Below are positions 1 to 64,000 of a stretch of DNA of 64,000 bases, one piece after another (positions within the stretch are counted from its first letter, which is position 1; every line of letters begins with the position of its first letter). This stretch comes from Bosea sp. PAMC 26642 (GTDB taxonomy: Bacteria; Pseudomonadota; Alphaproteobacteria; Rhizobiales; Beijerinckiaceae): assembly GCF_001562255.1 (NCBI RefSeq), contig NZ_CP014301.1, positions 1,116,001 to 1,180,000 on the forward strand, written 5' to 3'. Under the pieces are notes generated by a model. That model had not been told where the DNA came from and did not search any database. It worked only from the letters and a program-made list of their open reading frames with translations. The translations under genes were made by a program, and so were the position numbers.

Positions 1-1263
1 ATTTCCACGCTGGCACTGGTTGCCGGCCTTGCCGCAGGCAGTGTCGCGCAGGCGCAGACCACCGTGCGGATGACTTGGTACTCCGACGGCAATGAAGGCG
101 AGGTCGTCGCCGATCTGCTCAAGCGCTTCGAGGCGCAGAACAAGGACATCAAGGTCGTGCTCGACCAGGTGCCCTACAAGGCGATCACAGAAAACCTGCC
201 GGTTCAGCTGGCCTCAGGGCAGGGCCCCGACATCGCCCGCGTCGTCGATCTCGGCGGGATCGCGCGCTATGCGCTGGATCTGCGGCCCTATCTCAAGGAT
301 GCCGCCTATTGGGACGCCAATTTCGGCCCGTTCCTGCCCTGGATGCGGCCCGAGGGCGACACCAAGGCCATCCCGGGCTTTATGACGCAGCTCACGGTGA
401 CGGGACCGCTCGTCAACAAGACGCTGTTCGAGCAGGCCGGCATCGCCATGCCGGGCGCGAAGGCGACCTGGGAGGATTGGGCCAAGGCGACCAAGGAGGT
501 CGCCGCCAAGGTGAAGGCGCCGTTCCCGATCGCCATGGACCGCTCGGGCCACCGCTTCTTCGGGCTCGCGATCTCGCAGGGCGCCAAGCTCTTCAACGAG
601 AAGGGCGAACCCGCCGTCATCGACGAGGGCTTCAAGCGCGCAGCGCAGCTCGTCTACGACTGGCACAAGAGCGGCGTCATGGCCAAGGAACTCTGGGGCT
701 CGGTCTCGGGCGCGGCCTATCGCGGCGCCAATGACGAGTTCAAGAACGCCCAGGTCGCGCTCTACATGTCGGGCTCCTGGCAGACCGCACAGTTCGACAA
801 GACCATCGGCAACGCCTTCGATTGGGTCGCGGTGCCGACACCTTGCGGTCCCGCCGCCTGCACCGCCATGCCGGGCGGTGCAGGGCTCGTCGCGATCAAG
901 ACGACCAAGAACCCCGAGGCCGTCGCCAAGGTGATGGAGTATCTTGCCAGCGAGCCGGTGCTGAGCGAGTTCTACAGCCGCTCGCTGTTCGTGCCCGGCC
1001 ATCTCGGCATCGCCGCCAAGGGGCTCGACTACAAGGATGGAAGCCCGCTGGCGAAGGCCGCGCTCAAAGTCTTTTCCGAGCAGGTCGCGACCATCTCGCC
1101 CGTCGCCTACAAGCTGCAGGGCTATGTCAACAACCGCATCATCTTCAATGCGGTGATCAGCCGTGTCGGCCAGGCGATCTCGGGCGAGACCACCCTGGAC
1201 GAGGCCTATCAGCGCATCGCCTCCGACATCACCCAGCAGATCGCCGAGCGCGACAAGAAATAA
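1..1263 (+). CDS. Sugar ABC transporter substrate-binding protein (5' end outside window)
   Basis: Periplasmic sugar-binding protein of an ABC importer (extracellular solute-binding family 1). The reading frame is open from base 1, and its first residues are the hydrophobic core of a signal peptide ending in an AQA-type cleavage site near residue 18, so only the extreme N-terminus is missing. The GTG at 64 is therefore an internal codon and not the start. The mature part opens with VRMTWYSDGNEGEVV and carries the usual binding-protein pattern (ASGQGPDIARV near residue 75, YMSGSW near 255). It is followed after 4 bp by two permease genes, an ATPase and a GH31 glycosidase, which suggests an alpha-glucoside or similar oligosaccharide. 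The exact ligand cannot be read from sequence. Confidence 0.9.
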   Translation: MSTLALVAGLAAGSVAQAQTTVRMTWYSDGNEGEVVADLLKRFEAQNKDIKVVLDQVPYKAITENLPVQLASGQGPDIARVVDLGGIARYALDLRPYLKDAAYWDANFGPFLPWMRPEGDTKAIPGFMTQLTVTGPLVNKTLFEQAGIAMPGAKATWEDWAKATKEVAAKVKAPFPIAMDRSGHRFFGLAISQGAKLFNEKGEPAVIDEGFKRAAQLVYDWHKSGVMAKELWGSVSGAAYRGANDEFKNAQVALYMSGSWQTAQFDKTIGNAFDWVAVPTPCGPAACTAMPGGAGLVAIKTTKNPEAVAKVMEYLASEPVLSEFYSRSLFVPGHLGIAAKGLDYKDGSPLAKAALKVFSEQVATISPVAYKLQGYVNNRIIFNAVISRVGQAISGETTLDEAYQRIASDITQQIAERDKK

Positions 1264-1267
1264 TCGC

Positions 1268-2278
1268 GTGCCGGCCGCTCCCAGCACACCGCGCCGCAGC
1301 GCGGCGGCCCTTGCGGCCGCCCCGCTTGCCGGACTCATGCGCCTCGTCGACTGGCCGATGCGCGGGCTGCAGCGGCTCCTCGGCGAGCGGCGGATGGCCT
1401 ACGTCTTCCTGCTGCCGAACCTCGTCTTCTTCGGCCTGTTCGTCTTCGTACCGCTGATCATCAACGTGGTGTTCTCGGTGACGGGCGGGGCGGCGCTGTT
1501 CCCTTCCCAGAGGCCGTTCGTCGGCGCGGGGCAGTATGCCTACCTCTTCGACTGCGGCTCCTGGCTCGATCCCGGCTCCTGCCGCGAGGACCATTTCTGG
1601 CGTGGCGTCGCCAACACGGCGAAGTTCACGGTTTTCCAGGTCGTGGCGATGGTGCTGTTCTCGCTGGTGACGGCGGTGGTGCTGAACATGAAGATCCGCG
1701 GTCGCGGTTTCTTCCGGGCGGTCTATTTCTTCCCAGTCCTTCTCTCGCCAGTTGTCGTGGCGCTGATCTGGAAATGGATCCTGCAGCGCGACGGCCTGCT
1801 CAATGCCGGCATCACTTCGCTCGGCGGCGAGAAGATCCTGTTCTTCATCGACCCGGGCTGGGCGATGTTCTGGGCCGTCTTCGTCTCGATCTGGGCCCAT
1901 ATGGGCTTCTACACGCTGATCCTGCTCGCGGGCCTCCAGGCCATTCCAGCCGATCTCTACGAGGCCGCCGAGATGGATGCGACGCCGCGCTGGCGCGCCT
2001 TCCGCCGCATCACCTTGCCGCTGCTCTGGCCCAACATGGTCGTGGTGGTCGTGCTGGCTCTGATCAAGGGCGTGCAGACCTTCGACGAGGTCTTCGTGTT
2101 GACCGGCGGTGGGCCCGGCACGGCGACGCTGATGGTGGTGCAGTACATCTACGAGACGGCCTTCTCCAATCAGGTGCAGAATTTCGGCCTCGCGGCGGCG
2201 GCTTCCGTCGTGCTCGGCGTGGTGTTGTTCGCGCTGACGCTGGCGCAACTCGCCGCCGGCCGGAGGAAGGGCGCATGA
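1268..2278 (+). CDS. Sugar ABC transporter permease, MalF/UgpA type
   Basis: Inner-membrane permease of the carbohydrate importer, 336 aa from the GTG at 1268. This start lies 4 bp after the binding-protein stop. An ATG at 1337 is the alternative, and the longer frame reaching back to 1163 would overlap the upstream gene. The hydrophobic segment MAYVFLLPNLVFFGLFVFVP is the first membrane helix. A cytoplasmic EAA loop (YEAAEMDATPRWRAFRRITL, near residue 235) contacts the ATPase. The 3' end overlaps the next permease by ATGA, so the two are probably translationally coupled. The family assignment is firm. The substrate is only inferred from the GH31 gene downstream. Confidence 0.9.
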   Translation: MPAAPSTPRRSAAALAAAPLAGLMRLVDWPMRGLQRLLGERRMAYVFLLPNLVFFGLFVFVPLIINVVFSVTGGAALFPSQRPFVGAGQYAYLFDCGSWLDPGSCREDHFWRGVANTAKFTVFQVVAMVLFSLVTAVVLNMKIRGRGFFRAVYFFPVLLSPVVVALIWKWILQRDGLLNAGITSLGGEKILFFIDPGWAMFWAVFVSIWAHMGFYTLILLAGLQAIPADLYEAAEMDATPRWRAFRRITLPLLWPNMVVVVVLALIKGVQTFDEVFVLTGGGPGTATLMVVQYIYETAFSNQVQNFGLAAAASVVLGVVLFALTLAQLAAGRRKGA

Positions 2279-3327
2279 CCGGCGTCGCGACCCTCATCAA
2301 AGCGCGCCGCAAGGCCGGACGCTGGCACTGGACCGATGTTGCGGCCTACGCCTATCTCGCCTTCGGCGTCGTGCTGATGTTCGGCCCCGTGGCCTGGCTC
2401 ATGCTGTCCTCGTTCAAGACACAGGCCGGTCTGCTCGAATTCCCGCCCTCGCTGCTGCCCATGTCGCAGCAGGAGGTCACGGTGGCCGGCTATCCCCAGC
2501 GGCTGCCGCTCTTCGAGGTCACGATGGAGGACGGCGCGAAGCGCGTTCTTGCGCAGGTCAGGCGCATCGGCATCCAGGCGCAGATGGTCGATCCGGCCAA
2601 TCCGGGCGAGACGATCCGCGTGCCGATCGACAAGCGGACGCCCGTGCGCGGGTTCAAGCTCGCGACAGAAAATTACACCGAGCCGCTGGAGCGCTTCGCC
2701 TTCACCCGCTTCCTCGGCAATTCGGTGTTCGTAACCGTAGTCGCGACGCTGATCACGCTGATGATCAACTCGATGGCGGCCTATGCGCTCTCGATCTACG
2801 AGTTCCGCGGCAAGAACACCGCGATGCTGATGGTGATCGGCACATTGATGATCCCGATCACCATTATCCTCGTGCCGGCCTATCTCGTGATCACGTATCT
2901 GGGGCTGGTGAACTCGCTCTGGGCCGTGATCCTGCCGGGTGCGGCGACGCCGACCGGCGTCTTCCTCCTGCGGCAATACATGCTGACCCTGCCGCGCGAC
3001 CTGATCGAGGCCGCGCGCATGGACAAGGCCTCGGAATGGCAGATCTACTGGCGGATCGTCATGCCGCTCGCCATGCCGGCGCTCGCGGTGCTGGCGATCT
3101 TCTCGATCATGTGGCGCTGGAACGAGTTCCTCTGGCCGCTCGCGGTACTGACCAAGACCGAGTCCTACACGCTGCAGATCGGCCTCAACGCCTTCCAGGG
3201 CGAGTTGCAGACGCAGTGGCATTACCTGCTGGCGATGACGGTGGTGACGCTGCTGCCTGTCGCGCTGGTTTTCGTCTTCCTGCAACGCTTCATCACGACC
3301 GGTATCGCAAATACAGGAATGAAATGA
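2275..3327 (+). CDS. Sugar ABC transporter permease, MalG type with enlarged periplasmic loop
   Basis: Second permease of the sugar importer, 350 aa. The start ATG at 2275 overlaps the previous stop and has a strong GGAGG 8-13 bases upstream. Helix 1 (about residues 24-46) is followed by a long hydrophilic stretch to about residue 145 before the remaining helices. The EAA loop [20 protein letters not shown] is intact. MalG-type proteins are usually about 280-300 aa, and the additional length sits in this first periplasmic loop. Such a loop could contact the binding protein or the substrate, but that is inference. The operon continues with the ATPase 16 bp downstream. Confidence 0.9.
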
Positions 3328-3343
3328 CCGAAACGGATCTCTC

Positions 3344-4426
3344 ATGGCGCAACTAACGCTCAGCGGCATCCGCAAATCCTTCGGCGCAACGACCGTGATC
3401 CACGGCGTCGATCTCGCCGTCGCCGATGGCGAATTCGTCGTCTTCGTCGGCCCCTCGGGATGTGGGAAATCGACGCTGCTGCGCATCATCGCAGGACTGG
3501 AGGACGTCACCTCCGGCGGCATCGCAATCGACGGGCAGGACGTGACCGGGCTGCCGGCCTCCGAGCGCGGGCTCGCGATGGTGTTCCAGTCCTACGCGCT
3601 CTATCCGCATATGAGCGTCTACGCCAATATGGCCTTCGCGCTGGAGAATATGGGGCTGAAGAAGCCCGACATCGACGCGCGCGTGCGCCGCGCCGCGACG
3701 ATGCTGCGCCTGACCGATTATCTCGACCGCAAGCCGAAAGCCCTCTCGGGCGGCCAGCGCCAGCGCGTCGCGATCGGGCGCGCCATCGTGCGCGACCCGA
3801 AAATCTTCCTGTTCGACGAGCCCTTGTCGAATCTCGACGCGGAGCTGCGCGTCGCGACCCGCAAGGAACTTGCCGGGCTCCACGCCGAACTCGGCGGCAC
3901 GATGATCTACGTCACCCACGATCAGGTCGAAGCGATGACGCTGGCTGACCGGATCGTGGTTCTGCAGGGCGGCCGGATCGAGCAGATCGGCACGCCGCTG
4001 GAACTCTACAATGCGCCCGATAACCTCTTCGTCGCCGGCTTCATCGGCTCGCCCCGGATGAACCTGCTGCCGGCGACGATGGCTGGCCCCGGCGCCGTCG
4101 CATTGGGCAAGGATGAGACTATGATGGACACCGGCATCGCCGCGGCGCTTCCGCAGGGGGCGGCGATCACGCTCGGCATCCGACCCGAACATATCGTGCT
4201 GGCCGGCGCCGGCGAGCCGGGGCTCGCCATGACGATCGAACTCGTCGAGCGGCTCGGAGGCGAAAGCTATCTCTACGGCTCCGTGCCCGGCCTGCCGCAG
4301 ATCACGGTCAGGCTCGACGGCCAGACGGCCCATGGTCGCGGCGACAACGTCGCCCTGCGCTTCGACCCTGGTCATCTGCATCTCTTCGACGAGGCTGGGC
4401 TGGTGATCCGCCCCGCGCTTGTCTGA
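3344..4426 (+). CDS. Sugar ABC transporter ATP-binding protein, MalK/UgpC type
   Basis: Cytoplasmic ATPase that powers the sugar importer, 360 aa, a normal length for the MalK/UgpC family. Walker [12 protein letters not shown] is near residue 37, the Q-loop region is [11 protein letters not shown], the signature [14 protein letters not shown] is near residue 134, and Walker [12 protein letters not shown] follows. The H-loop is [11 protein letters not shown]. The C-terminal third (from about residue 240) is the TOBE/OB regulatory domain, with GIRPEHI typical of ATPases that serve sugar systems and are sometimes shared between them. It lies between the permease genes and the GH31 gene on the same strand. 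Confidence 0.93.
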
Positions 4427-4468
4427 GCACATCCTCACTATCGTCCATCGCTCCGGAGCACGCCTGAG

Positions 4469-6754
4469 ATGAAAGCCCTGACGCAAGGCCGCTATGCCGG
4501 CCGCGACGGACAAGCCGCCCTGTTCGACCTGGGCCATGGCGCGACCCTCGTCGTGCGCATCCTGGAGGGCGATATCGGCCGCGTCACCCTGCGCCGCGAG
4601 GGCGGCTACCGGCTCGATCGCGGCTGGTCGATCGCGCCAGGCGGGCTCGAGCCTGCCTATGAAGGCCGTCCGCGCGATGATCTTTCCGGGTTCGCCTGCC
4701 CGGCGGCCACGGTCACCGAAGCCGACGGCAAGGTCGTGCTCGCCGCCGCCGGCCTGTCGGCCGAAGTCACGCTCGCGCCTTTCGGCATTGCCTGGCGCCG
4801 CGACGGCGAAGCCGAGCCCTTCCTGCGCGACCGGACGACCCAGGCCTATCTGATCTCGAACAAGACCCATGCGGTCGCCCACTACATGGAGCGCGGCTAC
4901 ACCGAGCGGCATTACGGGCTCGGTGACAAGGCTGGCCCGCTCGACCGCACCGGCCGGCGCTTTGCGATCGACGCCGTCGATCCGTGCGGCTTCGATGCCG
5001 AGCTCAGCGACCCGCTCTACAAGATGCTGCCCTTCTTCATCGTCGATGGGCCCAGGGGCGCGCATGGCGTGTTCTACGACAACCTCGCCACCGGCAGCGT
5101 CGATCTCGGCTGCACGCTCGACAACTACCACGGGCTCTTCCGTTCCTGGCGCGGCGATGACGGCGATCTCGACTACTACGTGATGGCGGGGCCATCGGTG
5201 CCCGAGGTGGTGCGACGCTTCTCCTGGCTCACCGGCGGGCAGGCCTTCGCGCCGCGCTGGTCCTTCGGCTTCGGCTGCACCTCGATGGCGATCGCCGACG
5301 CGCCCGATGCCGATGCCCGCATCAGCGATTTCGTCGCAAAATGCCGCGAGCACGAAATTCCCTGCGACAGCTTCCATTTCGGTTCGGGCTATACCCAGAT
5401 CGGCAATCGCCGCTACGCCTTCAACTGGAACCGCGACAAATTCCCCGATCCGGCCGCGACCATGGCGCGGCTGAAGGCAGCGGGCCTGCAGCCGGTCGCC
5501 AATCTGAAGCCCTGCCTGCTCGACGACCATCCGCGCCTGCAGGAGGCGCTCGATGGCGGCTTTCTTGTGCAGGACGGCGACACGGGCAAACCCGCCGTCG
5601 CGCAGTTCTGGGACGGGCTCGGTTTCCATCTCGACTACACCAACCCCAAGGGCAGGGCCTGGTGGCGCGACGGCATCGAGACCGCGCTGCTCGACTACGG
5701 CTTCACGACGGTCTGGAACGACAACAACGAATACGAGATCTGGGACGAGGACGCTGTTTGCGCGGGCGACGGCCGCCCGTTTCCTCAAAGCCTGGCGCGG
5801 CCGGCCCAGGCGCTGCTGATGACAAAACTCTCCTATGAGGCGCAAGCCGCGCGCGAGCCCGGCAAGCGCCAGTACTCGGTGACGCGCGGTGGCTGCGCCG
5901 GCATCTCGCGCTATGCCCAGACCTGGTCGGGCGACAACGAGACGGCCTGGAAGACGCTGCGCTTCAACCTGACGCAAGGCCTCAACATGAGCCTGTCGGG
6001 GATGTTCAGCATCGGTCACGACGTCGGCGGCTTCCATGGGCCGACGCCGGGCCCCGAGCTGTTCTGCCGCTTCAACGAGTTCTGCGCCTTGTGGCCGCGC
6101 ATGATCATGAACTCCTGGAACGACGACGGCGTCGTCAATCTGCCCTGGATGCACCCCGAGGTGATCCCGCAGGTGCGCGAGGCTATTTCGCTGCGATACC
6201 GGCTGATGCCTTATCTCTACACACAGATGTGGCGCGCCAGCCGCGACAACGAACCGGCAGTGCGGCCGCTCTTCTATGATTTCCCCGACGATCCGGCCGT
6301 TGCGGCCATCGACGACGCCTTCATGTTGGGGCCTGATCTGCTGGTCGCGCCTGTGCTGGAGGAAGGCGCGACGCAGCGCAGCGTCGTTTTGCCCGCCAAT
6401 CCCGGCGGCTGGTACGACTGGCATAGCCGCCGTCATTTTCCGCAGGGCGGCCGCGTCACCGTCGAGGCGCCTTTGGGGCGGCTTCCCGTCTTCGTCCGCT
6501 CAGGCGCGATCATCCCGGTCGGCGATCCGATGGGTCAGGAGGATCTGCGCGAAGTTCTGGTCTTCGGACCTCCCGCTGCCGCCAAGGGCGAACTCTACGA
6601 GGATGACGGCGATACGGGCGCCTGGCGTGAAGGGCAGGGGCTGGTCATACGGTTTTCGATGAAGGCTGGCGAACTTGCCGCCAGCAGCGAGGGCGCGCAT
6701 GTGCCGAGCTTCGGCAAGATCATGATCCGGACGCAGTGCGTCGAGCCGCACTGA
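4469..6754 (+). CDS. Glycoside hydrolase family 31 (alpha-glucosidase/alpha-xylosidase type)
   Basis: Retaining alpha-glycosidase, 761 aa, no signal peptide, so it should act in the cytoplasm on sugars brought in by the preceding ABC importer. Order of parts: N-terminal beta-sandwich, (beta/alpha)8 barrel from about residue 260, C-terminal beta domains. The nucleophile region is TVWNDNNEYEIW near residue 417, where the family more often has WxDMNE. The acid/base Asp lies in TWSGDNETAW near residue 486. A GGAG sits 10 bases before the ATG. The gene is separated from the ATPase by only 42 bp and should be in the same operon. Substrate (alpha-glucoside or alpha-xyloside) is not determinable from sequence. 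Confidence 0.9.
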   Translation: MKALTQGRYAGRDGQAALFDLGHGATLVVRILEGDIGRVTLRREGGYRLDRGWSIAPGGLEPAYEGRPRDDLSGFACPAATVTEADGKVVLAAAGLSAEVTLAPFGIAWRRDGEAEPFLRDRTTQAYLISNKTHAVAHYMERGYTERHYGLGDKAGPLDRTGRRFAIDAVDPCGFDAELSDPLYKMLPFFIVDGPRGAHGVFYDNLATGSVDLGCTLDNYHGLFRSWRGDDGDLDYYVMAGPSVPEVVRRFSWLTGGQAFAPRWSFGFGCTSMAIADAPDADARISDFVAKCREHEIPCDSFHFGSGYTQIGNRRYAFNWNRDKFPDPAATMARLKAAGLQPVANLKPCLLDDHPRLQEALDGGFLVQDGDTGKPAVAQFWDGLGFHLDYTNPKGRAWWRDGIETALLDYGFTTVWNDNNEYEIWDEDAVCAGDGRPFPQSLARPAQALLMTKLSYEAQAAREPGKRQYSVTRGGCAGISRYAQTWSGDNETAWKTLRFNLTQGLNMSLSGMFSIGHDVGGFHGPTPGPELFCRFNEFCALWPRMIMNSWNDDGVVNLPWMHPEVIPQVREAISLRYRLMPYLYTQMWRASRDNEPAVRPLFYDFPDDPAVAAIDDAFMLGPDLLVAPVLEEGATQRSVVLPANPGGWYDWHSRRHFPQGGRVTVEAPLGRLPVFVRSGAIIPVGDPMGQEDLREVLVFGPPAAAKGELYEDDGDTGAWREGQGLVIRFSMKAGELAASSEGAHVPSFGKIMIRTQCVEPH

Positions 6755-6880
6755 GAACGCCCGACCAGCGATGTCCTGCGAATGCGCGAAGGGCGCGCAG
6801 AATACAGCCGCAGGTCCGGCTCGACGCATTCCATATGGCCTGCTTCGACGGCCGGATACTGCTGGCGGATAAGTCCCCGC

Positions 6881-7468
6881 TCAGTATTTCTGGAAGTGGA
6901 AGGCTTCGGCGAAGGTCAGCTCGACCATGTCGCCGCGCCTCAGACGCCTGAGATCGTTCTGGATGACAGGATCGGACACCGTATGGGTCCGCGGCCCAGC
7001 CGGCCCGACATAATTCACGACGCGGGTCGCCGGATTGAAATTCTCGAAGCGCGCCGTCAGCGTCAGCGACCGCACGACAAACTTGTCCGGCAAGTTCTGG
7101 AAGGATGGATCGCTGGTGGTCTCCGTATAGATGACGCTCGGCTGGGCGCCCTTGCGAGCCCGTCTGGCCCCGAGGACGACCCCTTCCACGCGCCGAATCT
7201 CGACCCGGTCACCTGCGTTGATGTTCTGGAGATTGCCGAACACCTCCGGCACCGCGACCTGCCACGTATTGCGGCCTTGACGGACGTGCACGATGCGCTC
7301 GGCGGGCTCCACGTCGACGATCTCGACATTCATCTGTTCGACTTCGACCGGGCCGACGCCAGCGACGATCACGGTTTGACTGGTCACCGTTGGGGAGGTC
7401 GCACATCCTGCCAATCCGGCGGCAAGCGAGACCGCGAGAATCATGCTCACCTGCTTCAGCATCAGCAT
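6881..7468 (-). CDS. Uncharacterised lipoprotein with internal duplication
   Basis: I do not recognise the family. The 195-aa product begins with a lipoprotein signal ending in the lipobox LAGC (Cys 22), so it should be membrane-anchored and face the periplasm. Residues about 44-91 and 132-184 resemble each other. Both run through a P-A-x-R-[IV]-V strand to a G-D-x-V-E-[IL] motif (ERIVHV...AGDRVEI and TRVVNY...RGDMVEL), so the mature protein looks like two copies of a small beta-rich unit. The start at 7468 is preceded by AGGAG at a good spacing; longer upstream starts run into the neighbouring gene. It follows a small secreted-protein gene by 31 bp, probably in one operon. Confidence 0.75.
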   Translation of the reverse strand: MLMLKQVSMILAVSLAAGLAGCATSPTVTSQTVIVAGVGPVEVEQMNVEIVDVEPAERIVHVRQGRNTWQVAVPEVFGNLQNINAGDRVEIRRVEGVVLGARRARKGAQPSVIYTETTSDPSFQNLPDKFVVRSLTLTARFENFNPATRVVNYVGPAGPRTHTVSDPVIQNDLRRLRRGDMVELTFAEAFHFQKY

Positions 7469-7499
7469 GGGAGTTCTCCTGGCTTCAAAGGCAGTTGTT

Positions 7500-7733
7500 T
7501 CAGTAGCGAACGGGCCGCCTGACCACCGCGCGCCTTGGGGCAACGACCACGGCTCTCGGGGTGACCACCACCGCCCGGGGCGCAGCGACCGGTCGGCGGA
7601 CCACGACTGCGCCGCCAGCGGAGACACAGCCGGCGCGAACGACACCGCGAGCGCAGACCACAGCACTCGCCTCTGTCGGAATGAGAGCCATTGCACTGCC
7701 TGCCAGGCAGAGCGCCATCAGCATTTTTGTCAT
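7500..7733 (-). CDS. Small secreted protein with PRAVVV repeats
   Basis: A 77-aa protein of unknown function. It has an N-terminal signal peptide (MTKMLMALCLAGSAMALIP, cleavage near ASA), then a two-cysteine segment (VVCARGVVRAGC) and a basic low-complexity tail built of repeated AVVV/PRAVVV/RRPV units. The ATG at 7733 is preceded by AGGGAG about 9 bases upstream; the open frame further upstream has no signal peptide. I recall similar short Cys-pair, Val/Arg-rich secreted proteins in Hyphomicrobiales, but know no function. It is the first gene of a probable pair with the lipoprotein. Confidence 0.6.
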   Translation of the reverse strand: MTKMLMALCLAGSAMALIPTEASAVVCARGVVRAGCVSAGGAVVVRRPVAAPRAVVVTPRAVVVAPRRAVVRRPVRY

Positions 7734-8134
7734 CGCCCGCTCCCTGTCGGCCATTCTCATATCGGCCGTTAGACGGAGGCTACACGCAATCGGCCTGTCT
7801 GTCCCTACGTTAAGAGCAAAAATTCTGTCCATGCGGAACGAGTTTATCGATCCCGCCATCATCGATGCGACGCTTCCGTTTCGTGCAACGATCCTCGCCG
7901 ATGCGCCGCATCGGGCGGTCCCGCAACTGGCTGCAACGATCGAGGATGTAAAGGTGGCGCCGCGAGAGCTTTCGGATACTGTCACGACGTCGGCAGATTT
8001 TAGGTCGGGTGGGAGTTTTGGGTAGCGCCGAGATCGATTGCAGCTGCAGGCTGTCATAAAACGTCTTGCCCATTCGTGGGAACCCTCCGCTGGCTCGCCC
8101 GTTCATGATCGAGCAAGAGCAAGGTGGTGGGCAG
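7734..8134. other. Divergent intergenic region before the glycogen/trehalose operon
   Basis: About 400 bp between the reverse-strand small-protein gene and glgE. Frames here lack coding character and I do not call a gene. The one clear signal is the EcfG-type promoter match at 8079-8103, listed separately. No terminator-like stem or tRNA is visible. Confidence 0.5.
8079..8103 (+). promoter_or_regulatory. Candidate EcfG (general stress sigma factor) promoter
   Basis: GGAAC (8079-8083), then 16 bases, then CGTT (8100-8103). This is an exact match to the -35/-10 pattern of the alphaproteobacterial stress sigma factor EcfG/RpoE2 (GGAAC-N18-TT). It points at glgE-treS-glgB, and trehalose genes are known members of this regulon in several Alphaproteobacteria. 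Transcription would start near 8110, downstream of the ATG at 8105, which bears on the choice of glgE start. Confidence 0.55.
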
Positions 8135-11100
8135 GTGGCATTGATTGAGGCGCGGCCGCTGGAAGAGGCGAATTCTGTTCGCCGTTCCTGCGTTATGGAA
8201 GGCCATGTTTCTCCACGAATTTATTATCTTCACCCGAGATTGGGCGGGGAAAAGTCGTCCTGGCGTCAGTCAGTCCGGCACGCCAAAGATCTCGGCTTCA
8301 CGCATGTTCTCCTCGCCTGGCCGTTCGCTGGCCCATCGCGCGATCTTTTTCTAACCTGGGATCTTCGCTGCATCGACGGGCAGGCAGCAGAGCCACTGCT
8401 GAGCTCGCTCGCTCGCGAGTGCGACGCTCTGGGTCTCGTGTTTTGGATCGATCTTGCCATCCAGAGCGCTGATGCTGCTGGACCCTTGGCAGCCGGAGAT
8501 ACAGGCGCGTGGGTCGAAAACAGGGGCGAGGCACTCGATCCCCGTACCATCATGTCCCGACGCAGCCGGAGAGCGGCCTGGGAGGGTGAGGAAGCGTGCG
8601 CGCGGCTGATCCCATTCTGGCAGGCCGAGGTCCTGAACCTGCAGGCATTCGGAGCATCTGGCGTCCGCTGTCACGATGCGCAGGTTGTGCCGGCGGGGAT
8701 CTGGCGCGAGATTCTGGCCCCGGCGCGCCGGGCCCAGCCGGAATTTCAGGCTCTGGCCTGGAGGCTGGAAGCGTCCCGGGCTGAAAGTCCGGCGATCGGC
8801 GACACCTTCGACTTCCTCTCGTCCTCTGTCGCCCAATGGGATGACGAGAAGCGTCGGTGGATCGATGAGTACAACGCGCTCGCCGAACATGTGGCTGTCA
8901 TAGGGTTTCCGGAAGATCCGTTTTCGCCCCGAAGGCCGGCCCGGGCGTCAGTGAGTCCCTCACGGAGCGGGCAGCTTGCGTTGATGGCCTCGGCCCTGTT
9001 GGCCGATGGCTGGCTCATGCCCATGGGCTTCGAGTTCGGGATGGAAACGCCCTTCCTTCACGCGAAAGCGGAGGATTTTCTCGCGGCCTCGCAAGGAAGC
9101 ACGGATCTCAGGCCCGCCATCGTGACGGCTAACGAGGCGGCTGCCGCGCTGGGGAGCAGCCGGGGAGGTTCGATGCGGGCGCTGCAACTCGGGCGCGGGC
9201 TCGATGCCATTTTGCGGTCGGATGCCGCATCCCGGCATCTCGTCTTGCTGAACCGGGATCCTGTCAACGCCGTCGCAGTCGATGTCGATGTGATGGCTGC
9301 GCGACTGGGCGCGGTCCCGCCAGACCACAGCAAGCTGGTCAGGCTGCAGCCGGCTGCCGGCGCGGCAGTCGCATTGTCTGCACGCTCTCCGATCAAGAGC
9401 GTGCATCTCCTTGAGCCTGACGAGAGGGAGCGTCTGGAGAGCGAGCGTATCGCGATCGAGTCGATTGCCCCGTCCGTCGATCATGGCCGCTTCCCGGTCA
9501 AGCGCAGCGTCGGCGAAATCGTCGAAGTCGCCGCGGATATCTTCAGCGACGGGCATGAGGTGCTGGCAGCCGAGCTTCTCTGGCGACCGGCCGACGAGGC
9601 GTCGTGGTTGCGCACGCCGATGATCTTTGTCGCCAATGATCGCTGGCAGGCGCGCTTCCCGCTGCTTCGCGAGGGACGTTACCACTTCGCCATCGAAGCC
9701 TGGTGGAGCGAGTTCGGCACATTCCTGCGGGATTTGGTCAAGAAACGCGATGCTGGCCTCGATGTCGCGGTCGAGATCACGGAAGGCCGGCTCATTCTGG
9801 AGAAGTTCGCGCGAAGCGCGGCCCCGGCGGACCGGATGGTTATCGAGGATCATCTGCGGCGACTGAGCACGTCCCAGGGTGAGAGCGCTGCCGTCTTTGC
9901 AGCAGACGCCCTGATCGCGGCAATGGAGCGGGCCGATCCGAGAACACATGCGACCGGCGCTTCTGATCTCCTGTCGATCGAGGCCGAGCGCGAGGCTGCG
10001 AGCTTCGCCAGCTGGTATGAGCTGTTTCCGCGCTCGATCACGGACGACCCTGCGCGGCACGGGACATTCCGCGATGTCGTCGGCCGCTTGCCCGCCATCA
10101 AGGCGATGGGGTTCGACGTTTTGTATTTTCCGCCGATCCATCCGATCGGCAAGACCAACCGCAAGGGCCCCAACAATACGTTGACCCCCGGCCCGGATGA
10201 CCCGGGCAGCCCTTATGCCATCGGTTCGAGCGATGGCGGCCATGACGCGATTCACCCGGAACTCGGAAGTCGCGACGACTTTCGCGATCTCGTGCGGGAG
10301 GCGGCACGGCACGGGCTGGAGATCGCCCTCGACTTCGCTATCCAGTGTTCGCCGGATCACCCCTGGCTCACCGAGCATCCCGGCTGGTTCCAGTGGCGGC
10401 CGGACGGGTCGATGCGCTACGCCGAAAACCCCCCGAAGAAATATCAGGACATCGTCAACGTCGATTTCTATGCGAGCGAGGCCGTGCCCGGCATCTGGCT
10501 CGCTCTGCGCGACGTCGTCCAGGGATGGGTCGACGAAGGCGTGCGGATTTTTCGCGTCGACAATCCCCATACCAAGCCGTTCCCGTTCTGGGAGTGGCTG
10601 ATCGCCGATATCCGCTCGCGCGATCCTGGCGTGCTGTTTCTGGCCGAAGCCTTTACCCGGCCCAAAGTCATGTACCGGCTAGGGAAGGTCGGTTTTTCGC
10701 AGTCCTATACCTATTTCACCTGGCGCAACACCAAGGCCGAGCTGACGGAATACCTGACGGAGCTGAACACGGCGCCTGCACGCGAAATCTACCGCCCGCA
10801 TTTCTTCGTCAACACGCCCGACATCAACCCTACCTTCCTGCACAATTCCGGTCGCCCGGGCTTTCTGATCCGCGCGGCCCTGGCCGCTAGCTTGTCCGGG
10901 CTCTGGGGCATGTATTCGGGTTTCGAGCTTTGTGAATCGGCCGCCATCCCCGGTAAGGAAGAATATCTCGACAGCGAGAAATACGAGATCAGGCCGCGCG
11001 ACTGGGAGGCGCCGGGTAACATCATTGCTGAAATCACGCGTCTCAATATGATCCGGCGCAGCCATCCGGCACTGCAGAGCCATCTTGGCCTGACGTTCTA

Positions 11101-11386
11101 CAACGCCGTGAACGACAACATCCTGTATTTCGGCAAGCGGGCGCCTGACGATGGCGAGATCATTCTCGTTGCCGTCAACCTCGATCCTTTCAACGCGCAA
11201 AGCGCGGCGATCGAGGTGCCGTTGTGGGAGTTCGGCTTGCCCGACGATGCAACGGTCGCGGTCGAGGATCTAATGCACGGCCACCGCTTCGACTGGCACG
11301 GCAAGTTGCAGACCATCGTTCTCGAGCCGCGGGAGCTTCCCTTCTCGATCTGGCGCATCGCTGCCCCTGAGAGTTCTTCCCAATGA
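8135..11386 (+). CDS. glgE: Alpha-1,4-glucan:maltose-1-phosphate maltosyltransferase with extra N-terminal GH13-like module
   Basis: Transfers maltose from maltose-1-phosphate onto alpha-glucan. From about residue 435 it matches GlgE: beta-sandwich, then catalytic barrel ([11 protein letters not shown] near 625, [16 protein letters not shown], nucleophile Asp in [17 protein letters not shown] near 808, acid Glu in [10 protein letters not shown] near 836). GlgE of Actinobacteria is about 670 aa; this product is about 1,080 aa because an additional module of some 400 residues precedes it, resembling a worn-down GH13 barrel ([25 protein letters not shown]). The start is uncertain: GTG 8135 has AAGGTGG upstream and fits the stress promoter; ATG 8105, TTG 8066 and ATG 8195 are alternatives. 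It overlaps treS by 4 bp. Confidence 0.88.
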
Positions 11387-14300
11387 ATATGATACAGCCG
11401 ACGATCACGCCCGACGCCAATGCGGCCGATCCGCAATGGTACAAGGACGCGATCATCTACCAGGTGCATGTAAAGTCGTTTTTCGACGCCAACGACGATG
11501 GCATCGGCGACTTTCCGGGTCTGATCGCCAAGCTGGATTACATCGTCAGCCTCGGTGTCAACGTGATCTGGCTGTTGCCGTTCTATCCTTCGCCGCGGCT
11601 CGACGATGGCTACGACATCTCGGAATACAAGGCGGTCCATCCCGACTACGGCACAGCGGCTGATGTGAAGCGGTTCATCCGTGCGGCGCATGACCGGGGT
11701 ATCCGCGTGATCACCGAGTTGGTGATCAACCACACCTCCGATCAACATCCCTGGTTCCAGCGGGCGAGGGCGGCAAAGCCCGGCTCGCCGCATCGCAATT
11801 TTTACGTCTGGTCGGACAACAACCAGCTCTACTCCGGCACGCGCATCATCTTTCTCGATACCGAGCGCTCCAACTGGACCTGGGACGCAACGGCGGGAGC
11901 CTATTTCTGGCATCGGTTTTATTCGCACCAGCCGGATCTGAACTTCGACAATCCCGCGGTGCTCAAGGCCGTGCTCGGCGTGATGCGCTTCTGGCTCGAT
12001 CTGGGCGTGGATGGCCTGCGTCTCGATGCCGTGCCATATCTGATCGAGCGCGACGGCACCTCCAATGAGAATTTGCCCGAGACCCACGCCGTATTAAAGC
12101 AGATCCGGGCGGATCTGGATGCTTCGTTCCCCGACCGCATGTTGCTGGCGGAAGCGAACATGTGGCCGGAGGATACCCAGGCCTATTTCGGTGAAGGCGA
12201 CGAATGCCACATGGCGTTCCACTTCCCGCTGATGCCCCGGATGTATATGGCGATCGCGCAGGAAGACCGCTTCCCGATCACCGACATCATGCGGCAGACG
12301 CCGGATATTCCCGAGGCCTGCCAATGGGCGATTTTCCTGCGCAACCATGACGAGTTGACGCTCGAAATGGTCACCGACAAGGAGCGGGACTACCTCTGGA
12401 ACTTCTACGCCACCGACAAGCGCGCCCGGATCAATCTCGGCATCCGACGCAGGCTCGCGCCGCTTCTCGAACGGGACCGGCGCCGTATCGAACTCATGAA
12501 CAGCCTGCTGCTTTCGATGCCGGGAACCCCGGTCATCTACTACGGCGACGAACTCGGCATGGGCGACAATATCTTCCTGGGCGACCGGGACGGCGTCCGT
12601 ACCCCCATGCAATGGTCGCCGGACCGAAACGGCGGCTTCTCGAAGGCGGACCCGGCCAGCCTCGTCCTCCCGCCCGTCATGGATCCGCTTTATGGGTTCG
12701 ATGCCGTCAATGTCGAGGCGCAGACGCGCGACGCCCACTCGCTGTTGAACTGGACACGACGCATCCTCGGCGTGCGCAAGGAACATAAAGCCTTCGGGCG
12801 CGGAGCGTTGCGCTTCCTCTATCCGAAGAACCGCAAGGCTTTCGCATATCTGCGCGAATATGATGGCGAGACGATCCTGTGCGTCGCCAACCTCTCGCGC
12901 TCGGCACAGGCGTTCGAGCTCGACCTGTCCGAATTTGCGGGTCGCCACCCCATCGAGATGCTCGGCAACTCGATCTTCCCGGCGATCGGCCAGCTCACCT
13001 ACCTTTTGACGCTCCCGCCTTACGGCTTCTACTGGTTCATCCTGGCTCAGGATGCCCAGGCGCCGTCATGGCACGCGCAAACTCCCGAGCCGATGCCGGA
13101 CTACACCACCTTCGTGCTGCGCGGCGGAGCAGACGAGATGATCACGCCGCAAAATCGGGCCGAGTTCGAAGCGAATATCCTCCCGCCATACCTTGCGAAA
13201 CGTCGCTGGTTTGCCGCCAAGGATCAGAAGCTCGACAGCGCTCGGGTCGTATTCACGGCACGGATCGGCCTGAAGCGCGAGTCGGCCCTCGTCGCTGTCG
13301 AGGCCACGCACGGCAAGGGAACCGAGCGCTATCTCCTGCCGCTGGGGATCGGCTGGGACGACGAGGCCACGACGGCTCTGCCGCAGCAAATGGCGCTGGC
13401 GCGGGTCCGACGCGGACGCCGCACGGGCTTCCTGACCGACGCCTTTGCGCTGGCAAGCTTCATCCATGAACTGCTTGCCCTGCTGAAGACGGGAAGCACG
13501 ATCAAGAGCACGTTCGGACAGATCTCGTTCCGGCCGACCGCAGCCTTCGAGAACGTCGAGGTCCTGCCCGAAGATCCCGTGCGCTGGCTCTCGGCCGAGC
13601 AGTCGAATTCGTCGGTCATCATCGACCACAAGGTGATGCTGAAACTGTTCAGGCGCCTTGCTCCCGGTCAGCATCCCGAGGCGGAAATGTCGCGGGTGTT
13701 GACGGAGCGCGGCTTCCGTAACGCCCCGGCGCTGCTGGGCGAAATCGTCCACGTCCCCGATGACGGCGAGGCCGAGGTCATGGCGGTGATCCAGGCCTTC
13801 ATCCCGGGCGAGGGCGACGCCTGGGAGTGGACCTCGTCCTATATCGGCCGCGTCATCGACGACATGACGCGCGAGGACGTCGATCTCCATGACCAGCTTG
13901 CGCTCTACGAGGGCTTTTCGCGGACGCTGGGACAGCGCCTGGGAGAGATGCATCGTGTGCTCGCACAAGAGACGGAGGATGAGGCCTTCAAACCGCTGCC
14001 TGCCGGGCGCGAGCAGGTCGAACGCTGGTTGAAGCGTATCCGCAGCCGGGTCGACGCTGCCTGCGAGAATTTGAGCAGCCGCCGCGACGCGCTTCCCGAG
14101 GAGGAGCAGGCGCTTGCCGACAGCGTCCTGGAGCGCCGCGATGCCCTTCTCGCTCTCGTCGAGCAGCTGAGCCGCGAAGGTGAGGGGAGCCTGCTTCACC
14201 GGATCCATGGCGACTTCCATCTCGGCCAGGTGCTGGTGGCGAGCGGCGATGCGATGATCATCGACTTCGAGGGCGAGCCTGCGCAGCCTCTGGCGGAGCG

Positions 14301-14667
14301 GCGGGCCAAGGACAGCGGCTGGCGCGATGTCGCCGGTATCCTGCGCTCCCTGGATTACGCGCTCGCTGCGGGGCGGCGCGCGGGCACTGCTGCAGGGCGG
14401 GAAGCTCGCTACGCTTTGTTGGACGATGCCTTCCGCAAGACGATGCCGAAGGCACTGCTGCAGGGTTATCACGATGCCTTGACCACGCAGCCGGGCGAGC
14501 GCGCGCCGGACGGAGAAAACGGCCTGCTCGAACTCTTCATGCTCGAAAAGGCGGCCTACGAGATCAACTACGAAGTCAGCAATCGTCCGGAATGGTTGGT
14601 CGTGCCTTTGCGCGGCATGACCGAGCTTATGGATCGGCTCCTGGCGAGAAAGACGCAGGATGACTGA
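11383..14667 (+). CDS. treS: Trehalose synthase/maltokinase fusion
   Basis: Bifunctional 1,094-aa protein. The N-terminal 550 residues are a GH13 trehalose synthase that interconverts trehalose and maltose: [21 protein letters not shown], nucleophile in [15 protein letters not shown] near residue 212, Glu in [11 protein letters not shown] near 255, and NHDEL near 321. Residues about 575-1090 form a maltokinase (Mak/Pep2) that makes maltose-1-phosphate from maltose and ATP; the kinase catalytic segment is [12 protein letters not shown] near 942, followed by IIDFEGEP. The product feeds GlgE encoded just upstream, whose stop it overlaps by ATGA. GlgB follows with an 8-bp overlap. Assignment is firm; such fusions are known in Proteobacteria. 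Confidence 0.93.
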
Positions 14668-16861
14668 GATTGCCATCGATCGCGTCCCGCCGCTCGATCC
14701 GGACACTGCACTTGCACTGGTGGCGGGGCAATTGGGTGATCCTTTCGCCAGTCTTGGCCCTCATCAGGGTGCGGCCGGACGATATCTGAGGGTGTTCGTG
14801 CCGGGCGCGAAGGCGGTCATGGTGCGACAGGGGGAGAGTGAGGCGCGAGGCCTTCTTGCCTCGCAGCCCGCAGGTCTCTTCGTCGGCGATTTGGCCGAAG
14901 GTCCTTACGTGCTGACGGTTTCATGGCCGGGCGGCGAGCATGAGACCGAGGATCCGTATGCCTTCGGCCCTCTGCTGGGCGACCTCGATGTTCATCTCAT
15001 CGCGGAAGGCCAGCATCAGGATCTGGCCAGCGCGCTCGGCGCGCAACTGACCACGATCGATGGTGTGCGGGGCGTGCGTTTCGCTGTCTGGGCCCCCAAC
15101 GCGCGGCGTGTCTCCGTAGTCGGGACCTTCAATTCCTGGGACGGCCGCCGAAATATGATGCGCCGTCGCGGCGCCACCGGCATCTGGGAGCTGTTCGTGC
15201 CGCGCCTTGGCAGCGGTGAACTCTACAAATACGAGATCGTCGACCGAGAGGGTCATCTGCTGCCTCAAAAGGCCGATCCTGTGGCCCGGGCGGCAGAACT
15301 GCCACCCGGAACCGCATCGATCGTGCCGCGGCATGCATCGCATGTCTGGAACGACGACGCCTGGATGGCTTCGCGCGCCGAGAGGCAGAGCAGCGCCGCG
15401 CCGATCTCGATCTACGAGATACACCCCGGCTCATGGGTCCGCGGGGCCGACGGCGAAAGTCTCGACTGGCGCGGCCTGGCTGACCGACTCGTGCCTTATG
15501 CCAAGGCGATGGGCTTCACCCATGTCGAGCTCCTGCCGGTGGCCGAGCATCCCTTCACAGGTTCGTGGGGCTATCAACCGCTCGGGCTGTTCGCGCCGAC
15601 CCGACGCTTCGGCGAGCCGGAGGATTTCGCTCTTTTCGTCGATGCCTGCCATCAGGAAGGCATCGGCGTGATCGTCGACTGGGTGCCGGCCCACTTCCCG
15701 TCGGACGCTCATGGGCTTGCCCGCTTCGACGGCACCGCTCTGTACGAGCATGAGGACCCGCGGGAGGGTTTCCACAAGGACTGGAACACGCTGATCTACA
15801 ATTTCGGCCGGCGCGAGGTCTCCAACTTCCTGATCGCCAGTGCGCTGTATTGGCTTGATCATTTCCATGTCGACGGCCTGCGCGTCGATGCGGTCGCTTC
15901 GATGCTCTACCGCGATTACAGCCGCCAGCCCGGCGAGTGGGTCCCCAATATTCATGGTGGCCGCGAGAACCTCGAAGCGGTGGCGTTCCTGCGCCATCTC
16001 AACGCTTTGATTGCCGAACGTCAGCCCGGCGCGATCGTGATCGCCGAGGAATCGACGGCCTGGCCGGGTGTCACCCGCGCTTCCGCCGAAGGGGGGCTTG
16101 GCTTTTCGTTCAAGTGGAACATGGGCTGGATGCACGACACGTTGCAGTATCTGCAGCGCGATCCACTCTACCGGGGCCATCACCATGACGAGATGACGTT
16201 CGGTCTCGTCTACGCGTTCTCCGAGCATTTCATGCTGCCCTTGTCACATGACGAGGTGGTGCACGGCAAAGGCTCGCTGCTGGAGAAGATGCCCGGCGAC
16301 ATCTGGCAGAAATTTGCCGGCCTGCGCGCCTATTTCTCCTTCATGTGGACCCATCCCGGCAAGAAGCTCCTCTTCATGGGAGGCGAGATCGCGCAGCGCC
16401 GGGAGTGGAACCACGACGGCGAGATTGACTGGGACCTGCTGAAGGATCCCCGTCACCACGGTGTCCAGGCCCTGTTGTCCGATCTGAACCGGATCTACCG
16501 GGACTGGCCGGCACTTCATGCGACCGACAGTTCCCCCGAAGGCTTCCGCTGGCTGGTCCAGGACGATCGGCAGAACAGCGTCTACGCCTTTGTTCGCGCG
16601 CTGCCGGGACAGCAGCCGGTGCTGGTGGTCGTGAACATGACGCCGGTCACGCACTGGAATTATCGCGTCGCGGTCCCGCATTCCGGCCACTGGCGCGAGA
16701 TCCTGAACAGCGACGCAAGCCAGTATGGTGGCTCGGGCATCGGCAATGGCGGTGGCGTGCAGGCCCGTGGCGAGGCACAGGGCAGCGAGCCCGCCTCGAT
16801 CGAACTCGTGCTGCCGCCGCTGGCAGCCCTCGTCTTCGTGCACGAGGGGAGTTGCGGCTGA
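14660..16861 (+). CDS. glgB: 1,4-alpha-glucan branching enzyme
   Basis: GH13 branching enzyme that introduces alpha-1,6 branches into the glucan made by GlgE; 733 aa, the usual length. Residues about 1-110 are the N1 domain, about 130-220 the CBM48 domain ([17 protein letters not shown]), then the catalytic barrel: nucleophile Asp in [16 protein letters not shown] near 409, Glu in [10 protein letters not shown] near 462, and [15 protein letters not shown] near 529. The C-terminal beta domain contains an insertion-like Gly-rich patch ([10 protein letters not shown]). Translation is probably coupled to treS by the 8-bp overlap. It ends 32 bp from the oppositely oriented treY. Confidence 0.95.
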
Positions 16862-16893
16862 ACTGGCTGGAAACTCGCCCTCTGTCGAAGACG

Positions 16894-19779
16894 CTATTGC
16901 TTCCTCAGGACCGCGACCGGCAGAACCTGCAGGATGTCGCTGACGAGACCGCCGCATTCGCCGATCGTCATCTCACGCCCGGACAGGATATCCCGCCAGA
17001 CCCCTTGCGCAGCCCCGACTGAAAGGCCGGTCCAGTGCTCGCCGACCGGCATGACCCAGTCCTGACGGCCGACATCCGTCAGCCGGGCTACGACAACGAG
17101 GAGCGTCTCGGAGCCAAGGCTGCGCTCGAAAGCGACAATGGCATCGCCATCCGGTCCGTCGACCGGGATGAGGCGATAATCCCCCTCCCCATAAAGGCGT
17201 GGTGACTCGCGGCGGTCCTGAAGCAGGGACGCGATGATGCGCTGCTTGATGCGTCCGTCCTGCCAGGAACTCAGCAGTTCCTCTACGGAGGCAACCGCCT
17301 CCAGCGATTTCTCCAGCGCCGCATAATCCACGGGCCTGCGGTTGTCCGGATCGACCAGTGAAAAGTCCCAGAACTCGGTGCCCTGATAGAAATCGGGCAC
17401 TCCGGGCACTGTCAGCTTGAGCACCGTTCGGGTCAGGCTCTTGACCATGCCGCGCAATGCCAGGTCGCGCGCCAGCGGCCTGAAGCTGTTCAGGAAAGGG
17501 CTTCCCGGCTCGAGAGCGCGGGCGATCAGGTCTTTCGCCGCCGTCTCGTAGGCGGTCTGCGGGTTGGTCCAGCTGGTGTGACGCTTGGCCTCTCGCAAAG
17601 CCTTTTCAACCCAGCCCTTCATGCGCTCGCGGAAGGCCTCGAGTTCGGTGTCGCGATTCTCCTCAAGCAGAGCGATAGGCCAGGAGGCGAGGATTTGCTG
17701 CAGCATGAAATGCCGGTCATTGGCGTTGGGCAAGGCGGGATCGGGTGCGAACTCACGGCTCATCGATGTCCAGATGCGGGCTTGTTCTCTCCAGCGCTCG
17801 GGCATTTCGGTGAGCGCCAGGAGCCGGGCCCGGCCGTCCTCGCCTCGCTTGGTGTCGTGGGTGGCGGTCGCGATCATCGCATGAGGCCATGATTTGCGAC
17901 GCTCCATGTTGGCGGTGTGGAAGGCTTCCGGCGCGACACCGAACTGGCTCGGCTCTCCGCCCACCTCGTTAAGCGCCAGCAGCGCGCCGTAACGATAGAA
18001 CAGGGTGTCTTCCAGGCTCTTGGCGGTGACCGGGCCGGTCAACTGCTGGAAGCGACGCCGGAAGCGGGCGATGTGTTCTGGCGACGGCCCGGCGCCGGCG
18101 CTGTCGATGTCTCCCAGAAGCACCTTGGCGATCAGTTCATGCAACGTGTTGTCCGGCATTCTGCTCGCCTTCATGGCGGCGCCTACGGTCTCCTCGATCA
18201 AGGTCCTGTCTTCGGGAGCCGGTTCATCGGCGATGTAGCTGCGATAGACCGGGAAACGCTGGATGATCTCCGTCAGCGCCCGGCGCATGGCCTGGATCGT
18301 GTAGTCCCGCGTGCGTCGGTCGGCGAGGACGATGCGAGCCAGGTCCGATACTATAACCTCGAGTTCGCTTGCGAAGCTGGTCTCGAGGGTTTCACGCTTG
18401 GCCTGCCGCAGCAGCAGATCATACTCGTCCCGGCATCCGCTCGCTTCACGGTAGGTCGCCTCGATCGATCCGGCGGCGTCGCGCGCGACAAGCACGCCAT
18501 CGATCAGGTTCAGCACATCGTAGCCGGTCGTGCCTGACATCGGCCAGGGCCGCAGCACCTCGCCATGCCCCAGTATCTTCTCCACGAGGATGTAGAAGCC
18601 GGGCCCGACCTCGGTCTGCAGAGCCCGGATATAGGCTTCCGGATCCGCCAGGCCGTCGACATGATCGATCCGCAGGCCCTGGATCCGGCCCGCTCGCACG
18701 AGGTCGAAGATCAGCGCGTGGGTGCGCTGGAATACCTCCGGCTCCTCGACGCGCACGCCTGCCAGCGTGTTGATATCGAAGAAGCGACGATAGTTGATGT
18801 CGCTGGCCGCCACACGCCAATAGGCCAGCCGATAGCTTTGCATCTCGAGAATGCGATGCAGCGTGTCGAAACTCTCCGGAATCCCGGTTGCGCCATTGAG
18901 CATCGCGATCGTCCGCGCGGCGGCTTCGGAAAGCCCAGATGACGCTGCGAAGGCGTCCGCGAGCCGTTGCTTGAGCCCCTCGCACTCCGCGAACACATCC
19001 GGCTGGCCAGCTTCACCGAGTGTGCGCAGCCTGGCCGAAAGCGCGAGCACTTCGCGGAATGCCGGCTCGGCGGGATCGGGCGCCAAGGTCAGCATCCGGT
19101 CGAGTACGATCGGATAGGTAAGGGGATTGATCGGAAAGCGATGCTCCCAGTGCCAGATGCTGAAGCTGCCCTCCTGCTCATCGACGGTGAGCTTCAGCTC
19201 GCCCGTCTCCAGGGCATCGCCGTAACGTTTTCCCAGAAAGGGCAGCACCAGTTTCCCGTTCGCGCCGATCCTTTCCCAATCGATGTCGAACGTCGCTCCC
19301 TGCGGAGACAGCTGGCCCCATTCCATCACCGAGAGCCACCAGTCATTGTCCGCCCCCCCGATTCCCATGTGGTTGGGTACGATGTCGAGTATGAGGCCGA
19401 TATCATGGGCCTTCAGCGCATCGGAAAACCGCAGAAAGCCGGCTTCCCCGCCGGGTTCTGGGTTGATCATGGAATGGTCGACGATATCGTAGCCATGGGT
19501 CGAACCAGGGCGCGCCTTCTGTATCGGAGAGGCATAGACATGGCTGATGCCGAGCCGGCTCAGGTAGGGAACGATTGCAGCCGCGTCGTCGAAGCTGAAG
19601 TCCTTGTGGAACGGCAAACGATAGGTCGCACGCGGCGCGGGGGCGGCCAGCGCGCTGGCGTCATGACCTTCGGTGCGCCCGGCTGCCAAGGCAGTCCCAA
19701 CCTCGGCGCTGACGGCATGGGGAGATGCTATGCCGGCTCGTTCGGCAAGCTCCGCGGTCGATACATTGCGCGGACTCAT
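16894..19779 (-). CDS. treY: Malto-oligosyltrehalose synthase
   Basis: Intramolecular transglucosylase that converts the reducing-end maltose unit of malto-oligosaccharides to trehalose. 961 aa, slightly longer than typical because of a roughly 50-residue N-terminal lead before the TYRLPF start of the family domain. Family landmarks: ISHVYASPIQKARPGSTHGY, DIVPNHMGIGGADNDWW, the catalytic Asp in GLRIDHVDGLADPEAY near residue 370, and EKILGHGEVLR just after. The start overlaps the treZ stop by ATGA, so the order of transcription is treZ then treY. Together with TreZ it releases trehalose from glucan. It faces glgB tail to tail. Confidence 0.95.
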   Translation of the reverse strand: MSPRNVSTAELAERAGIASPHAVSAEVGTALAAGRTEGHDASALAAPAPRATYRLPFHKDFSFDDAAAIVPYLSRLGISHVYASPIQKARPGSTHGYDIVDHSMINPEPGGEAGFLRFSDALKAHDIGLILDIVPNHMGIGGADNDWWLSVMEWGQLSPQGATFDIDWERIGANGKLVLPFLGKRYGDALETGELKLTVDEQEGSFSIWHWEHRFPINPLTYPIVLDRMLTLAPDPAEPAFREVLALSARLRTLGEAGQPDVFAECEGLKQRLADAFAASSGLSEAAARTIAMLNGATGIPESFDTLHRILEMQSYRLAYWRVAASDINYRRFFDINTLAGVRVEEPEVFQRTHALIFDLVRAGRIQGLRIDHVDGLADPEAYIRALQTEVGPGFYILVEKILGHGEVLRPWPMSGTTGYDVLNLIDGVLVARDAAGSIEATYREASGCRDEYDLLLRQAKRETLETSFASELEVIVSDLARIVLADRRTRDYTIQAMRRALTEIIQRFPVYRSYIADEPAPEDRTLIEETVGAAMKASRMPDNTLHELIAKVLLGDIDSAGAGPSPEHIARFRRRFQQLTGPVTAKSLEDTLFYRYGALLALNEVGGEPSQFGVAPEAFHTANMERRKSWPHAMIATATHDTKRGEDGRARLLALTEMPERWREQARIWTSMSREFAPDPALPNANDRHFMLQQILASWPIALLEENRDTELEAFRERMKGWVEKALREAKRHTSWTNPQTAYETAAKDLIARALEPGSPFLNSFRPLARDLALRGMVKSLTRTVLKLTVPGVPDFYQGTEFWDFSLVDPDNRRPVDYAALEKSLEAVASVEELLSSWQDGRIKQRIIASLLQDRRESPRLYGEGDYRLIPVDGPDGDAIVAFERSLGSETLLVVVARLTDVGRQDWVMPVGEHWTGLSVGAAQGVWRDILSGREMTIGECGGLVSDILQVLPVAVLRKQ

Positions 19780-21584
19780 GAAGCACGCACCAGCATCGCG
19801 CCCGTCCAGGGGCGCAGGACGATGTCACTGGAGGCCTCGATGGTTTGGCTTGCCCAAATCGTCCGTGTGCCCGCCGAACCTCCCGATAGCCGCACCTCGT
19901 CTTCTCCGAAATTCGCTATGAAGCGCAGGCTGCCCATCAAAAAATCCCATTGAACCTCGATGGCCTCGGGTGCCGGTCGTTCCCATCGCGCGCCGCTGAA
20001 CCCGCTGGCGGTCAAGGGGGCGATGATCTCCCGCCTGAGGCGCAGCAACGCGCGGGTTTCGGCCAAGGCCTCCGAATGAGGGGAACGCTCGATCTCGTCC
20101 CAGTCGAGGCAGGATTGCGCAAAAGTTTGCGAAGCAGTCGGGTCGGGGAGCATGTCGTGCGCCGACTCGTCCTGAAAGATGCCGAAACCGGCGAATTCCC
20201 GCCGCCTTCCGTTGCGTACCGCTTCCGAAAGATCCAGATCGGCGAAATCGACAAAGTACTGGAAGGGAGCGGACGCCTGCCACTCCTCGCCCATAAACAG
20301 CAACGGGATCTGCGGCGACAGCAGAAGGCCGGCTCTGGCCAATTCCATTTTTTCAGGTGTCGTCAGCGCGCCGATGCGATCTCCAAATGCGCGGTTGCCG
20401 ACCTGGTCGTGATTTTGGAGAAAAGCGACGAAAGCCGTGGGCGGCAGATGGGTCGAGGGTTCTCCGCGCGCCATATTGTCGTGGCGGGAGATTTCCCCCT
20501 GATAGGCGAAGCCTTCGGCCAGACAGCGGCCGAGATGCGCAGCCGGATCGTCGTAGTCGCCATAGTAACCGTCTGCCTCCCCGGTCAGCAGGCGATGCCA
20601 GGCGTGGTGGATGTCGTCGTTCCACTGGGCGCTGTGCAAACGCGGAGCATGGTCGTCGTCGCGCTCGAGCCAGCGCGCCTGGTTGGCATTGTTCTCGAGC
20701 ACGAGGTGGATGTGGCGATCGGGCAAGTGGACGCGAATCCGTTCCCCGAGTTCTGCGATGAAGTGCTTTTCGCTATCGTCCGCGATGGCATGCACGGCAT
20801 CGAACCGCAGCCCATCGAAGTGATACTCTTCGAGCCAGTAAAGCGAATTGTGGATGAAGTAGTCGCGGACTGTGTCGGCCGCATCGCCGTCGAAGTTGAT
20901 CCCAGCCCCCCAGAGGGTCTCGTGCCGATCCGTGAAGAAGGTCTTTGCGTAGGCGGGCAGATAGTTCCCGGACGGGCCGAAATGGTTGTAAACGACATCG
21001 AGGAAAACCATCATTCCTCTATGGTGAGCCGCATCGACAAGCGCCTTCAGATCGTCAGGCGTTCCATAGGCATGATCGGGCGCGTAATGCAGCACGCCAT
21101 CGTAGCCCCAGTTCCGACTCCCTGGAAAATCCGCGATCGGGAGCAGCTCAAGCGCGGTGATGCCAAGATCGCTCAGGTATTCGAGCTTCTCCGCAAGGCC
21201 GGCAAAAGTGCCTTTCGGAGTGGCCGTTCCGACATGGGCCTCATAAAGAACCGTCTCTTCCCAGGGCCTGCCCTTCCACCCACCATCGCTCCACGCGAAC
21301 GCGAGAGGGTCTACGACGATGCTGGGGCCGCTCACATCCTCTGGCTGAAAACGCGAAGCGGGATCTGGAACATGAAGACCGCCGTCGATCCTGAAGAGGT
21401 AGCGCGTCCCGGCGCCCGCACCAGGCACATCCAACCGGTACCATCCCCGGTCTTCCGGGATCATGTCATCTTCGCGATCGTCCAGAACCAGCGATACCTT
21501 GTCGGCCGAAGGGGCCCATAGCGCAAACCGTGTGCCGTCATCGCTCAATTCGGCGCTAAACGGCATTTTGTAGGCCCGATGCAT
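19776..21584 (-). CDS. treZ: Malto-oligosyltrehalose trehalohydrolase
   Basis: Releases free trehalose from the TreY product; 602 aa, normal for the family. N-terminal CBM48-like domain (FALWAPSADKVSLVLDD), then a GH13 barrel with EAHVGTATPKGTF, the nucleophile in GLRFDAVHAIADDSEK near residue 262, and Glu in LVLENNANQARWLER near 297. The ATG at 21584 has AGGA about 9 bases upstream and starts the recognisable protein; the frame continues open far into the neighbouring ABC gene, which is a GC artefact. First gene of the treZ-treY operon. No debranching gene (treX/glgX) is seen nearby. Confidence 0.94.
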   Translation of the reverse strand: MHRAYKMPFSAELSDDGTRFALWAPSADKVSLVLDDREDDMIPEDRGWYRLDVPGAGAGTRYLFRIDGGLHVPDPASRFQPEDVSGPSIVVDPLAFAWSDGGWKGRPWEETVLYEAHVGTATPKGTFAGLAEKLEYLSDLGITALELLPIADFPGSRNWGYDGVLHYAPDHAYGTPDDLKALVDAAHHRGMMVFLDVVYNHFGPSGNYLPAYAKTFFTDRHETLWGAGINFDGDAADTVRDYFIHNSLYWLEEYHFDGLRFDAVHAIADDSEKHFIAELGERIRVHLPDRHIHLVLENNANQARWLERDDDHAPRLHSAQWNDDIHHAWHRLLTGEADGYYGDYDDPAAHLGRCLAEGFAYQGEISRHDNMARGEPSTHLPPTAFVAFLQNHDQVGNRAFGDRIGALTTPEKMELARAGLLLSPQIPLLFMGEEWQASAPFQYFVDFADLDLSEAVRNGRRREFAGFGIFQDESAHDMLPDPTASQTFAQSCLDWDEIERSPHSEALAETRALLRLRREIIAPLTASGFSGARWERPAPEAIEVQWDFLMGSLRFIANFGEDEVRLSGGSAGTRTIWASQTIEASSDIVLRPWTGAMLVRAS

Positions 21585-21700
21585 CCAACGTTTCCTGTTC
21601 GTGAGAATATCTCGGCGAGGAAACTCGGGGCGGCCTGCTTGGTTGCGTCGGCACTGGTCTTGATGACGCGGGCCGCCTGGCAGCTTCAGAATGAGCGGCC

Positions 21701-21716
21701 GCGGCTTTGCAGCCGC
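21701..21716 (-). terminator. Short stem-loop at the end of the first peptide ABC operon
   Basis: GCGGCT-TTGC-AGCCGC, a perfect 6-bp stem directly at the stop codon of the fused ATPase gene. On the reverse strand the stem is not followed by a clear T run, so intrinsic termination is only possible, not shown. Confidence 0.3.
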
Positions 21717-23530
21717 TACACGGCCTGCCGGACGAAGTGCCCCGGCTCCAATTCGACCAGTGCCTGAGCCGGTGCCCGCCAGTCGAGCGTGCGGATCGGG
21801 CTCGGAATTTCGTCGATCGCCAGTTCGCGCCGCAGGCCACGACGGGCAGGATCGGGCACCGGCACAGCCGAGAGCAGCTTGCGCGTATAGGGATGCAGCG
21901 GGTTGGCGAAGACAGCCTGGCGCGGGCCGAGTTCGACGATCTCGCCGAGATACATCACCGCGACGCGATGGCTGACGCGCTCCACCACCGCCATGTCGTG
22001 CGAGATGAACAGATAGGCCAGCCCGAACTCCGCCTGCAGGTCGAGCATCAGGTTCAGCACCTGCGCCTTGACCGAGACGTCGAGCGCCGAGACCGCCTCG
22101 TCGGCGACGACGAGTTTTGGCGAAAGCGCCAGCGCACGCGCGATCGCCAGCCGCTGGCGCTGGCCGCCGGAGAACTCGTGCGGATAGCGCACGCCCATTT
22201 CGGGCGTCAGGCCAACGCGGCGCATCAGCTCGGCCACGCGCTCCTTCGCCTCTGGGCCCCGTGCGAGCCCGTGCACCAGGATCGGTTCGGCGATGGCCGC
22301 GCCGACGCTCTTGCGCGGGTTCAAGGAGGCGAAAGGGTCCTGGAAGATCATCTGCATGTCGCGGCGGACATCGAGCAGGTCGCTTTTGCCGAGCCCGGTG
22401 ACGTCGCGCCCGCCGAAGCGGACCGTGCCGGCGGAAGGCTCGACCAGCCGCAGGATCGATCGTCCGGTCGTCGACTTCCCGCAGCCGGACTCTCCGACCA
22501 GCGCCAGCGTCTCGCCGCGCTGCAGCGTGAAGGAGACATCCTCGACCGCATGGACGCGACCGCGCAGCCGCCCGAGCAGGCCGCCGCGGATGCCAAAGCG
22601 CGTCGTCAGGCCGGAGACCTCGAGAAGCGGCGCCTCGCCGGCCTGCACCGTGTCGGCCGCTTCTGTGGGGACGCCCTGCACCTGCCCGTTGGCGGCGTCG
22701 ATCGCCGGAAAGCGGAGCGGCCTTCCATGCCCCTCCATGTCGCCGAGCTTGGGCACGGCCGCCAGCAGCGCCTTGGTGTAGCCGTGGACCGGCGCGTTGA
22801 AGACCTCGGACGATGGGCCGTCCTCGAGCTTGCGGCCCTTCCACATCACGACCACCCGGTCGGCAATCTCGGCGACGACGCCCATGTCATGCGTGATGAA
22901 GAGAACCGACATGCCCTCCTCGTCCTGCAGCGTCTTGATCAGTTCGAGAATCTGCGCCTGGATCGTCACGTCGAGCGCCGTCGTCGGCTCGTCGGCGATC
23001 AGCAGCTTCGGCCGGCAGGCGAGCGCGGTCGCGATCATCACGCGCTGGCGCATCCCGCCTGAAAGCTGGTGGGGATAGTTGGAAAAGCGCGCCTTGGCGG
23101 ACGGAATACGAACCTTCTCCAGCATCCGCAGCGCCTCGGCTTCCGCTGCCTTGCTGTCGAGGCCACGGTGATAGCGCAGCGCCTCGCAGATCTGGTAGCC
23201 GACGGTGAGCACCGGATTCAGGCTCGTCATCGGCTCCTGGAAGATCATCGCGATCTCGTTGCCGCGGACTTTCCGCATCTCCTCTTCGGACAGCGCTAGC
23301 AGGTCGCGGCCCTCCAGCGCGATCCTGCCCTGGATCCGGCCATTGGCGGCCGAGACCAGCCGCATGATCGAAAGTGCGGTGACGCTCTTGCCCGAGCCGG
23401 ATTCGCCGACGATCGCGACCGTCTCGCCCGGCGCCACCACAAAGCTCAGGTCCTCGATGGCCCAGCGCCACTGCCCGCCGATGCGGAAGGCGGTCTGGAG
23501 GTTCTCGACGGAAAGGACGGGGCCGCTCAT
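21716..23530 (-). CDS. Peptide-type ABC importer, fused double ATPase (DppD-DppF arrangement)
   Basis: 604-aa protein holding two complete ATPase domains in tandem, equivalent to DppD and DppF or to the single-chain GsiA. Domain 1: Walker [11 protein letters not shown] near residue 40, signature LSGGMRQRV, Walker [13 protein letters not shown]. Domain 2 from about residue 305: [40 protein letters not shown]. Each is followed by the oligopeptide-family C-terminal tail ([24 protein letters not shown]). The start overlaps the permease stop by 4 bp. It energises uptake of peptides or peptide-like compounds; the ligand is unknown. Confidence 0.93.
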
Positions 23531-24417
23531 CGCTCGCCCTTCAGCTTGGGATCGATCGCGTCGCGCAGACCGTCGCCGAGGATGTTGAGGGCGAAGACGA
23601 TGATCAGGATGGCCAGACTCGGCGCCAGCACCAGCCAGTAGCTGTCCAGGATATTCTCGAAACCCTCCCGGATCATGCCTCCCCAGGTCGCGGTTGGCGG
23701 CTTGACGCCGAGCCCGATGAAGGCGAGCGAGGCCTCCGTGCGGATCGCATTGGCGAGCCAGAGCGAGCCCATGACGAGGATTTCGGGGAAGATGTTGGGC
23801 AGGATGTGTCGGCCCATGATCCGGATGTCGGAAAAGGCGAGCGCCCGGCCGGCCTCGATATAGTCGCGCTCCTTGACCGAGATCGTCGGAGCCCGGGCGA
23901 TGCGGGCGAAGGACGGGATCGACGTCAGTGCGATCGCGATGGTGATGTTCTCCATCGACGGGCCGAGCATGGCGACGAGGATCAGCCCGAGGATCAGCGA
24001 GGGGAAGGCGAGCAGGATGTCCATCGCCTGCATCACCACCACGTCGAATTTGCCGCCATACCAGCCGGCGAGAATCCCGATCAACGATCCCAGCACCAAG
24101 GCGATCACGGTCGAGGCGACACCGATGACGAGCGAGATGCGCGCGCCGTAGAGCAGGCGCGAGAAGATGTCGCGGCCGAAATAATCGGTCCCGAGATAGA
24201 AATTGTCATGCGGCGGCTGCAGCCGGGACAGGATGTTCTGTTCGAGCGGATCATGCGGCGCGATCAGAGGCGCAAGCACCGCCGCAAGGATCACAGCGAC
24301 GACGATGACGAGGCCGACCCAGGAGGTCTTGTTGGCGTTGAAGGCGCCGATCGTCGCCGTCAACCAGCGCAGGCGCAGGGCGGCCGTGGTGCTTGCATCA
24401 TGCACGGAGGCGCTCAT
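23527..24417 (-). CDS. Peptide-type ABC importer permease, DppC family
   Basis: 296-aa inner-membrane permease. The start ATG at 24417 overlaps the previous gene's stop (ATGA). N-terminal DppC region ([20 protein letters not shown]), then the [20 protein letters not shown] signature of the family, five to six membrane helices and the cytoplasmic EAA-type loop ([20 protein letters not shown]). The open frame continuing upstream to 25332 is antisense-like composition in the DppB gene and is not coding. Third gene of the dppABC-DF type operon. Confidence 0.93.
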
Positions 24418-25352
24418 GACAGCTTCACCCTCGGATCGACCATCGCATAGGTCAGGTCGGTGGCGATGTTCACCAGCACCACGATCAGCGTGTAGATCAC
24501 CATCATGCCCTGCAGCATGGTGTAGTCGCGCTGGTTCAGCGCGCCCACGATGAGCTTGCCGAGGCCGGGCCGGTTGAAGACGATCTCGGTCAGCACCGAA
24601 TTGCCGATCAGGATGCCGAGATAGAGCCCGACGATCGTGATCACCGGGATCAGCGCGTTGCGCAGCGCATGCCGCCAGACCACGACGCGCCACGGCACGC
24701 CCTTGGCCCGGGCGCTGCGGACATAATCCTCCTGCATCACCTCCAGCATCGCAGAACGCGCGACGCGGGTGATGTAGGCCGCCATGATCAGCCCGAGATT
24801 GAGGGCCGGCAGCGCCATCGCCTGGAACCAAGCCGAGAGCGATCCCGAGCCGGCGCTGATCACGGGGAACCAGCGCAACATGATCGAGAACAGGATCAGC
24901 AGGATGATCGCCGAGACGAAGGGCGGGAAGGACAGGCCGAGCAGCGAGGCGATGCGCGTGACGTAGTCGGGCATGCGGTTGCGGTTGATCGCGGCCCAGA
25001 CACCGAGCGGGACGCCGATGGCGACGCCGATCAGCATCGAGACCAACGTCAGTTCCAGCGTCCAGGGCAGCACGGCGAGAATCTCCTGGATCACCGGCCG
25101 GCCGGTGACCAACGAGACGCCCCAGTCGCCCCGGATCGCGCCGGTGAGGAAGCTCCAGTATTGTTCGATCAGCGGCGCGTCGAGCCCGAGTCGGGTCCGC
25201 ATCGCGGCGATCGCGGTCGCGTCGGCCTGGTCGCCGAGGATCACCTGCGCCGGGTCGCCGGGCACGATCCGCACCACGACGAAGACGAGCGACAGCACCG
25301 CCAGCAGCGTGACGACCGCGAAGCCCAGACATTTGACGAGGAAGGCGCCCAT
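24414..25352 (-). CDS. Peptide-type ABC importer permease, DppB family
   Basis: 312-aa permease with the DppB N-terminal pattern: a first helix followed by RIVPGDPAQVILGDQAD and the LGLDAPLIEQYWSFL segment. The EAA loop is VRSARAKGVPWRVVVWRHAL and the C-terminus ends MVDPRVKLS, as is usual for the family. It is the first permease gene of the operon and is separated from the binding-protein gene by 183 bp that contain two inverted repeats. It pairs with the DppC-type protein, whose start it overlaps. Confidence 0.93.
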   Translation of the reverse strand: MGAFLVKCLGFAVVTLLAVLSLVFVVVRIVPGDPAQVILGDQADATAIAAMRTRLGLDAPLIEQYWSFLTGAIRGDWGVSLVTGRPVIQEILAVLPWTLELTLVSMLIGVAIGVPLGVWAAINRNRMPDYVTRIASLLGLSFPPFVSAIILLILFSIMLRWFPVISAGSGSLSAWFQAMALPALNLGLIMAAYITRVARSAMLEVMQEDYVRSARAKGVPWRVVVWRHALRNALIPVITIVGLYLGILIGNSVLTEIVFNRPGLGKLIVGALNQRDYTMLQGMMVIYTLIVVLVNIATDLTYAMVDPRVKLS

Positions 25353-25391
25353 GGTGCCGTCGGGTTGGAGGGCCGGGAATGCTAGCGCGTC

Positions 25392-25414
25392 ATGCTCGGG
25401 CTTGACCCGAGCAT
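25392..25414. repeat. Inverted repeat (CGTCATGCTCGGG family, short copy)
   Basis: ATGCTCGGG-CTTGA-CCCGAGCAT, perfect 9-bp arms. Read with its flank (GCGTCATGCTCGGG...CCCGAGCATCTCTT) it is the same element, in opposite orientation, as one half of the repeat at 30823-30896. It lies between a binding-protein gene and its permease gene. Confidence 0.8.
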
Positions 25415-25431
25415 CTCTTGTCGAAGTGGCC

Positions 25432-25521
25432 CGTCATTGCGAGGAGGCGAAGCCGACGAAGCAATCCAGGGTGGCGTGGAGTGCCGCGGCTCTGGATTGC
25501 TTCGCTCCGCTCGCAATGACG
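25432..25521. repeat. Inverted repeat (CGTCATTGCGAG family)
   Basis: Outer arms CGTCATTGCGAG and CTCGCAATGACG; inner arms GAAGCAATCCAG and CTGGATTGCTTC. The RNA would form one long hairpin of nearly 40-bp arms with small bulges. Palindromes of this look are scattered through many alphaproteobacterial genomes. Here it separates the binding-protein gene from the permease genes. Confidence 0.85.
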
Positions 25522-25535
25522 GACAGCGCTTCGCC

Positions 25536-27089
25536 TCACTTCGTGAAGCGCGTCGTCTCCAGCACCGGCGGCCCCAGGTTCAGAGACGCCTTGAGCTCGT
25601 AGCCGAGGTCGAGGCTGTCCTTGTAGGCCCAGAGCTGCATCATCTCGTTGACCGGAATCGCGCAGACCTGATCGATGATCTTCTTCTGCGCGGTCTTCCA
25701 GAGTTCGAGTTGCTTGGCCTTGTCGGTTTCCGAGCGCGCCGCATCGATCTCGGCATCGGCGACGTTGCAATGCGAGAAGTTGGTCACCGCGGTCGGCGTC
25801 TTCACGATCGCCCGCGAGTGGAAGAACTGCGACAGATAGACGTCCGCCACGGGGAAGCGCGCCGCCTGGAAATGCACGACCTGCGACAGATCCTGCCGGA
25901 TCTGCTGGTGGAAGGTCGCGTGCTCGACGGGCTGGATCTCCAGCGTGATGCCGGCCCGCTTCAGCAGCGCCTGCGTCGCCTCGGTGAAGCTCAGCATCGA
26001 GGGCAGCGTCGTGTTGATCGCCTTGATCGTCACGCCGTTGGGAAAGCCCGCCTCGGCCAGCAATGCCTTAGACTTGGCGAGGTCGAAAGGCAGCAGCGGC
26101 GCCTTCTCGTCGGTGCCGAGATAGCCCGACGGCACCACCGAAACGGACGGCCGCGAGATGTTCTTGCCGCGGAACTGCCAGATCGCGTTGCGATCGATCG
26201 CATGCGCGATGGCCTGGCGCACTTTCAGATTGTCCAGCGGCGGCTGGCTCATGTTGAGATGCAGAACCGACATCTCGGCCGGACCCATCGCCACCACCTT
26301 GACGCCGGGCAGGGCGGTCATGCGGTCGACCCAGGCCTGCTCCTGGCGGCCGATCATCATGTCGAGTTCGCCGGCCTGGAAGGCGAGATCGCGCGACGAA
26401 TCCGACGGAATGAAGCGATAGAGGATCTCGGTCAGCTTCGGCTTGCCGCGGAAGTAGTTCGGGTTGGCGGCGAGCTTGGCGTATTGCTGCGGCACGTATT
26501 CCTGGAACATGAACGGGCCGGTGCCGACCGGCTTCTTGGCGAAGCCTTCCTTGCCTAGCTCCTCGGCGGCCTTTTTGCAGACCATGTTGCCGCCATGGTA
26601 GTTCATCACGATACCCAGCAGGCTCGGGACCGCCTGCTTCAGCGTGATCTTGACCGTGTACTTGTCGGGCGCCTCGACCTTGTCGAAGGCCGAATAATCC
26701 GAGGAGAAGGCCGAGCTGTCCTTGCTGGCCGAGCGGCCCAGCGAATAGACCGCATCCTCCGAGGTGAACTCGCCATAGCCGTGATGGCACTGCACGCCCT
26801 GGCGCAGCTTGAAGGTCCATTCCTTGCCGTCGTTCGACGAGGTCCAGCTCTCGGCGAGGTCGGGCTCCATGAATTCCGGGGAAAGCTCTCCCGGCTTGAT
26901 CCGCACCAGCCCGTTGAACATCCACTGCAGCATCGCCTTGCCGGGCGTGCCGGAATTCAGATGCGGATCGAGCACGCCGGCATCCGAGCTTTGCATACCC
27001 ACGGTCAGCACCGTCTTCTGCGCCAGCGCCGGCGTCGCGAGCAATGCGCCGGCCAATGCGGCAGCGGCGATCAATCGGGTTTTCGTCAT
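25536..27089 (-). CDS. Peptide-type ABC substrate-binding protein
   Basis: Periplasmic binding protein of family 5 (DppA/OppA/NikA), 517 aa. Signal peptide MTKTRLIAAAALAGALLATP with an ALA-type cleavage site near residue 23. The mature domain shows GTPGKAMLQWMFNGLV, LAESWTSSNDGKEWTFKLR and the KPVGTGPFMFQEYV motif of the family. The ATG at 27089 has AGGGGA upstream. It is followed by two inverted repeats and then dppB-, dppC- and dppDF-type genes, so it is the binding component of that importer. A sigma-54-like box lies 62 bp upstream. Ligand unknown; the adjacent DadA-like oxidase suggests an amino-acid-like compound. Confidence 0.92.
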   Translation of the reverse strand: MTKTRLIAAAALAGALLATPALAQKTVLTVGMQSSDAGVLDPHLNSGTPGKAMLQWMFNGLVRIKPGELSPEFMEPDLAESWTSSNDGKEWTFKLRQGVQCHHGYGEFTSEDAVYSLGRSASKDSSAFSSDYSAFDKVEAPDKYTVKITLKQAVPSLLGIVMNYHGGNMVCKKAAEELGKEGFAKKPVGTGPFMFQEYVPQQYAKLAANPNYFRGKPKLTEILYRFIPSDSSRDLAFQAGELDMMIGRQEQAWVDRMTALPGVKVVAMGPAEMSVLHLNMSQPPLDNLKVRQAIAHAIDRNAIWQFRGKNISRPSVSVVPSGYLGTDEKAPLLPFDLAKSKALLAEAGFPNGVTIKAINTTLPSMLSFTEATQALLKRAGITLEIQPVEHATFHQQIRQDLSQVVHFQAARFPVADVYLSQFFHSRAIVKTPTAVTNFSHCNVADAEIDAARSETDKAKQLELWKTAQKKIIDQVCAIPVNEMMQLWAYKDSLDLGYELKASLNLGPPVLETTRFTK

Positions 27090-27151
27090 CGCAATTCCCC
27101 TGCTATTTTTCTTTAGGTCTCGATCAGCCCGGCGCGTTCGCCGGCCTGTCA

Positions 27152-27166
27152 GCAATTGGCGGGCCA
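27152..27166 (-). promoter_or_regulatory. Candidate sigma-54 promoter of the binding-protein gene
   Basis: On the reverse strand TGGCCCGCCAATTGC, followed by T. Compared with TGGCACRNNNNTTGCW there is one mismatch (A to C), and the essential GG-N10-GC is intact. It lies in the 83-bp gap after the SDR gene; transcription would start near 27140, giving a leader of about 50 bases. Confidence 0.45.
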
Positions 27167-27172
27167 AACCCG

Positions 27173-27886
27173 TCAGAGCATGTCCTCCAGCCGGCAATTC
27201 ACCAGCACTTCCGCGACTGATGCATTGTTGGGCAGCGCGAGCACCGTGGCAACCAGTTCGGCCAGATCGGCAGGCTGGGTCATGTCTTCGCGCGGCATGG
27301 CGTTGCTCGCGGCCGTCATGTCGGTGGGCACGAAGGAGGGGCATAAAGCCGTGGCCCTCACGCCCTTGTCCCAGGAGATCCGCCGCGCCGCATGGGTCAG
27401 CGCGATCATCGCATGCTTGGTCATGTTGTAGGCGATATTGTCGTTGCGCACGCGCTTGCCCGACATCGAGGCGATGTTGACGATGCGGCCGGTGCCGCTC
27501 GCCTCCAGATGGGGCAGGGCGTGATGGATCAGGTTGAGCGGCCCCTTGCAGTTCACCGCCCAGATCGCATCGAGCTCCGCTTCGTTGGGCGCGCGTAGCG
27601 TCATCGTCGAATGCATGCCGGCATTGTTGACCAGCCCGTCGATCCGGCCAAAACGCGCGACCGCCGCATCGACCCAGGGCCTGTGGCTCGCCCAGTCCTG
27701 CGCATCGTAGCGGGCGATGTGGATGCGGCCGGGCTCCCATGCCGCACTCAATTCCGTCAGCGCATCGAGATCGCGTCCGCCCAGGCTCAAGGCATAGCCG
27801 GCCTCATAGAGGCGCTGCGCGACGGCGCGGCCGATGCCGCGATTGGCACCGGAGATCAGGATCATGCGGCCGTCTGGAGTGAGCAT
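27173..27886 (-). CDS. SDR family NAD(P)-dependent oxidoreductase
   Basis: Short-chain dehydrogenase/reductase, 237 aa. Cofactor motif SGANRGIG (residues 12-19), NNAG (87-90), catalytic Ser 140, and YxxxK as Tyr 153 / Lys 157 (YNMTKHA) are all present, so it should be active. It lies 10 bp after the DadA-like oxidase and before the peptide-type importer operon on the same strand. It may reduce a keto product of that oxidase or oxidise an alcohol of the imported compound; this is inference. The substrate is not predictable. Confidence 0.88.
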   Translation of the reverse strand: MLTPDGRMILISGANRGIGRAVAQRLYEAGYALSLGGRDLDALTELSAAWEPGRIHIARYDAQDWASHRPWVDAAVARFGRIDGLVNNAGMHSTMTLRAPNEAELDAIWAVNCKGPLNLIHHALPHLEASGTGRIVNIASMSGKRVRNDNIAYNMTKHAMIALTHAARRISWDKGVRATALCPSFVPTDMTAASNAMPREDMTQPADLAELVATVLALPNNASVAEVLVNCRLEDML

Positions 27887-27896
27887 CCGGTGTCCT

Positions 27897-29054
27897 CTAG
27901 CCGTGCAGCGTCAGCGCAGGTGTGGCAGATCTGAGCCCCGCGAAACGCGCGAACCTGAACGGCGCGAGATCGAAGCGCGGCTGCCTGCCAAGCGCGAGAT
28001 CGGCGAGGATCTCGCCGGTGGCGGGGCCGATGCCGAAGCCATGCCCGGAGAAGCCGGCCGCCACGATCAAGCCCTCGATGCCGGTATGGCTGTCGAACGC
28101 CGGCAGCGCGTCCGGCGTCAGGTCGATCAGCCCGCCCCAGATCCGCGAAACGCCGGCCTCCGCCAAGGCCGGCAGCACCTGAGTCACCCGCTCGATCAGC
28201 CCGGCGATGACGACGGCGTGCGGCGCCAGCGCGTCGGGCGTCCAGGACGCCGGGTCGTGCAGCCAGTCGCCCCCGCCGGTGGTGATGCGCAGCCGCCCGT
28301 CGAGTTCCTGCCGGCCAGCGGCATCGGCATTGGCGACGCCGAAGACCTGAGCGAAGATCGCCGGCAGCGGCGCGGTCTGCAGCACCGAGACGAGCCTGAT
28401 CCTGAGCGGCAGGTCGAGCCCGAGCGGCGCCAGCAGCTCCGGCGCATGGACGCCCGTCGCGACGATCACGCGCCCCGCCGAAACGATCTCGCCGGTCGTC
28501 GTCTCGACCCCGGTCACGGCATTGCCCGAGGCGATCAGCGCGCGCACGCCGACGCCGTCGCGGATCACAGCGCCGTGTCGGGCGGCTGCCGCGGCGAAGG
28601 CGCGCGTCGCCGGGATCGGGTCGGCATGGCCGTCGCCATGGCAGAAGGAGGCGGCCAGGATCGAAGGGCCGATCGCCGGCGCGATCGCGCGGATCGCCGC
28701 ATTGTCGGGCAGATAGTCGATGTCGAGGCCGAGCGCGCGCTGCGAGACGACGAGGTCGCGGATCAGCTCGACCTCCGCCTCGGTCCGCGCCAGCCTGAGA
28801 TTGCCGTGCCGGCGATAGCCGGTCTGCGCATCGAGTTCCTCGTCGAGTCCGCTCCAGCGTTCGACCGCAGCCCTCGCCAGCGGCAGTTCCGCCGGGTCGC
28901 GGCCCGATTGCCTGACGCCGCCGAGCGTCCAGCCGGATGCCATCGCGGCCAGGCTGCGCGCCTCGAACAGCGTCACGGAATGCCCGGCGCGCGCGATCTC
29001 ATAGGCCGCCGCCGTGCCGCTGATCCCGCCTCCGACGATCACGACATCGGACAT
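27897..29054 (-). CDS. DadA-like FAD-dependent amine/D-amino-acid oxidoreductase
   Basis: 385-aa flavoprotein of the DAO family (glycine oxidase, sarcosine oxidase, D-amino-acid dehydrogenase). FAD motif VVIVGGGISGTAAAYEIARAG at the very N-terminus and the C-terminal GFSGHGFGIGPATGE segment that closes the FAD site. It is clearly paralogous to the gene at 30910-32232, which ends with GFSGHGFGIGPGAG. The ATG at 29054 directly starts the Rossmann strand; longer starts add unrelated residues. First gene of a run that continues into an SDR and a peptide-type importer, suggesting oxidation of the transported amine or amino-acid-like compound. Confidence 0.88.
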   Translation of the reverse strand: MSDVVIVGGGISGTAAAYEIARAGHSVTLFEARSLAAMASGWTLGGVRQSGRDPAELPLARAAVERWSGLDEELDAQTGYRRHGNLRLARTEAEVELIRDLVVSQRALGLDIDYLPDNAAIRAIAPAIGPSILAASFCHGDGHADPIPATRAFAAAAARHGAVIRDGVGVRALIASGNAVTGVETTTGEIVSAGRVIVATGVHAPELLAPLGLDLPLRIRLVSVLQTAPLPAIFAQVFGVANADAAGRQELDGRLRITTGGGDWLHDPASWTPDALAPHAVVIAGLIERVTQVLPALAEAGVSRIWGGLIDLTPDALPAFDSHTGIEGLIVAAGFSGHGFGIGPATGEILADLALGRQPRFDLAPFRFARFAGLRSATPALTLHG

Positions 29055-29287
29055 GGAATTACCGGCCCTCCCCAGCGCAAGACGACCTATACCGGTTGTG
29101 CCGGCAAAGGATGTCAAGCGCTGCTCCGGGTTGCGCCACTGGTCCGGCACACGCTTTCGACGCTGGCACACAAGATGCAAAGCGCTTCGATGCTCGAAGC
29201 CATAGCTCGCGGACGCAAAAGCCCTCGTCCTCCATTGACAGTGCGCTGCGCACCAATTCACCTTCCTGCCAGCCCCGGAGGATTGCC
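29055..29287. other. Divergent promoter region between an oxidase gene and an orphan binding-protein gene
   Basis: 233 bp with no gene. Forward signals: the sigma-54-like box at 29164-29178, a TTGACA at 29235-29240 without a good -10 hexamer, and a GTGCGC-T-GCGCAC palindrome at 29241-29253 just after it that could be an operator. Reverse signal: TTGACA at 29112-29117 with only a weak -10. Confidence 0.4.
29164..29178 (+). promoter_or_regulatory. Candidate sigma-54 promoter of the orphan binding-protein gene
   Basis: TGGCACACAAGATGC followed by A. One mismatch to TGGCACRNNNNTTGCW (T to A at the first base of TTGC); GG-N10-GC is kept. Transcription would start near 29190, about 98 bases before the ATG. 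Confidence 0.35.
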
Positions 29288-30811
29288 ATGACGATCTCGC
29301 GCCGCACCCTTCTCGCCGCCGGAGCCAGCCTGCCGTTGCTCAAGGCGCAGGCCTTCGCGCAGACGTCCGGCAAGGTCCTGCGCTTCGGCCTGTCGAGCTT
29401 CCCGCCGAGCCTGCAGCCCTGGGTCCACACCGGCACGGCCGCGCTGACGGCCAAGCTCCTGATCTTCCGCGGCCTCACCGGCTTCGACGAGAAGGGCGAG
29501 GTCCGGCCCGAACTCGCCGAATCCTGGACGCAGGACGGTCCGACCGGCTGGATCTTCAAGCTGCGCCCGGCGACATTCCACAACGGCAAGCCGGTCACCG
29601 CCGAAGACGTCAAATGGACGCTCGAGCAGATCGCCGCGCCCAACTCGACCGCCTTCATGAAGGCGGAGTTCGGCGGCATCGAGCGCATCGAGACCCCCGA
29701 CCCGCTGACTGTCCGCATCGTCATGAAGGAGCCGACCGCGACGCTGCCGATCTGGCTCGCCAGCCCGCACATGCCGATCGTTGCCAAGGACTCGATCGAG
29801 GGTCGTGCCGGGCTCGGCATCGGCGCCGGCCCCTTCGTCATCAAGGATCAGGAGCGCGGCGTCTCGATCGAGGTCGCCAGGTTCGACAAATACTACAAGC
29901 CCGGACTGCCGAAGCTCGCCGGCGTCAAGCTGATCGCTTATGCCGACGAGAACCTGCGCGTCGCCGCCCTTCAGGCCGGCGACATCGACCTGATCGAATA
30001 CGTCCCCTGGCAGCATATGGCGACGATCGAGAAGGATCCGCGCCTGACGCTCGTGGCCGCCGACGGTCCCTTCATGGGGTTGAACTTCAACGGCAGCAAC
30101 GGTCCCTTCAAGGATGTGCGGCTGCGTCAGGCGGCGGCCCATGCCGTGCGCCGCGAAGAGATCGTCCAGGCCGCCTTCTTCGGGCGCGGCAGCAAGCTCG
30201 AAGGCATCCCGATCCTGCCCGGCAGCCCCTATTTCGACAAGGCGCGCTCGGAATTCTGGAAATACGATCCCGACAAGGCCAAAAAGCTGATGGCCGAGGC
30301 CGGCGTGCCCAAGGGTTTTTCCTGCACGCTGCTCTCGACGGCGCAGTACGGCATGCACAAATCGACCGCCGAGATCGTCCAGGCGCATCTGGGCGAGATC
30401 GGGATCGACGTGAAGCTCAACCTGCCGGACTGGGCCGGCCGCGTCGATGCCGCCGGCAAGGGCCGTTACGAGTTCATGATCCAGGGCACGACGGCCGACA
30501 ACAACGATCCCGACGGCCTCGCCCCGCTGATCGACGGCGATTTGCCGGCCAACATGGCGCGAAGCTGGACGCTGCCGACGCCCGAGATCCACGCGCTCTT
30601 CGCCAAGGGCCGGGCCGAGTTCGACCCTGCCAAGCGCAAGGCGATCTACGCCGAGCTAGAGAAGTTCGCGCTGGAGCAGGCCCCGCTGGTCGGCCTCGCC
30701 TGGCGCTCGCAGGGCTACGGCATGGTCAAGGGCGTCACCGGCTTCAAGAGCCTGCCGGGCGGCACCAACTTCTTCTCTGCCTATTCGATGGAAGAGACGG
30801 CGCTGGCCTAA
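29288..30811 (+). CDS. Peptide-type ABC substrate-binding protein without adjacent permease genes
   Basis: 507-aa family 5 binding protein. The N-terminus TISRRTLLAAGASLPLL looks like a Tat signal (twin Arg, then hydrophobic stretch), so the protein may be exported folded. Mature motifs include LAESWTQDGPTGWIFKLRP, DVKWTLEQI and NGSNGPFKDVRLRQAAAHAV. GGAGG sits 8 bases before the ATG at 29288. It stands alone between two reverse-strand DadA-like oxidase genes, with no permease or ATPase behind it, so it probably delivers a second ligand to one of the neighbouring importers. An inverted repeat follows the stop. Confidence 0.9.
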   Translation: MTISRRTLLAAGASLPLLKAQAFAQTSGKVLRFGLSSFPPSLQPWVHTGTAALTAKLLIFRGLTGFDEKGEVRPELAESWTQDGPTGWIFKLRPATFHNGKPVTAEDVKWTLEQIAAPNSTAFMKAEFGGIERIETPDPLTVRIVMKEPTATLPIWLASPHMPIVAKDSIEGRAGLGIGAGPFVIKDQERGVSIEVARFDKYYKPGLPKLAGVKLIAYADENLRVAALQAGDIDLIEYVPWQHMATIEKDPRLTLVAADGPFMGLNFNGSNGPFKDVRLRQAAAHAVRREEIVQAAFFGRGSKLEGIPILPGSPYFDKARSEFWKYDPDKAKKLMAEAGVPKGFSCTLLSTAQYGMHKSTAEIVQAHLGEIGIDVKLNLPDWAGRVDAAGKGRYEFMIQGTTADNNDPDGLAPLIDGDLPANMARSWTLPTPEIHALFAKGRAEFDPAKRKAIYAELEKFALEQAPLVGLAWRSQGYGMVKGVTGFKSLPGGTNFFSAYSMEETALA

Positions 30812-30822
30812 GACACCACGTT

Positions 30823-30896
30823 ATCCTCGGGCGAAGCGAAGCGCAGACCCGAGAATCTCCGGCAAGAGATGCTCGGGTCTGCGCCCGAGCATGACG
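30823..30896. repeat. Inverted repeat (CGTCATGCTCGGG family, full copy)
   Basis: Left arm CTCGGGC...GCGCAGACCCGAG, right arm CTCGGGTCTGCGCCCGAG followed by CATGACG; the left arm carries about 8 additional bases. It fills the gap between two convergent genes and could act as a two-way terminator. Half of it recurs at 25392-25414. Confidence 0.8.
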
Positions 30897-30909
30897 GCGC
30901 CTGCGACGC

Positions 30910-32232
30910 TCACCCCGCCCGCGTGGTCCGCTCCAGCCTCGCAAACCGCTCCAGCCGGAACGGCTTCGGATCGCTCATCGGCGTCTTGCCGGCGACGAGG
31001 TCGGCGACCAGCCGGCCTGCGCCCGGCCCGATGCCGAAGCCATGTCCGGAAAAGCCGCTGGCAATGAAGAATCCGGGCAGGCGCGGCACTTCGCCGATCA
31101 CCGGGACGGCGTCGGGTGTCGCATCGACGAAGCCGCCCCAGACTTGCGCGATCTTCATGCCATTGAAGGCGGGAAAGGCCGCGATCAGATTGGCCTGCGC
31201 TTCGCTCAGGATCGACTCAGAAGGCCCCGGATCGAGCACACGATCACGCTCGAAAGGCGTCTCCTCGTCGAGCGTCCAGCGTCGCGCTGTCCTCGCCTCG
31301 TCGAGGAAACGCCGGCCGAGATGCAGTCTCAGCTCGTGCCGCTGCTTGACGAGCGAAGGCAGGTAGTCGGCCATCAGCCGGAAGCTGTCAGGCACGATCT
31401 CGGCGACGCTCGCGCCACGATGGGCGATGGTGTAGCCGCCATCCTGGCGCTTGCGGAACGCGAAGTCCGAGCCGCCGACGGCATGGGTCGGTGGCCCCTC
31501 CAGCGGCTCCGTGCGCAGCACCGAACCCAGCACCTTGAGCTGCGGAAAATCGATCCCGAGATTGCCAAGGAACAGGCGCGACCAGGCACCGCCGGCAAGC
31601 ACGACGCGCTGGCACGCGATCGTGCCGCGCTCCGTCACTACCGCGCTGACCCGGCCCGCGCTGGTCTCGATCCCGCGCACGGCGCAGCGCGTCAGCACGG
31701 TGCCGCCATGGCGGCGCAGCGCGCGAGCCATTGCAGGGACGGCCTTCTGCGGCTCGGCGCGCGCATCGCTGGGCGTAAACAGGGCGCCCGCGAAGGCGCG
31801 CTTGCAGCCAGGCAGCACGCTCTCGATCTCGCGCGAGGTCAGCAGCCGTGAGTCGAGCTGGTACTGCCTGGCATGGTCGAGCCAGGCCTCGTGCTCGGCG
31901 AGCTTGGCCGGCGTATCGGCGACATAGACGATCCCTGAGCGCGTGAACCCGGTCTCGCCGCCGACCATCTTGTCCATCTCGGACCAGAGCCGCATGCTCT
32001 CGAGCCCGAGCGGGATCTCGCTGGCGTCCCGGCCCATGATCCGGACCCAGCCCCAGTTCCGGCCCGATTGTTCGTGGCCGACCTCGCCTTTTTCGCAGAC
32101 CGTGACGGAAATACCGTCCTTGGCGAGGAACAGCGCCGTCATAATGCCGATGATGCCGCCGCCGATGACGACGACGTCGCTGGACGCCGGCAGCGACGGA
32201 TCGGGTTCGATCGTCTCGAGCGTGATGCCCAT
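30910..32232 (-). CDS. DadA-like FAD-dependent oxidoreductase, second copy
   Basis: 440-aa flavoprotein of the DAO family. FAD motif VVVIGGGIIGIMTALFLAKDG near residue 20, then EQSGRNWGWVRIMGRD, and the C-terminal GFSGHGFGIGPGAG. It resembles the oxidase at 27897-29054 in both ends but is longer by an N-terminal lead and internal insertions. It faces the orphan binding-protein gene tail to tail and is divergent from hyuA across a 416-bp region. A likely role is oxidation of an amino acid, N-methyl amino acid or opine-like compound; the substrate is not readable from sequence. Confidence 0.87.
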   Translation of the reverse strand: MGITLETIEPDPSLPASSDVVVIGGGIIGIMTALFLAKDGISVTVCEKGEVGHEQSGRNWGWVRIMGRDASEIPLGLESMRLWSEMDKMVGGETGFTRSGIVYVADTPAKLAEHEAWLDHARQYQLDSRLLTSREIESVLPGCKRAFAGALFTPSDARAEPQKAVPAMARALRRHGGTVLTRCAVRGIETSAGRVSAVVTERGTIACQRVVLAGGAWSRLFLGNLGIDFPQLKVLGSVLRTEPLEGPPTHAVGGSDFAFRKRQDGGYTIAHRGASVAEIVPDSFRLMADYLPSLVKQRHELRLHLGRRFLDEARTARRWTLDEETPFERDRVLDPGPSESILSEAQANLIAAFPAFNGMKIAQVWGGFVDATPDAVPVIGEVPRLPGFFIASGFSGHGFGIGPGAGRLVADLVAGKTPMSDPKPFRLERFARLERTTRAG

Positions 32233-32493
32233 CAGCGCGGCCGGGCAGTTCGAGGGAGTACACCGGTCTTTCGCCGGCTGAGGGGCATGATCAGCGCCAT
32301 GTTTGGTCCTGCGGGTTCGCCGTCGAAATGCGGACGATAACGTGGTGGGAGTGGCTCAAGGATTTCATGTCTCAGCCGGCAAGCGACCGCAGCGTGCGCC
32401 AGCCGCTGTTGTTCGATCCTCATTCCGTGCATCCGACTGGAATAGCGGTGGTTCTTCGACACCGGAAGCAAAAAGCGCACCGGCCAAAGCCGC

Positions 32494-32514
32494 TGTCCCC
32501 TGGCAATGGGGACA
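32494..32514. promoter_or_regulatory. Palindrome TGTCCCC-N7-GGGGACA, candidate activator site
   Basis: Perfect 7-bp arms around TGGCAAT. Its centre is about 125 bases upstream of the start predicted from the sigma-54-like box, the usual place for a bacterial enhancer-binding protein. The binding protein is unknown. Confidence 0.4.
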
Positions 32515-32602
32515 TTCTGCAGCAGCGCGGCGTACGCCACGATCCGGCGATATGCGAATATCGCGGGGGCTTCGGTCACGGCGCGCCATGGTCGCCCGTG
32601 CC

Positions 32603-32617
32603 TGGCACGACTATCGC
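32603..32617 (+). promoter_or_regulatory. Candidate sigma-54 promoter of hyuAB
   Basis: TGGCACGACTATCGC followed by T. One mismatch to TGGCACRNNNNTTGCW (second T of TTGC is C); GG-N10-GC intact. Predicted start near 32629, then GGAG at 32637-32640 and the hyuA ATG at 32649, a compact and sensible leader. Confidence 0.5.
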
Positions 32618-32648
32618 TTTGATATCGGGAATGAACGGAGTCGATTGA

Positions 32649-34700
32649 ATGGCGTGGCGGATCGGAATCGACTCGGGCGGCACCTTCACCGATGTCTGTC
32701 TCTTCGACGACGCGACCGGCCAGGTCTCGGTCTGGAAGGTGCCCTCCACTCCCGATGATCCGTCCCGCGCCATCGCGCTAGGCACGCTAGAAGGCACGCA
32801 GCGCGTCGGCGCCAAACCCTCAGAGATCGCCTATTTCGGCCACGGCACCACGGTCGGCACCAATGCGCTGATCCAGCATCGCGGCGTCAGGACGGGTCTG
32901 ATCACCACTGACGGCTTTCGCGACCTGATCGAGATCGGCCGCCAGAAGCGGCCCGACCTCTACGATCTTCAGGTCGACAAGGCACCGCCTCTGGTTACCC
33001 GCGACCTGCGCTTCGGCGTGATCGAGCGCGTCCGCCATGACGGCTCCGTCGAGACGCCGCTCGACGAGGACGGCGTGCGCCAGGCCGCCCGCGCGCTTAG
33101 GCAGGCGGATGTGAAGGCGATTGCCATCGGCTTCCTCTACGGTTTCGTCCGCCCCGAGCATGAGGAAGCCGCCAAGCGGATCGTGCTGGAGGAATGCCCC
33201 GATGTCTTCGTCTGCGCCTCGCATGAGGTGGCGCCCGAATTCCGCGAATACGAGCGCATCTCGACGGCGGTGGTGAACGCCTATCTCGGCCCGGTGATGC
33301 ACAACTACATCCGCCGCCTCGCCGACCGGCTGAAGGAGCTCGGCCTCGTCACCACGCCGCATCTGACCCAGTCCAATGGCGGCGTCATCGGCTTCGACAT
33401 GGCCGCGCGCCTGCCGGTCCGCACAGTGCTGTCGGGCCCTTCGACCGGCGTCGTCGCGGCGCAGGCGATCGGTGCGATGACCGGGATCGAGAACCTGATC
33501 ACCTTCGACATGGGCGGCACCTCCTCGGACGTCGCCCTATTGCGCAAGGGCGAGGCCAGGCTCGCCAGCGACGCCGTCGTCCATGGCTACCCGATCAAGG
33601 CGCCGATGCTCGACATCCACACGGTCGGCGCCGGCGGCGGTTCGCTCGCGACGATCGATTCCGGAGGGTTGCTGAAGGTCGGTCCGCGCAGTGCCGGCGC
33701 CGATCCCGGCCCCGTCTGCTACGGCCGCGGCGCCACCGAGCCCGCCGTCACAGACGCCAATGTCGTCCTCCAGACGCTGAACCCGACGCATCTGCTCGGC
33801 GGCCGCATGCCGATCGACCAGGACCTGGCGAAGCAGGCGATCGGCGATCTGGCAAAGACGCTCGGCCTCGACATGATGGCCACCGCCCAGGGCATCATCT
33901 CCGTGGTCACCGCCAACATGGCCAAGGCGATCCGCGTTGTCTCGGTCCAGCGCGGGCATGATCCGCGCGACTATGCCCTCGTCGCCTTCGGCGGCGCCGG
34001 CCCGCTCCATGCCGCACGGCTGGCCAAGGAGCTGGAGATGAAGCGCATCATCGTGCCGCGCAATCCCGGCATCGGCTGCGCACTCGGCCTGCTGCTGACC
34101 GATCTGCGGGCCAATTTCGCGACCACCCGCCTCGCGACGCTGGGCGACGGCCTGGTCGGCGCGATGAGCGAGGCCTTCGCCGGGCTGACCGCGCAGGGCG
34201 AGCATTGGTTCGGCGAGGAGCACGTCGCCCCCGCCGACCGGACGCTGCGCCGCACCGTCGATCTGCGCTACCAGGGCCAGAACTACGAACTCTCGATCGA
34301 CGTGCCCGAAGGGCCGATCTCGGCCGCCACGATTGCGGCGCTGGCGGATGGCTTCGCCGACGCGCATCGGCGTCTCTACGGCTTCGTCGCCGAGGGCGAG
34401 GCGGTGCAGCTCGTCACCTACCGCGTCGAGGCGATCGGCTTCGTGCCGAAGGCGCAGTTCCGGCCTCAAGCCGATGCCGGGCCGGATTCCGACCACGCCG
34501 TCATCGGCAGCCGCGAGGTCTGGTTTCCCGAGGCCGGAGGTTTCGTCGCCTGCAGCATCTACGATCGCGACAAGCTGAAATCCGGCAACCGCATCACCGG
34601 CCCCGCGATCGTCGAGCAGATGGATTCGACCACCGTGCTGCTGCCGGGAATGATCGCGACCGTCGAGCCCTATCTCAACCTGATCCTGGAGACGCCGTGA
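32649..34700 (+). CDS. hyuA: Hydantoinase/oxoprolinase family protein, subunit A
   Basis: 683 aa, the ATP-dependent subunit of the N-methylhydantoinase / 5-oxoprolinase / acetone-carboxylase superfamily. Sugar-kinase-like phosphate motifs: GIDSGGTFTDVCLFDD at the N-terminus, FDMGGTSSDVALL near residue 288, GAGGGSLATIDSGG near 330 and FGGAGPLHAARL near 450. GGAG lies 8 bases before the ATG. It overlaps hyuB by one base (TGATG). Together they open a cyclic amide such as a hydantoin or 5-oxoproline with ATP; which one is not determinable here. A sigma-54-like promoter and an upstream palindrome precede it. Confidence 0.92.
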   Translation: MAWRIGIDSGGTFTDVCLFDDATGQVSVWKVPSTPDDPSRAIALGTLEGTQRVGAKPSEIAYFGHGTTVGTNALIQHRGVRTGLITTDGFRDLIEIGRQKRPDLYDLQVDKAPPLVTRDLRFGVIERVRHDGSVETPLDEDGVRQAARALRQADVKAIAIGFLYGFVRPEHEEAAKRIVLEECPDVFVCASHEVAPEFREYERISTAVVNAYLGPVMHNYIRRLADRLKELGLVTTPHLTQSNGGVIGFDMAARLPVRTVLSGPSTGVVAAQAIGAMTGIENLITFDMGGTSSDVALLRKGEARLASDAVVHGYPIKAPMLDIHTVGAGGGSLATIDSGGLLKVGPRSAGADPGPVCYGRGATEPAVTDANVVLQTLNPTHLLGGRMPIDQDLAKQAIGDLAKTLGLDMMATAQGIISVVTANMAKAIRVVSVQRGHDPRDYALVAFGGAGPLHAARLAKELEMKRIIVPRNPGIGCALGLLLTDLRANFATTRLATLGDGLVGAMSEAFAGLTAQGEHWFGEEHVAPADRTLRRTVDLRYQGQNYELSIDVPEGPISAATIAALADGFADAHRRLYGFVAEGEAVQLVTYRVEAIGFVPKAQFRPQADAGPDSDHAVIGSREVWFPEAGGFVACSIYDRDKLKSGNRITGPAIVEQMDSTTVLLPGMIATVEPYLNLILETP

Positions 34701-36310
34701 TGACCGCGCCAGCACCCGTCGCCGTCGATCCGATCACGGTCGAGGTCATCGGTTCCTCCTTCGCCTCGATCACCGAGGAAATGGGCGAGGCGCTGGTCAA
34801 GGCGAGCTATTCGACCAACATCAAGGAGCGCCGCGACTGTTCGACCGCGCTGTTCGACGTCGAGGGCAACACGCTTTGCCAGGCCGAGCACATCCCGATG
34901 CATCTCGGCTCCTTCATCGGCATCATCCCGCATATCCTGAAGCGGCATCCGACGGCGCAGATGAAGCCCGGCGACGTCTTCATCGGTAACGACGCCTATG
35001 AGGGCGGCGGCACCCATCTGCCCGACATCGTCCTGGCCGAGCCGATCTTCCATGACGGCACCATGGTCGCATGGGCGGTCAACACCGCCCATCACTCAGA
35101 TTTCGCCGATCGCGGCCACGCCCACATTTATCAGGAGGGTCTGCGCATCCCGCCGATCCGGCTCTATGACGGCGGCGTGCTTGCCAAGGACGTGCAGGAG
35201 CTGATCCTGCTGAATTGCCAGGTGCCGCGCGAGCGGCTCTCCGACCTGCGCGCGCAGATGGCTGCGAACCGGCTGGGCGTCGAGCGCGTCCGGGCGCTCT
35301 GCGACAAATATGGCCGCGACACCGTGCTCGCCGCCGGCAGTGCCTTGCAGGACTATGCCGAGCGCAAGATGCGCGCAGGCATCGCCTCGATCCCCGACGG
35401 CGTCTATCGTTTCGCCGATTTCTTCGACAACCCCGAAATCGAGACGCCGCTGGAATTCTCCGTTGAGATCACCGTCGCCGGCGATGAGATGACGCTCGCC
35501 TTTGAGAGCCCGCCGCAGGCCCGCGCCGGCTTCAACATGGTCTACACCGCGCTGCTCTCGACGGTGTACTACGCCGTCAAGACCGTTTCCGATCCGACGA
35601 TCCCGCCCAATTCCGGCCTCGCCCGGCCGCTCACGGTCATCGCCGAGCCCGGCACGGTGCTGAACTGCGTCCACCCGGCGGCGGTGAACGGGCGCATCGC
35701 GTCCTGCCAGCGCGTCGTCGACCTGATCCACGGCGCGCTCGCCCAGGCCGTGCCGGAGCGGGTGATCGCCGCCTGCTGCGGCACGGCCGCGGCGGCGACC
35801 TTCATGGGCGCCATGCCCGGCAGCGGCGAGCTCTGGGTCTATCTCGAGACGATCGGCGGCGGCTCGGGCGCGCGTGCCACCAAGGACGGGCTCGACGGCG
35901 TCCACGTCCATATGACCAACACCTCGAATCTCCCGGTCGAGGCGCTGGAACTGGAATATCCGCTGACTTTGCTGCGCTATGAACTCGTCGACGGCTCGGG
36001 CGGGCAGGGCCGGCAGCGCGGCGGCATGGGACTGCGCCGCGTCTACCGGGCCGAGGCGCCATGCCGGCTCAATCTCGACAATTCGCGGCTGGCCTCGCAA
36101 CCCTGGGGCATCGCCGGCGGCGGGCCGGGGCAGGGCGGTTCCTTCGTCTTCAGCGAAGGGGTCGGTCCCTTCGTCAATGGCGACGGCGCGCTCGAAGCCG
36201 GCCAGATCGTCGAGATCATCACGCCGGGGGCCGGCGGCTACGGCCCGGCCTGGGAGCGCGATCCTGCGGCGCGGGCGCGCGACCTCCGGGAAGGGCGGTT
36301 CGCCGGCTGA
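34700..36310 (+). CDS. hyuB: Hydantoinase/oxoprolinase family protein, subunit B
   Basis: 536-aa partner of HyuA. The start ATG at 34700 shares a base with the hyuA stop; the open frame upstream lies inside hyuA and is not coding. Family landmarks: EVIGSSFASITEEMGEALVK at the N-terminus, GNDAYEGGGTHLPDIVL near residue 97, the Cys-rich ERVIAACCGTAAAATF near 355 and GGSGARATKDGLDGVHVHM near 390, then GGQGRQRGGMGLRRVY. HyuA and HyuB form the enzyme complex in the cytoplasm. An inverted repeat follows the stop and separates it from the convergent peptide-type importer operon. Confidence 0.92.
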   Translation: MTAPAPVAVDPITVEVIGSSFASITEEMGEALVKASYSTNIKERRDCSTALFDVEGNTLCQAEHIPMHLGSFIGIIPHILKRHPTAQMKPGDVFIGNDAYEGGGTHLPDIVLAEPIFHDGTMVAWAVNTAHHSDFADRGHAHIYQEGLRIPPIRLYDGGVLAKDVQELILLNCQVPRERLSDLRAQMAANRLGVERVRALCDKYGRDTVLAAGSALQDYAERKMRAGIASIPDGVYRFADFFDNPEIETPLEFSVEITVAGDEMTLAFESPPQARAGFNMVYTALLSTVYYAVKTVSDPTIPPNSGLARPLTVIAEPGTVLNCVHPAAVNGRIASCQRVVDLIHGALAQAVPERVIAACCGTAAAATFMGAMPGSGELWVYLETIGGGSGARATKDGLDGVHVHMTNTSNLPVEALELEYPLTLLRYELVDGSGGQGRQRGGMGLRRVYRAEAPCRLNLDNSRLASQPWGIAGGGPGQGGSFVFSEGVGPFVNGDGALEAGQIVEIITPGAGGYGPAWERDPAARARDLREGRFAG

Positions 36311-36335
36311 GTTCTATCCAGTGTGGAACCGCGCC

Positions 36336-36482
36336 CGTCATTCCGGGGCTTCGCGAAGCGAAGAGCCCGGAACCCATACGCACTGACGGTTCCAGGTAAC
36401 CACCACGCGCGTGCACCCTTTTTTCTGCCACCTGAGTTTATGGGTTCCGGGCTCGGCCCTTGCAGGCCGCCCCGGAATGACG
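36336..36482. repeat. Inverted repeat (CGTCATTCCGGGGC family)
   Basis: Outer arms CGTCATTCCGGGGC and GCCCCGGAATGACG, inner arms GAGCCCGGAACCCATA and TATGGGTTCCGGGCTC, with a central loop of about 70 bases. It lies between the convergent ends of hyuB and the fused ATPase gene and could terminate both. Confidence 0.85.
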
Positions 36483-36510
36483 GCGGTGGTTCCGGTGAAC
36501 CTGTTCGGCT

Positions 36511-38145
36511 TTAAACGCTGGCGCCAATCCGCTCTTCAACCGTCCGCCGTCCGAAATCGCGGCCGGGGATCGAGGCGAGCAGGGCCTGCGTGTAGGCATG
36601 CCGGGGATTGCCGAACACTTCGCCGATCGGCCCCGCCTCCATTACCTCGCCGTTCTTCATCACCGCCACGAGGTCGCAGACCTGCGCTGCGACCCGCAGA
36701 TCGTGGGTGATGAAGATGATCGAGAGGCCGAGCCGCTCGCGCAATTCCGCCAGCAGCTTCAGCACCTGTGCCTGTACCGAGACGTCGAGCGCCGAGACCG
36801 CCTCGTCGGCGACCAGCACAGCGGGTCCGAGCGCCAGCGCGCGCGCCAGGCCGATGCGCTGGCGCTGCCCGCCCGAGAATTCGTGCGGATAGCGATCCAT
36901 CGCGGCGGGATCGAGCCCGACCAGTCGAAACAGCTCCCGCGCCTTGGCCAGCGCCTCCGCGCGCGGCGTGCCGTGCACCACGAGACCCTGCGCGACCAGC
37001 TCGCCCGCCTTGCGGCGCGGGTTGAGCGAGGCGAACGGGTCCTGGAAGACCATCTGGATATGCTTCGTCTCGGCGCGCATCTCGGCGCGCGACAGGCTCG
37101 CGAGATCGCGGCCGTTCAGATGGATCGAGCCGCTGTCAGGATCGATCAGGCGCACCAGGCAGCGCGCCAGCGTCGATTTGCCGGAGCCGGATTCGCCGAC
37201 GATGCCGAGCGTCCCGCCGCGCGGCAGCACCAGCGACACATCCTTGACCGCATGCGTCACGCGCTGGCCGCGGCCCAGAAAGCCGCCGGTGCGATAGGTC
37301 TTCGAGACATGCTCGATCATCATGATCGGCTTGTCCGACAGCGCGCGCGGCGGCGGGGCCTGCAACGGCGGCACGGCGGCGATGAGCTGCTTGGTATAGG
37401 AATGCTGCGGGTTGAGCAGCACCTCGCTCACGGTCCCCTGCTCGACGACGCGGCCCTGGCTCATCACCGCGACCCTATCGGCAATCTCGGCGACGACGCC
37501 GAAATCATGGGTGATGAACAGAACCGCCGTACCCTTGCGCGACTGCAGTTCCCGGATCAGCGTCAGGATCTGCGCCTGCGTCGTCACGTCGAGCGCGGTC
37601 GTCGGCTCGTCGGCGATCAGGACCTTGGGATCGAGCGCGAGTGCCATCGCGATCATGGCGCGCTGGCGCTGCCCGCCCGACAATTCGTGCGGATAGGCCT
37701 TGGCCGCCGCGATGGGGTCGGGAATGCGGACCTCTTCGAGCAGGACTTGCACCTTCGCCCTGATCTGCGCCTTGCCGAGATCGGTATGGATCTCGAACAT
37801 CTCGCCGATCTGGTCGCCGATGCTGCGCAGCGGGTTCAGCGCCGTCATCGGCTCCTGGAAGATCATGGCGATGCCGGCGCCGCGGACCGCGCGCATGTCG
37901 ATCTCGCTGACGCCGGCGAGGTCGCGCCCCTCGAACAGGATGCGCCCGCCATCGATCGCGACGCCGCCCGGCAGCAGCCGCATGATCGTGTTGGCGGTCA
38001 TCGACTTGCCCGAGCCCGACTCGCCGACGACGCAGAGGATCTCGCCGGCCGACACGGAAAGCGTGACGTTGGACATGGCGTGCGGGCGGTCGGCGCCGTC
38101 AGGCAGCCTCACGCTGACGTCGTCGAGGACGAGGATCGGGGTCAT
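36511..38145 (-). CDS. Peptide-type ABC importer, fused double ATPase (second operon)
   Basis: 544 aa with two ATPase domains. Domain 1: Walker [15 protein letters not shown] near residue 40, signature [15 protein letters not shown], Walker [13 protein letters not shown]. Domain 2 from about residue 275: [41 protein letters not shown]. The linker between domains is shorter than in the 604-aa protein at 21716-23530. The start ATG at 38145 overlaps the permease stop by ATGA; the frame is open further upstream but enters the permease gene. It energises the second peptide-type importer. Confidence 0.93.
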
Positions 38146-38972
38146 CGGCCCTTCAATCGCGGATTGAGCGCATCGTTCAGGCCCTGCCCGACGAGCGAGA
38201 CGGCGAGCACGGTGATCAGGATGGCGACGCCGGGAATCGCCGAGACGTACCATTGCACGCGCAGCACGTCGCGCCCGACGCCGATCAGATTGCCCCAGGA
38301 GGCGACATTGGGGTCCGACAGCTTGAGGAACGCCAGCGCGCTCTCGAGCAGGATCGCGATCGCCATCACCACGCTGGCATAGACGATCACAGGCGGCAGG
38401 GCGTTGGGCAAAATCTCGCCGAAGATCAGCTTCGCGTCCTTCAGGCCGAGCGTGCGCCCGGCCTGAACGAATTCGCGGTTGCGCAGCGACAGGAACTCGG
38501 CCCGCGTCAGACGCGCCGAAGCCGGCCAGGAGACGATGCCGATCGCCAGCGTCACGGTCGTGATCGTCGATCCGAAGACCGCGACGAGAACCAGCAGAAG
38601 CAGGAAGTTCGGCAGCGTCTGGAAGGCCTCGGTGATCCTCATCAGCGCGGTATCGACCCAGCCGCCATGATAACCTGCCAGCGCCCCGACCGTGATGCCG
38701 ATCATCACCGAGATCGTCGTCGCCACCAGCCCGATCAGCAGTGAGATCCGCGCACCGTGAAAGATCTGCGCGGCGATGTCGCGGCCGGAATTGTCCGTGC
38801 CGAGCGGGAAGCGCGGATTGGCGAACGGCCACAGCAGCGGGCGCCCGGCCAGCGCTAGCGGGTCGCGCGGATAAAGCCAGTCGGCGCTCAGCGCCGCAGC
38901 CACCACCAGCACGAGCAGGACCAGGCCGATGATGGCGGGCGGGCTGCGGAGATAGAGCTTCAGCACCTGCAT
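38142..38972 (-). CDS. Peptide-type ABC importer permease, DppC family (second operon)
   Basis: 276-aa permease. N-terminal helix PPAIIGLVLLVLVVAAALSA, family motif LGTDNSGRDIAAQIFHGARI, and EAA-type loop FVQAGRTLGLKDAKLIFGEI. It begins 3 bp after the DppB-type stop and ends by overlapping the ATPase start. Same gene order as the operon at 21716-27089. Confidence 0.92.
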   Translation of the reverse strand: MQVLKLYLRSPPAIIGLVLLVLVVAAALSADWLYPRDPLALAGRPLLWPFANPRFPLGTDNSGRDIAAQIFHGARISLLIGLVATTISVMIGITVGALAGYHGGWVDTALMRITEAFQTLPNFLLLLVLVAVFGSTITTVTLAIGIVSWPASARLTRAEFLSLRNREFVQAGRTLGLKDAKLIFGEILPNALPPVIVYASVVMAIAILLESALAFLKLSDPNVASWGNLIGVGRDVLRVQWYVSAIPGVAILITVLAVSLVGQGLNDALNPRLKGR

Positions 38973-38975
38973 CTC

Positions 38976-39953
38976 TCAGGTTCCGGTGGTGATGCGCGGG
39001 TCGAGCCGCGCATAGAGCAGGTCGACGATGAAGTTGACCACGATGACCAGCAGCGCCGAGACGAAGACGATGCCGAGCAGCGTGTTGAGGTCGCGCTGGA
39101 CGACCGATTCATAGGCGAGCCGACCGAGCCCCGGCAGCGAGAACACGCTCTCGACCACGACCGAGCCGCCCAGCATCGTGCCCGCCTGCAGGCCGATCAG
39201 CGTCACCATGGGCAGGAGCGCGTTGCGCAGCACATGGCGCACGATGACGCGCGTCTCGTCCATGCCCTTGGCGCGGGCGGTGCGGACGAAATCGAGGTTC
39301 AGCACCTCCAGCATCGAGCCGCGCATGATGCGCAGATAGATCGCCATGTAGAACAGGCCCAGCGTCAGCGTCGGCAGCGTCAGATGCCGCGCGATGTCGA
39401 GCGTCCGGCGCAGGCCCGTCAGGCCGACGGTGATGTCCTCATAGCCGCCGGCCGGTAGCCATTGCAGGTAGATCGCGAAGACGACGATCGCCATCAGGCC
39501 GAACCAGAAGGTCGGCATGGCGTAGAAGACGAGCCCGAGCGTCGAGATCAGCGTATCCTGCCAGCGGTTGACGCGACGCGCCGCGACGACGCCGAGGATC
39601 AGCCCGAAGAAGAAGGCAAGCGAGAGCGAGGCCGTCATCAGGAGCAGCGTCGCAGGCAGGCGCTCGGCGATGACCGTCGCGACCGGCTTGCCATAGATCG
39701 CCGAGAAGCCGAGATCCAGCCTGACCAGTCGCCAGAGATAATTGGCGAGCTGCGCCCCGACCGTGAGATCGAGTCCGTAGAACTCGCGCAGCTGCTTGGC
39801 CGTGGTCGCGTCGCCCCCGCCCATCTGCGCCATCATCGCGTCGACCGTGTCGCCCGGCGCAAGCTGGAGCAGCAGGAAGACCCCGATCAGGATCAGGAAC
39901 AGCGTCGGGATCGAGGCGGCCAGACGCCGCCCCGCGAGAGCTAGAACGCGCAT
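38976..39953 (-). CDS. Peptide-type ABC importer permease, DppB family (second operon)
   Basis: 325-aa permease with DppB features: first helix ASIPTLFLILIGVFLLLQLA, then PGDTVDAMMAQMGGGDA, and EAA loop FVRTARAKGMDETRVIVRHV; it ends with LDPRITTGT. The 181-bp gap to the upstream binding-protein gene is mostly taken up by an inverted repeat. Confidence 0.92.
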   Translation of the reverse strand: MRVLALAGRRLAASIPTLFLILIGVFLLLQLAPGDTVDAMMAQMGGGDATTAKQLREFYGLDLTVGAQLANYLWRLVRLDLGFSAIYGKPVATVIAERLPATLLLMTASLSLAFFFGLILGVVAARRVNRWQDTLISTLGLVFYAMPTFWFGLMAIVVFAIYLQWLPAGGYEDITVGLTGLRRTLDIARHLTLPTLTLGLFYMAIYLRIMRGSMLEVLNLDFVRTARAKGMDETRVIVRHVLRNALLPMVTLIGLQAGTMLGGSVVVESVFSLPGLGRLAYESVVQRDLNTLLGIVFVSALLVIVVNFIVDLLYARLDPRITTGT

Positions 39954-40008
39954 GGGACAGTCGATTCGATGGATACGCGAGAAATAGCATTCTGGCTCAG
40001 AAACACTC

Positions 40009-40117
40009 CGTCATCCCGGACGCAGCGCAGCGGAGATCCGGGATCCATCATAGAGCGCCATCGAGCCCTGGGATGGATCCCGGATCGGCGCGGCTGCGCG
40101 GCTTGTCCGGGATGACG
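40009..40117. repeat. Inverted repeat (CGTCATCCCGGAC family)
   Basis: Outer arms CGTCATCCCGGAC and GTCCGGGATGACG; inner arms GATCCGGGATCCAT and ATGGATCCCGGATC. It sits between the binding-protein gene and the first permease gene of the second operon. Closely related to the repeat at 56221-56342. Confidence 0.85.
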
Positions 40118-40134
40118 CAGAGGTTGGATGAGAC

Positions 40135-41739
40135 TCACTCAGCCAACCACAGATCATGCCAAGAGGACGAGCCCCAGCGCGGTGTGTTGGAATGATTGCG
40201 CGCCTTGGCGGTGATCGCGGTCAGGAAGATCTGCTCGATGGGCGTCCAGATCGGCAGCTCCGTATTGGCCCGCCGGACGAAATCGCCATAAAGCGTCTTG
40301 CGCTTGGCGACATCGACCTCGGTCGCCGCATCGTCGATGATCTTGTCCATGGTCTCGTCGGTCCAGCCCCACTGGTTGGTCCAGGGCGCGCCCTTGGGCT
40401 GGCCGGAGCGATACCAGACCGTGGTCGAGACGGCCGGGTCGTTGCGGTACTGGTGCCAGCCGGTGGCGAGATCGAACTCCCAGTCGTTATAGACCTGCTT
40501 CAGGAAGCCGCCGCCATCGGTGCGGACGACCTCGACCTTGATGCCGACCTCGCTCAGCGACTGCTGGATGAAGGTGGCAAAGAGCGAGATGTCCTCGCCC
40601 CAGGGCGCCGGCAGCAGCCTCAAGCTGAAGCGAGTCCCACCCGCGCCGGCCTTGAAGCCGGCCTCGTCGAGCAGCTTGATCGCGGTCGCCTTGTCGTAAG
40701 GGTACTGCGGGCCGTTGTCGGCCGGATAGAAATCGGTCGAGACCGAAGGCACCGGGCCGGTGCCGCGCTTGGCGAAATCGCCGAGGAAGTTCTCGATGAA
40801 GAACGGGATGTTCAGCGCATGTGCGATGGCGCGGCGCACCCGGATATCGGCCAGCTCCTTGCGGCGGAAATTGAATTCCACCGTGTTGGTGCGGGCATTG
40901 CCCTCGTTGCCCTTGGTCGAGATGATGAAGCGCGGGTCCTTCGACAAACGCGCGGAGTCCGAGATCGTCAGCCCGGAGAACGGGCTGTAATGGATCTGGC
41001 CGGCTTCCATCTGGGCGGCCGCCGCCGCACGGTCGGTGACGACGCGCCAGACGATCCGGTCGAGATGGGGGGCGTTTTGCCGCCAGTAGTTCGGGTTGCG
41101 GTCGGCGATGACGTGCTGGCCGCGCTCGTAAGCCACGAACTTGAACGGCCCGGTGCCGACCGGGGCCAGGTTGACCGGGTTCTGGCGGATATCGCCCTTG
41201 TCCTCGTAGAGATGGCGGGGCGAGATGTAGCCGAGATCGGGCAAGGCGCGCAGCAGCAGCGCCAGCGGCATCGGCCGTTCGTAGCGGAACACGGCGGTCA
41301 GCGGGTCGGGCGTGTCGACGGCGGTGAGGAAGAGCTGCAGCGTCGTGCCGTAGTTCAGGATCTTCTTCCACATCTCCATCGCGGTGAACTGGACGTCCGC
41401 CGAGGTGAAGGGCTTCCCGTCATGCCAGGTCACGCCGGGCCGCAGCTTGAAGGTGATGGTCTTGCCGTCGGGCGCCGCCTCCCAGCTCGTTGCCAGCACG
41501 CCGACCGGGTTGCCGGCCGCGTCGAGATCGACGAGCTGTTCCTGAATCTTGCCACCGATGATGTAGACGCCGGTCGAGGCCTGAAGGCTCGGATTGAGCT
41601 GGCGCTGCTCGGCACCGTAATGGACGGTGAAGACGCCGCCCTTGCGCGGCGTCTCCTGCGCGAAGCTGCGCATCGGAAACAGCACGTTGGAGGCGATGGC
41701 GGCGCTCGTCATCAGCGCGGCGCGGCGGGTCATGTCCAT
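40135..41739 (-). CDS. Peptide-type ABC substrate-binding protein (second operon)
   Basis: 534-aa family 5 binding protein with a Tat-like N-terminus (MDMTRRAALMTSAAIASNVL). Mature motifs: YIIGGKIQEQLVDLD, LATSWEAAPDGKTITFKLRP, the family signature NLAPVGTGPFKFVAYERG and ADIRVRRAIAHALNIPFFI. It is the first gene of the second operon and is followed by an inverted repeat, then dppB-, dppC- and dppDF-type genes. The long forward frame over the same DNA is a GC artefact. Ligand unknown. Confidence 0.92.
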   Translation of the reverse strand: MDMTRRAALMTSAAIASNVLFPMRSFAQETPRKGGVFTVHYGAEQRQLNPSLQASTGVYIIGGKIQEQLVDLDAAGNPVGVLATSWEAAPDGKTITFKLRPGVTWHDGKPFTSADVQFTAMEMWKKILNYGTTLQLFLTAVDTPDPLTAVFRYERPMPLALLLRALPDLGYISPRHLYEDKGDIRQNPVNLAPVGTGPFKFVAYERGQHVIADRNPNYWRQNAPHLDRIVWRVVTDRAAAAAQMEAGQIHYSPFSGLTISDSARLSKDPRFIISTKGNEGNARTNTVEFNFRRKELADIRVRRAIAHALNIPFFIENFLGDFAKRGTGPVPSVSTDFYPADNGPQYPYDKATAIKLLDEAGFKAGAGGTRFSLRLLPAPWGEDISLFATFIQQSLSEVGIKVEVVRTDGGGFLKQVYNDWEFDLATGWHQYRNDPAVSTTVWYRSGQPKGAPWTNQWGWTDETMDKIIDDAATEVDVAKRKTLYGDFVRRANTELPIWTPIEQIFLTAITAKARNHSNTPRWGSSSWHDLWLAE

Positions 41740-41825
41740 GTCAAATCTCCCAGCATGATCGACTGAAGCAAAAATTGGTCCGGTCGCGGCGGGCGCCGCG
41801 CAATCTCGGTCGAAGAGTCAGGCGC

Positions 41826-42677
41826 TCACAGCGCAACGAAGCTGACGATGACGCCGTTGGCCGCACTGGCCGGCGCGCTCACCGCCCCATCATGCGCGAC
41901 GGCGAGTGAGCCCAGAGCCTTAGTCGCGCCGGCGAGGTCGGACGTCGCGACGACGATCGCCGCAGCACCCTCCGGCGCAGCCCCGTCCCGCACGGCTTCG
42001 GGATAGCGCTCGGCGAGCCCGGCCGCGTCGTAGAACAGGAAATCGGCACGTCCCTTGCCCGACGCCACGATCCAGGCATCGCCGCCTTGCGTCGCCTGCT
42101 CGGCGATCAGTGCCTCCAGCCGGGCAGCCGCCGCGGCAGGATCGGCCGTCACGACCTCGATGCGCAGCAGCCGCGAGGCCCCGTTGGCATGATCCTGCAG
42201 CGCCGGAATCCACACCGTCTCGCGGGTCAGATGCTCGCAGGCGAAGATCCGCACGCCGCCGGGGCTCTCGTCGAGCGGCCAGCGGAAGACGTTGAACTTC
42301 GCCTCGCCGGTGCCGCCATCGGGCAGTTCGACGGGCCGCCCGAAATGCACCGGCCCCAGCGCCGCATGGCCGCGCGCCTTCAGCTCGTCCGCGCCTGCCG
42401 CGGCATTGTCCGTGGTGAAGGCGACGCGCTCGATGCCCTCGCGTGTCGCCAGAAAGTCGCGCGTCGGCTTGTTGTGCTCCGTCTCGGCCAGGATGCCGAG
42501 CAACTCGACATAATCCTCGCCGAACATGATCGTGTAGTTGCCCGACCCAAGGATCGGGGAATGCGTGCCGCGCGGCGACACGGTGAAGCCGAGCCGCTTC
42601 CAGAGACCGGCGGAGGCGTCGAGATCGCGGACGGTGACGACGACATGATCGACGCCGAGGACGTGCTTAAGAGGCAT
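41826..42677 (-). CDS. VOC (glyoxalase-fold) family protein
   Basis: 283-aa protein with an N-terminal glyoxalase-like domain (HVVVTVRDLDASAGLWKRLG, FGEDYVELLGIL) and a second, more divergent half, the layout of the Glyoxalase_3 type. His and Glu residues that could bind a metal are present (HV near residue 11, E around 55). The start is taken at the ATG 42677 where the domain begins; a longer frame to 42788 has no recognisable sequence. No partner genes fix the substrate. It lies between the second peptide-type operon and a flavoprotein gene, all on the reverse strand. Confidence 0.8.
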   Translation of the reverse strand: MPLKHVLGVDHVVVTVRDLDASAGLWKRLGFTVSPRGTHSPILGSGNYTIMFGEDYVELLGILAETEHNKPTRDFLATREGIERVAFTTDNAAAGADELKARGHAALGPVHFGRPVELPDGGTGEAKFNVFRWPLDESPGGVRIFACEHLTRETVWIPALQDHANGASRLLRIEVVTADPAAAAARLEALIAEQATQGGDAWIVASGKGRADFLFYDAAGLAERYPEAVRDGAAPEGAAAIVVATSDLAGATKALGSLAVAHDGAVSAPASAANGVIVSFVAL

Positions 42678-42938
42678 GGGATCGGTTCTCTGGATTGACG
42701 CCGGCGGATCGGAGGGCCGGTCCGCCAAGTGGTGCCGAAAGGAACCATGTGGAGAAGAAAATTTCAACAGAATGAGCTGTTCGGCCAAAAAATAGACATT
42801 TCTGCTAAAGTACTTCGCTCAAGCAGATGAAAATACTGCAACTCACGATCTCGGCAGTGCGAGCGTTCCCGTTGGCCTCGTTCGGCCGTCGCAAGAGCGG
42901 CACAGGGTATTGCACGGGGCGTTCCTTCGCCTTCCGGA

Positions 42939-44405
42939 TCACCGCTCCGCCCGTGGCACGAAAAACGGCGTGCTCTCCAGTTCCGGCTCGTCAAAGGCTT
43001 CGAGATCGGCCCGGATCGGGCCCAGATCCTCGCGGAAGAACGCGTCTGTGATCGCTATGGCGATGCGCTCGGCGGCGATCGCGGTCCCGGGAATGTCGCT
43101 GGCGATGGCGCCATGGCTCGCATGGGCGCCGTAGTTGAGCAGATGGATGCGGCCCAGCCCCGAAGGCGCTTCGGCCGTGCGCGGCATCAGCTCAAAACCC
43201 GGCCCGAGATAGGGATGGGCCGCGAGGTCGGGGCGTCGCAGGGCTTGGGGCGGCTGGTGGACGTCGCCCCAGCGCGCGATGGCGCCTGCGAAATCCGCCA
43301 GCTCCGGAACGCGGTCGAGATCGATCGCGAAGCCCGTGCCGACGATCAGGAAATCATGCTGTCGGGGCGCGGTGCCATCCTTCGTCGCGACCGCCAGTTC
43401 GACGCCGTCGCCGGATTTTTTCGCGGACTTTACGGCCTGACCGAGATGAACCCGCAGCCCTTTTTGCTTCAGCCCGCGCAGCACGGTCTCATGCGGCGGC
43501 GGCGCCTGGGCCTCGCTGAGATAGACGAAGAGCGACCAGCGCTCGGCGTCGTCGAGCGCGTTCCAGCCATGGAAGAAGCCGGGTGTGGCCGAGCCGCGTC
43601 CCTTGTTGATCTGGGGCAGGGCGGCACGGCGGATATACATATCGACGCTGCCGACACCGCGTTCCAGTGCGGTCGCGGCATTGTCCCAGGCCGAGGCGCT
43701 GCCGCCCAGCACGGCGATGTTCTTGCCCGCAAGCGCAGCAAAATCGATCGGCTCGTTGCTGTGTGCCGCGCGATCGGGCCAGAGCGCGGGATCGACGAAG
43801 GCGGGGACATAGTTGCCGCCGGCGCCGCCGCGACCCGTCGCGAGCACGACCCGGCGGGCATGGGTGACGCGGTCGCCCGCCGCCGAATGCGTATGCAGAA
43901 CGAGATGGTCGCCCTCTTCGCTGATCCGCGAGACTTTCACGCCATGGCTGACCGGCAGGGCGAGCACGCGCTGCAGCCAGGACAGGTAGTCGACCCACAT
44001 CGCATTGGGGATCTTGTAGAGCGCATCCCACGCCTCGGTCCCGAAGATGGCGTCATGCCAGGCGCGAAAGGTCAGCGACGGAATGCCGGCGATCGGGCCG
44101 GGCAGGATTTTCGGCGAGCGCAGCGTGTCCATGCGGGCATAGGTCGTCCACGGCCCCTCGCGACCCGGCGCTTCGGCCTCGAACAGGCGGATATTGCCGA
44201 TGCCCTTGAATTGCAGCGCGGCGGCCGCGCCGATCCCGTTCATGCCGGCACCGATGATGGCGACGTCCAGGATCGCTTCGCCGGCAGGCGTCATGTGCGG
44301 CCTGAGCCATGGCTTTGCCGGCAGGTTGAGCAGGTCGAGGTCGCGCGCAACGTTGCGCTCATGGGCCGCCAGCGGCGAAAGCGGGTGATGGTCGATCTGG
44401 TTCAA
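42939..44405 (-). CDS. FAD/NAD(P)-binding flavoprotein, monooxygenase-like
   Basis: 488 aa with two Rossmann motifs: AIIGAGMNGIGAAAAL near residue 50 for FAD and NIAVLGGSASAWDNAATAL near residue 230 for NAD(P)H, plus VLATGRGGAGG between them. This arrangement is that of flavin-containing and N-hydroxylating monooxygenases. No signal peptide. It is divergent from an ABC exporter gene across 155 bp, and a 261-bp AT-richer gap separates it from the glyoxalase-fold gene. The substrate is unknown; oxidation of a small nucleophilic compound is the general expectation for the family. Confidence 0.8.
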   Translation of the reverse strand: MNQIDHHPLSPLAAHERNVARDLDLLNLPAKPWLRPHMTPAGEAILDVAIIGAGMNGIGAAAALQFKGIGNIRLFEAEAPGREGPWTTYARMDTLRSPKILPGPIAGIPSLTFRAWHDAIFGTEAWDALYKIPNAMWVDYLSWLQRVLALPVSHGVKVSRISEEGDHLVLHTHSAAGDRVTHARRVVLATGRGGAGGNYVPAFVDPALWPDRAAHSNEPIDFAALAGKNIAVLGGSASAWDNAATALERGVGSVDMYIRRAALPQINKGRGSATPGFFHGWNALDDAERWSLFVYLSEAQAPPPHETVLRGLKQKGLRVHLGQAVKSAKKSGDGVELAVATKDGTAPRQHDFLIVGTGFAIDLDRVPELADFAGAIARWGDVHQPPQALRRPDLAAHPYLGPGFELMPRTAEAPSGLGRIHLLNYGAHASHGAIASDIPGTAIAAERIAIAITDAFFREDLGPIRADLEAFDEPELESTPFFVPRAER

Positions 44406-44560
44406 GCTAGGGTCTTCGCGGTTGCAGCATTGACCTGCCTATATGCTCGCAGGTGCCGTCGTCTGTCGACCGCCAACCTGGCGGAGTATGGTCCCGTGCT
44501 TCGACTGGCGGGACGGTGGCATGGTACCAGACAATATCGGGCGACGACGGATGGCTGTGC

Positions 44561-46432
44561 ATGAGTGACGTGAATTCCGGTAGTCAGGTGCCGAACGCTA
44601 CCCGATCGCTCAGGGAGCGCGTCGGGGCGCTGCGCAATCTGCGCCCCTTCATGGCGATGGTCTGGCGCACCAGTCCGCTGCTGACGACGGTCTCCCTGCT
44701 GCTCAGGTTGACGCGCGCGCTCTTGCCGGTTGCAGCCCTGTTCGTCGGCAAACTGATCATCGACGATGTCGTGCTTCTGCTGCAGCAGCCGGACAGGCCG
44801 CCGACATTGACGCAATGGTGGGAAAGCGGCCGGCTGAACGGGCTAGCGCTTCTCATCTTCGCGGAATTCGCCCTGGCGATCCTTGCCGACGTGCTGGGGC
44901 GGATCGTCTCGCTCGTCGACGGCATGTTGTCCGAGACCGTCAACAACGCCTCCAGCATCCGCCTGATGCAGCACGCCGCCACGCTCGACCTCGAGGATTT
45001 CGAGGATTCGGAGTTCCAGGATCAGCTCGAACGCGCCCGCCGCCAGACCAGCGGCCGCCTGACGCTGCTCGGCCAGCTCTTCGGCCAGGCGCAGGACATC
45101 GTCACGGTGGCGAGCTTTGCCGCAGGCCTTGTCATCTATGCGCCCTGGCTGATCGTGCTCTTGCTTGTGGCGCTGGTGCCGGCCTTTCTCGGCGAGACGC
45201 ATTTCAACGCGCAAAGCTACTCGCTCGATTTCGGCCGCACGCCGGAGCGGCGCGAGCTCGATTACGTCCGCCAGACCGCGGCCAGCGTCGAGACGGCCAA
45301 GGAGGTCAAGATCTTCGGCCTCAACGCCTTTCTGATCGATCGCTATGCCCGCCTTGCCGCCTCCTTCTACACCGCCAACCGCAGGCTTGCGCTGCGCCGG
45401 GCGGGTTGGGGCGGCATCTTCACGACGATCGGCACGGTCGGCTACTATCTCGCCTTCGCCTATATCGTCTGGCGCACGCTCGCCGGCGAATTCTCGATCG
45501 GCGACCTGACCTTTCTGGCGGGCTCCTTCCGCCGCCTGCGGACGCTGCTGGAAGGCCTGCTGTCGGGCTTCTCGACGACCGCTTCGCTGGCGCTCTATCT
45601 TAACGACCTGTTCGCCTTCTTCGAGGTCGAGCCGGAAATCCATTCGCCCCCGAACCCGCTGCCGCTGCCGGATCCGATCCGCGAGGGCTTCGTCTTCGAG
45701 GATGTCGGCTTCATCTATCCCGGCGCCGAGCGCTGGGCCGTGCGTAATCTCAGCTTCACGCTGAAGGCGGGCGAGGTGCTGGCGCTGGTCGGCGAGAACG
45801 GCGCCGGCAAGACCACGCTGGTCAAGCTGCTGACGCGGCTCTACGACCCCGACGAAGGCCGCATCCTGCTGGATGGCCGCGATCTGCGCGATTACGACCT
45901 CGATGCGCTGCGCGGCAGCATGGGCGTCATCTTCCAGGATTTCGCGCGCTACAATCTCACCGCCGGCGACAATATCGCGGTCGGGCGGATCGAGGCGCGC
46001 GGCGACCATGCCCGGATCGCGCGCGCAGCTGAGAGGAGCCAGGCCGATGCCATCATCGCGCGGCTGCCGGCCGCCTACGACCAGATGATCGGCAAGCGCT
46101 TCAAGAACGGCATCGAGCTCTCGGGCGGCGAGTGGCAGAAGATCGCCATCGCGAGGGCCTATATGCGCGAGGCGCAGGTCCTGGTGCTCGACGAGCCGAC
46201 AGCCGCGCTCGATGCCCGCTCCGAATTCGAGGTCTTCAAGCGCTTCAAGGAGCTGAGCCAGGGCAAGACCGCCATCCTGATCTCGCACCGCTTCTCCAGC
46301 GTGCGGATGGCGGACCGTATCCTCGTCCTGGCCGGCGGCAGGGTCGAGGCGCAAGGGACGCATGACGAACTGATCGCCCAAGCCGGGCGCTACGCCGAAC
46401 TTTTCGAGTTGCAGGCCGCGGGCTATCGCTGA
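44561..46432 (+). CDS. ABC exporter, fused membrane and ATPase domains
   Basis: 623-aa half-transporter. Membrane domain with about six helices in residues 30-330 (LLTTVSLLLRLTRALLPVAA is the first), then an ATPase domain: Walker A GENGAGKTTLVKLL near residue 413, Q-loop VIFQDFARYNL, signature LSGGEWQKIAIARA near 525, Walker B VLVLDEPTAALD and H-loop LISHRFSS. Such half-transporters work as dimers and export lipids, peptides or drugs. The ATG at 44561 (MSDVNSG) is chosen because the 36 residues upstream look unlike a membrane protein. Divergent from the flavoprotein gene and convergent, 4 bp apart, with tonB. Cargo unknown. Confidence 0.88.
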   Translation: MSDVNSGSQVPNATRSLRERVGALRNLRPFMAMVWRTSPLLTTVSLLLRLTRALLPVAALFVGKLIIDDVVLLLQQPDRPPTLTQWWESGRLNGLALLIFAEFALAILADVLGRIVSLVDGMLSETVNNASSIRLMQHAATLDLEDFEDSEFQDQLERARRQTSGRLTLLGQLFGQAQDIVTVASFAAGLVIYAPWLIVLLLVALVPAFLGETHFNAQSYSLDFGRTPERRELDYVRQTAASVETAKEVKIFGLNAFLIDRYARLAASFYTANRRLALRRAGWGGIFTTIGTVGYYLAFAYIVWRTLAGEFSIGDLTFLAGSFRRLRTLLEGLLSGFSTTASLALYLNDLFAFFEVEPEIHSPPNPLPLPDPIREGFVFEDVGFIYPGAERWAVRNLSFTLKAGEVLALVGENGAGKTTLVKLLTRLYDPDEGRILLDGRDLRDYDLDALRGSMGVIFQDFARYNLTAGDNIAVGRIEARGDHARIARAAERSQADAIIARLPAAYDQMIGKRFKNGIELSGGEWQKIAIARAYMREAQVLVLDEPTAALDARSEFEVFKRFKELSQGKTAILISHRFSSVRMADRILVLAGGRVEAQGTHDELIAQAGRYAELFELQAAGYR

Positions 46433-46436
46433 CGCC

Positions 46437-47327
46437 CTACCGCGAAAACCTCACCGGCACGGCCAGCGTCAGCGTGCTGCCGCCCACGCCGCTCGGCGGA
46501 GCCGGAACCGGGCTGGCGCGGCGGATCATCCCGACCGCTTCCTCGTCGAGGGCGGGATCGCCGGACGAACCGGCGAGCCTGGCCGAGAGGACGCGGCCGG
46601 CGCGATCGATCGAGAAGGCGATCTGGACGGTGCCCGGATTGGCTCCGCCCGGAAAGCGCTTGTAGCGATTGAGATGGGCGATCAGCGAGCCGCGCCAGCT
46701 TGCCGGCGAGACGGACGGCGTCGATTCGGCGCCTTGCGGTGCGGCGTTGGGCGCCGAGGATTGCGGCGGCGCCGGTGGCGGCGCGGCAGCCTGGCGCGCA
46801 CGCGGACGCTCGGGCTTGCGCTCGACGATGCGCGGCTTCGGCGGCGGCTTGCGCTCGACGGGCTTGGCGATCTCCTTGGGCCGTTCCGGGGGTGGCGGCG
46901 CGAGGACAGCGGCCGCGTCGGGCAGCGTCGGCAGGTCCGGCAGCTTGATCTCGGGTTCTGGAGCCTGCACGGGCGTCGGCTCGGGCGGCGGCGGCTCGAC
47001 CGGCTGCTCCATGACGGGTTCCGGCGGCGGAGGCGGCGGTTCGGGCTCGGGAGGAGGCGTCTCCTTGACCGGCTCCGGCGGCGTCTCGGGCTCGACGCGC
47101 TCGGGCGCCGGCGGCAAGGTCTCGGCGGGCGCCTCGGGAGCGACCGAAACGGCCGCAAGCTCGATCATGATGGCCGGTTCCGGCGCGCCGGCGGCGGCCT
47201 CGGCGGCCGAGGGGCGCCAGTTCACGCCGACCCAGGCCAGCCCGCCATGCGCCGCGACGACGGCAAGGCCGGCCGTACTCCAGCGCAGCACGGCGAGAAG
47301 GCGGCGAGGTCTGGCCTGTCCGATCAT
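46437..47327 (-). CDS. tonB: TonB energy-transducer protein
   Basis: 296 aa. N-terminal membrane anchor near residues 10-30, then a long Pro/Glu-rich and Pro/Lys/Arg-rich spacer (residues about 55-195, many PPPEPxP repeats) that spans the periplasm, and a C-terminal TonB domain (LIAHLNRYKRFPGGANPG, then RAGRVLSARLAGSSGDPALD). It carries proton-motive force to outer-membrane receptors, usually for iron chelates. The start overlaps the exbD stop (ATGA). No TonB-dependent receptor is in the window. Confidence 0.9.
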   Translation of the reverse strand: MIGQARPRRLLAVLRWSTAGLAVVAAHGGLAWVGVNWRPSAAEAAAGAPEPAIMIELAAVSVAPEAPAETLPPAPERVEPETPPEPVKETPPPEPEPPPPPPEPVMEQPVEPPPPEPTPVQAPEPEIKLPDLPTLPDAAAVLAPPPPERPKEIAKPVERKPPPKPRIVERKPERPRARQAAAPPPAPPQSSAPNAAPQGAESTPSVSPASWRGSLIAHLNRYKRFPGGANPGTVQIAFSIDRAGRVLSARLAGSSGDPALDEEAVGMIRRASPVPAPPSGVGGSTLTLAVPVRFSR

Positions 47328-47785
47328 GGCCGGGGCGCTCCTGTCGCTGCGGGCGCCGGCCCTTGGCCGGTATCCTCGAGCCCGACCAGCGCGATCTTGA
47401 GATAACCCGCGCTGCGCAGCAGGTTCATCACGTCCATGAGCTCGCGATACGCCACCGTTCCGTCGGCGCGCAGGAAGATCCGGCTTTCGCGGTCCCTGTT
47501 CGTGCGCTGGTCGAGGGTCGCCTGCAGCGATTCGCGCCCGATCGTGTCGTTGCCGAGCGCGAGCGTGAGGTCGCCCTTGACCGTGAGGAACAGCGGCGCC
47601 TCGGGGCGCGGCTGCGGCTGTGCATTGGACACCGGCAGGTCGACCGCGACATCCACCGTGGACAGCGGGGCCGCGACCATGAAGATGATCAGCAGCACCA
47701 GGATCACGTCGATGAAGGGGGTGACGTTGATCTCGGAGACCTCCGCGAGATCGCCGTCCTGCGGATCCTTGAGCGAGACGGCCAT
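47324..47785 (-). CDS. exbD: ExbD proton-channel component of the TonB system
   Basis: 153-aa biopolymer transport protein. The single helix VTPFIDVILVLLIIFMVAA carries the conserved membrane Asp 26 that serves in proton transfer. The periplasmic domain follows to the C-terminus (FLRADGTVAYRELMDVMNLL). The ATG at 47785 is 4 bp after the exbB stop; the open frame above it is inside exbB. Translated with exbB and tonB. Confidence 0.92.
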   Translation of the reverse strand: MAVSLKDPQDGDLAEVSEINVTPFIDVILVLLIIFMVAAPLSTVDVAVDLPVSNAQPQPRPEAPLFLTVKGDLTLALGNDTIGRESLQATLDQRTNRDRESRIFLRADGTVAYRELMDVMNLLRSAGYLKIALVGLEDTGQGPAPAATGAPRP

Positions 47786-47789
47786 GGCG

Positions 47790-48788
47790 CTACTCCGCGT
47801 GGACGCGCGGCAGCGCGGCGACCGGGCTGGCGGGGGCGGGCTTGGGAGCCTGCGGCACGGCTTGCAGGCCGGTCCGCACGGCCGGCTGTGCGGACCGGCT
47901 CCTGCGCTCCAGATCGCGTGAGAGGTGGCGCAGGATCTCGCCCGAGGCGTCCGACAGCGTCGCGCGGTAGCCGGCGATCGAGCGTGCGAAGACGTTGTAG
48001 ATGATGACGGCGGGAATGGCCGCCACGAGGCCGATCGCGGTTGCCAGCAAGGCCTCGGCGATACCCGGCGCGACCACGGCAAGGTTGGTCGTCTTGGCCT
48101 GGCTGATGCCGACGAACGCGTTCATGATGCCCCAGACCGTGCCGAACAGACCGACGAAGGGCGCCGTCGAGCCGATGGTGGCGAGCAGGCCGGTGCCCTT
48201 GGCCATCGAGCGGCCGGCCCTGGCCTCGGCTCGCGACAGCGCGATCGAGACGCGCTCCTTGATCCCGTCTTCGCCGAGGTCGCCCGAACGCTTCGTCTCG
48301 TCCAGCGCGCAGGCGACGAGCACGCCGACGGCACCGCGCAGCCGCACATGCGAACCGCCGATCGCGTCTGCGGCCGCGCCCAGCGACTGGGCCTCCTCCA
48401 GCCGGCGCAGGGCCCGGCCGGCGCCGTGCTTGGCCGTCGTCAGTTCCAGGGCCTTGGCGAGCCAGATCGTCCAGGTGACGACCGAGGCGAAGGCCAGCCC
48501 CAGCATGACCGCCTTCACGACGATATCGGCCGCCATGAACATCCCCCAAGGTGAGAGATCATGCGGCAATGCCGGCAGGGATGGAGCGGCCTGGGCTGCC
48601 TGCGCAGGCGAGGGCCGGGACGGCAATGGTTGGGATTGTGCGGGAGCAACCTCCGTCGCGGGGAGGGCGGGCTGGGATGTGGTAGCGGGTGCCTGGCCGG
48701 GGGATGTCTGCGCGATAGCGACCGGACCGAACCCGGCGAGCACCGCAATGGCGGCTGCGACAAGGATCGATCTCGAAAAACCAGGCAT
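47790..48788 (-). CDS. exbB: ExbB proton-channel component of the TonB system
   Basis: 332 aa. A signal-peptide-like N-terminus (SRSILVAAAIAVLAGFGPVA) and a Pro/Ala/Gln-rich periplasmic stretch to about residue 75 precede the three-helix ExbB/TolQ domain (MFMAADIVVKAVMLGLAFAS; GLLATIGSTAPFVGLFGTVW; IAEALLATAIGLVAAIPAVI). This extended N-terminus is common in alphaproteobacterial ExbB. First gene of exbB-exbD-tonB. Confidence 0.92.
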   Translation of the reverse strand: MPGFSRSILVAAAIAVLAGFGPVAIAQTSPGQAPATTSQPALPATEVAPAQSQPLPSRPSPAQAAQAAPSLPALPHDLSPWGMFMAADIVVKAVMLGLAFASVVTWTIWLAKALELTTAKHGAGRALRRLEEAQSLGAAADAIGGSHVRLRGAVGVLVACALDETKRSGDLGEDGIKERVSIALSRAEARAGRSMAKGTGLLATIGSTAPFVGLFGTVWGIMNAFVGISQAKTTNLAVVAPGIAEALLATAIGLVAAIPAVIIYNVFARSIAGYRATLSDASGEILRHLSRDLERRSRSAQPAVRTGLQAVPQAPKPAPASPVAALPRVHAE

Positions 48789-49203
48789 TGCGTCGTTCCG
48801 TTGTCGGTGCGTGACTGAATGCGCCCGCGATCCCTGAAAGTTGCTGCGATCCGGCGGACGCTTCGGCTAGGCCGGCAGGAGCACCCGTCATCTGACAGCG
48901 ATATCGATCGTATCGGTTCCGGACATAGCGCATCGGAGAAAAGCCCGCAATAACAGTAGTTTGCATGAATTCTAAGGTGAGGCTTCATGCCGCCGAATGA
49001 GGGCGGGCTCCGGTCCGCTCTTTTCTTTGAGGGGTGCAGCCGAGCCGCAGTCGCGACCCCGCGGTCAGGTTCGAGGTCCGGCCTTCCGGCGCCATGACGA
49101 CTGATGACCATCCAAATCGAAAAATTCGATTTCAGATCGCGCGTCGGCGCGATTAAGACGGTCGCGCGAATTCTGAATCCAGCGTCCCGCGAAGAGGCCA
49201 GCC
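48789..49203. other. Divergent intergenic region between exbB and ilvD
   Basis: 415 bp with no convincing gene. For exbB I looked for an Irr-type iron box: GAATTCTAAGG at 48967-48977 resembles one half of such a site but its left half is not kept. For ilvD no promoter stands out; AAGAGG lies 9 bases before its ATG. Confidence 0.4.
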
Positions 49204-51045
49204 ATGCCGCGTCTGAGATCCGACACCACGACCAAGGGCCGCAACATGGCCGGCGCGCGCGGCCTCTGGCGCGCCACCGGCATGAAGGATAGCGATTTCG
49301 GCAAGCCGATCATCGCGGTGGTGAACTCCTTCACCCAGTTCGTGCCCGGCCATGTCCACCTCAAGGATCTCGGGCAGCTCGTGGCCCGCGAGATCGAGCA
49401 GGCCGGCGGCGTTGCGAAAGAGTTCAATACCATCGCGGTCGATGACGGCATCGCCATGGGCCATGACGGCATGCTCTACAGCCTGCCGTCGCGCGAGATC
49501 ATCGCCGACAGCGTCGAATACATGGTCAACGCCCATTGCGCCGATGCGATGGTCTGCATCTCGAACTGCGACAAGATCACGCCTGGGATGCTGATGGCCG
49601 CGATGCGGCTGAACATCCCGACCGTCTTCGTCTCGGGCGGGCCGATGGAGGCCGGCAAATACATCGCCGAGGGCGTGCTCAGGAAGGTCGATCTCGTCGA
49701 TGCGATGGTCGCCGCCGCCGACAGCAAATATTCCGACGAGCAGGTCGATGTGATCGAGCGCTCGGCCTGCCCGACCTGCGGCTCCTGCTCAGGCATGTTC
49801 ACCGCCAATTCGATGAACTGCCTGACCGAGGCGCTGGGGCTCGCCCTGCCGGGCAACGGCTCGGTGCTGGCGACCCATGCCGACCGCAAGCGCCTCTTCG
49901 TCGAGGCCGGGCACCTGATCGTCGACATCGCCCGGCGCTGGTACGAGCAGGACGACGACAGCGTGCTGCCGCGCAAGGTCGCGAGTTTCAAGGCCTTCGA
50001 GAATGCGATGACGCTCGACATCGCCATGGGCGGCTCGACCAACACGGTGCTGCATCTGCTGGCCGCCGCGCACGAGGCGGAAGTTCCCTTCACCATGGCC
50101 GATATCGACCGGTTGTCGCGGCGCGTGCCGGTGCTGTGCAAGGTCGCGCCCTCGGTCGCCAACGTGCATATGGAGGATGTCCACCGCGCCGGCGGAATCA
50201 TGGCGATCCTCGGCGAGCTCGATCGTGCCGGCCTGATCGACACCTCTCTTCCCACGGTCCATTCCGCGACGATGTCCGAGGCGCTGGCGCGCTGGGATAT
50301 CGCCCGGACCCAGAGCGAGGCGGTGCGCTCCTTCTACAGCGCCGCACCCGGTGGTGTGCCGACGCAGGTCGCCTTCAGCCAGGACCGCCGTTTCGAGGAA
50401 CTCGATCTCGATCGCGCCGGCGGCGTCATCCGCCGCAAGGCCAATGCCCATTCGCAGGATGGCGGGCTCGCCGTACTGTTCGGCAATATCGCGCTCGACG
50501 GCTGCATCGTGAAGACGGCGGGAGTCGATGCCTCGATCCTGACTTTCTCCGGCCCGGCCGTGATCTTCGAGAGCCAGGACGCGGCGGTCGAGGGCATCCT
50601 CAACCGCAAGGTCAAGGAGGGCGATATCGTCCTGATCCGCTATGAGGGTCCGCGCGGCGGGCCCGGCATGCAGGAGATGCTCTATCCGACGAGCTATCTG
50701 AAATCGAAGGGGCTCGGAAAGGCCTGCGCGCTGATCACCGACGGGCGCTTCTCGGGCGGCTCGTCGGGCCTCTCGATCGGCCATGTCTCGCCCGAGGCCG
50801 CCGAGGGTGGCACGATCGGCCTCGTCGAGAGCGGCGACATCATCGCGATCGACATCCCCAACCGCGGCATCACCCTGCAGGTCTCGGACGAAGAGCTGTC
50901 GCGCCGCCGCGCCGCCATGGAGGCCAAAGGCAAGGATGCCTGGAAGCCGGCCGCTCCGCGCAAGCGCAAGGTCACGACGGCGCTCAAGGCCTATGCGGCG
51001 CTGACCAGCAGCGCCGCCAGGGGCGCGGTGCGGATCGTCGATTGA
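49204..51045 (+). CDS. ilvD: Dihydroxy-acid dehydratase
   Basis: Dehydrates 2,3-dihydroxy acids to 2-oxo acids in isoleucine and valine synthesis. 613 aa, the usual length of the long, E. coli-type enzyme. The iron-sulfur and metal-binding residues are visible: [12 protein letters not shown] (Cys 118, Cys 122, Asp 123) and [20 protein letters not shown] near residue 190, with [19 protein letters not shown] near the C-terminus. AAGAGG precedes the ATG. Standing alone on this strand, followed by a DinB-fold gene after 58 bp. Confidence 0.96.
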
Positions 51046-51103
51046 GGGCCATTCGGCAACCGAGCCAGGAAGGGACCGGGCGCCGAGCCGCCCGGCGAAC
51101 GAC

Positions 51104-51670
51104 ATGGATGCTGCGCTGCCTTATCGGACCATGGCCCGCAACAACGCCTGGGCCAATCACCGGCTGCTGAAGGCCTGCGAGGGCCTCGATGCGGTCGCCT
51201 TTGCCGCGCCGCGCACCGGCTTCTTCCCGAGCCTGCGCGCCACGCTGAACCATATCCTGGTCATCGACCTGTTCTATGTCGATGCCATGGAGGGCGGCAC
51301 GCTCGGCCCCGCCGCCTGGGCCGACCCCGAGCCCTGCGCCACGGTCGAAACCTTGCGCAGGGCACAAGCGGATGTCGACCGGCGCCTGATGTCGATCACG
51401 GACGCTCTCGACGGCGCCGGTCTCGACCGGATCGTCTCGGTCCACCGCGGCGCGCGCATCCAGCATGAGCGCATGGACCGCCTGCTGCTGCACCTCTTCC
51501 AGCACCAGATCCATCACCGCGGCCAGGCCCATGCCATGCTAAGCGGAACCGGCATAGCGCCGCCTCAGCTCGACGAGTTCTTCTCAGCCGGCGAGGCTCC
51601 GCTGCGGGCCGCAGAGTTCGCCGAACTCGGCTGGACGGAGGAGGAGGTGTGGAACGTCAGCGGCCGGTGA
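51104..51670 (+). CDS. DinB-fold (YfiT/DinB superfamily) protein
   Basis: 188-aa four-helix protein of the DinB superfamily. The N-terminus MARNNAWANHRLLKAC is typical, and the putative metal triad is seen as His 46 or so in TLNHILVID and HxxxH in FQHQIHHRGQAH near residue 137. Members include thiol transferases and metal-dependent enzymes; no specific role can be given. Its last 14 bp overlap the end of the convergent flavoprotein gene. Possibly co-transcribed with ilvD. Confidence 0.82.
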   Translation: MDAALPYRTMARNNAWANHRLLKACEGLDAVAFAAPRTGFFPSLRATLNHILVIDLFYVDAMEGGTLGPAAWADPEPCATVETLRRAQADVDRRLMSITDALDGAGLDRIVSVHRGARIQHERMDRLLLHLFQHQIHHRGQAHAMLSGTGIAPPQLDEFFSAGEAPLRAAEFAELGWTEEEVWNVSGR

Positions 51671-52778
51671 AGCGGGCCATGAAGCGGCGGTCGATCCAAT
51701 CTTTCAGCCGCCAGGCCCAGCGGCCTTCGAAAGCCAGCCATCGGCCGCGCCCTCCGATGGCACTGCCGTCGCCCGTGCCCAGAAGCACCAGATAGTCCGC
51801 TTGCGGATGATGGGGCTCAAGCGTCGTGCCTTGCCATAGTCTGCGGATGTTGCGGGCGAGCACGGGGCCCTGCCGGACCGCGTAGACGCCGGCCTTCTCG
51901 CGCGGATGGCCGATGATCTCGGCGCAGTCGCCCACCGCGAAGAGATGCGTCTCGCCCGAGACTTGCAAGGTTGTCCTCGTTGCGATGAAGCCGTTCGGCC
52001 CTAGCGGGAGGCCTGTCGCAGCGAGCCATGGCGGCACCTTCGCACGGGTCGAGATCAGCGTCGCGTCCGCGGCGAAGCGCTGGCCGCAAGCCGTCGCCAC
52101 GGCATTCGGCTCCACCCCGATGACGCGCAAGCCATCGCGGCGTTCGATGCCGTGGCGATCGAGGGCGCGTTCGACGCGCCTCCGGATGCCGGGATTGAGT
52201 TTCTCGACGACCGGCCCGGAGCCGATCAGCACGATCTCGCAAGGCGTGCCTGCCTGCTGGCCGTCCTGCAGCCGTGCCTTCAGGGCAAACGCCAGTTCGA
52301 CGCCGGCCGCGCCGTTGCCGACGATGGCGATGCGGCGTGGCCCGCCTCGGCCCGAAAGCCCCTCGAAACGGCTCAGAAAGGAGCCGATCGGCTTCACCGC
52401 GATGCCGTGGACGTCGGCGCCGGCGATCGACGCCAGATCGGGCGTGATGCCGACATTCAGCGAGGTGATGTCATAGGCGATCGGCTGCCTGTCCTCGCAC
52501 AGGATGAGCTTGCGCGCGCTATCGACGCCGGTCGCGCGCGCATGGACCAGGCGCGTACCGGTCGCGGCCGCCAGTGCGACAAGATCGATATGCATCTCGT
52601 CATGGCGGTACAGGCCGGCGACGTGGCCGGGCAGCATTCCGGAATAGGGCGATTGCAATTGGTCGGTGACGAGGGTCAGCGTCAGACCGGGCTCGGGTCT
52701 GGAGCCGAAGGCCGCTATGACCTGGACATGGGTATGCCCGCCGCCGACCAGAACGACGTTGCCGGTTGCGGCCCTCAC
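51657..52778 (-). CDS. NDH-2-like flavoprotein of the SelD-N-terminal type
   Basis: 373-aa pyridine-nucleotide-disulfide-oxidoreductase-fold protein. The N-terminus VVLVGGGHTHVQVIAAFG, then SPYSGMLPGHVAGLY and HIDLVALAAATG match the family found elsewhere as an N-terminal domain fused to selenophosphate synthetase, here without that partner. A second nucleotide motif is IAIVGNGAAGVELAFAL near residue 150, and FAVGDCAEI follows near residue 285. It starts 25 bp after a cytochrome c gene on the same strand, which suggests electron transfer between the two products. Substrate unknown. Confidence 0.82.
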   Translation of the reverse strand: MRAATGNVVLVGGGHTHVQVIAAFGSRPEPGLTLTLVTDQLQSPYSGMLPGHVAGLYRHDEMHIDLVALAAATGTRLVHARATGVDSARKLILCEDRQPIAYDITSLNVGITPDLASIAGADVHGIAVKPIGSFLSRFEGLSGRGGPRRIAIVGNGAAGVELAFALKARLQDGQQAGTPCEIVLIGSGPVVEKLNPGIRRRVERALDRHGIERRDGLRVIGVEPNAVATACGQRFAADATLISTRAKVPPWLAATGLPLGPNGFIATRTTLQVSGETHLFAVGDCAEIIGHPREKAGVYAVRQGPVLARNIRRLWQGTTLEPHHPQADYLVLLGTGDGSAIGGRGRWLAFEGRWAWRLKDWIDRRFMARFTGR

Positions 52779-52803
52779 GGTTGCCTTGGCGGCGGACCGC
52801 TCC

Positions 52804-53190
52804 TCAAGGCTTCTTGCCGTCTGCCGCGAACTGCTTGAGATACGCCGTCAAATCCTTGATCTCCTGCTCGTTCTTGATACCGGCGAAGATCATCTTGGTA
52901 CCCGGGATCTTGGCCTTCGGATCCTTGATGTAGTCGGCGAATATGGCCTCGTCCCAAGTAATCCCGGAGGCCTTGTTGGCCGCCGAATAGCTGTAGCCCT
53001 CGGCCGTACCGGCGGCGCGCCCGAACAGGCCGTTGAGCTGCGGACCGACGAGGTTTCTGGCGGTCTCACCGATTTGATGGCAGGCGCGGCACTTGTTCCA
53101 GGAGCGCTCACCGACGGTGATGTCCTGCGCCCGAGTGGAGTTGGCGGCAAGCGCCACGACGATCAGGGCAACACTGGTCGGCAGTTTCAT
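52804..53190 (-). CDS. Secreted class I cytochrome c
   Basis: 128-aa periplasmic c-type cytochrome of the c2 / mitochondrial-c class. Signal peptide MKLPTSVALIVVALAANS with cleavage near residue 21, heme site CRACH (Cys 34, Cys 37, His 38), and the sixth ligand Met 100 in GTKMIFAG. The ATG at 53190 begins the signal peptide and has GAGAGA upstream; the longer frame adds a charged lead with no export signal. Probably co-transcribed with the downstream flavoprotein gene, 25 bp away. Confidence 0.93.
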   Translation of the reverse strand: MKLPTSVALIVVALAANSTRAQDITVGERSWNKCRACHQIGETARNLVGPQLNGLFGRAAGTAEGYSYSAANKASGITWDEAIFADYIKDPKAKIPGTKMIFAGIKNEQEIKDLTAYLKQFAADGKKP

Positions 53191-53353
53191 GGACAGTCTC
53201 TCTCTCGTTATTTCAATTGGGACACCGAATGCAGGCGGTACTCGGCCCGAGTTGGCCCGCGCACCAGACACATTCGGCGGCGCCGGCAAGGCAGCCGATA
53301 GTCGCGGCTCCTTGGCTTCGCGATGACGGTCATCCACGCATGTTTGCTGGTGT

Positions 53354-53375
53354 CAGGCGGCATGACTGCCGCCTG
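53354..53375 (-). terminator. Stem-loop downstream of purU
   Basis: CAGGCGGCA-TGAC-TGCCGCCTG, a perfect 9-bp stem 9 bp after the purU stop. No T run follows on the reverse strand, so it may act as a 3' stabilising hairpin or a Rho-assisted terminator. Confidence 0.5.
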
Positions 53376-53384
53376 TCGAAGCGC

Positions 53385-54248
53385 TCAGTCCGTGAAGACG
53401 ACGGTCTTCTTGCCGTTCAGTACGACGCGATCCTCAAGATGGTTCAGCACTGCTCGCGCCAGCACGCGCCGTTCGATGTCGCGGCCCTTGCGGACGAGGT
53501 CGTCGGGCGTGTCACGATGCGAGATGCGCTCGACGTCCTGCTCGATGATCGGCCCCTCGTCGAGATCGGGCGTGACGTAATGGGCGGTGGCGCCGATCAG
53601 TTTCACGCCCCGCTCATGGGCCTGATGGTAGGGCTTTGCGCCCTTGAAGCCCGGCAGAAAGGAATGGTGGATATTGATGCAGCGGCCGATGAGCTTCGAC
53701 GAGAACGCGTCCGACAGGATCTGCATGTAGCGCGCCAGCACGACGAGGTCCGTCTTCGTTTCCTGGACCAGCCGCCAGATCTCGGCCTCCTGCTCCATCT
53801 TGGTCTGGCGCGTCACAGGCAGATGATGGAAGGGCAGGTCGCCGAGATCGGTCGAACCAATGCCGTCGCGCCCATGGTTTGAGACGATCGCCGAAATCTC
53901 CATCGGCAGCTCGCCGATGCGCCAGCGATAGAGCAGATCGGCCAGGCAATGGTCGAATTTCGAGACCAGCAGCATGACGCGCTTCTTCGCCTGCCGCTCG
54001 CGCAGGGTGAAATCCATGCTGAAGCGCCCGGCCAGTTCGGCGACCGAAGCAGCGATGGCGTCGGGAGGCCGGCTCCCCTCCAGCCGGTTGAAGACGACGC
54101 GCATGAAGAAGCGCCCGGTCTCGACATCATCGAATTGCTGCGCATCGAGGATGTTGCAGCCGGCCTCGAACAGCAGGGTCGAGACACTCGCGACGATGCC
54201 GGGACGGTTGGGGCAGGACAGGGTGAGGATCGCAGTATGTTCGGGCAT
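53385..54248 (-). CDS. purU: Formyltetrahydrofolate deformylase
   Basis: Hydrolyses 10-formyl-tetrahydrofolate to formate and tetrahydrofolate; 287 aa, normal length. N-terminal ACT domain (residues about 7-80; [20 protein letters not shown]), then the formyl-transferase fold ([16 protein letters not shown]). Active-site residues are in [19 protein letters not shown] near residue 190, TAHYVT near 220 and LDEGPIIEQ near 229. The ATG at 54248 begins the ACT domain; the open frame beyond it lies in the regulatory region of the divergent importer operon. A stem-loop follows the stop. Confidence 0.95.
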
Positions 54249-54513
54249 GGCTGATGCCGCCTGACGAGGGCGGTCCTTTGCTTCGAGATTTCTGGATGGC
54301 GGCGGACGGATCGAGGGCGCGCGACGCGCTGCGCTCAACCTCGCGCCGTACTTGTCATCCGGCAGGCGAACTCCGCGCCGGAGGACGACAACCAGGCCCG
54401 GAAGCCGCTGGCCATGCTGCGCGGAACCATGATGTCGAGGCCGCTCCATCGGGGCCATCGTTGGCCTGCCGCAATGCACACCGATACAGGCGATGCTTGT
54501 CAAGGCGACGTGC

Positions 54514-54528
54514 TGGCACAGCCCTTGC
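54514..54528 (+). promoter_or_regulatory. Sigma-54 promoter, upstream copy
   Basis: TGGCACAGCCCTTGC, an exact match to TGGCACRNNNNTTGC with GG and GC 10 bases apart. Predicted start near 54540, inside the second copy. Confidence 0.65.
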
Positions 54529-54536
54529 GGACGTGC

Positions 54537-54551
54537 TGGCACAGCCCTTGC
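54537..54551 (+). promoter_or_regulatory. Sigma-54 promoter, downstream copy
   Basis: Second exact TGGCACAGCCCTTGC. Predicted start near 54563; GGAG at 54578-54581 and the ATG at 54589 follow at normal distances, so this copy is the better placed one. Confidence 0.75.
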
Positions 54552-54588
54552 GAAGGAACTTCGAAATCGACAAATCCGGAGCTGCCCG

Positions 54589-56187
54589 ATGATCCGTCTC
54601 GCCGTCGCCTTGTCCCTCGCAGCAGGCGTCACGCTTGCTGCCCAGCCGGTCGTTGCACAAGGAACGCTGCGCATCGGCATGACGGCATCCGACATCCCGC
54701 TGACCACTGGCCAGACCGACCAGGGCGGAGAAGGTATGCGCTTCATGGGCTATACGGTCTATGACGGCCTGATCAACTGGGACCTCAGCAAGGCCGACAA
54801 GGCGTCGGATCTGGTTCCGGGCCTCGCGACCAGTTGGACCACCGACGCGACCGACAAGACCAAATGGACCTTCGTCCTGCGCGAGGGTGTGAAATTCCAT
54901 GACGGGTCGGAATTCACCGCCGATGCCGTGGTCTGGAACCTCGACAAGCTCCTGAAGAACGATGCCCCGCAATTCGACCAACGCCAGGCGGCGCAGGGCC
55001 GCTCGCGCATTCCGGCTGTCGGGAGCTACAAGGTCATCGACAAATACAAGGTCGAGATCGTTACCAAGACGCCTGACGCGACGCTGCCCTACCAGATCGC
55101 CTGGATCATGATGTCGTCGCCGGCGCAGTGGGAGAAGCTCGGCAAGAGCTGGGACGCTTTCGCCAAGACCCCGTCCGGCACCGGCCCCTGGCAACTCACG
55201 GCGTTCCAGCCGCGCGAGCGCGCCGAACTCTCGCCATATCCCGGCTATTGGGACAAGGCCCGCGTGCCCAAGCTCGACAAGCTCGTGCTGCTGCCGCTTC
55301 CTGAAGCCAATGCCCGTGCCGCCGCCTTGCGCTCGGGCCAGGTCGACTGGATCGAGGCACCGTCGCCCGACATGGTGCCCTCTTTGAAGACGGCCGGCTT
55401 CCAGATCATCACCAACGCCTATCCGCACAACTGGACCTGGCATCTCTCCCGCACCGAGGGTTCGCCCTGGAACGACGTCCGCATCCGTAAGGCTGCCAAT
55501 CTTGCCGTCGACCGCGAGGGCCTGAAGGAACTGCTCAGCGGCTTGATGATCCCGGCGCAGGGCTTCTATCCGCCCGGCCACCAGTGGTTCGGCAATCCGA
55601 GCTTCAAGCTGAAATACGATCCGGAGGCCGCCAAGAAGCTGCTCGCCGAAGCCGGCTTCTCGCCCGCCAAGCCGGTGACGACCAAGATCCTGATCGCGCC
55701 GTCGGGCTCGGGCCAGATGCAGCCGCTGCCGATGAACGAATTCGTCCAGCAGAACCTCGCTGAAGTCGGCATCAAGATCGATTTCGAGGTCGTCGAATGG
55801 AATACGCTGATCAACATTTGGCGTGCCGGCGCCAACCATGAATCGTCGCGCAAGGCGACGGGCATGAACTACACCTACTTCATCCAGGATCCCTTCACCG
55901 GGCTGATCCGCCATCTCCAGTGCAACCTCCAGCCGCCGGCCGGCACCAATTGGGGCATGTATTGCGATCCCGAGATGGACAAGCTCTTCGAGCAGGTCCG
56001 CAACACCTTCGATTCTGCCGCGCAGACCAAGGTCCTGCAGACGATCCACGAGAAATATGTCGATGAAGCGCTGTTCCTGATGGTGACGCATGACGTCAAC
56101 CCGCGCGCGCTCAGCCCCAAGGTGAAGGGTTTCGTGCAGGCCCAGAACTGGTTCCAGGACTTCTCGCCGATCACGATGGCGAAGTGA
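54589..56187 (+). CDS. Peptide-type ABC substrate-binding protein (third operon)
   Basis: 532-aa family 5 binding protein. Signal peptide [18 protein letters not shown] with cleavage near VAQ (residue 24). Mature motifs: [60 protein letters not shown], the [12 protein letters not shown] signature and [16 protein letters not shown]. The ATG at 54589 has GGAG 8 bases upstream and lies just behind two sigma-54 boxes; the longer frame would read through the promoter. An inverted repeat follows the stop, then permease and ATPase genes. Confidence 0.93.
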
Positions 56188-56220
56188 GGTTGTCGTTGGC
56201 TCAAGACGATCACAAGAAAA

Positions 56221-56342
56221 ACGCGCGTCATCCCGGACTAGCGGCGAAGCCGCGCCGATCCGGGATCCATTCCGGAGCGCTGATCGGAAAGGCTCAGGCA
56301 TGGATCCCGGGTCTCCCTTCGGTCGCCCGGGATGACGCGCGT
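56221..56342. repeat. Inverted repeat (CGTCATCCCGG family)
   Basis: Perfect 16-bp outer arms ACGCGCGTCATCCCGG (56221-56236) and CCGGGATGACGCGCGT (56327-56342), with GATCCGGGATCCAT and ATGGATCCCGG inside. It occupies the gap between the binding-protein gene and the first permease gene of the third operon. Same family as 40009-40117. Confidence 0.88.
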
Positions 56343-56371
56343 TGGAAGCAAAGGCGGGGCGAAACCGGATT

Positions 56372-57325
56372 ATGCTGAGCTACCTCGCCAAGCGCATTCT
56401 CTACGTCCTGCCGGTGGCACTCGGCGTCAGCGTGTTCTGCTTCCTGCTGGTTCACATCGCGCCAGGCGACCCGCTGACCTCCATCCTGCCGCCCGATGCC
56501 TCACAGGCGACGCAGGATGAAATGCGCCGCATCTACGGCTTCGACAGGCCGCTCCCCGTCCAGTTCGGCCTCTGGCTCTGGAAGGCGCTGCAGGGCGACC
56601 TCGGCACCTCGATCGCGACGGGGCGTCCCGTCGCGGCGGAGGTCTGGCGCGCCGTCGGCAATACGCTTCTGATCGCGGGGCTCGCGACGGTGATCGGCTT
56701 TCTGTTCGGCTGCTTCTTCGGCTTCGTCGCTGGCTATTTTCGCGGCTCGGTCCTCGACAAATTCGCATCGATGCTCGCCGTGCTCGGCGTCTCGGTGCCG
56801 CATTACTGGCTCGGGATGGTGATGGTCATCGTCTTTTCGGTACAGCTCGGCTGGCTGCCGCCGGGCGGGGCGGGTCCGGGCGGCTCTGCCGCCTGGAAAT
56901 GGGATTGGGAGCATGTCAGCTACATGATCCTGCCGGCGATCACGATGTCGGTGATCCCGATGGGCATCATCGCTCGCACCGTGCGAGCCCTCGTCGCCGA
57001 TATCCTCAACCAGGAATTCGTGCCGGCGCTACGAGCCAAGGGGCTGATGGATTTCGGCGTGTTCAGGCATGTCGTGAAGAACGCCGCGCCGACCGCTCTT
57101 GCCGTGATGGGCCTGCAGCTCGGCTATCTGCTCGGCGGCTCGATCCTGATCGAGACGGTGTTCTCCTGGCCCGGAACCGGGTTCCTGCTCGGCAATGCCA
57201 TCTTCCAGCGCGATCTGCCGCTGTTGCAGGGCACGATCCTAGTGCTGGCGATGTTCTTTGTCGGTCTGAACGTCCTCGTCGATATCATCCAGGGCCTGCT
57301 CGACCCGCGCGTCAGGAGGCGCTGA
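56372..57325 (+). CDS. Peptide-type ABC importer permease, DppB family (third operon)
   Basis: 317-aa permease. MLSYLAKRILYVLPVALGVS is the N-terminal helix, followed by HIAPGDPLTSILPPDASQA and the YGFDRPLPVQFGLWL segment of DppB proteins. EAA loop FVPALRAKGLMDFGVFRHVV; C-terminus LLDPRVRRR. ATG 56372 is preferred because the 10 residues before it are encoded by the tail of the inverted repeat. The DppC-type gene follows after 1 bp. Confidence 0.92.
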   Translation: MLSYLAKRILYVLPVALGVSVFCFLLVHIAPGDPLTSILPPDASQATQDEMRRIYGFDRPLPVQFGLWLWKALQGDLGTSIATGRPVAAEVWRAVGNTLLIAGLATVIGFLFGCFFGFVAGYFRGSVLDKFASMLAVLGVSVPHYWLGMVMVIVFSVQLGWLPPGGAGPGGSAAWKWDWEHVSYMILPAITMSVIPMGIIARTVRALVADILNQEFVPALRAKGLMDFGVFRHVVKNAAPTALAVMGLQLGYLLGGSILIETVFSWPGTGFLLGNAIFQRDLPLLQGTILVLAMFFVGLNVLVDIIQGLLDPRVRRR

Positions 57326-57326
57326 G

Positions 57327-58220
57327 ATGGCCGCGATCACCGAAAGCGCGGTGCCGACCGTGGTGGCGCCGCTTGCGAAATCGCCGGGCTATTGGGCCGG
57401 CGTCTTCAGGCGCTTCAAGAAAGACAAGGTCGCGGTCGGGGCCGGGCTCGTCGTGCTGGCCATCATCCTGATGGCGATCTTCGCCGACTACATCGCGCCG
57501 GCAGACCCGACCCGCTCCTCGATGCTGCGGCGTCTGCGGCCGATCGGGACGCCCGGCTATCCGCTCGGCGCCGACGAACTGGGCCGCGACATGCTCTCGC
57601 GCCTGATCTTCGGCGCACGCCTCTCGCTCTTCATGGGCGTCGTTCCGGTCTTCGTCGCCTTCGTCGTCGGCTCCGTCATCGGCGTCGCCGCCGGCTTCTT
57701 CGGTGGCAAGTTCAACACCATCACGATGCGAACCGTCGATGTCTTCTACGCCTTCCCCTCGGTGCTGCTGGCGATTGCGCTGTCGGGCGCGCTCGGCGCC
57801 GGCATCACCAACTCGCTGCTCTCGCTGACCATCGTCTTCATCCCGCCGATCGCCCGCATCGCCGAAAGCGTGACGACGCAGGTTCGCGGCATGGACTATG
57901 TCGAGGCCGCCCGTGCCAGCGGCGCCAATGCGCTGACGATCATCCGGGTGCATGTGCTGGGCAATGTACTCGGGCCGATCTTCGTCTACGCGACGAGCCT
58001 AATCTCGGTCTCGATGATCCTCTCCTCGGGCCTCTCCTTCCTCGGGCTGGGCACCAAGCCGCCGACGCCCGAATGGGGCCTGATGCTGAACACGCTGCGC
58101 ACCGCGATCTATGTCCAGCCTTGGGTCGCGGCATTGCCGGGCGCGGCGATCTTCATCACCTCGATCTCGTTCAACCTGCTCTCCGACGGTCTGCGCTCGG
58201 CAATGGACGTGAAGGGCTGA
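57327..58220 (+). CDS. Peptide-type ABC importer permease, DppC family (third operon)
   Basis: 297-aa permease. First helix AVGAGLVVLAIILMAIFADY, family motif LGADELGRDMLSRLIFGARL, EAA-type loop YVEAARASGANALTIIRVHV. The operon continues with an ATPase gene 2 bp downstream. Reverse-strand frames over this gene are shadows. Confidence 0.93.
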   Translation: MAAITESAVPTVVAPLAKSPGYWAGVFRRFKKDKVAVGAGLVVLAIILMAIFADYIAPADPTRSSMLRRLRPIGTPGYPLGADELGRDMLSRLIFGARLSLFMGVVPVFVAFVVGSVIGVAAGFFGGKFNTITMRTVDVFYAFPSVLLAIALSGALGAGITNSLLSLTIVFIPPIARIAESVTTQVRGMDYVEAARASGANALTIIRVHVLGNVLGPIFVYATSLISVSMILSSGLSFLGLGTKPPTPEWGLMLNTLRTAIYVQPWVAALPGAAIFITSISFNLLSDGLRSAMDVKG

Positions 58221-58222
58221 CC

Positions 58223-59263
58223 ATGACCAAGGAAACCCATCACCAAACCCATCCCGATCGCGGCGGCCCCGGCACACCGCTGCTGCAAGCGAAAAACTTG
58301 ACCAAGCATTTCCCGCTCGGCTGCGGCGCGGTGGTGCGCGCTGTCGATGGCGTCGACTTCGCCGTCCTCAAGGGCGAAACGCTCGGCGTCGTCGGCGAAT
58401 CCGGCTGTGGCAAATCGACGACCGCCCGCGTCGTCATGCAACTCATCCCGCAGGACAAGGGCGAGATGCTGTTCGACGGCGAGATCGTCGGCGGATCGGC
58501 CCTGACGCTGAAGGAATACCGCCGACAGGCCCAGATGGTCTTCCAGGACAGCTACGCCTCGCTCAATCCGCGCCTGACCATCGAGGATTCGATCGCCTTC
58601 GGCCCCACCGTCCATGGTGTCTCGAAGGCCGGCGCGATCCTGCGGGCGCGTGACCTGCTGCAGCGCGTCGGCCTCGACCCCGCCCGCTTTGCAGCGCGCT
58701 ATCCGCACGAACTCTCCGGCGGCCAGCGCCAGCGCGTCAACATCGCACGTGCGCTCGCGCTGGGCCCACGCCTCGTCATCCTCGACGAGGCGGTCTCGGC
58801 TCTCGACAAATCGGTCGAGGCCCAGGTGCTGAACCTGCTCGCGGACCTGCGCGAGGAATTCGGCCTGACCTATATCTTCATCTCGCATGACCTCAACGTC
58901 GTCCGCTTCATCAGCGACCGCGTCATGGTGATGTATCTCGGCGAGGTCGTGGAGATCGGCCCGGTCGAGGAGCTCTACGGCGATCCGCGCCACCCCTATA
59001 CAAGGGCGCTGCTTTCGGCGATGCCGTCGATGGACCCGGACAACCGGACCATGGAGGCCCCGCTCGCCGGCGATCCGCCCAATCCGATCAACCCGCCTGA
59101 GGGCTGCCGCTTCCACCCGCGCTGCCCGCACGCGCAAACGGTCTGCTCCAAGACCAAGCCTGTTCTGGCGACCATCGATGCGGGCACGCGCGAGGTCGCC
59201 TGCCACATGCAGGTTCCTGGCTCCGGCCACAGCCACGCCCCCCGACTGGAGGCCGCCGCATGA
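58223..59263 (+). CDS. Peptide-type ABC importer ATPase, DppF/OppF family
   Basis: 346-aa ATPase. Walker [18 protein letters not shown] near residue 56, Q-loop MVFQDSYASLNPR, signature [15 protein letters not shown] near 165, Walker [13 protein letters not shown]. The C-terminal tail has the oligopeptide-family motif HPYTRALLSAMP and the cysteine-rich GCRFHPRCPHAQTVC, which in relatives can bind an iron-sulfur cluster. Unlike the two other peptide-type operons in this window, the two ATPases are separate genes here. The next gene overlaps by ATGA. Confidence 0.93.
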   Translation: MTKETHHQTHPDRGGPGTPLLQAKNLTKHFPLGCGAVVRAVDGVDFAVLKGETLGVVGESGCGKSTTARVVMQLIPQDKGEMLFDGEIVGGSALTLKEYRRQAQMVFQDSYASLNPRLTIEDSIAFGPTVHGVSKAGAILRARDLLQRVGLDPARFAARYPHELSGGQRQRVNIARALALGPRLVILDEAVSALDKSVEAQVLNLLADLREEFGLTYIFISHDLNVVRFISDRVMVMYLGEVVEIGPVEELYGDPRHPYTRALLSAMPSMDPDNRTMEAPLAGDPPNPINPPEGCRFHPRCPHAQTVCSKTKPVLATIDAGTREVACHMQVPGSGHSHAPRLEAAA

Positions 59264-60240
59264 GCACCCCTCTCGTCGCCATCGAGAACCTCACCGTGCG
59301 CTTTCGCGGCGCCCAGACCGTCCATGCCGTCAACGGCGTCTCGCTGACGCTGGAACCAGGCAAGGTGCTCGGCATTCTCGGCGAATCCGGCTCGGGCAAG
59401 AGCGTCACGCTGAAGACGCTTTTACGTCTGCTGCCAGAGAGCCGCACCGATATCGGCGGCAGCGTTCGGGTCGATGGCCGCGACGTTCTGGCCTTGAATC
59501 CACGGGATCTGTCGGATTATCGCGGCGCCGTCACCTCGATGATCTTCCAGGACCCGGCGCTGGCGCTCGATCCGGTTTATACCGTCGGCGAGCAGATCGC
59601 CGAGGCGATCGTCCGGCATGAGAAGCTGTCGCGGAAGGCGGCGATGGCGCGCGCGCTCGAACTGCTCGAACTCGTCCGCATTCCGTCGCCCGCGCGGAGA
59701 TTGAAGGCCTATCCGCACGAGATGTCGGGCGGCATGCGCCAGCGCGCCATGATCGCGCTCGCGCTCGCGGCCCGTCCCAAGCTCCTGCTCGCCGACGAAC
59801 CGACCACCGCGCTCGACGCCACGGTGCAAATCCAGATTCTGTTGCTGCTGCGCCAGCTCCAGCGCGATCTCGATATGGGTATGCTGTTCGTCACCCACGA
59901 CATCGGCGTCGCGGTCGAAGTCTCGGACCGGCTCGCGGTAATGTATGCCGGCCAGATCGTCGAGACCGGCACGGTGCGCGAATTGCTGCGTGACCCACAG
60001 CATCCCTACACACGAGGCTTGCTCGCCGCCAACCTGCACGGCGCGAAGAAAGGCGAGCGGCTGGAAGCGATCCCGGGCGCCCCGCCGGCACTGAACGAAG
60101 CGCCGAATGCTTGCTCGTTCGCGCCGCGCTGCAAGCATGTTCAGGACCGCTGCCGCTTGGCCCTTCCGCCGAAGATCGAGCTTGGCGAGGGACGGGTTGT
60201 GCGCTGCATCTTGGCCGAAGCTGCGCTCGCAGCGGCCTAA
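59260..60240 (+). CDS. Peptide-type ABC importer ATPase, DppD/OppD family
   Basis: 326-aa ATPase that pairs with the DppF-type protein just upstream. Walker [18 protein letters not shown] near residue 43, Q-loop IFQDPALALDPVY, signature MSGGMRQRAMIALAL near 158, Walker [13 protein letters not shown]. The tail contains HPYTRGLLAANL and the cysteine motif CSFAPRCKHVQDRC. Last gene of the third importer operon; 118 bp separate it from the SDR gene that follows. Confidence 0.93.
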   Translation: MSTPLVAIENLTVRFRGAQTVHAVNGVSLTLEPGKVLGILGESGSGKSVTLKTLLRLLPESRTDIGGSVRVDGRDVLALNPRDLSDYRGAVTSMIFQDPALALDPVYTVGEQIAEAIVRHEKLSRKAAMARALELLELVRIPSPARRLKAYPHEMSGGMRQRAMIALALAARPKLLLADEPTTALDATVQIQILLLLRQLQRDLDMGMLFVTHDIGVAVEVSDRLAVMYAGQIVETGTVRELLRDPQHPYTRGLLAANLHGAKKGERLEAIPGAPPALNEAPNACSFAPRCKHVQDRCRLALPPKIELGEGRVVRCILAEAALAAA

Positions 60241-60358
60241 CGACCGGCTTGCTTCAACGAACCAGCCAGTGCCGACGCCATTCCCATGACGCGGCCGACC
60301 CGCTATCAGCGGCTGATGCGCGTCACGGAAGGCGCGGATCGACAGGCAGGAGCAGATC

Positions 60359-61144
60359 ATGGATCTCGGTCTTCACGACAAACGCGCGCTTGTTCTGGGC
60401 GCGAGCCGCGGGTTGGGCGCCGCCATCGCCAGGACGCTGGCAACCGAAGGCGCCAGCGTGATCGCAGCCGCCCGCACGGTCGCGGCGACCGAAGCCTGGA
60501 TCGCCGAATTGCCGCAGGATGCGCGCGCGCGCGTCTCGGCGGCGCAACTCGATCTCGCCGACCTGGCCTCGGTCGATGCCCTGCTCGCGTCGCTGACGCA
60601 GGCGGGCGGCGTCGATATCCTTGTCTGCAATTCCGGTGGCCCGCCGCCCTCCGAGGCGCGCGAGGCCAGGCGCGACGACTGGCTGAAGCATTTCGAGGCC
60701 ATGGCAGCCAATCTCTTCCATGTTGCGCAAGGACTGCTGCCTGGCATGGCCGAGAGGGGCTTCGGCCGCATCATCACCATTGCCTCCTCGGGCGTGGAGC
60801 AGCCGATCCCACGGCTCGCGCTGTCGAACGGCATCCGCTCGGCCGTCATCGGCTGGTCGAAAACCCTCTCGGCCGAGGTCGCCGCTCAAGGGATCACCGT
60901 GAACGTGGTGCTGCCGGGCCGTATCCAGACCGAGCGCGTCGACCAGCTCGACAAGGCCGCGGCCGACCGCACCGGCACCACGAAGGACGAGGCGGCCAAG
61001 GCCTCCCGCGCCACGATTCCGGCCGGCCGTTACGGCACGGCGCAGGAATTCGCCGATGTCGTCGCCTTCCTCGCCAGCACGCGGGCAAGCTACGTCACGG
61101 GCGCGAAGATCCGCATCGATGGCGGCGCGACGCGCGGGATCTGA
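60359..61144 (+). CDS. SDR-fold protein lacking the usual catalytic Tyr and Lys
   Basis: 261-aa short-chain dehydrogenase-fold protein. The cofactor motif is clear (LGASRGLG, residues 13-20), and NSGGPPP (91-97) replaces NNAG. Ser 143/144 are present, but where YxxxK is expected the sequence reads [10 protein letters not shown] (residues 154-163), with no Tyr and with Arg 160 near the Lys position. A subgroup of SDR proteins with NSGGPPP and LALSN is known to me, with no settled reaction. AGGAG lies 8 bases before the ATG. It may be a reader gene of the importer operon (118-bp gap) or belong to the CoA-ligase cluster it faces. Confidence 0.83.
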
Positions 61145-61204
61145 CGATTTGCGCCGGGCCCGCAGCCTTTGATGCCGCGGCGGCGGTCGTGCATCGAGGG
61201 CTGC

Positions 61205-61612
61205 TCACCCGGCGATCACCGCCGTCGCCTCGATCTCGACCATCGCCTCGGGCTCGACCAGCGAGACCACCTGCACCACGGCCATCGCCGGGAAATGCCG
61301 GCCCAGCACCTCGCGATAGACCGGCCCCATCTCCTTCAGGCTGGCGCGATAAGCGACGATGTCGGTGACGTACCAGGTCAGCCGGACGATATCCTCGATG
61401 CGCCCGCCGCCGGCCTCGACCACGGCTTTGATGTTCAGCAGCGTCTGGCGCAGCTGCGGCAGAAAGCCCTCCGCGAAGACGCCCGCCGCGTCCCAGCCGA
61501 CGAGGCCGCCCGTGACCAGCACGCGGCCCTGCGCCACCATACCGTTGGCATAGCCGCGCGGCACGGGCCAACCCTCGGGCAGGATGGCGCGGGACAGGGA
61601 ATCGTTCGACAT
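61205..61612 (-). CDS. Rid-family protein without the RidA catalytic arginine
   Basis: 135-aa YjgF/YER057c/UK114-fold protein. Canonical RidA hydrolyses enamines and needs an Arg in a PARS-type segment; here the same place reads FPAMAVVQV with Met 110. The conserved Glu side (MVEIEATAV, Glu 126/128) is kept. It thus fits the Rid subgroups that lack this Arg and are not thought to be enamine deaminases. The ATG at 61612 has GAGGCG upstream. Third gene of the reverse operon acyl-CoA dehydrogenase - CoA ligase - Rid, 44 bp after the ligase. Confidence 0.87.
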   Translation of the reverse strand: MSNDSLSRAILPEGWPVPRGYANGMVAQGRVLVTGGLVGWDAAGVFAEGFLPQLRQTLLNIKAVVEAGGGRIEDIVRLTWYVTDIVAYRASLKEMGPVYREVLGRHFPAMAVVQVVSLVEPEAMVEIEATAVIAG

Positions 61613-61656
61613 GGGCGTCGCCTCGGTTTCGGCCGTTCCGGCTCGCATGGGATATT

Positions 61657-63297
61657 TCAGCGTTCGCCGCGCGCCATCTGGCGCAGTGCGAAGCGCTGCA
61701 GCTTTCCGGTCGGGGTCTTTGGAAGCGCTGCGACGATCTCGATCGCGCGCGGATATTTGTAGGGCGCGATGCCGGCCTTGACATGGTCCTGCAAGAGTCT
61801 GACCAGGCCCGGATCCGGCCTGTGTCCCTCGCGCAGCACGACATAGGCCTTGACGATCTGCCCCCGTTCGGGATCGGGCGCGCCGACGACGCCGCATTCC
61901 ACGACGGCAGGATGCATCAGCAGGCAGGCCTCGACCTCGGGGCCTGCGATGTTGTAGCCGGCCGAGATGATCATGTCGTCGGAGCGGGCCTGATACCAGA
62001 AATAGCCGTCGGCATCGCGCAGATAGGTGTCGCCGGTGATATTCCAGCCGTCGAGGACGTATTTCGCCTGACGGCTGTCGGCGAGATAACGGCAGCCGAT
62101 CGGGCCCCGTACGGCGAGCCTGCCGGGCGTGCCGTCTGGCACTTCACCGCCGGCTTCGTCGACGATCCTGGCCTCGTAGCCCGGTACCGGGATGCCGGTC
62201 GATCCGGCCCGGATCGCCTCGCGCGGCGCGGCGATGAAGATGTGCAGCATCTCCGTGGCCCCGATGCCGTCCATCAGTGCGATCCCGGTCCGGGTCTGCC
62301 AGGCGTCGAAGATCGGCTTCGGCAGGGTCTCGCCGGCCGAGACGCAAATGCGAAGCGAAGAGATGTCGCGTCCGTCGAGCTTGTCGAGCATGGCGCGATA
62401 GGCGGTCGGCGCGGTGAAGCTGACGGTCGCCTTGTGCCGTTCGATCGCATCGACGAGGTCGGCCGGTGCGGCTTTCTGCGGCAACACCATCACCGCCCCG
62501 ATCCGCATCGGGAACAGCACCAGCCCGCCGAGCCCGAAGGTGAAGGCGAGCGGCGGCGAGCCGATGAAGCGGTCGTCAGGCGAGGCCTTCAGCACGCGCG
62601 CACCATAGCAGTCGCAGATGATCAGCAGGTCGCGCTGGAAATGCATCGTGCCCTTGGGCTCGCCCGTCGTGCCCGAGGTGAAGCCTATCAGGCAGACATC
62701 GTCGTTCGAGGTGTCGGCGGCACTGAAATGCTCGTAGCCGTCCTTGCGCATCAGCATCTCGAGGCTGCCGGCCGAGCCGTCGCCCCACGTCACGATTCGC
62801 GCCAGTTCCGGCGCCTGCGCCCGAGCAGCTTCGAGATCGGCCAGCAAGCCATGGTCGCATAGCGCCAGCGCGATCTGCGCCTTGCGGATCGGATAGACCA
62901 GTTCGCCCGCGCGCAGCATCGGCATAGTCGCAACCACGACGCCGCCGGCCTTCAGCACGGCGAGATAGGCCGCGACCATCATCGGGGTGTTGGCGGCGCG
63001 CAGCAGCACGCGATTGCCCGACACCATGCCCAGATCACGCGTCAGCACATTGGCGATGCGGTTCACCTGCGCCGCGAGCTCGGCATAGCTCCATTGCAGA
63101 TCGTCGGCGATGATCGCGATGCGGTCGCCGCGTCCCGCCGCGACATGGCTGTCGAGCAACTCGCTGACGACGTTGAGACGCTCGGGGTACGACAGCCCGG
63201 CTTCTGCGACGCGCAGCTCCGGCCAGCTTTCGCGCGGCGGCAGGTTCTTGCGTGAGAACCCATCGACATGGCCAGATCGGAGGAAGTCGGCCGCCAT
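61657..63297 (-). CDS. Acyl/aryl-CoA ligase, benzoate-CoA ligase type
   Basis: 546-aa adenylate-forming enzyme that would activate an aromatic or similar acid with ATP and CoA. P-loop motif FTSGTTGEPKGTMHFQRD near residue 200, A5 region MDGIGATEMLHIF, A7 TGDTYLRDADGYFWYQ, A8 hinge RSDDMIISAGYNI and the catalytic Lys in PKTPTGKLQRFAL. Overall pattern is that of benzoate- and 2-aminobenzoate-CoA ligases. The AGGAGG at 63305-63310 is directly in front of ATG 63303 but correctly spaced for ATG 63297, so the latter is chosen. It follows the acyl-CoA dehydrogenase gene with almost no gap. Confidence 0.88.
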   Translation of the reverse strand: MAADFLRSGHVDGFSRKNLPPRESWPELRVAEAGLSYPERLNVVSELLDSHVAAGRGDRIAIIADDLQWSYAELAAQVNRIANVLTRDLGMVSGNRVLLRAANTPMMVAAYLAVLKAGGVVVATMPMLRAGELVYPIRKAQIALALCDHGLLADLEAARAQAPELARIVTWGDGSAGSLEMLMRKDGYEHFSAADTSNDDVCLIGFTSGTTGEPKGTMHFQRDLLIICDCYGARVLKASPDDRFIGSPPLAFTFGLGGLVLFPMRIGAVMVLPQKAAPADLVDAIERHKATVSFTAPTAYRAMLDKLDGRDISSLRICVSAGETLPKPIFDAWQTRTGIALMDGIGATEMLHIFIAAPREAIRAGSTGIPVPGYEARIVDEAGGEVPDGTPGRLAVRGPIGCRYLADSRQAKYVLDGWNITGDTYLRDADGYFWYQARSDDMIISAGYNIAGPEVEACLLMHPAVVECGVVGAPDPERGQIVKAYVVLREGHRPDPGLVRLLQDHVKAGIAPYKYPRAIEIVAALPKTPTGKLQRFALRQMARGER

Positions 63298-63299
63298 CG

Positions 63300-64000
63300 T
63301 CATCCCTCCTGCCGCGCGGCTTGCGCCTTGAGAAGATCGCGCGCGATCACGATCTTCTGCACCTCGGTCGCGCCCTCATAGATGCGCAATGCCCGGATTT
63401 CGCGATACAATTCCTCGACCTTGACGCCTTTGGTGACGCCGAGCCCGCCATGGATCTGCACGGCGCGGTCGATCACCTTCTGCGCGTTCTCGGTCGCGAC
63501 CATCTTGGCGAGCGCCGCCTCGCGCGTAACCCGCGCTGCACCCTTGTCCTTGGTCCAGGCCGCCCGATAGACAAGCAGCGCCGCTGCATCGACCTCGGCC
63601 GCGCTGTCGGCGATGGCAGCTTGCGACAGCTGCAGATCGCCCAACGTCCCGCCGAACAGCTTTCGTCCGTTCGCGTGCGAGACCGTCTCGTGCAGCGCAC
63701 GCCTGGCGAAACCGAGCGCTGCCGCGCCGACCGTCGAGCGGAAAATGTCGAGCGTCGCCATCGCGACCTTGAAGCCGTCACCCGGTCCGCCGATGCGGTT
63801 CTCGACCGGGATGCGGCAGGCCTCGAAGCGCAAAGTCGCGAGCGGATGGGGAGCGATCACGTCGATGCGCTCTGCAATGGTCAGGCCAGGCGTATCGGCC
63901 TCGACCAGATAGGCCGAGAGGCCGCGCGCGCCCGGCGCCTCGCCCGAGCGCGCGAAGACGATGTAATGGTCGGCGATGCCGCCATTCGAGATCCAGGTTT
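63300..64000 (-). CDS. Acyl-CoA dehydrogenase (5' end outside window)
   Basis: C-terminal part of a FAD-dependent acyl-CoA dehydrogenase; the frame is open to the window edge, starting with [17 protein letters not shown], a core family segment. C-terminal landmarks: [53 protein letters not shown] and the terminal [20 protein letters not shown]. The GTG at 63860 is an internal codon and not a start. Its stop touches the start of the CoA ligase gene, so both belong to one operon; it would oxidise the CoA ester made by a pathway enzyme. Confidence 0.92.

Follow-up and report, generated by a model that had tools for sequence, protein, structure and literature searches.

Tandem duplication of a sigma-54-type promoter core at a rearrangement junction upstream of an ABC importer operon in Bosea sp. 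PAMC 26642

In the soil bacterium Bosea sp. PAMC 26642, a 23-bp segment carrying a complete sigma-54-type -24/-12 core is present twice upstream of an ABC importer operon, and the repeat lies at the border between the operon's own promoter region and the remnant of a gene found elsewhere in related genomes. The doubling of the promoter is probably accidental, and its effect modest. In this work we examined a 64-kb window, i.e. the whole stretch of DNA that was analysed (64,000 nucleotides of contig NZ_CP014301.1, positions 1,116,001 to 1,180,000), and followed up an earlier note on this repeat by comparison with related genomes. Feature coordinates are those of the window.

Results

The two copies of the 23-bp unit GACGTGCTGGCACAGCCCTTGCG occupy positions 54507-54529 and 54530-54552 of the forward strand. 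By sequence comparison they stand head to tail with zero mismatches, and Tandem Repeats Finder gives a period of 23, 2.0 copies, 100% and a score of 92; the repeat thus consists of two adjacent identical copies, and the unit is duplicated unchanged, as the earlier note had stated. It is the sole exact tandem repeat in the window with a unit of 15-60 bp and at least two copies. The same scan of 509 kb from the loci of 80 relatives yielded 2 sites, each with approximately four to five copies, and in loci of the Bosea genome under study (237 kb, some overlapping) it found no additional site.

Both copies contain TGGCAC-N5-TTGC, with GG at -24 and GC at -12 separated by ten bases. The distal box (TGGCACAGCCCTTGC, 54514-54528, forward strand) lies at -75 from the ATG at 54589, and the proximal box, which has the same core (54537-54551, forward strand), lies at -52, so that two -24/-12 boxes 23 bp apart are indeed present, followed by GGAG and the ATG as had been reported; the GGAG, a Shine-Dalgarno-like element read from the sequence, is at 54578-54581 on the forward strand. 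The boxes had been called perfect, which is correct for the core, where 10 of 10 positions match. Two positions differ from the fuller sigma-54 consensus YTGGCACGrNNNTTGCW, as quoted in the available text of PMC13207237: A is found instead of G after TGGCAC, and G instead of A or T after TTGC.

The operon downstream, referred to here as opp, is read on the forward strand and begins with a substrate-binding protein of the SBP_bac_5 family (54589-56187). According to profile matches this is followed by an OppB/NikB-type permease (56372-57325), an OppC/NikC-type permease (57327-58220), two ATPases with an oligo_HPY domain (58220-59263, with an approximate start, and 59260-60240) and, at the operon end, a short-chain dehydrogenase (60359-61144). 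The binding protein, the two BPD_transp_1 permeases and the two oligo_HPY ABC ATPases form one operon and all score above the Pfam cut-offs, and the description of the locus as a peptide-type importer operon therefore stands as far as a peptide/nickel-type ABC importer is meant. It does not extend to a peptide substrate: when the binding protein was searched for a named substrate class (OppA, DppA, NikA, GsiB), it gave 11 NCBIfam matches, all below their cut-offs, with a best score of 126 of 600 bits, so that "peptide" is a family label and not a substrate. The short-chain dehydrogenase gene stays beside opp in two other genomes of the genus (G009 and G010) and is outside the colinear part of two others (G008 and G020). 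The same distribution is seen for the DNA at 61205-63303 on the reverse strand, where genes for a RidA-like protein and a protein of the benzoate/aminobenzoate-CoA-ligase family converge on the importer operon.

When the 30 best opp loci of the genus were compared, some of them more distant, a single box was found in 28 and two boxes only in the Bosea genome under study; in the orthologue of G1118 no box was found when up to one mismatch was allowed. The distal box is absent from all 29 other loci, and the proximal box is the one that keeps the conserved distance from the ATG. By this comparison, which the earlier note had proposed in order to learn whether one or two copies are ancestral, one copy is ancestral and the duplication derived at the level of the genus. 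In the binding-protein gene, eight near orthologues differ from the species under study at 27-34% of fourfold sites, which makes the duplication younger than this deep species split. Identity over 23 bases is compatible with approximately 5-10% neutral divergence (P from 0.31 to 0.09).

To the left of opp, the gene purU (formyltetrahydrofolate deformylase, TIGR00655 above cut-off) lies at 53385-54248 on the reverse strand, and next to it, also on the reverse strand, a remnant of soxG (gamma subunit of sarcosine oxidase), corresponding to the 3' part of the gene, extends from 54338 to 54507, its left limit being deduced from the soxG-purU spacing in another locus (L264). The remnant looks decayed, with 36 amino acids aligning in one frame over approximately 170 bp. 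Of the 66 other genomes of the genus, 45 have a match to the DNA at 54249-54530 in another place, short partial matches included. In the 29 loci that were fetched, soxG was always found (tblastn, E <= 1e-8), nearly whole in 28 and as a fragment in G1117, and purU adjoins it in 22. In G010 the gene is SoxG according to Pfam (PF04268, E 3.3e-16), and the gene order is soxA-soxG-purU-SBP_bac_5-permease; the binding protein that follows purU there has its counterpart at 4.60 Mb in the Bosea genome under study, with 88.7% identity. SoxA was not found in the two stretches searched, 1100001-1190000 and 4578001-4598000. The matches at 54430-54507 had been considered as a possible dispersed repeat, which was rejected on account of the mostly single match per genome and the soxG gene in all the loci fetched.

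The limits of similarity place the junction between the soxG remnant and the opp promoter at 54507-54535. On the soxG side, the last similar position is 54506-54507 in 22 of the 29 fetched loci and falls between 54497 and 54512 in the other seven; on the opp side, 14 of the 29 other opp loci show similarity from 54534-54536 onwards and the rest from further in. In the relatives, soxG and opp occupy distant chromosomal positions (e.g. 0.39 and 2.72 Mb in G009, 1.50 and 4.92 Mb in G010, 1.71 and 3.87 Mb in G020), and purU-side DNA is absent from the opp loci compared for colinearity (G008, G009, G010 and G020). With soxG and purU elsewhere in the relatives and opp similarity starting at about 54535, two places appear to have been joined in the Bosea genome. 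The repeat, according to these alignments, sits on a rearrangement junction, at which the soxG remnant and purU were joined just upstream of the opp core promoter.

To the right, colinearity from 54535 extends to 65250 with G010 and at least to 63476, the end of the stretch compared, with G009; an insertion of opp as a small cassette was set aside on this basis. With G008 and G020 colinearity stops at 60242, and the right side is thus variable within the genus too. On the left, opp is preceded in G009 and G010 by a second binding-protein gene and an error-prone DNA polymerase, and in G009 and G020 by an ImuA-like protein that scores below its cut-off. Four Bosea opp loci (L267-L270) show the same variability, with an error-prone DNA polymerase cluster with or without the second binding-protein gene, and the box stays. 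The operon thus keeps its core promoter despite changes in the DNA to its left. Plasmids of relatives gave 10 records with a match, none of which covers the promoter region.

In G1117 soxG is broken within approximately 10 bp of the same place, with other DNA beyond (L258, G1117:C42:229580-229781 and flanks), and the opp locus of that genome is on a contig other than that of the soxG fragment. As soxG is broken there at nearly the same place, the break may be separate from the joining, recurrent or older than it; the gene may break repeatedly at this point, or both genomes may share a truncation of older date.

Simple slippage during replication of the promoter could also have produced the duplication independently of the rearrangement, and its position on the junction would then be a coincidence. 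Exact box pairs of similar size in two other genomes (G729 and G023, see below) are in keeping with such events. Yet only a few bases separate the start of the repeat from the last base with soxG homology, and there are exactly 2.0 copies, without residual microhomology. We consider slippage independent of the junction possible but unlikely.

The earlier note also suggested that the second copy was kept by selection, for promoter strength or for altered enhancer spacing. Two landing sites, separated by approximately two turns of the helix, might raise the capture of RNA polymerase-sigma-54, or offer a better start register, after the rearrangement; both copies remain identical and intact, and the upstream DNA is new in the lineage. 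If the event is young, however, identity over 23 bp needs no selection (P = 0.31 at 5% neutral divergence). We looked for similar arrangements in four overlapping sets of genomes, counting pairs within the allowed spacing and using TGGCAY in the sets of 397 and 396. Paired boxes were found, with the Bosea genome included, in 2 of 61, 3 of 387, 4 of 397 and 5 of 396 genomes, and the exact box pair in 1 of the 61, the Bosea genome itself. Outside this genome the figures are 1 of 60, 2 of 386, 3 of 396 and 4 of 395, and duplicated sigma-54 boxes are therefore rare, as had been supposed. The backwards control pattern was paired in 0 of 61, 0 of 387, 2 of 397 and 2 of 396 genomes. Counted by matches, the 396-genome scan gave 5 box pairs, Bosea included, versus 5 control matches located in two genomes, and in none of the four overlapping scans (61-397 genomes) was an enrichment over the control clear.

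Some of the other pairs resemble the one in Bosea sp. PAMC 26642 in their period. Another Bosea (G023) has an exact pair with a period of 20 bp. In G729 (L175, G729:C23:237756-237792) an exact pair has a period of 22 bp, and an open frame starts 55 bases after the second box; read by eye, this frame resembles a luciferase-type monooxygenase. At least five head-to-tail 22-bp copies with a perfect sigma-54-like box lie at a contig end in G258 (L142, G258:C87:1-122). These similar periods speak for selection; the G258 array, however, faces the end of a convergent frame and not a gene start. The pairs of G059 and G716 are located within open frames or extend across them, the copies in G163 are unlike and 34 bp apart, and paired boxes also occur in G834 and G1041. 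With so few pairs and as many control matches, the claim of selection for strength or enhancer spacing is unsupported, and we regard the retention of the second box by selection as decidedly unlikely. A more general proposal, namely that tandem sigma-54 cores approximately two helical turns apart form a recurrent, selectable capture array that offsets the loss of native upstream DNA and has arisen again in other Alphaproteobacteria (G023, G729), appears quite improbable.

The assignment of the boxes to sigma-54 was examined separately. The strict motif TGGCACN5TTGC has 15 matches in the genome versus 11 for the backwards pattern, which is near chance, so that the assignment draws on comparison and not on the motif by itself. 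We compared 22 distinct orthologous upstream regions, comprising 17 from matches starting at residue 1, Bosea sp. PAMC 26642 included with its proximal copy, and 5 from a further search; same-genome copies were left out, as were loci whose match lacks an ATG start at residue 1, which include several Bosea loci. All 22 regions have a box 49-54 bp in front of the start codon, and the proximal copy is thus placed at the conserved distance from the ATG, in line with the earlier description of it as ideally placed. TGGCA and TTGC are invariant, and the sixth base is C in 20 regions and T in 2. This conservation follows the sigma-54 pattern, with invariant GG and GC, ten bases between them and a variable spacer. 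In the 20 bases preceding the box, the frequency of the top base is between 0.32 and 0.73 across the 22 regions, i.e. the upstream DNA is not conserved.

A single match to the Sigma54_DBD profile identifies one RpoN in the genome. There are seven Sigma54_activat matches over the cut-off, four of them strong and none inside the window. Among the strong ones, NtrC, NtrX and FlbD exceed NCBIfam cut-offs, and the fourth is a response regulator below all cut-offs shown. The other three, weak partial matches of 25.0-28.6 bits, were set aside; such matches mean little, since the family matches all 14 control genomes. NtrC-type enhancers have the consensus TGCACC-N4-6-GGTGCA. A scan with this NtrC-type palindrome found no match with up to three mismatches in 54250-54506 and nothing convincing at the opp promoter; in the same scan of the 15 strict sites, a match with two mismatches was found upstream of one only, at another locus (L040). 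Two pairs of inverted repeats lie upstream of the opp promoter.

Similar boxes are found at other importer genes. With a rule of at most one mismatch at 200-450 bp before the domain start, 14 of 48 SBP_bac_5 matches (one of them a short fragment) have a box, versus 0 of 48 on the reverse strand and 0 of 48 with the backwards pattern. In a wider stretch of 600 bp, the first 30 matches gave a forward box in 11 and a reverse one in 1. Five of the 14 boxes match perfectly and the other nine differ at one position, none of the 14 having lost GG or GC; some of these nine may be chance matches. Strict boxes also lie upstream of flgF and of an amidase gene.

The boxes might, alternatively, not be an RpoN promoter, in which case the conserved 15-mer would have another role and transcription would start elsewhere. 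The near-chance frequency of the strict motif and the result of the NtrC-type palindrome scan agree with this. Against it stand the sigma-54 pattern of conservation, the excess of boxed importer matches over both controls, the strict box at flgF, and a search of 54240-54700 that found no match to a sigma-70-type promoter. This alternative is very improbable, and the proximal box is well supported as the sigma-54 promoter of the importer operon, presumably used by RpoN. The conserved boxes, the single RpoN and the four full activators together favour the sigma-54 promoter that had been proposed in front of the operon.

Two more SBP_bac_5 genes of the window, at 25812-27166 (reverse strand) and 29164-30523 (forward strand), have the near-consensus boxes TGGCCCGCCAATTGC and TGGCACACAAGATGC upstream. 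At 4.89-4.91 Mb of the same genome (L138 and L139), paralogous importer genes carry the strict boxes TGGCACGGCCCTTGC and TGGCACGGTCGTTGC near open frames that look amidase-like by eye, which suggests a nitrogen-scavenging set. In Methylobacterium loci, e.g. L073, L076 and L104, a variant sequence, TGGCCG-N5-TTGC, is seen at a greater distance upstream of the match and may be the form that the box takes there. The available text of PMC11804256 lists RpoN in all the Bosea strains that it compares. Predicted RpoN sites of Bradyrhizobium sp. DOA9, filtered by differentially expressed genes, include two genes labelled as peptide/nickel binding proteins (PMC13207237, in part), and in Sinorhizobium meliloti dppA2B2 is grouped with the genes that increase, as glnII does, when nitrogen is limiting (PMC3596328, in part); in view of these reports, the association of sigma-54 with importers is not new in the order. 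The 14 boxed matches, set against four full activators, outline a testable nutrient-import regulon in Bosea.

Finally, an assembly artefact at the repeat or the junction is extremely improbable: although the species is represented by one genome in the comparison, the repeat lies on the 5.5 Mb contig of a two-contig assembly, the 46-bp array is shorter than ordinary reads, and the soxG remnant has the appearance of decay.

Discussion

We consider it likely that the following course of events accounts for the locus as a whole. The proximal box would be a conserved RpoN promoter, belonging to one of a group of sigma-54 importer operons in Bosea. A rearrangement would have severed the operon from its former upstream DNA just before the core promoter and linked it to the soxG remnant beside purU, and during or after this rearrangement a 23-bp stretch with the entire -24/-12 core would have been duplicated in tandem.

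With the C of the GC taken as -12, the predicted start points are at 54540 for the distal box and at 54563 for the proximal box, both on the forward strand, with leaders of 49 and 26 nt, respectively. The sigma-54 closed complex has a footprint from approximately -34 to -5. As the distal start point falls inside the TGGCAC of the proximal -24 element and the footprints overlap, we infer that the two sites are probably mutually exclusive. RNA polymerase-sigma-54 would thus fill one site or the other, giving transcripts with a 26-nt or a 49-nt leader, and the gain in output would be modest at most, so that the duplication may be nearly neutral. Since 23 bp correspond to about 2.2 helical turns, the two sites would face the activator at slightly different angles. 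Both predicted leaders fold no better than shuffled sequences (z of 0.88 and 1.08). The locus offers a natural experiment on whether sigma-54 output depends on the number of closed-complex sites within reach of the activator, with one-box orthologues at equal distance from the ATG as clean controls.

In bacteria, the control of an operon can change by rearrangement or by tandem duplication. The opp locus resembles such cases in that its upstream DNA has been replaced, and differs from them in that the operon's own core promoter has been doubled. Our search of the open-access literature found no report of a sigma-54 promoter duplicated in nature. Near wordings in the available parts of PMC7045595, PMC3253710 and PMC5072197 concern two promoters at different genes, the text examined from PMC3333780 and PMC10597470 deals with tandem promoters and has no tie to a sigma-54 pair, and that of PMC4842269 treats RpoN-like promoters in general.

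The closest natural parallels in the sources examined in part are single sites. In Bradyrhizobium sp. DOA9, Table 1 of PMC13207237 gives the similar predicted RpoN sites TGGCATACCATTTGC at -73 and TGGCACGAACCTTGC at -43 for the two genes labelled as peptide/nickel binding proteins, whereas in Bosea the core is present twice, identical, 23 bp apart and at a junction. Two nearby sigma-54 promoters have been combined in synthetic circuits, for which the available text of PMC4490610 reports context effects; these are engineered and not a natural duplication. Two start sites for one gene are also described, in the parts of the sources at hand, for the tandem sigma-54 and sigma-66 promoters of Chlamydia (PMC7482065) and for glmY, where a sigma-54 promoter overlaps a sigma-70 promoter and mutual interference is reported (PMC6075780). 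In both of these systems two different sigma factors are involved, whereas the two sites in Bosea are identical and both of the sigma-54 type.
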